Assembly: GCA_027604685.1 (NCBI GenBank)
Contig: JADHYX010000045.1
Span: 8,926-57,058 of the forward strand
DNA: 48,133 bases
Direction: 5' to 3'
From: Lobulomyces angularis
Taxonomy: Eukaryota > Chytridiomycota > Chytridiomycetes > Lobulomycetales > Lobulomycetaceae
The notes below the pieces were generated by a model. The model ran no database searches, had not been told where the DNA came from, and saw only the letters and a list, made by a program, of their open reading frames with translations. Shown one piece after another: positions 1 through 48,133 of the stretch. Positions within the stretch are counted from its first letter, which is position 1; each line of letters starts with the position of its first letter. Position numbers and translations under genes: made by a program.

Positions 1-55
1 AAAAAAAAAAATTCTAAAAAAAAAAAAAAAAAATATTTTAAAAAAAAAAATCAAG

Positions 56-1287
56 GTTTAATTGCAGATGGAATTATTGAAATGACGTTGGTTACTCCAC
101 AAGGGGAGATTAAAACTGTCAATAAAGACCTCGAACCGGAACTTTTTTGGGCCTTGAGAGGTTGTGGCAGTGGGAGCTTTGGGATCGTCACTACCTTTTT
201 AATGAAAGTCTTTCCTGATGAACAAGGACACTCAATGGTGACATACCATTTTCCATCTGAATCAGCCCACAGAGTATTAAAACAATACTCCGGCCATGCA
301 TCTTTATTACCCAACAATATTCACTGCTTGTTATATTTTGAGGCAGTTGTTGGTGGAGTGCAAGCCCTCCTCATCACAATTAATCGCATCGGTACTTTGG
401 AAGAACACAAAAAAGATCCAGCAATAATTAACTTTTTAAAATTATTTCCTACTCCCGAATCTACAGAGGAATTTTTTTTTACATCTCAAAATGACATGAT
501 TTATGAACCGGAAGGTAAAAATCGAATGGAATTTCTTACTAATAGGTTTTTTAATTTTTTTTTTTTTTTCTGAAAATTTTTATTTTTTTATTGAATGTTT
601 TTCTTAGAAACGCTACACATTATTCAGCTTTAGAAAAAACTGCTGGTCTATTAGTTGATGGTGAACTCAGTGACCTTGCTATATTTCAAATAATCAATGG
701 TCCTTGGATGCAAGGTTGAAAAAAAAAAAAAAAAATTTTATTTTTTATACTAATTAAAAATGAATATACTAGATCCATCCTTAGTGGGACAACCAATGTT
801 TATAATTTTTGAAAATATGGGGGGTAAGATTTCAACTCCAGAGACAGAAACTTGTTTCATTCATCGGTCCCCAACCTTACTCTCCCTCGAGCTTAACTTT
901 GAATGGGATGCCGCTTTTGAAAATGAAAAGAGGATTGACGCAATAAATAAATGGAGGCACTGCGTTTACCAACACACTTCTCAAAAAGTCTACAACAACT
1001 ATGTTTGGGCTACTGCAGATTTTGCTTCTTATTATGGCGATAATTTGAACAGATTAGTAGATTTAAAAAAAAGAGTTGATCCCGACAATATCTTTAAATT
1101 CGCAATTAGTATACCTACTGACATGAAGGATATAAATAGAGTTACCACTGCTAGAGATTACCAATGTTCACCTTTTCACAACCTCCTTCCTGATGGTGAA
1201 ATTAGTTCCTCTGCATTTTCCTCTTCTGTTCCGTTTAAATTAAGTAGATTTCTCTTCCTGTGTTTTCTTTTTTGGCTATCAATGTGA
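56..1287 (+). CDS. BBE-type FAD-linked oxidase, 5' part missing
   Basis: This is the C-terminal part of a berberine-bridge-enzyme-like flavoprotein oxidase (FAD_binding_4 plus BBE families); the upstream exons lie outside the window. Three exons are visible, with introns at about 546-607 and 715-772. The first exon reads through LFWALRGCGSGSFGIVTTF, a hallmark of this fold. The last exon holds the BBE segment (NNYVW, then a YYGDNLNRLVDLKKRVDPDN stretch and FKF). The coding sequence enters in phase after an AG at 54-55, matching the intron position in the paralogue at 19503-21542. The C terminus is a Ser-rich stretch followed by about 15 hydrophobic residues, which looks like a GPI-anchor or membrane-tail signal. 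A secreted, surface-bound carbohydrate or alcohol oxidase is likely, but the substrate cannot be read from sequence. The first 50 bases are nearly pure A, so the edge may be poorly assembled. Confidence 0.85.
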
Positions 1288-1724
1288 ACTTTTAAAAATT
1301 TTTTTATATTTTTTTCTTTCATTGTAGTTTATATAATTATTTTATATGTATTATTATCGTTTTTTTTTTAATTTATATGCATATTTTTTTTATTGTTTTT
1401 ATAAATTTGCAATATATATTATTTTTTATTAAAAAAAAAAAAAAAAAAAAATTTTTTTTAGATTATCATTAACTTTTGATATTTTATTTTTTGTTTTAAA
1501 AAATGTTTATATGAAAAAAAAAAAATTTATTTTGAAAAAATGAAAAAAAAAAATTTTTGTTAAATTGTGAAGAAATTTTTTTTTTTTTTAAATTGTAAAA
1601 GATATTTTTTATTTTTTTTTTTTAACGTTATAATTTGACTTTCTATTTTAAGTAAAATCAAAAAAAAAAAAAAAAAAAAAAATTTTTTTTGAAAATAAAC
1701 AAAAAAAAAACATAGTTTTTTGAA
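1288..1724. other. AT-rich gene-less spacer
   Basis: About 440 bp between the oxidase stop and the 3' end of the cysteine-rich peptide gene on the other strand. It is mostly A and T runs, including A runs near 1431 and 1662. I see no coding signal; both genes presumably end their transcripts here. Confidence 0.6.
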
Positions 1725-1961
1725 CTAATGACAACAACATGGTTTTTCACAGATCAAAGAGCAGAAACAACCCAATGCTTCATTATCACCAGAAGCAGTC
1801 TGCAATTAAAAAAATAATAATTAATATTAGTTAAAAAAAAAAAAAAACATTAATATATTTTTTCATACTTCACGTTTGGAGATAAGTCCACGACTTTGAG
1901 TAGTAGGAGCTAAAGTCAAAATAGCAGCAACGGAGATCAAAACTAATTTAGAAAATTGCAT
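1725..1961 (-). CDS. Small secreted cysteine-rich peptide precursor, 55 aa, two exons
   Basis: I do not recognise a family. Exon 1 (1961-1869) encodes 31 residues beginning MQFSKLVLISVAAILTLA, a clear signal peptide, then SRGLISKRE with a Lys-Arg dibasic site of the kind cut by Kex2/furin proteases. Intron 1868-1800 (69 nt) starts GTATGA and ends TTGCAG. Exon 2 (1799-1725) encodes 24 residues ending GCFCSLICEKPCCCH and a TAG stop. The mature part would be about 25 residues with six cysteines in the pattern C-x-C-x3-C-x4-C-C-C, enough for three disulfides. A TATAAAAG box lies 66 bp upstream of the start. Precursor layout (signal, short pro-region, dibasic site, Cys-rich core) is seen directly. 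A secreted effector, defence peptide or signal is inference. Without splicing the frame stops one codon past the donor, which is why the gene is easy to miss. Confidence 0.65.
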
Positions 1962-2026
1962 TATTTTTTTTTTTTTATTTTAATAACTTTTTTTTTTGTT
2001 ATTTTTTATCAGGAAAACTTCAGATT

Positions 2027-2034
2027 CTTTTATA
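2027..2034 (-). promoter_or_regulatory. TATA box of the cysteine-rich peptide gene
   Basis: TATAAAAG on the minus strand, ending 66 bp before the ATG at 1961. It is a perfect TATA consensus set in otherwise T-rich sequence and faces the peptide gene. No other gene start lies nearby. Confidence 0.5.
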
Positions 2035-2589
2035 CTTTTTTTTTTTTTCAATTAAAATTCAAGAATAATCCAAAAAGAAAAAAAAGCATTTTTTTTGGGA
2101 TTAGTTCTTTCTCCAAATGAATATACACCATTTGTCATTAAGAGCCATTCAGCACTATTATTAGTTATTAGAGAACCTTGAAAAAAGAAACTACCCTAAA
2201 TTTCTCTCAATTTCTTTGGCAATATCTTGGCTTTTGGTGGCATACCAGAAATGAACCCTGAAAAATAATTCATCGTAAGCATTCTATTTCCCTTTTTTTT
2301 TTATTTTTAATGCCAATATCTTTGCCAAAGGTTTATGCTAATATTTTTCGTTTTGAGCATAGTGGTTTGGTTCAAATTCCTTACTATATTTTTTTTTTTA
2401 ATATTGCCAAAAAAAAAAATTTTTTTTTTTTAAAAATACATCTTTAATTTTTAAACCAGTCTATTAGGAAACTAGTATAATTACAAAAAATTTTTTTTTT
2501 TAAAGTTGCAGAGCACATACCAATTTTGCTTCCCTGTAATTAATACGTTGTCTTTTACCTTACATTTCAATAAACTCTAGTTTTCTAAA
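2035..2589. other. Spacer with a possible coding relic
   Basis: No intact gene. On the minus strand two short open stretches look protein-like: one near 2180-2280 contains RVHFWYATKSQDIAKEIERN, and one near 2085-2180, in a different frame, contains EWLLMTNGVYSFGERTNP. They are separated by a frame change, so this may be a decayed gene. I cannot assign a family. Confidence 0.3.
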
Positions 2590-3070
2590 ATAAGTGGTAA
2601 GAATTAGAACCCAAGTTGTTTCACCATCAAACGTATACGAGACAGTTGTAAATACATATAGAGAAAATGGACGATGAGTGTCTCCAATTTAATCATCATA
2701 AACAACTGTCCAGTAAGACCTTCAAAGGTTCGATTTAACATCTGGAAAAAATTATATTTCAGTCAAGTGGAACCTTTTATATTTCTCATATAATGCTCTT
2801 GCGATTGCAGTTAAGGAATTAAGTTGATAACCATGCACACTACTCAGTTTAATTTTTCTTTAATACACTCTTTATCCCAAAAATATTTAATATTTCTTGG
2901 TCCAACATCAAAGTTTACACATAGTAGTTTGCTAACATCTTTATTAAAACTATAACTATTCCATATATCCACTATCACTTGAGCAATATGAGCTTTATTA
3001 ACATTAAGTCTAAAATAAGTTGATATTATAATTATTGTCTCAGATATAACATTTATTGAAGTAACTCTAT
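2590..3070 (-). pseudogene. Relic of the class C receptor ligand-binding domain
   Basis: The DNA aligns by eye with 7640-8180 of the intact receptor gene: GAGTGTCTCC, then CCAGTRAGNCCTTCAAA, TCAAGTGGAA, ATAATGCTCTTGC-like and GGTCCAACATCAAAGTTTACA blocks occur in the same order and strand. Every frame is interrupted by stops and indels, so it cannot encode the domain. The region corresponds to the exon just upstream of the EGF-like part. No transmembrane section follows it downstream. Confidence 0.75.
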
Positions 3071-3129
3071 TGCTAATTAGTCTTTAATTGAAGAAAGATT
3101 TTTTGAAAGTAAACCTTTTGGGAAGTTGC

Positions 3130-3620
3130 TATATATTTTTTAAAAAAAAATTAAAAATTTTGAATAAATATCATATTTTAGAAAATTTGAAATGAAATAA
3201 AAAATTTTTCATCATATTTTTAAGATAATTCTAACTTTATAATAATTTCTATTAATCATAACACACATAAACCTGAACCTGCCAACAAAAATTTTTTAAA
3301 AAAATAATTTTAAAAATAAAGAAATAAACAAAAAAAATATAGTGAAGAGTAAAAGAGGAAGAAAACCCAATGATGAGAAATTACTTTGTTGAAATGTAAA
3401 AGATTATTTAGAAATATTTACTGTGGCTCCGTTGCTGCTTTACTCAACTCTTCTACTAAGCTTTTCCACAATTTGATTTGTTCATCATCTTCGTCAACTT
3501 GCGCTATGTTATAATTTATATTTTTTTTCTTTTGAGTACCTGTGACTTTTTCCTCCACAAATATTCATAAATGTAATAGTTTCTTTTAAACAAACTTTTA
3601 TCGCCTGGGAAACTTCTTTT
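3130..3620 (-). pseudogene. Relic of the class C receptor C-terminal tail and 3' flank
   Basis: Aligns with about 5390-5890, covering the last intron, the last exon and the 3' flank of the intact receptor gene. The minus strand reads VDEDDEQIKLWKSLVEELSK, almost the same as the intact tail VDEDKEQIKLWKSLAEELSK, then reaches an early stop. The flanks share GAAAATTTGAAATGAAATAAA. Upstream exons are absent. It lies between the ligand-domain relic (2590-3070) and the intact gene, so it derives from a separate copy or from a rearranged one. Confidence 0.75.
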
Positions 3621-3969
3621 AAAGTGTAAGTCAAGCCTGCAGAAAAGCAATAAAATTTTTAACGTTTTGCAACATGAAGTATAAACAATTCTTTTCCATT
3701 TTTTTCTCCTAAATCCATTTTTATATACAAATGTAAAAAATTTAAATTCCAATAAAAACTAAAGAAGAAATAGCTCTTACATTTTGTTACATAAATAGTT
3801 CTAAATCAACCTGAAAAAAAAAAGTTTGACCATCCATTAAAATGTCTGTCCTTGGCTGCTCCTTTAAAATGAGCTTCCCAGGGTTTAGCTTTTTTTAATT
3901 TATTATTAGCAGTAAAATTTAATTAATTTTGTAAACACGGCTTGATAAAAATTTTGCATTCCATGAAGA

Positions 3970-3977
3970 TATAAAAA
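3970..3977 (+). promoter_or_regulatory. TATA box of the short secreted peptide gene
   Basis: TATAAAAA, 40 bp before the ATG at 4018, on the same strand as the peptide gene. It sits in the sequence GATATAAAAAGGT. Confidence 0.4.
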
Positions 3978-4017
3978 GGTAAAAATCCACAATTAAAGTA
4001 TACTGCAATTAGTAAAA

Positions 4018-4161
4018 ATGAAATTTCCAACTGCAATCATTCTCTTTTTTATTGCTACAGCATCTTGCGTTAATGCCGCTTCTGTCTCAAAATTAAGAAG
4101 TGAAAAATTTTTACTGGAAAAAAGACTTAATAATGGAAGTTACATTGAAAGACAATTCTAA
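4018..4161 (+). CDS. Short secreted peptide precursor, 47 aa
   Basis: A single-exon frame starts MKFPTAIILFFIATASCVNA, a strong signal peptide. It continues with SVSKLRSEKFLLEKR, contains a Lys-Arg site, and ends LNNGSYIERQF before a TAA stop. Kex2-type cutting would release an 11-residue linear peptide without cysteine. A TATA box lies 40 bp upstream. The start MKFP and the SEK-FLL block resemble the beginning of the CBM19-like protein at 10912 (MKFPSILQ, SEKKFLLAW). It could therefore be a truncated relative of that gene instead of a peptide gene in its own right. I recognise no family. Confidence 0.45.
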   Translation: MKFPTAIILFFIATASCVNAASVSKLRSEKFLLEKRLNNGSYIERQF

Positions 4162-5390
4162 AAACTACCTTGAAGATATTTACTGAAGAAACACTTTGTG
4201 GGTTTTTTTTTTTAGAAAGCTTGTATATAAAAATTAAATATATTGTATAAAATTCAAGTAAATTAGTATTCTTTTTATATATACTTTTAAACGAAGAAAT
4301 AAACAGTTTACACGAAACTTTGAACATTTATGTGCTTATTCTTCAGCACAATACGGCGCTAACTTTCAATTGCAAAAGGTCTAAATAAACTTACAGTTGA
4401 CTTTAAAGGATCTATGAATAATAGTTCGTTGATTCCAAACTATCCTTTTTTATTTATTGTTAGAATAAAATAAGAACTGAAATTTTTAATTTTTTTAATC
4501 ACAGTTTTGAACTACTAAAAAACAAAAATATTACTAAAGATATTAAAATAAATAAAACCTAACAGAAAAAATAATTAAGTTAAGCCATATCAGTAGGCAC
4601 TAAAATAAAAGTAGGCCACTTTTGAAAAATAGAATAAGATTGTTATTTAAAAATAAAAATTATACCAGAAGCAATAGAGATTGCAAGGTAGGTAAAAACT
4701 TAATAAACATAAACGTTATACGGCAAGATACAATTAAAACCAAGAATACGAATTACTACCTAAGCAATATTTTAATTGCAAAAACAAAATATGAAAAAAA
4801 AGGTTAAAAAGGATAAACTTTCTGGACTAGACTAATTAAGATTACGATATCATGTGTCTGCTGAATGAAAGGAATTCCATTTCAGAGTACTTTGAGAAAC
4901 TGCCTACAATTCATATTAAACAAATGAAAGTGTATTTCTTTTTTTTTGTAATTTTTTACTGCAATTAATTTATACTCTTATTAATTGCTTAGGTATTATT
5001 TCTTTTGTGATCGTTTTTCGTATTTTTATTTTAGTTGTATTTTACAGCTTTTAATTAGTTTTATTCACTTCACCTACAGCTTTTAATGTTACATGTATCA
5101 TTATTCATACTATTTTAATTTTTATTTAATTTTTAACCTAACAATCTCTATTACTTCTAATACATAAATATGACTAGGTAAACAAACAAACATTATTTTA
5201 TATAACTTTGGAAGTTTACTGCGGAAAGAACCGTATAATTTAAGCAAACTTGAGTATTCCTAAAATGTATTAAAGGGAGTGTAATGACCTGGAGAGTGTG
5301 ATACGTCAATGGGGAGATAACAACAGAAGATGAAATCACAGAAATAAGGGTATATTATTTTTAAATAACTTTTTTATTCTATTTTTCAAT
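4162..5390. other. Gene-less AT-rich spacer
   Basis: About 1.2 kb with no convincing coding frame on either strand. It has more balanced base composition than the poly-A/T spacers but no repeats or RNA signatures I can support. From about 5390 it shows similarity to the relic at 3130, as 3' flank of the receptor gene. Confidence 0.5.
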
Positions 5391-5659
5391 AGTGGAAAAA
5401 TTTGAATAAAAATCAAAACACAATGTATTAGAAATTTAGAAAATTTGAAATGAAATAAAATATTTTCATACTTTAAGTTAAAACTTGGGTTTTATAAAAA
5501 TTACTATAAATCACAATACACATAAAAACTAAAACTGCCAACAAATATTTAAAAAAAAATTATAATGAAAATAAAGAAATAAAACAAAAAAACTGTAGTG
5601 AAGAATAAAATGGGAACGAAAATTCAATAATCAGAAACACTTTATTGAGATGTAAAAGA

Positions 5660-8600
5660 TTATTTAGATATATTTACTGCGGCTCTGTTGCTACTTTTAC
5701 TTAACTCTTCTGCTAAGCTTTTCCACAATTTGATCTGTTCTTTATCTTCGTCAACAAGTAGAACTCTAATATTTATGTTCGGTTATAATTTATATTTTTT
5801 TTCTGTCGAGTACCTGTGACTTTCTCCTCCACAGATGATCATAAATTCAACAGTTTCTTTAAACAAACTTTCATCGTCACTATGGGCTGCAAATCCTTTT
5901 TCGTTTACATTGTTTTTGTTTGGTTCTAACTTTTTTAGTGTTTCATTGTTGAAGTTCATATTTCCAACTTTGTCCTCCACTTTTTTTGTTGGTTTGTACA
6001 CCAGCTTAGAGTTTTTGCCATTAATCTGAAAGCAGCTTAAAACTCGTTCTTCAATTTCTAATGAAACCATAGGGATCAAAGTGAACAAATTGGTTTTACG
6101 ATCATAGTAAGCTACTTTTCTTGTCCATTTTCCAAGCAATCCTGGGGTTAGGTGCGCAAAGTTACCCATTACTACTTCATTACCTAATTTCTTTATAGGA
6201 GTCAACGTTAGACTAGCAAAACTTGTAGAAACCGTGCCAATGGATTGGGATGACTTGTTTGGATCTGTTGATTTTCTACTTTTACTACTCAATACAAGAT
6301 ACAACTTTGGAATTACAATAAAAAATGTTGGAACTGAAAATAATAATGCAGACAGCATTCCAAAAATTGCTAAAATCAATGATTTATTTTAGATTTTTTA
6401 TTTTGGGAATTTTTTTTTTTTTTTACTTTACCTGTTTTTATTGTTTCTGAGTATTTCAAGTATTCAGCAACTGTTTGACATACCAAAATAAAGAAAATTA
6501 AATATGAAATAATGAAAGCCTTAGATTCTCTAAAGTCAGCCGGAACACTTTTACTTAACTGTGCTACAAGTAAGAACAATACCAACAAAAAAATGACTAA
6601 AAAAATAAAAAAATAAACAAAATTGATAATATGAAATTTAAAAAAAAAAGAAAAATAGAAATAAAATAATAAAAAAATTAGCCTTGACAGTAAAAGAAAA
6701 AAAATTACCATTTAATGCAATGATGATTAAACCCATAATTCCACCTACTTGAGTAGGTATAGTGCAAGCCAAATAAAAGTATTCCATATCAATGTCAGTC
6801 ATTGTTTTAGTTGAAGGAATGTCTGACAAAATTGAAATTATCAGTCCTATTGTAGAAATTGCAACAAAAAATAACATAATCATCATCAGTTTTTTAAATG
6901 TTATTATTGTTGAAGATGACACAGAAGTAGGTCTTTCAAAGATGTAATACACTCTCCAACTACGAATAAATAATGATGAAAGTATCAATGTCAACCCTAA
7001 TAAATAAAGTTTGTTATTCATAAAGCTTCGTTTTTATGTTAATAAGAATACCTATTATATACAGAATGTACTTTAAAGTGCAAGTAGCTATACTCGGAAA
7101 GATCATTCCAGTTACTACTCCAGCATGTCCAATTACTGATCCTAGAATTGTGAACTGTAATAGATCCAATCCAAACTTCTTCACCTTGGTAAAAGAGCTG
7201 TACTTTAAGCCAATAAATGCAACAACAGCTCCAACTGCTAAAACAACATTTGTTACTCCAATAATTCCATTATAGATTTGATATGTAATTCCTGGGGTCT
7301 TTGAATAATTGTAAATAAATATTTCAAAATTTTTGTATTTTCTACCTGCAGCTCTAAAGAATACATAGAACAATCTTGTCCATAATAATTTTTTTGACAC
7401 TTGCAGACATTGGGAGAAATACATTCACCATATCCGCAAGGTGTTTGACACACTGGTACAGTGCAGTCCAATTGTTTATTTTGAAACAAGGTAACGTCCC
7501 TAGTATACCCTTCATTACAGATACATTGCAACGGAAGAGCACAAGTTCCATTTCCACAATTAGCTGGACATGATACTCCAGTAGGTATATCAGTACTGTT
7601 GAGAGAAAATTTAATAGCCATGTTTTCTAATATTGTTTAAGCATTAGTATGATATTGTCTGTTTATTATTTTACTCAGTGACAAGTTCCCAATATGAGAA
7701 ACCGGGTCCCAAGTTACTTCTCCAGCATATTCATCAAATACATTATTATAAACATTTATATAAAATGGTGGTTGAGTGTCTCCGTTTTGATCAAAAATCA
7801 ACTTTCCAGTGAGTCCTTCAAAAGATTGATTTCGCATAGCAGAATAGAGTGTTTTTCCGTCAAGTGGAATCTTCTTAATATAGAGTATATCATGTAATGC
7901 TCTTGCTATGGTACTAAGGCAATCAACTTGAAAACTATGCACCTGACGCATTTTAATCTGTTTATTATGCACTTTTTCCCAAAAATCTTTAATGTCATTT
8001 GGTCCAACATCAAAGTTTACATATGGTATAGTGCTGATGTCTCCATTGAAGCTGTTCCACGTATCCGTTATATGTTGTGCAATATCAGTTCTATTCATAT
8101 TTAGGTACATAGAAGAAGACATTGAATAAAAGACTGCCTGGCTGTATTCCTTCGGAACATAATAGTCAAAATCCAACATTGGGGTAAATTCAAGAAACCA
8201 ATTGTAAGGTTCATTGAATAGACCTACATGTGAATTGAGAAAATTGGTTGATGATAAGTATAAAAGTAATTTGTATTACCTTTTTTAATCCCATATTCAT
8301 ATAAAACTTTAGCGTCAAATCTACCAGCAACATCCATAACATTTGAAATTATAACGTTCACTCCTGTTTTTGATATTATGTCAAGTTGGTGTGAAAAATC
8401 CATTTCACCTTTTGATAATAGGCATTACAAATTATATTTAGTTTCAAATGAAACCGTTATATTCTGTATATATTTACCAGTTTTCAATATTATATTAGCC
8501 ACAATTGTAATATTAAGTCGGTTTGCTAGAGTATAGAAGTCATCGGAAAAGGGGAATTGATCTGTAGATATTGCTATTATATGTTTAAACTTAAAGAAGT

Positions 8601-9530
8601 TCACAGTATTTAAAAGTGCTATTGCATGTAATGTACTCGTAGGCGTCGTTCTATAATGGTTTTTAGTTTTATAACAATTTCTATTGTAACTACCTCATAA
8701 AGTAAGGATATGCTCGTTTATTTGAAAGTTTAGAAGCAGATGCAGTTCCCGAAATCATGGGAATTTCAAAAGCTCCAGCTATAACAGCATCTACAGCTGC
8801 CGATTCACTTTTTTCAGTGCATTAATAAATTGTGGATTAATTAAAATTTTGTACTTTTAATAATTGCAAATTTTACCTACAATCAGGACCATGTATTGCA
8901 ATGTAGGATGAATTTGATAATATATCCATAGTACTTTTGGCAGAAATGACACTACTGCAATTAGAAGCAAAAGGTGCAAGTATAAGAGTTGTGTTTGGAA
9001 GAATTGTTGAGTCATTGTTAAGAACTGTCATATAAAATATTGATGAAGCTACGGCAGCTGTTACATAAGTCCCACTATATAAGAATTAATACGAAGTTTT
9101 ATTAGATATTAATTGATACGTGTTATCATATAGTCCAGCAATGCTTAAGGTTGAAGGATAAATATAAACCTGTCTTTCTAACACCAACTCGTCTTCAAAA
9201 TAAACTTCCAAATTATCATATCCATGTACTGAACCATCATTTCCATATGAAAAAGGATCAGGAAACTCCACAACACCAGTATCTTTAATTAGTGTTTCGA
9301 ATGTTCTAGGCTTTAGCTTTTTTGAAACAAGTCTTACACTCCCAGTATTAACAGGTGCTTTAACAGAAAGAAAAAACTCATGAGTGCTAACTATCTCAGA
9401 AGGTAAATTTGAAGTCCATTCCCACTGAGCACTTGCGTTTAGCAAGATCACTAATGTTTATGAGGTATTAAGTGATCACAGTTATTAATTTACTTAAAAT
9501 ATATCCCCATAATTTGATCTTAAAATTCAT
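5660..9530 (-). CDS. Class C (GABA-B-like) 7TM receptor with binding-protein ectodomain and EGF-like region
   Basis: About 1,050 residues over some 13 exons. Exon 1 (9530-9494) gives a signal peptide, MNFKIKLWGYILMILLNASA once joined to exon 2 across a 43-nt intron. Next comes an ANF/periplasmic-binding type ligand domain (AGLYDN, LAPFASNCSS, IAIHGPDC, FEIPMISGTASASKLSNK, PYFMRTTPT). A Cys-rich stretch at 7600-7370 follows with EGF-like spacing (CPANCGNGTCALPLQCICNEG and CGYGECISPNVCKCQKNYYG). Seven hydrophobic segments come next; SLFIRSWRVYYIF after TM3 is a class C signature. The cytoplasmic tail ends at the TAA at 5660-5662. Family 3 receptors are dimeric G-protein-coupled sensors of small ligands at the plasma membrane. 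Ligand and coupling are unknown here. Degraded copies lie downstream. The start is chosen because it is the only ATG giving a signal peptide in frame. Confidence 0.85.
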
Positions 9531-10911
9531 TTAAATGACTTTTATTTATTAAATAACTCTTAAGTTTTTTGTAATCATTCTGACTGTTCCAACCTTTGTA
9601 TTTATAATTAATTCTTTTTGGATTTCAGTAACATCTCACCAATCACCACCTTTTAGAAATTTTATATTAAAAATGAAGTAGTTTTCCACAAAACGTAAAT
9701 TATAATTGGTTTTGTTCGAGAATAATTTAATAAACGTTAACACTTTTTAGTAATCCTTTTAAACTCATTCGTGAATTTCATCAGCCAATCACCACCAATT
9801 CAAAAAATAATTACACAGTAATTCCAAAAATTTGTAAAATTTAAACACAATTTAATAAAGTAGTTTAGAATTTAGAAATAAGGAGGTGCTATTTGCTTTA
9901 GTTCTTGTTTTGGTTAATCAACTATTTTCATAGTTGTTTATTTATAAAATTTATATTATATAATTTTAAAGGTTTTTTCTTACAATTTCTTTAATATGCC
10001 AGTATCCTCCATTTTGTCAAAACTTATTGAAGCAGGATTCTATATTCGATTTTGACTTAAAACCTATAGGAGATATTAATAAAACATAGGTTGAATTTTT
10101 CTACTAGAATACATGTGGATTTCGTTTGAGCTAAAGCAGTTTCAACATGCAGAATATATCAAAACAAAAACTTAAAAAAAAAGCACCCCTTCTGTTACCA
10201 TCATCACAGGCATTATATGTAAAAAATTTAATTCAATAAATAACTTAGTTTTGTGTTCATCATTAAAGAATATTTCATTTAAATTCCAATGAATTGCAAT
10301 TGAGCATCGGATAAAACACGCGATCAGTGCCATTGATAGAGACAGTCAGATGTGTGTAACTTATGATAAAAAACTACAAAAAGAAAAAACTCTCTGCACA
10401 CCTACTCACTACCTCCAGAACCTCCAGATCCTGGTTCAATTCTCATCAGCTCTTCAGCACTTTTGTGCTAACGACATATGGGCAGCCGCTAATAACTTCA
10501 ATATAAGTTTAAACAATGTGAATTTTAATTAACATGTTGTATTTCATGTTAAGTTTAGTTTGGAGGAAAGAGGAATCATTCTTCTCGATTCGTTTTGTTA
10601 TAAAAAAACAACCAAAATTTAACTTGATATATGAATTATAATTTTAAGTTTTTTTTTATTGAAACCCATCTCCCCAAATCAAAACGCCGACTATGATGGA
10701 GGAATTTTTGCTACTGCATAAGTTTTTGGTGTTCACAATATTCCTTTAACTTTATTTGAGTACTATGAAATTTTTGTAGTACATCTTCAATTCCACAGAT
10801 CACGGAGCGGAGATTTAAAAAAAGTACTATTTAAGAGAGAAAAATGGAAGTCTGATCAAAAAATTTTAATTTTGATCAAGAAAAAAAATTATAATAATTA
10901 AAAAAAAAAAA
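9531..10911. other. Divergent promoter region between receptor and CBM19-like gene
   Basis: About 1.4 kb without a convincing gene. A 60-codon open frame at 10350-10532 lacks any domain or signal peptide and I do not call it. Both flanking genes are transcribed away from here, so regulatory sites are expected, but I can name none. Confidence 0.5.
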
Positions 10912-12328
10912 ATGAAGTTTCCGTCTATTTTACAACTTGCTTTAACTGTTACCCTAGCATTTTGTGTTGCATCTGAATTAGGTACTTGTACTCCCAATAT
11001 TCAAAAATGTAGTGAAAAGAAATTTTTACTTGCATGGGAAATGACAAATATTGGTAAATAAAATTTAAAAAAATACATACTTAATTCACTGCATTTTCAA
11101 ACTAGGTTCTATTAGTGCTGGAAACCCTGCAGCTTTATGGGCCAGGGTCTACGTTGATGTAATACCAACAAAAAGCATCGTTATTTAACAATTATTTTTC
11201 CTTTTAACTAGGGTGTACTTATTGCGCAAACAGGAGTTCCTGGAAACACTTTTGAAATTACCAATGTTGCACCATGTACAAAAAAAAGAAAAATTGCAAC
11301 GAACCCTCTGATCTTTTTTTTTTTTAGCTGGCACTGCTTGGAGAACTGATCCAAATTTTGTTGGAGGACCAAATTGGCACACTAATCAATTTAACTTACC
11401 TGGCTGTCCAACTGCATCCAATAATCAACCATGGCAAGCTTCCAGTGCAAACTCACCTACTAATCCTTCCGTTTGGGGAACTGCAGATAAACCTTACGGA
11501 GTGTAAATAAAATTTTTTTTAATAGTAGCCTAACTTTTTGTTACAGGTGGTATCCAAGTTGCACCGGTGGTGCAAATTCAAACTGGGCACGTTTCGTTTT
11601 TTCAGTTTCTGCCACTACAGAACCCCATCAAATTAAAGTTAAAACTTCAGTAGATAACACTTTTACACTGTACTTTCCAGCAACTTCAACTTCTCACTCC
11701 TTCAGTGATTGGACTACCCTTAAAGAGTATACTTTTGTTGCTGACAATTCTCATCCAGCTGCAAGTCCTCCTGAATGTAAATGTACTCCAGATTCCATTG
11801 GTGGTGTTTGGTGCAATCACGTAAATACATGAAACATATGTTAAGTAAATCCTTATATTTTTTTATAGGGAAGTCCGTATTTCTACCAATGTGCGGAAGA
11901 TGTTAGCCCACCAGCTCCAAGTGCACCTGGCTGGAGACAAAAAATTTGCAGCCATGGTACAGTTTGTGATGCAGGAATTGCCAGTCAAAACTATTATGCA
12001 GATGGTAGGAGTTACTTTGATCAGTTTTGCAAGTACCCAGCCGAGACTGGTAAGAATAATTAATAAAAATATTCTAAAAATAAAATTTGAAATGTAGAAT
12101 ACACACCAGCCGAGCAAAAGATCTCAACTGTTAATTATTGTGAATACACTCCATTAGGGTTTGCAACATCGGCGGGTAATTTATTTTAAAGTAATCTAAA
12201 TTATTTATTTAAACAAAGGTGTTGGTGAATATGGAAACACTGCAATCTATGTCAGCGATCCGAAGGGTAACACTAACAACGAAAATAAATATCTTAAAAG
12301 AAGAAAAAGGAGTGAAGATGAATTATAG
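10912..12328 (+). CDS. Secreted protein with CBM19-like chitin-binding module
   Basis: About 358 residues in eight exons with introns of 43-53 nt. Signal peptide MKFPSILQLALTVTLAFCVA. Residues ~25-210 form a domain I do not recognise (ARVYVDGVLIAQTGVPG, NWHTNQFNLPGCPTASN). A Cys-rich C-terminal module follows (CKCTPDSIGGVWCNHGSPY, FYQCAEDVSP, then ICSHGTVCDAGI and FCKYP). The order of Cys, Gly and aromatic residues fits CBM19, the chitin-binding module at the end of yeast-type chitinases. No chitinase catalytic motif (DxxDxDxE) is present, so this is likely a cell-wall-binding protein and not an enzyme. The C terminus carries a KRRKR polybasic run followed by SEDEL, either a late processing site or a weak ER-retrieval-like ending. 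Role in wall or cyst formation is inference. Confidence 0.75.
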
Positions 12329-12864
12329 GAAAAAAATAGTTTATTTTTTCTGTAGAACTTTTTTTTTTTTTTAATTATTTTTGTTTTTAACCAAAATAAA
12401 GTTTTGGTTCACACAATTACATGTTCTTCCTAAAACTTTTTCCTGTTAATAAATAAAAAAAAAAGCAGAAGAATTGCTCTGCTGGCTCACAATATGCCTG
12501 TTTAAAACAAAGAGAAGATGTGAGTAAAGTAAAAGTAGAAAAAGAGTTACAGCTACTAAATTTAAGTTATATCTAATTTGAATATTATGTAAATAACTTA
12601 CGGATGAAAGCGAAGCATTACCGTATAATAAACTCACTTACAAAAATTAAAGGTTTTAGTTTACAAAACCCTTACGTAAAATTATGATTTTCAAAAAAGA
12701 AAAAAAAAGGGAGAAAAAAGAAAAAAAAAAGAAAAGAAAAAATTAAAAATAAAAAATTAAAAAAGAAAAAAATAAAAACAGAAAAAAGAAAAACAAATAA
12801 AAAAATTAAAATAAAAAGAAGTCATTTTTTTTAAAAAAAAAAATAAAAATATAACTCTGAAACT
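12329..12864. other. Gene-less spacer before the SAXO-like gene
   Basis: Begins with a T run that probably ends the CBM19-like transcript. It contains the purine-rich tract listed separately. A 63-codon minus frame here has no supporting feature. Confidence 0.5.
12691..12850. repeat. Purine-rich low-complexity tract
   Basis: About 160 bp in which the plus strand is almost only A and G, made of runs of A broken by single or double G, with a few T. It is a simple low-complexity tract, not a tandem repeat of fixed unit length. Strong purine/pyrimidine strand bias can favour unusual DNA structure or exclude nucleosomes. Confidence 0.7.
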
Positions 12865-13598
12865 ATGGCATTTTGTGCAATAAATAATAATGTTAGCGGT
12901 ACTATTTAAAATATAAAATTTTTTTGGTTTTTTTAATATATTTTTACATCAATCTAGAGTATGTAATGCAGTTTAGGAACCATCATTGCGAAAAACCCAA
13001 GTTGGTGAAGAAAGTTCCAGATAAGAAGTATGTTGGCGGTTATATGTTTAAAACTGAAACGTAATTGCACTATTTAATGACTTGTTAAGTTACTTTTTTT
13101 TTTAATAGACAGGATCAATTTAAATACAGAAAAGTAATTAATGTCAATAAGGTTGAAAAATTTTTGAAAAATGATGTAAATAAGAAATCACAGGATTCCA
13201 AACAAGTTATTGAAGTGCTTCCACTGGCTCACTCAAAAAACTTGAAAATGGAAGAGCTAACTGCAAAAACCATAACTCACACACCACGAACCCACTATAG
13301 AAGTGAATTCAGAAGATGGGCATACACACCGTTTGTTGAGAGGGTACAACCAATGCCAGACTTTATAGGAAAAAAGTTTGAAACTAAAACTACAAATCTT
13401 GAATATTTTCCAAAATTAAATGTTAAAACCAAGATTTATAATAAAAAAAACAATTTAACCTTTTTTCAAATTGAAAAAAACAGTAGTTTTTATGGAAACA
13501 AAAATTGTAACTATTTTAAAAAAAACTTGAATCAATTTTATTCTGTTTGCACCAATGGTTCCGACTATGTAAATTTTCCAGTTGAAAACAGCAGGTAA
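12865..13598 (+). CDS. SAXO/FAM154-like axonemal microtubule protein
   Basis: Proposed exons: 12865-about 12896, one from about 12957 to 13061, and one from about 13109 to the TAA at 13598. The spliced product starts MAFCAINNNVSEYVMQ and continues RNHHCEKPK. Repeated short motifs of Arg/Lys, aromatic residues and Thr-Thr follow (HYRSEFRRWAYTPF, then KKFETKTTNLEYFPK). These resemble stabiliser of axonemal microtubules proteins, which have a Cys/His head and repeated microtubule-binding Mn motifs in cilia and basal bodies. The match is by pattern and is weaker than for neighbouring enzymes. If right, the organism builds a flagellum. An alternative start is the ATG at 12966, which would drop the first exon. 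The C-terminal 60 residues are Asn/Lys-rich and unlike the family. Confidence 0.5.
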
Positions 13599-13880
13599 AG
13601 TTAATTCTTTTTATATTAAAAAAAAATTCATGTTAATAATTTTAAAAATTCAGAAGGAAAATCGATAATTAAAATTTTTTAATTTTTTTTTGAATCACAC
13701 ATAATAATTTCTTTTTAATTAAAAATTTTACATTTTATAATTTTTTTTATATATATACATATTAGAAAAAATTTTACAATAAAAGAATTCTTTTAATTTA
13801 TTTTTTTTTTTTAACACATTTTTTTAACTGACCTGGAAAAAAAATTGTTCAAAACCCTTGTCACAATTTATAATTTTAGA

Positions 13881-16800
13881 ATGAGACCTAGAGCCAAAAA
13901 AAATGTTAACAATTTAAGCTCGTTACAAAAATTAAAGCAAGCAAGAGAAGGAGGCAGTAGACTGGATCAAATTAATGTATATACTCGCAAATAATTGAAG
14001 TAAATTAATCAGTTTCTTCAAATTTTTTTTCAGGATGAAGCATTTGAAGATGTCTATGACGAAGTTGATGAAGTGGAATATGTTAAAGCCGCAAGAAGAC
14101 GACATTTGGAAGGTATTTTAAATTTTTTATTATGTGTAGAATAATGATGCATTGAGTATTGTAATAATTACTAATACTCCGAAGTATCAGCATTCTCGTT
14201 AATTTTTAATACCGATAAATGATGCTAATAATATCATTTTAATTAGGAGATGATTTCGTAGCTGATGATGACAACTCAGGATATGCAGATTATGGCCAAT
14301 ATGAGTGGGATTCAAAACAATACAGTTCCCAGGAAGAGGATGATGCCGAAATTAGTAATTAATAATGAAATTAAAATTGTAACAAAAAAACGTTTAAAGG
14401 AAAAAGAAAAAGGAAAGAAAAAGATGGTTCATTACAAGCTTTGTTTTCAAAGCAAAAAAATGAAAATTTAAAAAAAGTTAAAATTCAGCAAGAATCTTCA
14501 ATTAAAAATACTATTACTGACGACAATCTTTTAAATGAAATCATTCAAAGTATAGAAGAAGAGAAGGAAGAAACAAGGGAGGATGCTGAACAACTGTAGT
14601 TTGATATTTGCCTCAATAAGTTAATGTAATTTTTTTAATTTAGTGCTTTAAATCAAATAACTGGGTTTCAAGTACCTTTTGAATTGCAACAAAAAAAAGT
14701 TTCTTATATCTCAAAAGTAGAAAATCTAAATAATATGCACATCAAAACAGAGGTTTGAAACACTTTCCATTTAGACAGTAATGAATTAAATACAAATTTT
14801 CTTTAAGGAAAATGTTGTAGAAGAGGAATTACTAACAAACAATGATGAAATGGAAACGCAAGAAGACACTGATGATATAAGATGTGATGAAACACCTGTT
14901 GAGGAAACTGAAGAAAAGGAAGTATACATTGAAGAAGCTGAAACTCACAATCCAAATCCAGAAATTAAAATAAAAGAACTTAAAACAAAAAAAATTGTAA
15001 GTGCAATTTTTCCTTGGTAACTCATTTTTCAAATAGGCGGGAAGTAAAGCTTTTCACCCAAAATTTTCTATAGCAAAAATTAAATTGGAGGAAGATGATC
15101 CAAAAGATAAGTGTCAAAATTGGGAATCCGTTAGAACAAAAATGGAACAGCAACCTTCGAATTTAACAAATGATAGTGGAAGTCAAAATGGAAACTCTTC
15201 ACAGTCTAGTAATTCCGATTGTCTGGAGGAAAGCGGTAGCTTGAGACTATTTTGGATTGATGCTTATGAAAAAAATGGCATTGTTTATCTTTTTGGAAAG
15301 GTTAGCAAAATTTTCATTTTCTTTCAAAAAAGTTTATTTACAATTTAAAATGTCCAAAGGTTTTTAACAAAAATGAGCAAAAGTTTGTTAGCTGCTGCGT
15401 TACAATCAATAATATGCTGCGAAATATTTTTGTATTACCTCGTTCAAATAAAGTTGACAGTAATCCAATTAAATTATTACCAAAATATTTATTTTTTTAG
15501 TAAACGGTCTTGAAACTGATGAAACCTGTACTTTTGAGGATGTTTTTGATGAATTTGAAATGGTTTTGAGTAAATATAAAATTAATGATGCTGGAATGAA
15601 ACCTTGTAAGCGTGGATACGCGTTTGATGATATACCTGATATACCGGCTGAAAGTACTTACCTCAAAGTTGTTTACAAGTTTGATCGTAAGCATTATTTA
15701 TTAATACATTTTTTTTTTTTATGATATCTTTTTTATTCCTAGAACCTCCACTTCCAATGGATTTAAGTGGGACAACTTTTAGCCACTGCTTTGGTACTAA
15801 TACAGGAGCATTAGAACTACTTATAAAAAAAAGAAAATTGATGGGGCCACAGTGGATCGAGATTACTGAACCATTAGTAAATGGAAACAATGTATTATTT
15901 AAAAATATGTTTTCTTTAATTAATATTTTTCCTCTAGATATCATGGGCCAAATTTGAGTGCAGTGTAAACTCAGCTAAGAATATTAAAATATCAGAAGAT
16001 TTGCGTAACTTGCCAATTCCTCCATTAAACATATTGTCACTGAATATCAAAACGCTCTTAGATCCTGTTAAAAAGTTAAATGAAATTGTAGCAATTAACG
16101 TTACGTTGTATGAAAATGCTGCAACGGATGGTAAACAGTTAATGAAACCTGGAAATTTCTGATTTCATTTCTTTTTTATAAATCTTTTAGGAAATGCTAA
16201 CAATATATCCCAAAAAATCACTATATTACGGCAGTGGAAAAATATACCAATACCAAATTCATTTTCTGAATTTAGTAAAACCAATGCTATCAATGGATAT
16301 GGAAAGTTGGAGATGTTTGGGAACGAAAGACATCTTTTAAATTATTTTATTGGTAACGTAACCAATAATAATCAAGAATTTTTATTCTCGTTTAATCTTA
16401 ATTATTATAGCAACACTACATAGAATGGACCCAGATGTTTTAGTAGGACACAATATTATTGGCTTTACTTTAGATGTGTTGCTTCATAGAATGAAGTTCA
16501 ACAAAATTGATTTACAATGGTCAAAATTAGGAAGACTTAGAAGAAAACAATTTCCCAAACTACAGCCTGGAGCTGGAGGTATGGGTGAATCAAGTTTACA
16601 AGAAAGGAGTATATGCAGTGGAAGACTACTTTGCGATACGTATCTGATGTCTAAAGATTTGGTGAAATCAAAAAACTACTCTTTGGGAGAATTGGCGTAC
16701 AGTCAACTTAATTTTAACAAATTTGATATGGATGCCAAACAAATTGAAGATTGTTTTTGGAAGTTAGAGGGTTTAAAAAGTTTAATAGGTGTATGCGGTA

Positions 16801-19476
16801 AATAAAGCACTTTTTAAAAAATTAATTATGAATATTCCCTAATTTCAGAATGCGACTCTTGGCTCAGTGTCAGTTTAATGTTTAAACTACAAATGCTTCC
16901 GCTGACAATGCAGTTAACAAAGCTTGCAGGGAACTTATGGTAAAATAGGAATTGAAAATAATTTTAAGAGCAAAATTACTTTAAAGGGCCAGAACTTTGA
17001 CTGGAGCAAGGGCTGAAAGAAATGAATATTTACTTCTTCATGAATTTCACGACAAGAAATTTATAGTTCCAGATAAAAACTATGGAGGCGATAAAAAATT
17101 TAAGGATTCTCATCTGAAAGAGCAGGAGTTACTAGAGGAAGATAATCAAAAAAAAACTTCCAGAAAAAAACCTGCTTATGCGGGTGGTTTAGTGTAAGTA
17201 CTACACGTTCTAATTTTTAGCGTTAATTTTTAGTCTGGAACCTAAGAAAGGATTTTATGACAAATTTGTTTTGTTGTTAGATTTTAATAGTTTATATCCA
17301 TCCATTATTCAAGAATACAATATTTGCTTCACTACCGTTCAACGTTGTGACAAAGAATCAGTAAAAAAAACCTATTTCTCACACAAGAATATTTATTTTT
17401 ATTTAAAAGCTTGATGACCAAATCCCTGATGTTCCGGACCCTTCTTTAGAACAAGGAATTTTACCGAAACTAATCGCTGCTTTAGTTAATCGACGAAAGC
17501 AAGTTAAATCTTTAATGAAAGACCCTAAGATATCTGATGCTGATAGAGCAATGGTACACACAAAGCATTTTTAAAAATTTGATTATGGAAACAATCTTAT
17601 ATTTTTAGTACGATATACGTCAAAAGGCATTAAAACTTACAGCCAATTCAATGTATGGTTGTCTTGGATTTACAAATTCTAGGTTTTATGCCAAACAATT
17701 GGCTGCACTAGTTACGTCGAAAGGAAGAGAAATTTTGCAAGCTACTGTGAACATGGCTACAGATCAAAATTTAGATGTAAAGAATTTTTCAGGAATTTTT
17801 AAAAACTTTTTTTAATTAGGTTATCTATGGAGACACCGATTCAATAATGATTTTTACTAATACAGATGATTTTTTAGCAGTAAAAAAAATAGGAAATGAA
17901 TTTAAAAGTGTTGTAAATAAAAAATATAAATTGCTGGAAATTGAAATTGATGGAATGTATCAAAGAATGCTTTTATTAAAAAAAAAAAAGTATGCAGCTT
18001 TACTTGTAGAAGAAAACAAGGGAAATAATACTTTTACAACTAAATTAGAAACTAAAGGATTGGAAGAGGTGAGAAGGGACTGGTGTGAAGTTTCCAAAGA
18101 ATCCTCGAAGTAAGGAAACAATGATTTTTGAATTTTGTTTTTTTTTTTTTTTTGTTCTGAGAAGTTAATTTATTTTCTAAGTTTTGTTTTGCACCAGTTA
18201 TTTTCCGGATTACAAAGGGAAGAAGTAATTGAAAACATTCATCAATATTTGACAGATTTAGCTCTAAATGTTAGAGAAGGAAATTGTAGAATAGATAAAT
18301 TTGTAATTTACAAAAGTTTGTCAAAGTTGCCAAATGAATATGCAGATAAAAAATCGCAACCTCATGTTCAAGTTGCGTTAAGAATGAAAGCGTCAGGAAT
18401 AAATGTAAAAGTTGGAGAAACCATACCCTACATTGTATGCGTTGCAGAAGATGGAACAACTTCCGATTTAATTGCTTCTAGAGCTAGGCATCCTGAAGAG
18501 TTGCAGCGAAAAGATACTACCCTCAAAATTGATTACGAATGGTATCTAAGTAATCAAATTCATCCGCCTGTTGTAAGATTGTGTGAACCAATTGAGGAAA
18601 CAGATTCAAGAAGAATTGCGGATTGTCTTGGTAAATTCTTTTACAAAACTTTGACCTCTATAACAATTTTTTAGGTCTTGACCTGTCAAAATATAAAATT
18701 TCTGGGTTAAATTCCTCAAATGAGAATGGACAAGATTATAATGAAAAGCTATATACTTTGGCTTCACAGATGACAGAAGAAGAGCGATTTAAGGACTGCG
18801 TAAAGTTTGAACCAAAGTGCAGATTTTGCAAAGAAAAACAGATATTTAACGGATTGTTTAATGTTACCGTAAATATGCACAAAATTTTTCAAAGTTTTAA
18901 TCTTTTTTTTAAGGGCACAAATGTTAAAATTGCTTGGGAGTGTAACAAATGTGAAAAAATTATGCCGATTGGATCGATACAAGCACAATTGATTTGTTTA
19001 ATAAAGAAAGAAATAGGAAACTTTTCTGAATGCTGGTTAGTTTGTGATGATACTTCATGTGGTTGCAGGACTCGACAGATTTCGATTAAAGCTAGAAAAT
19101 GTCCAGTGCGTGGATGCAGAGGGTTTTTAACATTTGAAGTAAAACTTATTGGATTTATAATTTGTATTAATTTTTTTTTGTTGCACAGTATGGTTCAAAA
19201 TTGCTATTAACTCAGTTTCAGTATTTTTTAAGTTTATTAGACGATAAAAAAATCTTATCTAGAAATACTGAAGACAGTAATGACGACATTCTTGGTAAAA
19301 AGATTTTACACACTTATTTTTACTAAAAAAACTTTTTAGTAAAAAAAAAAGAACTATTAAAATTTTATGAGAGTGAATTAGAGAAACTAAGAAGTGTTGT
19401 AGATAGCTATCTTAACAAAAATTCCTGTCGAACGGTGGATTTAACTAAATTATTTGGATTTATGGAACTCAAATAG
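13881..19476 (+). CDS. POL1: DNA polymerase alpha catalytic subunit
   Basis: Family B replicative polymerase that extends primase primers at replication origins and on lagging-strand fragments. The gene has more than 20 short exons and a product of roughly 1,400 residues. N terminus: [15 protein letters not shown] and [20 protein letters not shown] are typical of the Pol alpha N-terminal domain. Then [20 protein letters not shown] and the exonuclease-like [13 protein letters not shown] block, whose catalytic acids are lost in this family. Polymerase motifs: [19 protein letters not shown] (near 17280), NSMYGCLGF (17645) and YGDTDSIM (17825), with the paired catalytic aspartates intact. The end holds two zinc-binding Cys groups ([24 protein letters not shown]). 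The apparent stops at 14358-14366 lie in a 45-nt intron, not in a frameshift. The ATG follows 280 bp of AT-rich spacer and opens the conserved N terminus. Confidence 0.95.
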
Positions 19477-19502
19477 AATTTTTCTTTTTTTCTAATTTAA
19501 AC

Positions 19503-21542
19503 TTAATATAACTTAGTTAAACCAAATATGAGACAAAAAAAGAAACAAAAAATAATTAAAATATAAAAAATAAAAAAATAAAAGTAAAAATCATAATTCT
19601 TGTCATTCAGTTGAACTACTTCACCTTGTAAAAGGGGAAAAAACCTTTCATTATTCACACCAATTTTCATTTGTTTTGCATAAGATACTGGTAGACTTTT
19701 GGCAAATTTAAATAAATTAGTGGGATCATATTTCATTTTTAATTTAATTAATCTAGCAGCATTTTTTTCATAATAATTAAGAGGGTTTGCTAAATAAAAT
19801 TTAAAAAAATAAATAAATTTAATTTTAATGGTTACCTGCATTCCAAACATAATTATTATATATTTCTGAACTGATTAGAGGATACAATTTACTATGCCAC
19901 CTTTCTAACGCAATAAATCTATCTATTACTTCCTTCTCTGAGAGAGTGGATTTATTTACGCTAAGTTTCACTTCCAGACTTAAGAGATTCTTAGATCTGT
20001 GAATAAAACATGTTTCTATGACCGGATTAGCAATTTTCCCACCCAAAGTATTTAGTGAAAAAAATAATTTTCCTTCATTAAAAAACACTTTAAATTGTAT
20101 TAATGTGAATGCATTAAAAAAAAAAAAACCATTTTTCAACGGTTCACCGAGAATAATGCTAATTGCATCATCACTTAAAGTATCATCTACCAACAGACCC
20201 ATCACCTTCTCCAGTATAGTACTTTCAACAGCATTTTTACTTGATATGTTGTCAAATCTATCTGCATAAATGAAATCCCTTTGTGTATGATAATACTCGA
20301 ATTTTTTTTTTTTAAATTTTGGAAATTTTTTTAAAAAGTGTAAAATTGCAGTGTCTGCTATGTATCCTTTTAAATTTCCAACTCGATTAATACCGATAAA
20401 AAGTGTTGTGATTTTATTTTTTTCAAATTCAAAGTTCAGTGTCGTATGTACATTCTTAGGGAGCAGTACTGAGTGTTTAGAAAAAAGCTTTAATATTGTA
20501 GATACATTGGATAAGGGAAAGTGGTATTTAGAAAAGACGTGCCCAGTTTCTGGATATATCTTTACAGTAAAAATTGTGACTATTCCAAAGTTTCCTGCCC
20601 CACAACCTAAAATTAAATATTGCATTAGAATCAATACCATTTTTAAGATACTTTTTTTGTTTTACTTTATACCTCGAAGCACCCAAAATAGATCAGGGTC
20701 TGTAAATTGGTTAACTGTACGTATTATACCATCAGCTGTTACCACTTGCATTTCAATTATATTATCCGAAGCAAACGCTATAGACAAGCAATTTAATTAT
20801 TTTTCAAAAAGGTAATACTTACCAAAAAATCTTGGACTATAACCAAACCCTCCTCCAAGAAGATATCCACCAATTCCAGCATTAGAAGATGATCCGCCTA
20901 TTGAAGAATTAAAAATTTTTAGAATAACTTTATTACCTGCAAATAAAAGATTGAATTTTTTTAAAACCCAGTTTACATTTTTAAGCTATAAAGAAATAAA
21001 ATAAAATATAAAATAAATGCTTAAGTTTAGAAATTTTATAAAACCTTTTGACCAGATCCCACATTTATTGTTTTTGTGTTATTATTTACTTCAAGTTGAT
21101 TAAATTTTACTAAATCTATAATAACATCACTGGAAAGTGAATCTTTATAAAAAAAGTAATAATATTAATAAAAATAAACGTATTCCTAAGAAAAGGTTAG
21201 TGTTTACTTTCCAATGAGTGACCTCCACTTCTAGCTGTAATGCTTAAGTTGAAAGCTTTGGCGCAACTAATCACTTTGGATACTAAAATTTTTAAAAATT
21301 CCTTTAAATATAACACATAAAAAGAGAGAAATTTAACCTTCTTTAGCATTACTTGGAAAAGTAAACACTATTGGTTGATAAGCCTTTCCGTATGGGTCAA
21401 AATTATAATCAATTGCCTTTTGGTAACTTTCACAGCCTTTAAAAATAGTATCTATATCAATAAGGCACCCTTTAAATATCGATAAAGAGTATTTCTGGCC
21501 AACAAGAATCCTAATTAATAAAAGGAAGTTGAAAAGATTCAT
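19503..21542 (-). CDS. BBE-type FAD-linked oxidase with C-terminal membrane tail
   Basis: Paralogue of the oxidase at the left edge, here complete at about 500 residues in roughly ten exons. Signal peptide MNLFNFLLLIRILVG. FAD-binding motif TARSGGHS contains the His that is covalently bound to flavin in this family. The usual partner Cys in the loop before GGG is missing: the sequence is GGSSSNAGIGGYLLGGGFGY. It is therefore probably mono-covalent. LRGCGAGNFGIVTIFTVK and the BBE end (NNYVWNA, then KLKMKYDPTNLFKF) follow. The last about 30 residues are almost all Phe, Ile, Leu and Tyr, a likely membrane anchor. The intron at 20088-20129 (42 nt) has no in-frame stop. The final gene end faces POL1 26 bp away, so the two are convergent with very little spacer. 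Substrate unknown. Confidence 0.85.
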
Positions 21543-22017
21543 TTTACGGCAGGCAAGAATTTATTGTTCAAAACTTCAGTTAAAATACTAATTTTAAAGT
21601 CTCTAGAGAAATTAATTGAAAGTTGAATAGGACACTAATTTAAAAAATACGATTCAAAAGCTTGAGAATAATGTATAAATTGTATTGGTGAGAAAGTTTG
21701 GTTAACGCTAAGATATTAACAAATAAGTAAAAAAAGAAAAATTAAGTTACAAAATATACGTTCTTAAGTACTGCATTTTACATCTGCACCCCCAAATATA
21801 GAAGATAATGCTTTCTGATCCACCATTAAAAAATTGAAATATTTTGAATATTCTTTGTTCAAAATTTTTTCATTGATCTAAAATTTTATGTAATTACCAA
21901 ATATATAATACTATAAATAAATACTTAATTTTATTTTTGGCTAATTATTAAAATTGCAACATTGACAATACAACTAAATACATATGTATCAAAGCACAAT
22001 AAATATATCAAATAAAA
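21543..22017. other. Spacer between oxidase and CCA1
   Basis: About 475 bp, serving as promoter for the oxidase and 3' flank for the CCA1 gene, both on the minus strand. No coding frame or RNA gene seen. Confidence 0.5.
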
Positions 22018-24022
22018 TTAAAACTTTGAGTTTTGTAAGTATTTGACACATTCTTCTTTGCAAGAACTGGTATAAGTTCCATCACTATTAAATAATACTC
22101 CTTGATAATCTAATTGAAATTCAATAACTTTTTCTAGAATAATTCCAATGTGCTTTCCTGGCTTTAAGTTTAAAGTTTTAGCTACTTCTCTTCCCTGTGC
22201 ACGGAAAGTTAAAAAATAAAGTTAGAATAAATTATTACATCCAAAATTGGCTTCCATTTGTAGGCTATTTCTAAACCATAAGAATTTATCAGGCTCAAGA
22301 AATTCACGTATGTTATAAGAATCTCAGTCATTTCGGCTTAAATAATTTAAATAAAAAAAATGAAGTAAACTTACGTGTTTCATCTTCAAAAATACCACAA
22401 CCTTGTTGTGTGACATCAATATTTTTTGAAGAGACCAAATGAAGTGGAACGTCAATTTTTAAAACATTCATTAATTCCGTTGCGCATGCAAAAAATAGCA
22501 ACATTCCATAGTCTTTTTTAATTGGGGATTCTCCTAATCTTCTTAAAAATAATCCTAAACTTTTCTTTGTTATGGATGCAGGATCTGTTCTGAACTTGGC
22601 AATAAACTTCTGTACATGTTTAAATTCCATTAAAATCTTAGAAGTCACTTCAGCTTCGTGCATTGACAACTAATAACCTCAGTACTGGGAAGCATATATA
22701 AATTTACCTTAATTGAATTGAGTATAATGAACTTCGCGACACTTGTTTCTTTCTGCTTGTGGTCAAAATATGTTAAATCTTCAAATGGTTGCATAGCAGC
22801 TGATAAAAATAAAAGCTTTTTGTTTATTTCCTTTTCAGTTTGATAGCTGGGGAATAATTTAAGTTTCCATTTGGAGTGCAGTAACCTAAGATCAAAAAAA
22901 AAATTAAAGAGTGCACAAAAAAAATTAAGAGAACCAGTGAACTGCATAAGTAGCTTTTACTGCTTTTGAATAATCTAACTTATCGAGTGGGGTAGGTGGA
23001 ACAAATACACTATCGTAAAATCCAAAATCTAGTAAAATCCACAGGTATCGTAAAGGGTCAGGACCTTTTAACATTTTCTCCAGCTCTTGACCAACTCTTT
23101 CCCTACTTATTTTATTTTGAAAAGACACTTTTATTTCTTCGCTTTTCGCTGCTTCACAGACATCACTGTCAATACTGTATCCCAATCTTGAAGCGAATCT
23201 TATAACCCTCAAAACTCTTAATGGATCATCTAGGAAAGTTTGCATAGGATTAAGAGGTGTTCTTTAAAAAAAAAATAAATAGAAAAATTATAAAAATCAA
23301 ACCTTATCAAACCTTTTTGTAAATCATTGATGCCCTTAATAAAAATTTATAAATTAAATCAATGTTATTATACCTTATTTGTAAAATCCTCCACCACTTC
23401 AGTATGTAAATTGTAAAATAGAGCATTTATTGTAATATCTCGTCGTTCGGCATCTTCTAATGGAGAACCAAATTTAATAACAGGAACCCTTGACGATATA
23501 TTTTCGTAAACTTCTGTACGCAAGTTAACAAAATCTAATTGGTAATGTTCCATTTTCATAGTTGCGGTTTCCAAATGTTTACTTTTTTCTGGATTGAAGT
23601 CGATTTTGGCCACTTTATGAGAATGATAGCCTTTGATATGACAAAAATTATTTAAAATTGTAGCAAAATTGTATCCACTCATTGTATCTATAATCAAATT
23701 AAAAATAAATCAAAGTCTCGTGTCATTTAAGAAATTTGAAATTAAATACCTACCGCAACATCTATATCATCAGATGGCAAATTTAGTAATTTGTCTCTTA
23801 CCCAACTAAAAGATTGATAGAAATTTAGAATAAAGAAAAAGATAACGATCTGTACCCTCCAGCAAGTCTCAAGGTAACTTTAGTTTCAGATGATTTGTTT
23901 ATTTCATTTGCGCATTCCACCAAGATTTTTCTAATTATGGATTCAGATTGTGTTAATATTATTTTTGACATTACAGCAAATATCTTGCAAAAAAAAAAAT
24001 GGAGTGCTGTAAATTTAAACAA
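22018..24022 (-). CDS. CCA1: CCA-adding tRNA nucleotidyltransferase
   Basis: Adds or repairs the 3' CCA end of tRNAs. About 500 residues. Class II nucleotidyltransferase signatures are present in order: LRLAGGWVRDKLL with the following DDIDVAVD (metal-binding DxD) near 23770; RRDITINALFYN near 23430; DPLRVLRVIRFASRLGY near 23210; then the helical body and a Lys-rich end, with TAA at 22018-22020. Two in-frame starts exist. The ATG at 24022 adds MFKFTALHFFFCKIFAV before the second ATG at 23971 (MSKIILTQ). Yeast CCA1 is known to make mitochondrial and cytosolic forms from alternative starts, and this leader with few acids and several Lys/Phe could serve the same purpose; that is inference. The gene diverges from the UPF0652 gene. 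Confidence 0.93.
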
Positions 24023-24548
24023 TTACTGTCAATTTTCAATATTATTTTTTTAAAATCCATATAATGATAACAATTTTTTTTATAATTCATTTAAAATAAT
24101 AAGTTATTGCCTTCAAGTTTAAACTTAAAAACTTCGCTTTAAAATTATTATTTTCTGATGAAACTCATCATAACATCACACTTACTATTTATTCAATAAA
24201 AATTTTATAATTTTTTAATCAATTCCGGCCACTTATAATAAACTTATCACTTGTTAATATAACTATGTGATAATCAATTTTTCTCTTAATTTCATAAAAA
24301 CGAATGCTTCCACAGCTGCACTAATTATGAATGTTAAATTCTGCAGCTGGAAATAGGTTTTTTTTTTTTTTTTTTTTATAATAATAGTGTATGATGTTGA
24401 AAAAAAATTAAGTTTTAAGTGTATCTGGCGTAAAATGGCAATTTTTTTTTTTGTTTGGTTTTTAAATTTCAGAAAGAAAAGTTATCTTCAATACTTTCTT
24501 GTTTTTAAATAAACAAAATTTAATAATCTTCAATATCATATATACCTT
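24023..24548. other. Divergent promoter region CCA1 / UPF0652
   Basis: About 525 bp between two divergent start codons. It is AT-rich, with a T run at 24358-24378. I see no TATA box near either start and no other gene. Confidence 0.5.
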
Positions 24549-27039
24549 ATGTCAAAAACTATGGATTCAGATGATGAAGACAAACCTAATATTAAGTTGA
24601 TTGCTGTACTGGACCACGATGCTGCAGTTCCGATAACTGATGAAATGGATACTGAACCATCCACCAATAATATCGATGGTTATTGTACTGAATGTGAAGG
24701 TTTATCTTTTAAAACTTAATTTAAAAAAAGTTTGGTTGCTAACAATTTTAATCCATTAATTTTTTACAACATAGATCAACCAACTCAATTATTTTGTGAA
24801 CAATGTCAAGACGGTAAGATAACTTTATATCAATGTCGTTTTTATTTAATCTGAAAAAGATTTTTTTCACTAAAATTTAATTTATCTTTTAATAGATTTC
24901 TGCGATGTTTGCTTTCAATCAATTCATAGAAAAGGGACAAGAAAGAAGCATACCACAAAAAAATTAGTTTCCAAATATTCCAATACTACAAGTAATGGAA
25001 TTAATTCAAAAATGTCAAAAGAAGTATCTGAAACTAGTTCTGCCTCGCAGTTTTCCTCACGTAAGCGCTTCATAATTAACTTTGTTTCTAAATTTTATTT
25101 TGACATATAGCCGTTATTATTAAAGGTGCAATTGGTGACTGGTTTATAAATAGATCTAAATACATCCCATTAAGATTAACTTATCAAGAAAGAAAATATT
25201 TAAGATTGTTAGAGGCGGCTTTAAACGTGTCTGAATATACAGATAAAATTGATATAGTCTCGTATACTTCAAAAGCCAAACGAATTGTAGCGCAAATTAA
25301 GGAATTGTGCTCTATTCTGAGCGGTCTAGTTCTTGCAGCAGATTATAAAATTGGTCAGGAATTGTTCAAAAATAGAGATTTTGCTCAAAACAAGAATTTT
25401 TTTCAGGATATGTAAATATGTTTTGATTTACATATAGATATCTCATTTTATTTTGAAGATTTGAATTAGGAAGAAGACATAAAATTATGAACCCAGAAAA
25501 AATGAGAGAATCGTATGGAAAATTACTGTACTTATTGCAAGATTCTCAAATGGTGATTATCATTTATATTTGTATTGAAAAATTAATATACTTTACCTTT
25601 AGCCAGAGATTAAAGAAATGTTAGAATTTGATTGCGTTATACCAATAAAAACTGTTTATAAAGTTTTAGAGGAAAATGGATGTTTGGAAGTTCTTAGTGA
25701 CGAAATAATTGTTACTGCAACTCAAGAAATTATTACTTCACCGGGTACATTTTCTTTTTAAAGTTTTTCTAATTTTCTTATGGTATCTGTTTTAATAGGG
25801 AAATCTAGGAATGTTATTCAAAACGAAATTAGACAAAAAGAAAGGTCAATTGAGATACTTTCGAAGAAATATGAAAAAAAAAATATCTCTGCTGATTTAA
25901 TAAAACAATGTTTGTATTCAATTGGTGATAATCATTCATTTTTACGCGCCAATAGAGATCCTTGTGATCAAATGATTGGTAATTAGATTTTAAGATTCAA
26001 AATAATTATGGTTTTGTTAGCTTACTTGAAAAGACATATTAATCCTGAAAAAGTAGAAGCGGACTTTAGTTTAGCCATTCAGTCAGGCAGGGGTGGTGCT
26101 AGATTAAGCCACGACCATAGCAAACAATTCAACTATGTATTACAGTCGTTAACTTTATGTAAAAATTTCTTATTTTGATAGTCTAATTAACAGCCTTATC
26201 ATTATCTAGGGAGGGAAATACAGCATGATATGTTTCAGTTATGGATGTTGGCTGAGGATGATATTTTATCTGAAACCAATAGTTACCGTTTAAGAGATAC
26301 TGGTCAAGGTAATAAAATTGAATTCGTAACAAATTTTAGTGAATTTCTTAATGTAGGACTGAATAGAATTCAAAGTGCTCCAAGAGTTTCAAGAATGATG
26401 CAAACTATCCTTCAAAGAGCTCAACAAAAAGTTGGATATTGGGTAGGCAGTTCGGTTGTTCATCTTGGCGATCACAACGTAAAATTAATTATGTTTTTTT
26501 TTTCCATATTTTAATTTTTGTTAAAAAAAAAGGTTCCTAATGCTTTAATGTTCATAGGTATTCTTGAATTTATTTAATTTTTTTTTTTAAAAAAATTATA
26601 TTTTTTGTTTTTAGATAAATATACTCAAATTTATAGAATATTATTACCGCTTTGTACAACTTTAGAAAAAATAGATGAAATTAGTAAAAAAGATGAGGAT
26701 CTATTTGATTACATTAAAAATAGTTTTCATGATGTTGAAACGGCTAAAAAAGTTATTTGCACTGACTTTTTCAAATACGCATTTGATGGCTCAGGTTTGA
26801 ATAGTTTTCAAAATGTAACGTATACACTAACTTGTATTTTATAGGCGCTGATAATTTTTTCGATGCTGGAAGTTGTATTGACGGCAGACTTACAAGCGCT
26901 TGGAATTGGTGCTCCAAACTGGTAATTTAGACAATTTTTTTTTTGTTTATATAAATTTTTATTGAAATAGGAAAAAAAATCTTACTTTCCGTTGTTTTTG
27001 TTAACTGGATTTACGGGATTTGATGGGCAATTTAATTAA
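24549..27039 (+). CDS. UPF0652/DUF2009 family protein with B-box zinc finger
   Basis: About 640 residues in roughly 13 exons. The N terminus is acidic ([13 protein letters not shown]), followed by a B-box-like zinc finger ([20 protein letters not shown] and [13 protein letters not shown]). The body carries the conserved DUF2009 core: [20 protein letters not shown], then [60 protein letters not shown] and [15 protein letters not shown]. This family is found in plants and fission yeast (UPF0652), and I know of no established biochemical function. The end [10 protein letters not shown] precedes a TAA at 27037. A second ATG twelve bases downstream is an alternative start. The 3' neighbour RPS8 is convergent. 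Confidence 0.88.
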
Positions 27040-27413
27040 AAGCATTTTTTATTTTTTTTTTTTTTTATTTTCCCTTTTTTTTATTTATAGACTTTCTATT
27101 TATTAATAGTAATTCCAATGTTTTTGCTATTTTTTTTTTTTTTTTTTTTCTTTTGTAATGTGATTTATATTTAAAAAAACTTAGGCAGTAGGTACGAATT
27201 CAAGATACTTCTCCAATTTTCTGCAAAAATATTGTTTTTACTGACATTTATAAAATGGATCTTTGTGATTTAATCAAGTTTAATAGATCGAATATTAAAA
27301 AAGTGATATATACTGAAATTAATATTTTTCTTCAAAATTTAAAACTTCCATTTGAATAGATATCAAGTTATATTGCTTTAATTAATATATTTAAAAAAAA
27401 AATTATGTTTCCT
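27040..27413. other. Convergent 3' spacer, T-rich
   Basis: Between the ends of the UPF0652 and RPS8 genes. Long T runs at about 27052-27067 and 27129-27150 probably serve as transcript-end regions. No gene seen. Confidence 0.5.
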
Positions 27414-28419
27414 TTATTTTCTTTTTAGTTTTCTCATATAGAAATCAAGCTCTTTTCCCTCTAATACAACACCATCAGCACGACCGGCTTGTCCAGGTCT
27501 GGAAGCAATTCTGGCGTATATTCTACCTGTAGAGAATTGATCTTCCAGATGTGGCTCAACTTGGGAAGTAGCTTTCCTTTCGGCAACTTTTCTTTCAACA
27601 TGTTTTGATCTTTTTCTATCCAAAGGATCTGTTAAACCTTTTTCAGAGACAGCCTAGATAAATATTTAAAAATGAAAAATTAATTATTCAGACTAAAATA
27701 AAATAATCAGAATTATTTAAATTTCAGGAAATCGTATGTATACAATTTTACCAAAAAAATTAAAAATTAAATATAAATTTTCACCTTTTTAGATTTTTTT
27801 CCAAGGGGTAAAGCATAGTGAGATTCATACCATTGTCTAAAAGGTGCAGCATCGATTTCAACAATACATCCTTTGACCAAAGTATTAGTTCTCACTAATT
27901 CGTTGTTGGTTGAATTATAAACTACTTTAATAATTCTCGCTTTTTTAGAGATAGATTCAGAACCCCAACTAAAATTTCCTAATTACATTTCAAATCTTAA
28001 TAACTTTTAAAACAAAAGTATTATACCTGAGTCTAATCTTAAAGCTCTGTATTTTAAATTTCCACCTCTTACTCTGACTACATGAACCCTTTTGACTCCA
28101 ATTTTAGTGTTAGCAGATTGTCTGCCTAATTCAAACTTTCTCTTTTTTCTATATTGTGCTCTTTTGGCACCAGTGTGGGATCTTTTATGACGACTATCTC
28201 TGCTGATACCTAATATTAATAATAAATTACTGATTTCATTTCAAAATATTCTGATTTGAAAATTTAAATGTGTTGAAAAACTGAAATAAATTGAATTCTT
28301 AATTTGAAAATATAATATTTGAGGAAAAGTAAATAAATTCAATTTCATGAAGAATTTTATTAGCAATTATATTATTATTATTGGATGGGATGATTTGAAA
28401 CTCAAAAAATCTTACCCAT
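27414..28419 (-). CDS. RPS8: 40S ribosomal protein S8 (eS8)
   Basis: Structural protein of the small ribosomal subunit, about 205 residues in four exons. The start [20 protein letters not shown] and the blocks [59 protein letters not shown] and [19 protein letters not shown] are diagnostic. The reading frame ends [11 protein letters not shown] with TAA at 27414-27416. The first exon is only ATGG: intron 1 (28415-28210, 206 nt) interrupts the second codon and is four to five times longer than typical introns in this window. Long first introns right after the start are common in fungal ribosomal protein genes. I found no box C/D or H/ACA snoRNA signature in it by eye. Confidence 0.97.
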
Positions 28420-29001
28420 GTTGAAAAATGAAGAGATGAAGAGAAATTTCAATGTTACACAACAACCATTTAACATCCTAGACAATCATGTGTTGAGATA
28501 CATATGAATGATATGATGAACTAATGACATCTATATGAATTCTTCTAATGTGAAGACAATTGGAAGTCCTGATTTGGACATGTTTGGAATATTAAATTTA
28601 CTGGAATGCATTATTGTAAAGGATGTTGGTAATATAGTAGTGACAAAAATCTGTTTAAACTGATGCCATATTACTACATTTAATTTGGTAATATACTCTT
28701 TTTAAGAAATCTAAAGTTGAATGTTAAAGGTTGAATTAAACTTTGGTCTAATTAACTAGAAGTCATACAAAATCTATTCAAGCAGTAATAAAAATCCACA
28801 TTATCATTAAATCTTGTTGCTGATAATAAAAAGAGAACGTTAACTTTTACTTCAGTAACCTATAAAAATCACATCAAAATTTTTTCATTTTGGTTTTTTT
28901 TCATTAACATCACAAAATTCAGAGAATATAAAACACTTATATCAATAAGATAATATAAATTCTATTCAAGCAAGGAGACAAAGATAAAGAGCAATCAACG
29001 T
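28420..29001. other. Spacer between RPS8 and a small membrane protein gene
   Basis: About 580 bp of divergent promoter sequence. A 42-codon plus-strand frame at 28535-28663 (MNSSNVKTIGSPDLDMFGIL and on) is the only protein-like stretch; it is too short and unsupported to call. Confidence 0.45.
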
Positions 29002-29271
29002 ATGGACGTTAATAAAACAGACAAAGTCAAATTAACCCAATCTCCAACTTCATCACAAGAAAAAAAACAAGAAATGGAGAAGCAGATAAAAAAAATGAAA
29101 AATACATTAAAAAATAGAGAAACTAACATTTTTCTGACAACTATTAAAAGAAATATAATCTTTCCTGCGTTGTTCGCTGTTGGATTGTATTTTATAAAGA
29201 AGCAGTATTTTCCAGACACTACTATCAAAGAAATGCTGGGTTATATTTGGAAGCAAATGACTTCTACATAA
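29002..29271 (+). CDS. Small single-pass membrane protein, 89 aa
   Basis: Unrecognised. One exon with ATG at 29002 and TAA at 29269. Residues 1-50 are hydrophilic and charged with a Lys/Glu-rich helix (QEKKQEMEKQIKKMKNTLKN) that could form a coiled coil. Residues about 51-65 are hydrophobic (IIFPALFAVGLYFI). A basic patch KKQYF and a short tail follow. The layout fits a small organelle membrane protein anchored near its C terminus. Frame, length and charge distribution look real, but no family motif is present, so existence is moderately sure and function unknown. Confidence 0.5.
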   Translation: MDVNKTDKVKLTQSPTSSQEKKQEMEKQIKKMKNTLKNRETNIFLTTIKRNIIFPALFAVGLYFIKKQYFPDTTIKEMLGYIWKQMTST

Positions 29272-29941
29272 AATTTCTACTCTGACAATTTGAATTTTGT
29301 ATAAGCGATCCTTCGTTTAAAATGAAATTTTATTTACATTTTTTTCACCTTATCATGATGTATGTTTGTATACATAGATAAAACTAAAGTGGGAATATAA
29401 AATTTAAGATAAAAAATAATTATATAAAACAAATATAATATACTGCTAACTATCAAAGCGAAACTTCCAAAATTAACACTTTGAAAACCTAATCAGAAAA
29501 AATTTATTTCTTTTTAACACCAATAAATTAATAAATTCTTAAATATTTCTTTGTAATCCTTTATGTTTTAGTGTGATTAAAGTCTTTATTTCGGAGGTCA
29601 AGTGTGTGAATAAAAATACCCATAAATCCTACCATAAAAAAAAATGTCTTAAATTCCATCAGAATAAAATAGCTTAAATGATTGTTTCGTGAAAAATAAA
29701 ATGATAATTAGCTTTTGAAGATGGCTTCAATAACTTTAGCATAGTACAGCATAATTTATTTAATGTGTGTTTGTAATAAATTAAGTTACAGTTAATAACT
29801 GTTGAGCACTGTAAGCATTAACAAAACTTTAAAAAATTTATAAAACGAATTTAACATCGCATCGGATTCAGGTTTTCATACTTTGCAAAAATCTATTTTT
29901 TTCATCTTATCTTTACAGTTAAAAAATCCTTTCATTTTTTT
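29272..29941. other. Gene-less AT-rich spacer
   Basis: About 670 bp with no open frame of interest on either strand and no tRNA-like fold that I can see. Confidence 0.45.
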
Positions 29942-29991
29942 TTTAAATAATAATTATTTTCCTACTTGCACATTCTTTTCATATTTAAACC

Positions 29992-30263
29992 ATTGCATTT
30001 CCCAATGTAAAAGATAAATATAATTCACCTTTATCAAAAAACGATGCTAGTTTTGAAAATGTTGTGATTTTATCGGCAGCTTCTGTCATTGGAAATAACG
30101 ATAAATTCTGTTTGCCACTACCACCTCCGCTTTCTCTTTCGAAGCTACTTTCAATTGTTGTTCCCTATTAAACTCTTTGTTTGATGTAGATTGTGTATAC
30201 CCAACGCCAAGCAAAAGCAGTTCTCTTTTTAGTAAAAATAAATTTTTTTTTTGCGAAATTCAT
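29992..30263 (-). CDS. Possible small two-exon gene, divergent from HemW
   Basis: Low-confidence model. ATG at 30263 opens MNFAKKKFIFTKKRTAFAWR, a basic leader that could target mitochondria. A 36-nt GT-AG intron (about 30200-30165) would join it to TIESSFERESGGGSGKQNLS and LFPMTEAADKITTFSKLASF, ending GNAMV and a TAA. A different frame in the same stretch also reads well (NREQQLKVASKEKAEVVVAN), so the frame is uncertain. The start would lie only 32 bp from the HemW start on the other strand, which is tight. No family recognised. Confidence 0.25.
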
Positions 30264-30295
30264 GAAATACATCATCTGCCAGTTTTTTACAGAAA

Positions 30296-32054
30296 ATGAA
30301 AGTAAATTCTTTAAGATCTTTAGCTGTATACATTCATTGGTATTACCTCTCTGTCTTTATGTAAATGTAATGATTTCCTTTAGGCCGTACTGTAAAAGTA
30401 AATGCACTTACTGCAACTTCAATAAATACAATTTACCAAAAAAGTATAAAAAGACTAAAATAATATATTGAAACAAAAATGAAATTAAAAAAGAATTTTT
30501 AACTATTCATTCAACAAAGTTATGTTAATTTTCTGTCAAAATGATTAAAATAGTTACAATGAAGAAAGAATGTTAAATAGTTTCAAAATTGATATCGATG
30601 GTGCTTTATTTGATATTAACGAAAGGAGAATGGTAAAAAGCATTTATTTTGGAGGGGGGACACCTTCTTTATCTAGGCCTGAGACAATAAAGCAGATAAT
30701 CGATTACATTTGTAGCAATAGCGCTGTAGATAAAGAAGCTGAGATAACTTTGGAATGCAATCCTACCTCAGTTGAATTAGATAAACTTAAATCATTCCGA
30801 GAAGCTGGTTAAAAAAAATTTTTTTTTAAGTTTACCTTTTTTTTAAAACTTAATATCAGGAATTAATAGGATCTCTGTGGGTATTAGTTTTTTAATTTGG
30901 TGTTGTATATACAAGTTTTTTAGGTTTGCAATCGTTTGATGATTCATATTTAAAATTTATGGGTCGAGATCATAATCGAGAACTTTCCTTATCTTCTTTG
31001 GTATTTTTTGCCTATCATATTGAACGACTATCTTAAATTTTCTTTAGGAAACAATTCGCCAAATATTTCCGGAAAGATTCTCTTTGGATTTCATTTGGGT
31101 TTAGTAGTTATTTAAGAATGGCCCTTTTTTTTTAATCCGAGTTAAATTATAGGGACTTCCAGGCCAAAAATTAAAAGATTGGGAAAGAGATTTAACTGTA
31201 TAAAAAATTTAATCTGCTTTTACGAATTTTTCTTATAAGACTGCCTGCGACTTGGGAGCTTCACAACTCTCACTATATCAACTGACATTAGAACGAGGAA
31301 CTCCACTTTTTAAACAATATTTTACAAATAATGTGGTTCCAAAATTAAAACTTAAATCCGAAGAGGAACTGTCTGACTTTTGGGATTTGACTATCGAAAC
31401 TGCAGAAAGAAATGATTATTTACAATACGAGATAAGCTCCTTTGCAAAAGGCGGATATGTGAAAAATCGGTCAATGCACAATTCTTTCTATTGGTAATTA
31501 GTATCATTAAACTCTCACCCTCTTCATCTTTCCTGTTATTTTCTAAGGAACGGTACTGATTACATTGGTGTTGGTCCTGGTGCACATGGCAGATATACCG
31601 ACCCTTACAGTATTAGATATCGGTCATTCAGAGTAACATTACTTTACAAAATTAACTTTAATTAAATTTTTTAGGTATTGGAACCAAATGCATGGATGTC
31701 GCAATGCGAACAAATGCAGACAGGGTATTAGATAAAAACTGTTTGTAAAATATATATGTTGATAGATGTAAAAAGACTGAAAAACTTTCACAGCTGGAAA
31801 CAAATAAAGAATTAATTCTGTTTGCATTAAGAACTATAGAAGGAGCGGTACCTGAATTATTTTTTGAAAATAGCAATGGATGCAAATTAGAAGATTTTAT
31901 AGACTTTAACACTTTAGATCATTTTGTAACACACGGTTACTTGGAAATAATAGAAGAAAAAGATTATAAATTTGGAAGAGGATTCAAAGCAAGTAAAAAG
32001 GGATTAAAAGTGATTGATTTTATAACAAAACGAATATTGGAAGCCTGCAACTAA
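30296..32054 (+). CDS. RSAD1: HemW/RSAD1-like radical SAM protein
   Basis: Radical-SAM protein of the HemN superfamily, about 400 residues in roughly ten exons. Exon 1 (30296-30339) and exon 2 join across a 44-nt intron to give MKVNSLRSLAVYIHWPYCKS followed by KCTYCNFNKY. The Cys-x3-Cys-x2-Cys iron-sulfur motif is complete, and the next residues are NF. True coproporphyrinogen oxidase HemN has a fourth nearby Cys, so the HemW heme-chaperone type is favoured. KSIYFGGGTPSLSRPETI, ECNPTSVELDKL, RISVGLQSFDDSYLKFMGRD, SLDFIWGLPGQ and YIGVGPGAHG follow in the expected order. A winged-helix end (KEDFIDF-like, HGYLEII, FKASKKGLKVIDFI) precedes the TAA at 32052. In animals RSAD1 is mitochondrial; the short leader here gives no firm targeting call. 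Confidence 0.92.
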
Positions 32055-32345
32055 TGAAATTGCTAACATTATCTTTTGCAATTTTTACAAATTAATATGC
32101 TCAAACAATATCTTTAAAACTCACAGAAAATATATCATTTTGCTGTACATGCATGTTTGTAAATCATGTGAATTTATTGAATTTGTGTTGAAATATTAAT
32201 TAATAAAAAATTTTGAAGGATATGAGAATGTTATTGTCGAAAAGGAAAACTTAGAAAAAAAAATTTTTTATAAAATCTTTGATGTATTATTTTATTTTTA
32301 TTTTAATTTTCCATTGACTATGATGAAACAATATGAATTTAGTCT
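32055..32345. other. Convergent 3' spacer HemW / RPL31
   Basis: About 290 bp, AT-rich, between the stop codons of two convergent genes. AATAAA-like strings occur on both strands (for example around 32199). Nothing else seen. Confidence 0.45.
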
Positions 32346-33048
32346 TTATTCATCAACTGTAACAGTTGTTAATCCTAAAATACACATAAAAAAATGTTTT
32401 AATTTCAATTGGTATTGAATTTGGAGTAAATACCTTTAAAATTTTTTGTTGGAACATAGGAAACAAGAGTGTATAATTTTTCTTTTGCATCTTCGGCGTC
32501 ATTTCTTCGTCTAGACAATCTAATTCTAATTCTGTGAGGAACAGTTTTTACACCTTTTGCCCATAACGCTTGGTTAAGCTCTGGTTCTAAACGAACATCA
32601 GTGGTTTTCATTTGAGTTTGTGCAAATTTACGAACAACTTTTACAGCAGTTGGTGCTCTTTTTTTAAAAGTTCTTATTTTTTTTAAAAAAAAAATTAATG
32701 AAATTGATAAACAATAAAAAATTTGGTAGTAGTTGTGTAAAACTTCACTTTTTTTTTGGATAAAAGTAAACTAAAAATAAACATGTAGATGTGAAATAAA
32801 TTAGCTAAAAAAATTTTTTTTTGTTGTTAAGATAAAATATAATCCATTTTTAAAAACAATACATAAAGGATATAGGTATAGAATCATGTTTAAAAACAGT
32901 TTCTGTGAAGTTGTGTAAAAATATTAAAAAAACTTAAAAAAACTTACTGTCCAAAGACTTTAGGATGTAAATGAATAGTATATTCTTTGGTGATAACTTC
33001 ACTTAAAGCAGAAGCTTTTTTTGAGGTTTTTTTTCCTTCCTTTCCCAT
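32346..33048 (-). CDS. RPL31: 60S ribosomal protein L31 (eL31)
   Basis: Large-subunit protein near the polypeptide exit tunnel, about 120 residues in three exons. Exon 1 (33048-32948) encodes [20 protein letters not shown], then [13 protein letters not shown]. Exon 2 starts at 32672 with [20 protein letters not shown], then [20 protein letters not shown] and [15 protein letters not shown], all diagnostic. The last exon ends LTTVTVDE with TAA at 32346-32348. Intron 1 (32947-32673) is 275 nt, much longer than the usual 42-60 nt here and the longest I measured. Divergent from the membrane-protein gene at 33498. Confidence 0.97.
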
Positions 33049-33497
33049 TTAATTTTGAATTAATCTATAAATATATCATTAGTTGATAAAATGCAAAAAT
33101 TTTGAAATTTTGTTATGTATAGAGAGTTGATAAAAAGCATTTAAGATTGGATGGGAAGAACTAGAATTTACCCTATGGTTTCAGATCCTACAATCTGTGT
33201 AACATCGATTGTGAAAATGAACATTCTAAAGTTAAAGAAATAAGATTTGAATTACATAAAAAAAAAAAAATATTTAAATGATATTTAAATGATGTTTAAA
33301 AATTGTACTTAAACTGCATTCTCAGAGAGGTTCAAATGAAAAAGGATTGTACCTTTATATAATTTCCCATTAATAAAAATCATTATGATTGGTTAAAAAA
33401 AAATGAATAATAATATATATTATACCAAAAATGAGTGAATCATATGTAGAGCACTACTATATAAGAATCAAAAACGCTGAAATTGGTACTGTCAGTA
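33049..33497. other. Divergent promoter region RPL31 / membrane protein
   Basis: About 450 bp. It contains the TATA box listed at 33458 and a TTACCCTATGG string near 33170 that I cannot assign to a known factor. No gene. Confidence 0.5.
33458..33465 (+). promoter_or_regulatory. TATA box before the membrane-protein gene
   Basis: TATATAAG, 32 bp before the ATG at 33498. Its position argues against starting the protein at the upstream in-frame ATG (33431), which would place the TATA box inside the coding sequence. Confidence 0.45.
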
Positions 33498-35174
33498 TGA
33501 GTATTTCAATAGTTTGGAAAATTCTACTAATTGCATTTTGCATTATTGAGTATCAGTTACTTGTAAGAAACTGGAAAAATAGTAAATGGTATTAAAAAAT
33601 TGAAAAAATTTTATACTTAAGAAAATGAATTTTTTAGGCTGCTAAAACTTAACAATATTGATAAAATATCAGTTTCATGTATGGCAGAATTTATTAACAT
33701 CGGTGCTACTCCTTTGAGTTTATTTCACATTTTATACAAAAAAAAAAATCTGAGAAGGCAGTTGACTATACCTGCATTATTTATCATGTTAACATATATA
33801 CTACTGCACATAGGTTGTGAACTGACCTTACTTTCAGGTTTCACAATTTAATAATTTTTTTATTTAATGAATGGTTCAATACCTAATCTTTTCTCAATTA
33901 ACACTGACTTAAGTTGATTCCTTTAATACGACTGCATTAATAAACGGAATGATAGATACTTTTTCAGATGCCAGCGATTTTTATAGTTCAATTAATAAAG
34001 ATAATAATTCATATGTCATCGATGATCAAAAGAGAGCTATTTTAGCTAAGGGAGGTGATGCAAATGGTGTATCAATAACGCAATCTGGATTTTTGGTTAA
34101 ATTTTCATGAGTGTAAAACTTATTTTAACCGAAACTTAGGTTCCAAGTTCACTTTTAAGCAAAGGTGCATACAACCAATCTGTGTTAGGAGTCGGATTTT
34201 TTCCTACATGCAAATCCGTTAAAAAAGATCTGATTAAAGACGGTTACATAACTTTGAATGAGACTGGATTTTTTATACTTAAAGGTTTTTCATTTGGAAA
34301 TATCCAACCACCTACTTATATTACACCTTCAGTCAAGGGTTCGAACATAAAAGTGTACCCTAAACTCTACGGTATTATATTCTTAAAATTTATAGAATTT
34401 AAATTTTTTTTAAAAGTATATCAGCAATCACGGTTTGAAATAGTAAATCAAGGATTAGATTCAAATGGAAATCTTTTAATAGATGGTTTACTAGTTACCA
34501 CGGCAAAAAACGGTGATCCTAGTGACAATGACTGGTATCCGATAGAATTACCTTTAAATAAGGTGCAAGCGAATACCGCGGAAGCATATTTTAATAATTC
34601 CATATTTGCTATATCCTGTTCATTTCAATCCGGAATTTTTAGAATTCCTTTATCCCAAAACACCCTAAAAAATGACCAACTTTTGTCTACATCTAAAATG
34701 CTTCAAGAAGAAACTTCTTCTTTTAATAGTTTATCACAATATCTTTCAAAGAATCAGTTGATGAAAGTAGATTGGTTAGATAAAACTTCTCTTCCCATCA
34801 GCTGGAGAAATAAAAATTTTGTAGTTGATAAAGCTAACTTTCAAAATTATTTAATGAGAGCAGCTGCAATGTATTTGGGAGCAAGTTTAAAACCAAATAT
34901 GGAGCATAGATATATAAAGCAAACCTTGGGAGTTGAAACTGTTTCTGAAACTTTTGTTGTGTTCAGTGCTGTTCAGTTTGTCATTATACCGTTAGTGTTA
35001 ATTCTCTTATGTTTTGTGGTCTTTATTTCCACAGCTTACAAAAATACTGTTCTGTCTCAAAAAGAAAAAGAACTGTTGTTAAATGAACAATGTTACTTGT
35101 TATCTCTCAGTAAGCTCTTTGAACACTTTGAAGAACTTCACACAAGTGAGAGGAATACTGACAGTAATCAATAG
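33498..35174 (+). CDS. Unrecognised multi-pass membrane protein with large extracellular loop
   Basis: About 480 residues in five exons, no family recognised. The N terminus MSISIVWKILLIAFCIIEYQ is a membrane segment or signal anchor. A second segment lies around TIPALFIMLTYILLHIG. A long hydrophilic region of about 310 residues follows, with several N-x-S/T sites (NNSYV, YNQSV, LNETGF, NNSIF), as expected for an outside loop. A last strong membrane segment (VQFVIIPLVLILLCFVVFIS) then leads into a charged tail of about 45 residues. The stretch at 34372-34416 is a 45-nt GT-AG intron without an in-frame stop; removing it gives KLYVYQQSRFE. A TATA box precedes the start. The topology (few TMs around one large ectodomain, short tail) suggests a surface receptor or adhesion protein, but that is inference. 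Confidence 0.7.
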
Positions 35175-35346
35175 ATATAACATAATCAATCGCAGATATC
35201 AAAAGATATATGTTTTATTAGTGTAGTTAATATGTTAAATAAATAAAATAGTAAAAAAAAGTAAAAGATTAATCTAAAAAAAAGGAAACACTGGATTATT
35301 ATTTGCATTTTGTTAATAATCAACTTCAATGAAGAAGTTTCAGATG

Positions 35347-37229
35347 TCATTCCATAACTTTTGTTAAAACGGAAATAACAGTAGTAAAATCTTCGTCACT
35401 CTCCTCACAGCAGTTCATGTTTTTTTTATTTTTCAAATCGTTTGAACTTAATCCAGTCATCCAATTTGAAACTAATGATTTAAGTAAAAATAATTTAATC
35501 TCAATTTTTATACCTGCAATTCTAAATCCTGGAATACTGTTAAAAACAGTTGTTGTCAGTTGCATAAGTCCAGTATCCAAAATCTTTTTATGTATTAATG
35601 CGACTGCATCTTTTAAACTGCCACTTTCGGTCATTATTGGTGCAGCATTATCAATGGTAAATAATACAATATTAATTAACTGAAATTCACTTTCTGTATT
35701 GTACAATGGAGTTAGAACCCTATAGTAATGGCTTGATCGTAACCAGTTTTCTAACTTTCTGGCAAACTCAATATTTCTAGTAACAAGTTTTCTATAACCT
35801 TCTATTCCATATGCTTTTAAGCTGGCGTATAGTGGTAAGCTTCTAAATCGTTGAGAATTTTCTATTGATATTTGATATGGCTCAAATATGCTTTGATTAT
35901 CAGTAGTTCCTAAATATGGAGCAGATCCACTAGAACAAACATTTAATAGTATTGGTAAATGTTTGGTTTTCGTTAAAAAAAAGCCACAGTCATAGGGAAC
36001 GTTCTAAGTCATAATTAGTGATTTCATACTAAAACAGAGCTGTTTCATACCAACCACTTATGGCAATCTCCTGTTATTGAATCTGCCAAATGCAAATCTC
36101 TGACGATATTTTTAAGGGAAGGATGCAAACTAGCAAAGATGCCAAAAGCGCCTAAATTTCATCAAATTAGAAAAATATTGGCACATATAGAAATATATCA
36201 ATTAAGTTGTTGCTTATGTTTCAAACCATCAATATGAAGCCATGCATTGTTGTCATCACACCATTTTCTGATTTTTGGAACATCTTTTGTAAATGCGCCT
36301 GTATTAACCTCACCAAAAGAAACAACAACAATAGCTTTAACATTGTTATCTTTAGTATTGGTCCAGGAATTCAACTCTTCAAGATCTAAATTAACACCAA
36401 GGTCATCGTTTTTACGAAAAAGCCCTTTTTCTATAATGTTATTTCTTCCGATTCCAGTAATACCTGCTGCTTTTTGAATGGAGGAATGGGAACCGCAGGA
36501 TATTATTTTAATGGTAGAATCACTGGAAACCCCGTTTTGGGCAGCTCCACTATTTTAAAATCTTTTTAGTTTAAAAAAACATTTTTTTTTTTTTTTTAAT
36601 TTTTTTTAAACATATTTTTTATTTTTATTTTAATTTTATTACCCATTGCCTAAAACATAGTCTCTACCACATGCTAAACCTAAAAAGCAAAACAAATTAA
36701 AAAGAAAAATATAGCAAAAATTATACCTAAAACATTAGAGGATGTAGCACCAGTGGTAACAGTTCTTCCTCTCCAGTCCTCTTCATTTAAACCTAACATC
36801 TCACACAACATAACTAAACTCTGGTTTTCCACCTCTCCAATAACATTCTGGCGTAAAAGAACAGAGGTGTAAGCTGCATTTTGATCCAAAAAGCTAACTA
36901 AATTGTCAGCGGCTTCTGCTATCTTTAGTCAGTTAAAATTAAGACGAATAAACATATCTTTTTTTTCCAGTTACCGGTGTACTACCGCCAGTAACAAATC
37001 CAAAGTATTTTGATCCATTGTTGTTGGGTAACGATGGAACAATGTCATTAATTATGTGAAGCAAAGTTTTAACTTCCGAATTTTCGTCGTCGACTGTAAA
37101 CTCATTCAAACTTGAACCCGAAACTGAAAGTATTGCATTTTCAATGGATAATTTTGACTTCACAACTTGAGTGCCATTAACTAAGTGCGTTGAGAATTCT
37201 TTTTTAAAGTTCCAAACCAAATTTTCCAT
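35347..37229 (-). CDS. PLP-dependent group II decarboxylase
   Basis: Pyridoxal-phosphate amino-acid decarboxylase (Pyridoxal_deC family), about 520 residues. Residues show KYFGFVTGGSTPIAEAADNL, then GRTVTTGATSSNVLGLACGR (cofactor phosphate region). ISCGSHSSIQKAAGITGIGR follows, then WLHIDGAFGIFASLHP, with the Asp that binds the pyridine nitrogen. DSITGDCHKWLNVPYDCGFF comes next; its Lys is the Schiff-base lysine. FRIAVSNWMT near the end is typical once the 42-nt stopless intron 35513-35472 is removed. The chosen ATG (37229) is the first in frame and opens the helical N terminus. The substrate class cannot be read: this branch includes glutamate, aromatic and cysteate decarboxylases and many uncharacterised enzymes. 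Cytosolic, with no targeting signal. Convergent with the membrane protein gene (172 bp apart) and divergent from the forkhead gene. Confidence 0.88.
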
Positions 37230-37751
37230 TATTAATAGAAGAATTAAAACCCTTGTTCCAGGATTTTTCAGCAATTTGGTGTGGCAGGATAAGCATCATT
37301 AAACTATAGAAGATATTACTTCAACAGCGAGAGTGTACCAAAATTCAAGCTACTTAGTGCAGAAATAATTTAGGAATTTAACGATAGTTTGAGTGAAGAA
37401 AAAACACCAAAAATCGCGGATTTATTATCTAATTTAAACTATAGGTGAGGTTTCCCACCGAAAACTGGGCCAAAAAGTATAACAAAAGCTGCCTCTCTTC
37501 ATCAATTTTTTAATACAATTTAATTAAATTATCGTTTAATTTTTTTTTTTTTTAAATTTGTTTAATTTGTTTAAATTGTTTAATTGCTATTTTTTAATTG
37601 TTCTTTTTTCAACCTCCGACAATACAGCTTAAAGGAATTGACAATTTCACATAAAGGGATAACATCGGAGTTGAAAAAATTTATTGGAATTACAAAATAA
37701 AATTATTTATTTAAGAATAAATTTTAATTGGGAGTAAGTAACAGAAACAAT
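37230..37751. other. Divergent promoter region decarboxylase / forkhead
   Basis: About 520 bp. It contains a short repeat of TTTAATTTGTTTAAATTGTTTAATT type near 37556-37585 and a T run just before it. No gene seen. Confidence 0.5.
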
Positions 37752-39587
37752 ATGGTCGCTGCTCAAATCATAGTAGGAAATAAGAAAGTGCCGATTATGT
37801 AAGTAAAACCTTTATCTTATATTAAGTTATACTTTATTTTTCTTGTAGAATTGGTATTGATACTAGCAGCAATGTTAGTCTAAGATATGTTAGTTGTGTT
37901 GCATCTTCAGTCCCAGAAAATATTTTTAAACTTATCAAAATTCAATATTTCAATGAAGAAAATACATTTAAAATATTTTGCTTTCAAGGAGACCACACTG
38001 TCAGATTAGATAATAACTTTATATCAAATAATTCATTAGATTATCAAAAAACAATTAACCATAACAGTGAGCTTTGGATTAACGATGCAAAGTTTATATT
38101 TTCCTTTAATACAGAAGAAAATGAGAATTTTAGGCCAACAGGCACAAATAAATTTGAGTGTGATGGCTATTTTATTCAAGAAAAAAATGATGTTTATTTG
38201 AATAATTTATCTAAACAAAGGGAAGCAACTGTGGATAATTTTATCGAACCTCCAAAAACGAAACAATCTTGGATTAAATTATTAAGGAAAGTGTTTTTTG
38301 AATCTGGTCAAGCACTCTTAAAGTACAAATACCTATAAAAAAATATTTTAATCAATTTTTAAAGATTAAAGCAGATTTATGAGATTGCGCTGTGTCTTCA
38401 ACCTGACTTAGAAAAATTTACTAACAATGGAAAATCTAATTCTAGCAAATGGAAAAGCGCTATCAGGCATACGCTTAGTATATCTCCTTGGTTCACAAAA
38501 TCTGGACAAGGAAATGGAAAATTTGGGTAACTTTTTAAAGTTAATTACTAGTTAATTAATGATTACTAGATACTGGTCTTTGTCGGATGCAGCTAAGCTA
38601 AAATTGAACCAAGACCCTGAGCATGATGCCCATATTCTTTTTGAAAAAAATTGCAGCAAAGAGATTTTATCCTGTAGTAAACCACCTTTACCTTCTTCTT
38701 TTTATAGCACTGAGAGAGTTAATGTACTCAGTAGTGATTTTAAGGATGATGCTGCAATAATGGGGCAGTTCAATACTTTAAATAAATTTGAAGAAAATAA
38801 AGTCGGTAATTCTCATCAATTGGATGAGTACATGATAGAAGTTGTCAACGAATTTAAAGATATTTCTGACACAAGCTCGAATGGTTCAATGGAGGCAAGA
38901 AGAGGAGACCATAGTCCTTTAAGTCTCCCGAGCAGTGCTACGAATTCCGCTCCAGCTTCCGTTCGTCTCAGGAAACCTAGTCTTAAAATTGATACTCAGT
39001 CAGCAGTCGCAGCTATCAAGTTTGGACCAAATGATACGGAACTTTGGAGTCCGCAAACCTTTAACGAGAGTTGCTTTAGCTATATTAACTCTCGAATACA
39101 GGAAAGTGTAAATGTAGATATGCAGAAGTTTAACTATCCTACTCCCACGGAAAGTGAAAAATCGACACCACCATTTTCCCCAAATCCGGCAATTAGCTTG
39201 ACCAGATTTTCGGACAATAAACTTAATACAAGGCAAATACCAGCTTCCCCATATCTTCGAACCCAATTACGCCCAGCAGTACCAATATGTTCAGAATTTT
39301 CCAATAGATCCTTGTTATCAAGTGAAGCGTTGACAGCAGCTACCCCAATTTCAGCACCTATTACACATTTTCGCAACCCATCGTTTGGAAACTCAAATAC
39401 TAATATAAAAGCAGATCGATTGCTATCGCAAACAATATCGGTCGACCCTTATGCCATAGATAAAAATCATGTAGTTCGCTCTAACCAATACGGCACCACT
39501 AGTAATTGTAATACCAAAAAAAAACCAAATTCACTAAATATGATTCTTCATCCCCCATCAACTCATTACCGTATGGCATATGGTTAA
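37752..39587 (+). CDS. Forkhead transcription factor with FHA-like N-terminal domain
   Basis: About 565 residues in four exons. Residues about 15-130 (VSLRYVSCVASS, FKLIKIQYFNEENTFKIFCF, then INDAKFIFSF) show the strand and spacing pattern of an FHA domain, though the usual Ser/Arg phosphothreonine contacts are not obvious. After KQSWIKLLRKVFFESGQALL, two short introns must be removed to read LKQIYEIALCLQPDLEKF, SKWKSAIRHTLSISPWFTKS and GNGKFGYWSLSDAAK. This is the forkhead recognition helix and wing (usual form KNSIRHNLSLN, then GKGxYW). FHA plus forkhead is the layout of yeast Fkh1/Fkh2 and animal FOXK, nuclear regulators of cell-cycle genes. The 340-residue C-terminal exon is disordered and rich in Ser, Pro and Asn with many S/T-P sites (PTPTESEKSTPPFSP), suggesting CDK control. 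The forkhead core is divergent. Confidence 0.85.
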
Positions 39588-39907
39588 AATAATTTAAGTT
39601 AAAAATAAGATTTAGATTAAATTTTAGAAGTATTTTTTTTTTTTTTTTTCTTTATAATTCAACTTTAATCTATTTATATTAGTTTTTTTTTTTTTTTTTG
39701 TACGTTGTGTATTAAATTATATATTTATTTGCAAAAAAATTCCATAATTTTGTTTCTAATTTTTTGAGTTTTAAGGGAAATTAACATAAAAATTAAAATA
39801 AAAAAAATAATAAAATTTGCCTTCAAGATTTATTTATATAGCAAAAAATAAAATAAATAATATAACTGATATAAATTAATTTGTTTTTTCCAATTATTAC
39901 ATGTAAT
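39588..39907. other. Convergent 3' spacer, T-rich
   Basis: Between forkhead and CSC1-like stop codons. T runs at about 39632-39649 and 39682-39699. No gene. Confidence 0.5.
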
Positions 39908-42900
39908 TCAAATTTCATCATAATCCTCTATGTCGCAATATCTATCTCCAGTCAAGTTTAAGACTTTGCCTTCTTTATTGTTCCAACTCAATTCCAAATC
40001 ATCCTCCTCAGAACAGCTTTCTTCTGGCTTAAAATTAGACAAAGGCGCTACAAAAATTCCCTCATTCACCCATTCTAAGAAAATTAAAGAAAATTGAAAT
40101 TTAATATAGATTTTTTTTTTTTATATATCAAACCAGCTAAACTATCTGGTATCCATGGGCGAGCTAACGAAATTATTTTAGCTTATTAGTAATACTAAGG
40201 TAACACAATTTACTAACCTAAAGGCTTGCTAAATATTGGATTTATGTAGCTAGCTGGTCTATTGTCGGATGCATAATGGTCTGAATTCGCAATAACCTGA
40301 GCGGCACTAAGAGGAGAGGCTGCATCATATGGTGATCTCAATTCGGCACAGCTGTTTGCAATAGTGATCTGCAAAGACATACTTCCCTTTTTTCATATAA
40401 AAGTTTATTTTTTAGTTAACTGATTTATACTTACCAATTCACTTTTTTTTTTAAAAATAGTTCGATTTGTTCGGTTAAGTTCTGGAATGCTCTTAGTGGA
40501 AGTTATTTTCGTAGAACTTGAATTTCCGATATTAATCTCCGTGTATTCCTCGTTTTGAAAATTTGTTAAACTTTTAAATTCCATCAACTTTTTTTTTGAA
40601 TTGTTGGGTGATTCTAAAATTACTTTAAATGGATTATCTTCCTCGTTAATTAAGTTATTTCTACTTAAAGATTCTTTTAAAGGTGATTTTTTTAAAGGAG
40701 ATTCAGATTTTGACTTTTTTGGTGTTTTAGATAAAATGGATTCTGAGGCTACTTTTTGAACTTTTTTTTTTACACTTAATTGATCTAGCGGAACTAATTC
40801 GGTACGTAATTTAAAATGATTGTGACAATATTTTGAAAAATATAGTGTCATCGGAATTAATAGTGAAACAAATACAGCAAATGTTGGTGCTTAAAAATTA
40901 TTATATTAAAAAAACTGGAATACAATGATATACCTTTTTTTGATACTAATATTCCAACCAACGTCACCTGTGAAACTAATAAACCCGCAGTAGTTCGATT
41001 GTAAGCCTGAATCCAATGTCTACCATAAGCATCCCATTCCTTGCTGTAAACAAATAGAAGCTGGTGCTTTAAAACCAAGTAACCTATCCCAAAATAGGCC
41101 AAACCAGGGAATATAATAAGTGGTGCTAAAACTGAATAACAAACTTTTTATTTGCAAAGTTAATTATTAAAATTCTCTAATTTGAATAATGTTTCTTACT
41201 AACTATTACAAACACCAAAACGTGGAGAGGGTATAAAATTCCGTAGCTAATAAAGCTAGTAAATAATCTCATTTCATGAAGTTGCCTTGGTGTTACTGCA
41301 AACCAGTTAGCAAAGCTAGAGAAAAAAAATGCAAATGGGCGAACCATTAAAAGTGGAAATGAGGTAATATTCTTTAAAAAATAAAATAAAAGAAAATTAA
41401 TAAAAATTTAAATAAAATTAAAAAACCAATATAATCCAATTAATAAAAAATGTTGCCCCGTTTGGAATAGTTTTGGTAATAATTATAATGACTGATATCG
41501 GATTTTCCAAAATTAAATTTATCAAAGTTAAAAACGTTGAACCTAAAAATAGCAAATTTTTAAATATTAAATTAACTGTTAAGATTTTTTTAACCTAACG
41601 TAAACACAAAAAACACATTGAAAAATAGATAAAAAAAATATTTTGACATGGTTGTCATCTCAACTTTACTGTAAGTTCGTTCAAATTGAAAATATGAGAG
41701 ATCTAAAATTAAAAATAACAACATTAAAGCGGATGCTCGTGAAAAAAAAAATTTTAAAATTTTGTTTACATTCTAAAAGGTATGGAATTATATTCATATT
41801 TACGGTGTTTATTATTACGGGTGGTCCAGTAATTTTTATTAAAAATAAAAAAAAAGTATCATTGTTACTTCCACCAAAATTAGCTAAAAATAAAATTAAA
41901 ATTATTGAAAAAATGTACAATATTTTATACCAATTTCGGAGTTAACTAAGCTAGCAATTGCAGTTGTTGGTACTATCATAAAAAAACAAATAAAAAAACT
42001 TATAATTGTGACTATAGATGATTGAATAGTTTTTCTAGAGTAATAAAAATTAATTAAAACGTTGCATGACTTAGTTTTAAAACCTAATCTTTGATGTGCT
42101 AGAAAGCCATATTACATCGGAAGGGGCAGGGGCCATTGAAATTTGGCCAGATTTCATGCTAAAGGAAGAATGAAGAATAGTTTGACTGGCAATCATCGCT
42201 GATTTTTGGCTTTTAAAAGTAACAAATCCCGTATTTCCGCAATAATTATCTGTATCAGAGTGAGTTGCTAGCATTCTATTTTTATTTCAATGCATAATTT
42301 TATTTCTTAATTTTAAAATACCTTTTTTTTTTAATTTCCATAGTTAAACGGTGTAATTTTTCTGTGTAGTGATCAATGGCATCGTCAATTACAACGATAT
42401 TTTCTTCTATTTTAGTTCCAGAGTCGTAAGAAATGTTGTTTAATTCCGTTAAGCTACTATTGTTGATTAAATTTAAACTGTGATTGACTTTCCAGTTTTC
42501 TTTTTTCAAATTTAACTTTTTTAAAAATATTTGCTTTTCAGACAATTTTGGTCGAAATTTAGCCAATGTTTGAACATCTTTTAATGCTTCTATTATTTCT
42601 TCCTTTGACTTAAGCTTTCTTAATCTTTTTTCAATTTTGACTGTCCAATTAAAGTATGAATTTTCGAGTTTTGTTAAGGTTCTAACTCTTTTTTCGAAAA
42701 GTTTCTCAACTTCTTTACTAGATGAGAAATTAAAAAAAAATTTTTTTTACCTTTTTTTCAACTTTACCTCGAGTTTCTATCTAATATTGCCGTTTCCACT
42801 TCACCAATTTCCAGGTTTTCGACCCTTTAATTATTTATGTTTTTTATTAATGCTATACAATTTAATACCATTGCTGTAATTTTTCATCGTTTCTTAACTC

Positions 42901-43822
42901 TCTTGGAACATCTTCAATAATGACAGTTCTTGCCTGTAACATCTCACCACTTCTCCAAATCGGCGAAGTTTTTGTTGCCAAAACCCCATCTTCTTTTAGA
43001 TACTTTGCTGCTATAAGTGAGTACTCTTTATAGTTCTTATGAAGAAAATAGCAAATTAAAGCAGTAACAAAATACGAAAGTATAACATGACTACATTTCA
43101 AATTAACTTAATCAATAAATAGTTTATTGCAGTAACAGTTCTAACCTAAATAGCATACTCGAAGCATCAGGAACATTAGCAATAGAAAATCTATCCATTT
43201 TCATAATTCTAATATCTTCCAATTGATCAAGCCTTTGAAATTTTGAAAAATAGTTTATAGGTAGTAAAATGGGTATGTTTATTAAGGCTAAAACGCCTGT
43301 TATACCAAAGCACATCTTGACAAATCTCAAACTCCTAAAATAAATGTGTTTAACGAAAATTTCCACCCAAAAGCTTATTTTTTTATATTGTTTATACATT
43401 ACGGCGTCTAATCCAATATGCTCCATCGTATATGCTTCAGAAGTGTTGTATGTAGCCAAAATCCAACCAAAACTACTTTTTGGTACTAAAGGTGTGTCAG
43501 ACCTATAATCAATAAACACAAAGTTAATTTTTATTCTCAAAAAAAAATTTTTTAAGTATTTTTTTTTAATACTTATTTGTCTGATTTCTTGAAAATAACA
43601 CTTTTTCTCCCCATTCAGTTTTTCTTAACATTTCATGAATTAATAAACACACTAACATAATTTTTATTTTTTTAGAAAAATTTGTTTCTTTTTAGTGTAC
43701 TAACCAATACTCACAACTATTGCAATAATTACAAAAACCAATGCACCCGCAAAACTAGGATCATCCACCTTTTCAAAAGATGTAATCAATTCAGTGGGCA
43801 ATGTGTTGGGGATGATTGACAT
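39908..43822 (-). CDS. CSC1: CSC1/OSCA/TMEM63-like calcium-permeable osmo- or mechanosensitive channel
   Basis: Close to 900 residues over more than fifteen exons. N terminus MSIIPNTLPTELITSFEKVD is followed by a TM (FAGALVFVIIAIVV). The PSSFGWILATYNTSEAYTME and HIGLDAVMYKQYKK blocks are the N-terminal family signature. Then ARTVIIEDVPRELRNDEKLQ and, about 270 residues later, GNTGFVTFKSQKSAMIASQT with APAPSDVIWLSS: the two halves of the cytosolic RRM-like domain. The pore region includes FERTYSKVEMTTMSKYFFYL followed by FNVFFVFTL, then AYFGIGYLVLKHQLLFVYSK, strongly diagnostic. The C-terminal cytosolic tail of about 250 residues is Lys/Ser-rich with SP sites and ends DRYCDIEDYDEI. The family opens on membrane tension or high osmolarity and is in the plasma or endomembrane. 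The start at 43822 is the first ATG before the first TM. Confidence 0.9.
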
Positions 43823-44237
43823 TTATAATAAAATATGTATCCTTTTTTTTTTTTTTTTTTTTGTATATTTTTACAGAATTTTTAATTTTTTAATTGGTTA
43901 AATCTTTTCTTGTATCAATTTTTTTTTTTTTTTTTTTTTCCATACGCGTTTTCAAATTTTTAAACATTAGTACAAAAACCTTAAATTTTTAAACAATAGT
44001 AGTACGTAAAGACTCTAAATTTTTAATTTTATAGATCATGATTACTTCTAGACAGTATTGAATGGTTTATTTTTGTATACTTCAAATTAATATAGCAATG
44101 GAATTTGTTAAAAACTAGTAAATCAAGTTCATTGGTTTTTTAAAAATCTATTTCACAACAATTTGCTGTTTTTATAATTTTCAAATAAAAAAAAATATAT
44201 AAATAATGATTAAATTTCTAAGATGAAAAGAAATTTT
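43823..44237. other. Spacer CSC1 / ankyrin gene
   Basis: About 415 bp of promoter and 3' flank between two minus-strand genes. Long T runs at about 43844-43862 and 43919-43939. No gene. Confidence 0.5.
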
Positions 44238-46338
44238 TCATATAGATTTATACGAATTAATTAATTTTTCAATTTCTTCCTTGTGTTTTTTTTCAAGCTC
44301 CAAAAGTTTAAGATCATATTCTTCCTGAAGATTTTTCCTCAATTCAATACAACAACTTCCTTCTAATTCTTCATATTTTGGTGGCGGTATTGACGTTTCA
44401 GCATTACTAGAGCTTGCATCATAATTATCCAGAGTATTGCAACATTGTTTCATGTTTCTTTTTTCTGATACTTTTTTCTGTTTTAGAAGTATGTCCTTAA
44501 CTTCCTTACTTCTTCCATAAATTATAGCTGCATTACCACTTTTATCTTGAGCAAAAGGGTTTGCCCCCAGTTCTAAGAGGCGCTTTACATGAAATATCGA
44601 ATCAGACTGAACTAAAAAAAAATTAATCAAATTCAATTTTAAGTAAATCTATACCAGCATAAATTAATGGAGTAATACCATCCGATTTAGCGAAGTGGTT
44701 AGGGTTAATTCCATTCTCTATCAGAAAAATTAATATTTTTAATCTATCCTGCAGATTTGTGCGTTTTCTTAAACTGTAATCTATTGGTTCAAAATTTACA
44801 TAGTTTTTCAACTTGATATCAGCACCCAAGTCAAAAAAAGTTTTGAATGCAGAATAATTGCCAATATCACAGGCATACATAATTACAGTTGACCCATGGC
44901 TAGAATTAGCATTCTGATAATCTACAGGAGTTCCAAATTTTATAAGTTCTACTGCAATATTAAAATTTGGCACCGGATTTGCTAAACAAAAATCCAGTGG
45001 TATCAATCCTTTTAAAAAAAAAACATGTTAAAATCAAATAATAATGGTAAAATTTTAACCTTGAAAATTTTTTGCATCTACACTTGATCCAAGCTTAAGT
45101 AGTTCTAAAACTTGATTAACTTGGCCAAATTGACACGCCACCTACAGTTCCTTTTAAAAAATTTTATTTTTTATTTTTCAATAACCATTAAACTTGTACT
45201 GCCATTTTTATTTTCAAAAGTATCTACTGAGAGTCTAAATTTGGTTAACAAAATTGCTGCATCCAAATTCGGCGGTTCACTTAACAAGCTTTATATAAAA
45301 TATAAATCATCAAAACATTAGGATTTTCACTAAGCGATTCATTTTAATATTTACGCAAAATCTAATGCTTGCAGGCCCTTAAAATTCTGGATTTTAATTT
45401 CTGCAGAAAGTTCTAAAAGGACTTTGCAGTATGCTATATTGGATTGCTGAATCGCAATCCTACAAAAGTAATTAATTTTTACAGCAAAAAACTAATTAAT
45501 CACATTAATGCAGTATTTCCCGAATTTTTTTCTTGGAAATCAATTGAAATACCATTTTTTATTAGTTGTGTTGTTATTTCTCCATTAAATTTTTCTCGCT
45601 GAAGATTAAAATCCATAGCCTGAAGTTTTTTGTTATTCAAAAGGAATAAATTTGGCTTGTGCTTAAAAATAATGTTGAATTCATCAAAGGTTCCTAACTG
45701 ACATACATACATTAACAAAGTTGAACTTTGTTGGAGTGTTAATATTATTTTACAAAGTCTAATTTTACCCAAATTGTTTTTCCTGATAATCTATGCTGAA
45801 ACCCAAATTAATAAAATAATCTAGTACAATAAAATCTACGATATTTCAATTAAGAAATATAATGCTTAGAGTATATACTTATTGGCCGCCTAAGAAATGC
45901 GTAATCAAATGCATTGAGCCCTAATAGAAGAAACATTTTTTAATTAAAAAGAAAAAAAATCTAAAAACAAAACCTTTTGAAGACTGAATATATAAATCAG
46001 GTTTAAAGGAGATTACATGTTTCAAGTCTTCCAAAGAAGCCCATTGGGAAGCCAGCATTAACAGTGTAAGTGAATGCCCTGAATTAGATTCCGTTTGATT
46101 TATGTTAATTCCTCTCTTTACTAGACAGATTAATTTTTGAAAGTTAGGGGAAGCAACTGCCTAAAGATTGTTTAAAATTTAACATGTTTAAAACCATATA
46201 CTTAAAGTTGATATTTAATTTTTACATTTTTGATATTTATACCATTTCATATTCAAAATGTTGAATTAAGGAAGAGAAATGGTGTGCACCAGGTTGTGTT
46301 TGAAGAGGAATTTTAGAGTCCATTGACTTGTTAGACAT
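44238..46338 (-). CDS. Ankyrin-repeat protein with C-terminal coiled coil
   Basis: About 540 residues in about ten short exons. The start is MSNKSMDSKIPLQTQPGAHH at 46338. From about residue 35, ankyrin-like repeats of 33-40 residues follow: KLICLVKRGININQTESNSG then HSLTLLMLASQWASLEDLKH; STLLMYVCQLGTFDEFNIIF; IQLIKNGISIDFQ-like, then NSGNTALM; VACQFGQVNQVLELLKLGSS; TVIMYACDIGNYSAFKTFFD; LLELGANPFAQDKSGNAA. The C-terminal exon has a Ser/Pro linker (SIPPPKYEELE) and a Glu/Lys coiled coil (QEEYDLKLLELEKKHKEEIE). No catalytic domain or signal peptide, so a cytosolic scaffold is likely. The repeats are divergent and the protein matches no named family that I recognise. The gene lies 416 bp from the CSC1-like start and 359 bp from the DENR stop. 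Confidence 0.75.
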
Positions 46339-46696
46339 TTGAAGAGGAACTGAAGAGTTATTTGTAAAAGTTTAAATAGAAAAAAAAACTGGTGCAAAAA
46401 TTTTTCTGTGGATAAAAAAAATTATTGAAATGCTCCAACTTATAAAAACTCAAAAACACTTCTTGTTCTAAAACTTGATAATGTAGAAGATGGCTTCTTA
46501 CCTAAAGTTTTGGACTAAAAGTATTCAGTTTTGCTCATTTAACATATTGAGCTCGAAGTTCATCTAAGTTTTGTCAATGCAGTCAAATGAAAAAATTTTT
46601 TTTTATACTATATTGTAACTAAAATGTTAATTCCTATTAAAGTTATATATAAATTAATGATTCTAAATAAAATAAGGGAATTTCATTACACAAGGT
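46339..46696. other. Spacer ankyrin gene / DENR
   Basis: About 360 bp, AT-rich, carrying the ankyrin-gene promoter and the 3' flank of DENR. No gene or TATA box seen. Confidence 0.45.
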
Positions 46697-47566
46697 CTAT
46701 TTACCCATAACCAATTCTATGTCGTCATCAGTAATCTTCAATATTGAAATACATGAGAAAAAAAAAGAAACATATTATTAGAACATTACCTGTGGATATG
46801 TTGCCAAAATCAAATCCATAATATCATCTTGTACATCGCCTTGAACAATTATCTCATCAGTGCCTGGAGATGTTAAATAAATTTTTTGAAATTAAACAAT
46901 ATCAAAATTTCTATACCTTGTGGATTTTTATGTACCGACGATCCTGTCGCAAACTTGTTTGCAAATAGTTTAGCAGCTTTTTTCAGGTCAATATCTATTG
47001 TTTACAAAAAATTTAAGGCCACAATTTGAAAATTGATGTTAAAACTATAAAAAAATTGAAAAACATCCCTAATTTATAATGCAAGATATTTTAACTTTCC
47101 TTGTTTAGAATATTGATTTTATAGTGTAAAAAATTAATCGTTGCGTAAATTTTCAAAAAGTCATAAAACACACAGCAACGCGCAATAATTTTTTTTTTTT
47201 TAACTTACCGAATTTTTCCAATCCATTAACAGATATTATGAATTTTCTCTTAGATCTACTTTCTCTTTTAATGGTGACTAAATTTTTTACAGCTGCCTTT
47301 TTTTTTGCAGATTTTTTTGAAACTTTAGTATCTTCTGCTGTCTCTGTTGTATTTGGAGAAGCATCGTCGGTTATTTCTTCATTGTAAATTTTCACAAATA
47401 GTGAAGGATTTTCAGATTTCAGATTATTTTTGCACTTTTCTTTCGATGTGCCATTAACGCAGTATTCAAAAGGAAACTTGCAGATACCACAATATTCTAC
47501 AGTTACTCTCCTTGTTGCGTTAATGTTGTCTTCTGTTAAATTAATCTCGCTTAGTTGTTTTTCCAT
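46697..47566 (-). CDS. TMA22: DENR/TMA22, density-regulated re-initiation factor
   Basis: About 190 residues in five exons. It partners MCTS1/Tma20 to recycle 40S subunits and allow re-initiation after short upstream frames. Residues ~20-40 hold VEYCGICKFPFEYC, the zinc-binding N-terminal Cys pairs. The middle is acidic, then basic (KKSAKKKAAVKN). The SUI1/eIF1-like domain reads VTIKRESRSKRKFIISVNGL, EKF, DIDLKKAAKLFANKFATGSS, NPQGTDEIIVQGDVQDDIMD and ends TDDDIELVMGK at TAG 46697-46699. The ATG at 47566 gives the usual short N terminus; an upstream in-frame ATG at 47599 adds eleven residues and is possible but less likely. Confidence 0.93.
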
Positions 47567-47779
47567 AGAAAAGAAACTTTTTTTTAAAAAAAAATTCAAA
47601 AAATTATATGATGGTTTAAAAAATGATAAAACTCTACTAATTTGGTAGAAAACTCTACAACGGATAAAAGTTATTAAACTAAGGATATCAGTTGTAACCT
47701 GTTATCTGAATTTGAAATGGTTTTATTGGCAGTTTTTATTGATAAAATTTTAATTATGTAATTTAGCAAAAAAATAACA

Positions 47780-48016
47780 ATGGTGTTTTCTAAAATACAC
47801 AATATTGTATTGTTCATTCTCTGTACCTCAACTTTTGCTCATCCTTTACATTTATACAACTTTTATACTTCTCTGCTTTACCATTACCTACCAACAAAAA
47901 AAAATCATGAAGTTAAATTGCGTTCTTGTAATATTTTCATGTTTCTTGATGTAGTCCTGCAAATTCTATTTCTTCCTACATATGGGATTAAATTCAGTGA
48001 AGATGGAGACAAATGA
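47780..48016 (+). CDS. Putative small secreted or membrane protein, 78 aa
   Basis: No family recognised. A single frame opens MVFSKIHNIVLFILCTSTFA, a good signal peptide with a plausible cut before HPLHLYNF. The mature part has one Cys (LRSCNIFM), a Lys-rich patch (PTKKNHEVKLR) and a second hydrophobic stretch (FMFLDVVLQILFL), so it could instead be a two-pass membrane protein. The ATG context AACAATGG is favourable. It diverges from DENR with a 213-bp gap. The real gene may have further exons beyond this frame or beyond the window edge. Confidence 0.4.
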   Translation: MVFSKIHNIVLFILCTSTFAHPLHLYNFYTSLLYHYLPTKKNHEVKLRSCNIFMFLDVVLQILFLPTYGIKFSEDGDK

Positions 48017-48133
48017 TTTGAATGAATTTTCGATTCTGTGCTTCACTAAACTTTAACAGGGTTTAATACAAAACAAAAGTTCGCTTTATTTTCATTTTTA
48101 TATACCAAATATCAATACATAAATCTCTCCTTT

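What the first reader, a model, noticed from the sequence alone, without database searches (positions are those of the whole stretch)
1725..1961. Hidden two-exon gene for a Kex2-type cysteine-rich secreted peptide
Splicing a 69-nt intron joins a signal peptide and a SKRE dibasic site to a 15-residue core with six cysteines (C-x-C-x3-C-x4-CCC). A consensus TATA box sits 66 bp upstream. The spacing, with three adjacent cysteines at the end, matches no family that I can name. Each exon alone is far below usual gene-calling length, so such genes are easily missed. It could be an effector, antimicrobial or mating/quorum signal.
Basis: partly seen in the sequence, partly recalled or inferred. Interest (0 to 1): 0.8.

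Follow-up and report, generated by a model that had tools for sequence, protein, structure and literature searches.

The report
Orphan cysteine-rich secreted peptide gene, chytrid
A tiny two-exon gene of the chytrid fungus Lobulomyces angularis probably makes a secreted, enzyme-trimmed peptide with six cysteines; it is already listed as a hypothetical protein, no relative of it was found, and it looks like one more of the many one-species secreted peptides of fungi.

Summary
On the minus strand, 1961-1869 and 1799-1725 join across a 69-nt GT...AG intron to a 55-aa protein: a hydrophobic signal-like N-terminus, an ISKR-E dibasic site and a tail with six cysteines. The spacing is C-x-C-x3-C-x3-CCC, not x4. 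It is not hidden: the same protein is in NCBI as HDU92_005908 of Lobulomyces angularis, the only hit among 5.77 billion proteins. Chance is a poor explanation: random sequence of like composition gave such precursors 21 times in 1206 Mb, about 0.0008 per window but 0.36 per 20.8-Mb genome. Both exons (37-39% GC) stand out of 9-15% GC DNA, with the borders at the splice sites. The genome encodes a kexin. No paralogue, Pfam or NCBIfam match was found, and no PDB match better than E 1. Codon statistics do not support exon 2; expression and conservation are untested. Best reading: a real, lineage-specific small secreted cysteine-rich peptide, cut by kexin and closed by three disulfides, of unproven role: a new member of the ordinary fungal class of orphan small secreted proteins.

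The parts
1869..1961 (-). exon 1: ATG, signal-like hydrophobic stretch, short pro-region, ISKR-E (residues 1-31)
   Evidence: GC 0.366; same protein in NCBI
1893..1961 (-). signal-peptide-like segment, residues 1-23 (cleavage after TQS judged by eye from the -3,-1 rule; no SignalP here)
   Evidence: crude hydrophobicity rule passed, mean 3.16, whose own best cut was after residue 16; helix 3-17 in a low-confidence model
1872..1883 (-). Kex2-type site ISKR, residues 27-30 (P4 Ile, P2 Lys, P1 Arg)
   Evidence: sequence; Kex2 preferences in PMC8528282 passages
1800..1868 (-). intron, 69 nt, GTATGA ... ACTAAT ... TTGCAG, GC 0.10, phase 0
   Evidence: compared with 7 introns placed in kexin and BBE genes, 47-62 nt
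1725..1799 (-). exon 2 with stop: TASGDNEALGCFCSLICEKPCCCH
   Evidence: GC 0.387
1728..1769 (-). cysteine core, residues 42-55, C-x-C-x3-C-x3-CCC-H
   Evidence: the only exact match in six frames of the held DNA
2027..2034 (-). TATAAAAG, putative TATA box, 66-73 nt upstream of the ATG

Best explanation
A real, lineage-specific gene, with no second copy found, for a small secreted cysteine-rich peptide of the chytrid Lobulomyces angularis. Inferred path: signal peptidase removes about 23 residues; the six cysteines are oxidised in the secretory pathway; kexin cuts after ISKR and removes a seven-residue pro-segment (RGLISKR); the 25-residue acidic peptide ETASGDNEALGCFCSLICEKPCCCH is secreted. 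Neighbouring cysteines pair poorly with each other (recalled chemistry), so the three cysteines of C-x-C-x3-C most likely each bond to one of the terminal CCC, making a stapled hairpin. Shown: sequence anatomy, splice signals, non-random composition, a kexin gene in the genome, no relative detected. Inferred: expression, processing, disulfides, secretion, and an extracellular role in interaction or competition with other microbes or as a surface peptide (the role itself is a guess, about 0.3 given the rest).
For: Same 55-aa model in NCBI/nr. Chance rate 21 in 1206 Mb with loose splicing, 0 in 96 Mb with strict splicing. GC islands coincide with the two exons. Intron length and GC (69 nt, 0.10) near those of 7 introns placed in kexin and the neighbouring BBE gene (47-62 nt, GC 0.10-0.20). 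TATA box with 0.08 expected per 100 nt. ISKR fits Kex2 P1/P2/P4 preferences. One exon of the kexin gene matches yeast Kexin at E 2.7e-59, a P-domain match lies about 0.9 kb away on the same strand, and Asp, His, Asn and Ser motifs are read in the joined exons.
Against: No transcript, peptide or conservation evidence. Dicodon score of exon 2 -17.9 bits (94% of 1586 non-coding windows score at least as high) and of the spliced CDS -20.9; the opposite strand of exon 2 has a frame at +6.1. Synonymous codon use is undecided: P 0.13 against background codons, P 0.32 against coding codons. The NCBI model may rest on the same sequence features. About 0.36 such precursors are expected by chance in the whole genome. 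No homologue or paralogue was found, with searches that need shared short words. AlphaFold model without alignment is poor, pLDDT 57.4.
Confidence: 0.62

Rival explanations
1. Chance reading: no functional gene; an automatic gene caller and the reader both picked a short ORF pair in AT-rich DNA.
For: 55 aa, no homologue or paralogue found; dicodon score negative; codon usage undecided; about 0.36 such precursors expected per genome by chance.
Against: 0.0008 expected per window; GC islands match the exon borders; TATA box and a splice site set with branch-like motif.
Confidence: 0.22
2. Extracellular metal-binding peptide: CxC and CCCH with an acidic tail bind Cu or Zn outside the cell or in the secretory path, like a secreted metallothionein.
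For: 6 Cys and 1 His in the last 14 residues, C-x-C and CCC clusters, acidic N-terminal part.
Against: Signal-like start and kexin site point to the oxidising secretory path, where the thiols would form disulfides; metallothioneins as recalled are cytosolic; no family match.
Confidence: 0.1
3. Secreted signal (mating or quorum peptide) made from a Kex2-cut precursor.
For: Signal-like start and Kex2 site as in alpha-factor-type precursors; a second small KR precursor 2 kb away and a class C receptor gene nearby.
Against: One core only, against at least 3 repeats in the published KEP definition; six cysteines; no test of activity; the layout of the second precursor arises 2.7 times per Mb by chance.
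Confidence: 0.05
4. Precursor of a modified peptide (RiPP) in a cluster with the neighbouring berberine-bridge-type oxidase.
For: A BBE-type gene ends at 1287, convergent and about 440 bp away; 3 PF08031 matches were found in the genome (a lower bound by the tool's own note), 2 of them in this window.
Against: No UstYa match (but no control rang, so weak); the BBE 5' part and the rest of the contig upstream are withheld; no repeats.
Confidence: 0.03

Closest known systems
Fungal small secreted proteins (SSPs), cysteine-rich sub-group
   Same: Under 300 aa, signal-like N-terminus, no known domain or relative, cysteine-rich (definition in PMC7105643, abstract and passages)
   Different: Very short (55 aa precursor, 25 aa product inferred); no function known; from a chytrid, whose saprobic lifestyle is recalled
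Kex2-processed pro-domain (K2PP) effectors
   Same: N-terminal pro-segment ended by a KR site (PMC8528282, passages)
   Different: Those are effectors of plant pathogens; here no host interaction is known
Kex2-processed repeat proteins (KEPs), including alpha-type pheromone and ustiloxin precursors
   Same: Signal peptide and Kex2 site
   Different: One core, no repeats; KEPs need at least 3 repeats (PMC7329392, passages)
Disulfide-rich venom-type peptides such as conotoxins (recalled, no call)
   Same: Pre-pro-peptide layout with basic site and a cysteine framework at the C-terminus
   Different: No related PDB sequence; no common origin suggested

Membership tests
Fungal small secreted proteins (SSP) | under 300 aa | tested here: met
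   55 aa
Fungal small secreted proteins (SSP) | signal peptide | tested here: inconclusive
   hydrophobic start passes a crude rule; SignalP not available
Fungal small secreted proteins (SSP) | no known domain (typical, not required) | tested here: met
   no Pfam or NCBIfam match listed at E 10
Fungal small secreted proteins (SSP) | found outside the cell | not testable with these tools
   needs secretome mass spectrometry
K2PP effectors | canonical Kex2 motif in the first half after a disordered pro-segment | tested here: inconclusive
   KR at residues 29-30 of 55, at the middle; pLDDT under 50 at 24-29 and 31-36 fits disorder but the model is poor
K2PP effectors | effector activity on a host | not tested
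   no host known from any call
KEPs (Kex2-processed repeat proteins) | at least 3 tandem repeats of at least 8 aa between Kex2 sites | tested here: not met
   one core; definition
Dikaritin-type RiPP | UstYa (DUF3328) gene near the precursor gene | tested here: inconclusive
   0 matches in the genome, but no control genome rang
Metallothionein | cytosolic, no signal peptide (recalled) | tested here: not met
   signal-like start, crude test only
Kexin substrates | kexin present and site fits P1 Arg, P2 Lys, P4 aliphatic | tested here: met
   cleavage itself not shown

The most novel reading that the evidence does not exclude
A disulfide framework that I know of in no described family, in which C-x-C-x3-C is stapled onto a terminal CCC in a 14-residue core, made by an early-diverging fungus through the kexin route and acting outside the cell, so that the 'pre-pro-cysteine-framework' design of animal venom peptides also arose in chytrids. 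Nothing found here excludes it: no relative in 5.77 billion proteins, none in PDB.
Probability: 0.15. Interest if true: 0.5.

Novelty: new member of a known kind. Interest (0 to 1): 0.25.

Why it matters
If expressed, it is a clean, very short test case for how orphan secreted peptides arise in chytrids, and its cysteine pattern (three separate plus three adjacent) poses a simple folding question. As it stands it is one of many orphan small secreted proteins of fungi, and it is already in the public annotation.

Tried and rejected
Paralogues: protein searches of the own genome found the locus itself only. A DNA search with 561 bases of the locus gave 181 matches, not all of them listed; apart from the locus itself the listed ones fall on the A/T-rich flanks, the intron or exon ends. 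The one among the ten fetched that reaches far into exon 2 (L026) was aligned again: it is a run of T-rich sequence without the cysteine codons (5 loci looked at: L021, L023, L025, L026, L027). Judged low-complexity. Sister species: a DENR query meant to show which chytrids the protein database holds scored nothing at E 1e-10 among 41 candidates, so absence of relatives in sister species is not established. Coding statistics: the dicodon score gives no support (negative; its coding yardstick was scored on its own training ORFs), synonymous codons are undecided. Ab initio intron finding was too sparse or noisy (2 candidates, 20) and was replaced by 7 introns placed by hand. Non-coding RNA: no Rfam match at E 1 in 1000-6000. 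Structure: model too poor for a fold search, so none was run. A RiPP with the BBE neighbour and a pheromone role were considered and set low. The plus-strand ORF from 1728 across the same place (about 35 aa, read) was considered and has no support beyond the dicodon frame.

Full report
What is there. The finding lies on the minus strand. Exon 1 is 1961-1869, the intron 1868-1800 (69 nt), exon 2 1799-1725 with TAG. The joined frame gives 55 residues: MQFSKLVLISVAAILTLAPTTQSRGLISKRETASGDNEALGCFCSLICEKPCCCH. Without splicing the frame stops at the second codon of the intron, after 32 residues. TATAAAAG ends 66 nt before the ATG, as stated.

Where it is from. A search of 5,772,631,384 proteins returned one candidate, the same 55-aa protein, named hypothetical protein HDU92_005908 of Lobulomyces angularis, a chytrid of the Lobulomycetales. 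The gene is therefore not hidden; a public annotation already holds this splice model. I could not see on what evidence that model rests. One paper in the library holds the species name with 'genome' (listing only), and none of the listings I saw was about this gene; that is not a proof that nothing is in print.

Is it more than chance? I scanned order-4 Markov sequence with the composition of the held DNA (21 pieces, 238,672 bases, 24,055 of them N) for precursors with a signal-like start, a [KR]R site and at least six cysteines in a tail of at most 45 residues, in one or two exons. With any GT..[CT]AG intron of 45-130 nt, 21 arose in 1206 Mb (13 with six, 5 with seven, 3 with eight cysteines). 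That is 0.0174 per Mb, 0.0008 per window and 0.36 per 20.8-Mb genome. With a stricter donor and a branch-like motif, none with six arose in 96 Mb, and two with five. The real DNA held gave one, this gene. The filter was designed after seeing the case, so these figures flatter it, and the signal-peptide rule is crude. Exact C-x-C-x3-C-x3-CCC occurs once in six frames of the held DNA, while 17 overlapping 13-mers at six places have six or more cysteines, so dense cysteines alone are not rare.

Composition. GC is 0.092 in 1288-1724, 0.387 in exon 2, 0.101 in the intron, 0.366 in exon 1 and 0.151 in 1962-2100. Windows of 75 nt at 0.37 or more make up 6.4% of 3165 windows outside ORFs of 60 codons and 21% of 8499 inside. 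Two such islands separated by a GT-AG intron are good evidence for a two-exon gene.

Intron. I placed seven introns by hand for comparison, five in kexin and two in the neighbouring BBE-type gene. The first two kexin introns border the stretch aligned to yeast Kexin; the other three rest on an open frame and on recalled kexin sequence, and the two in BBE on an open frame and comparison by eye with the second BBE gene. They are 47-62 nt long with GC 0.10-0.20, donors GTTTTT three times, GTATTT, GTAGTT, GTAAAA and GTTGAA, and acceptors ending in AAG once and TAG six times. The peptide's intron (69 nt, GC 0.10, GTATGA...TTGCAG) is slightly longer and is the only one of the eight with CAG; it has the CTAAT branch-like motif, which one of the seven has. 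It fits loosely.

Evidence that does not help or speaks against. A dicodon model trained on 33 long ORFs scores the spliced CDS at -20.9 bits and exon 2 at -17.9, below most non-coding windows, while one frame of the opposite strand scores +6.1; exon 1 (its last 25 codons, -3.9) is like non-coding too (37% of the null at or above). Cysteine makes up 1.05% of the training codons, so a cysteine-rich peptide must score badly; still, this is no support. Synonymous codon choice is undecided: P 0.13 against background, P 0.32 against coding usage. No relative was found in which selection could be measured, and my check of database coverage with a conserved protein failed. AlphaFold from the single sequence gave pLDDT 57.4, with a helix at 3-17 and a weak pairing of 42-43 with 53-54.

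Processing. The genome has a kexin: subtilase and P-domain matches lie on contig C3 at 165322-165771 and 164326-164439, the latter with one stop in the unspliced frame; one exon matches yeast Kexin at E 2.7e-59, better than furin at 2.2e-48; and the joined exons carry DDGLD, HGTRCAG, GNGG and GGTSAAAP stretches. Published preferences are P1 Arg, P2 Lys, P4 Leu or another aliphatic residue (PMC8528282, passages). ISKR fits.

Most likely mechanism. Signal peptidase, oxidation, kexin cut, secretion of a 25-residue acidic peptide. Adjacent cysteines pair poorly with each other (established chemistry, recalled), so the three separate cysteines probably bond to the terminal three. The role outside the cell is open. 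The negative charge speaks against a membrane-lytic antimicrobial peptide; competition or surface interaction, metal binding and signalling all remain.

Comparison with known kinds. By published definition fungal small secreted proteins are under 300 aa with a signal peptide and are mostly orphans (PMC7105643, abstract and passages). The gene fits, with the signal peptide tested by a crude rule only. It is not a KEP: these need at least three repeats (PMC7329392, passages); chytrids do have KEPs, 178 in 14 of 19 strains surveyed, and a second survey also lists some (PMC6339444, passages). It resembles K2PP effectors in layout, but no effector activity is known. No Pfam or NCBIfam match was listed at E 10; the best PDB match of the precursor was at E 1 to an ATPase subunit, outside the cysteine core, and the 25-mer had none. 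UstYa gave no match, without a ringing control.

Verdict. A probable real gene, correctly read but for one spacing, already annotated, without relatives found, of a kind that is common in fungi. Interest is modest until expression is shown.

Noticed in passing
window 4018-4161 (+): A 47-aa ORF with a signal-like start and LLEKR followed by the 11-residue tail LNNGSYIERQF, an alpha-factor-like layout; no database candidate, no paralogue found, coding-like synonymous codons (P 0.0018 against background), but such layouts arise 2.7 times per Mb by chance.
   Followed up: partly
window about 5783-9457 (-): A class C type receptor gene in pieces: ANF_receptor (7637-8179), EGF-like (7253-7621) and 7tm_3 (6641-7021) matches.
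   Followed up: partly
window 2604-3590 (-): Decayed-looking second copy of the receptor region: 2859-2951 is 76% identical to 7961-8053, and three stretches within 3383-3589 are 88-92% identical to stretches within 5639-5863.
   Followed up: partly
window 1-1287 (+) and 19503-20640 (-): Two berberine-bridge-type (BBE) genes in one window; 3 PF08031 matches were found in the whole genome, a lower bound.
   Followed up: partly
L030 (C45:1-8925): The stretch just upstream of the window reads N throughout, so the start of the first BBE gene and its neighbours are unseen.
   Followed up: no
L010, window 1-1287: Introns placed in this chytrid are short and AT-rich with loose donors such as GTTTTT, unlike the usual GTAAGT (recalled).
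   Followed up: partly
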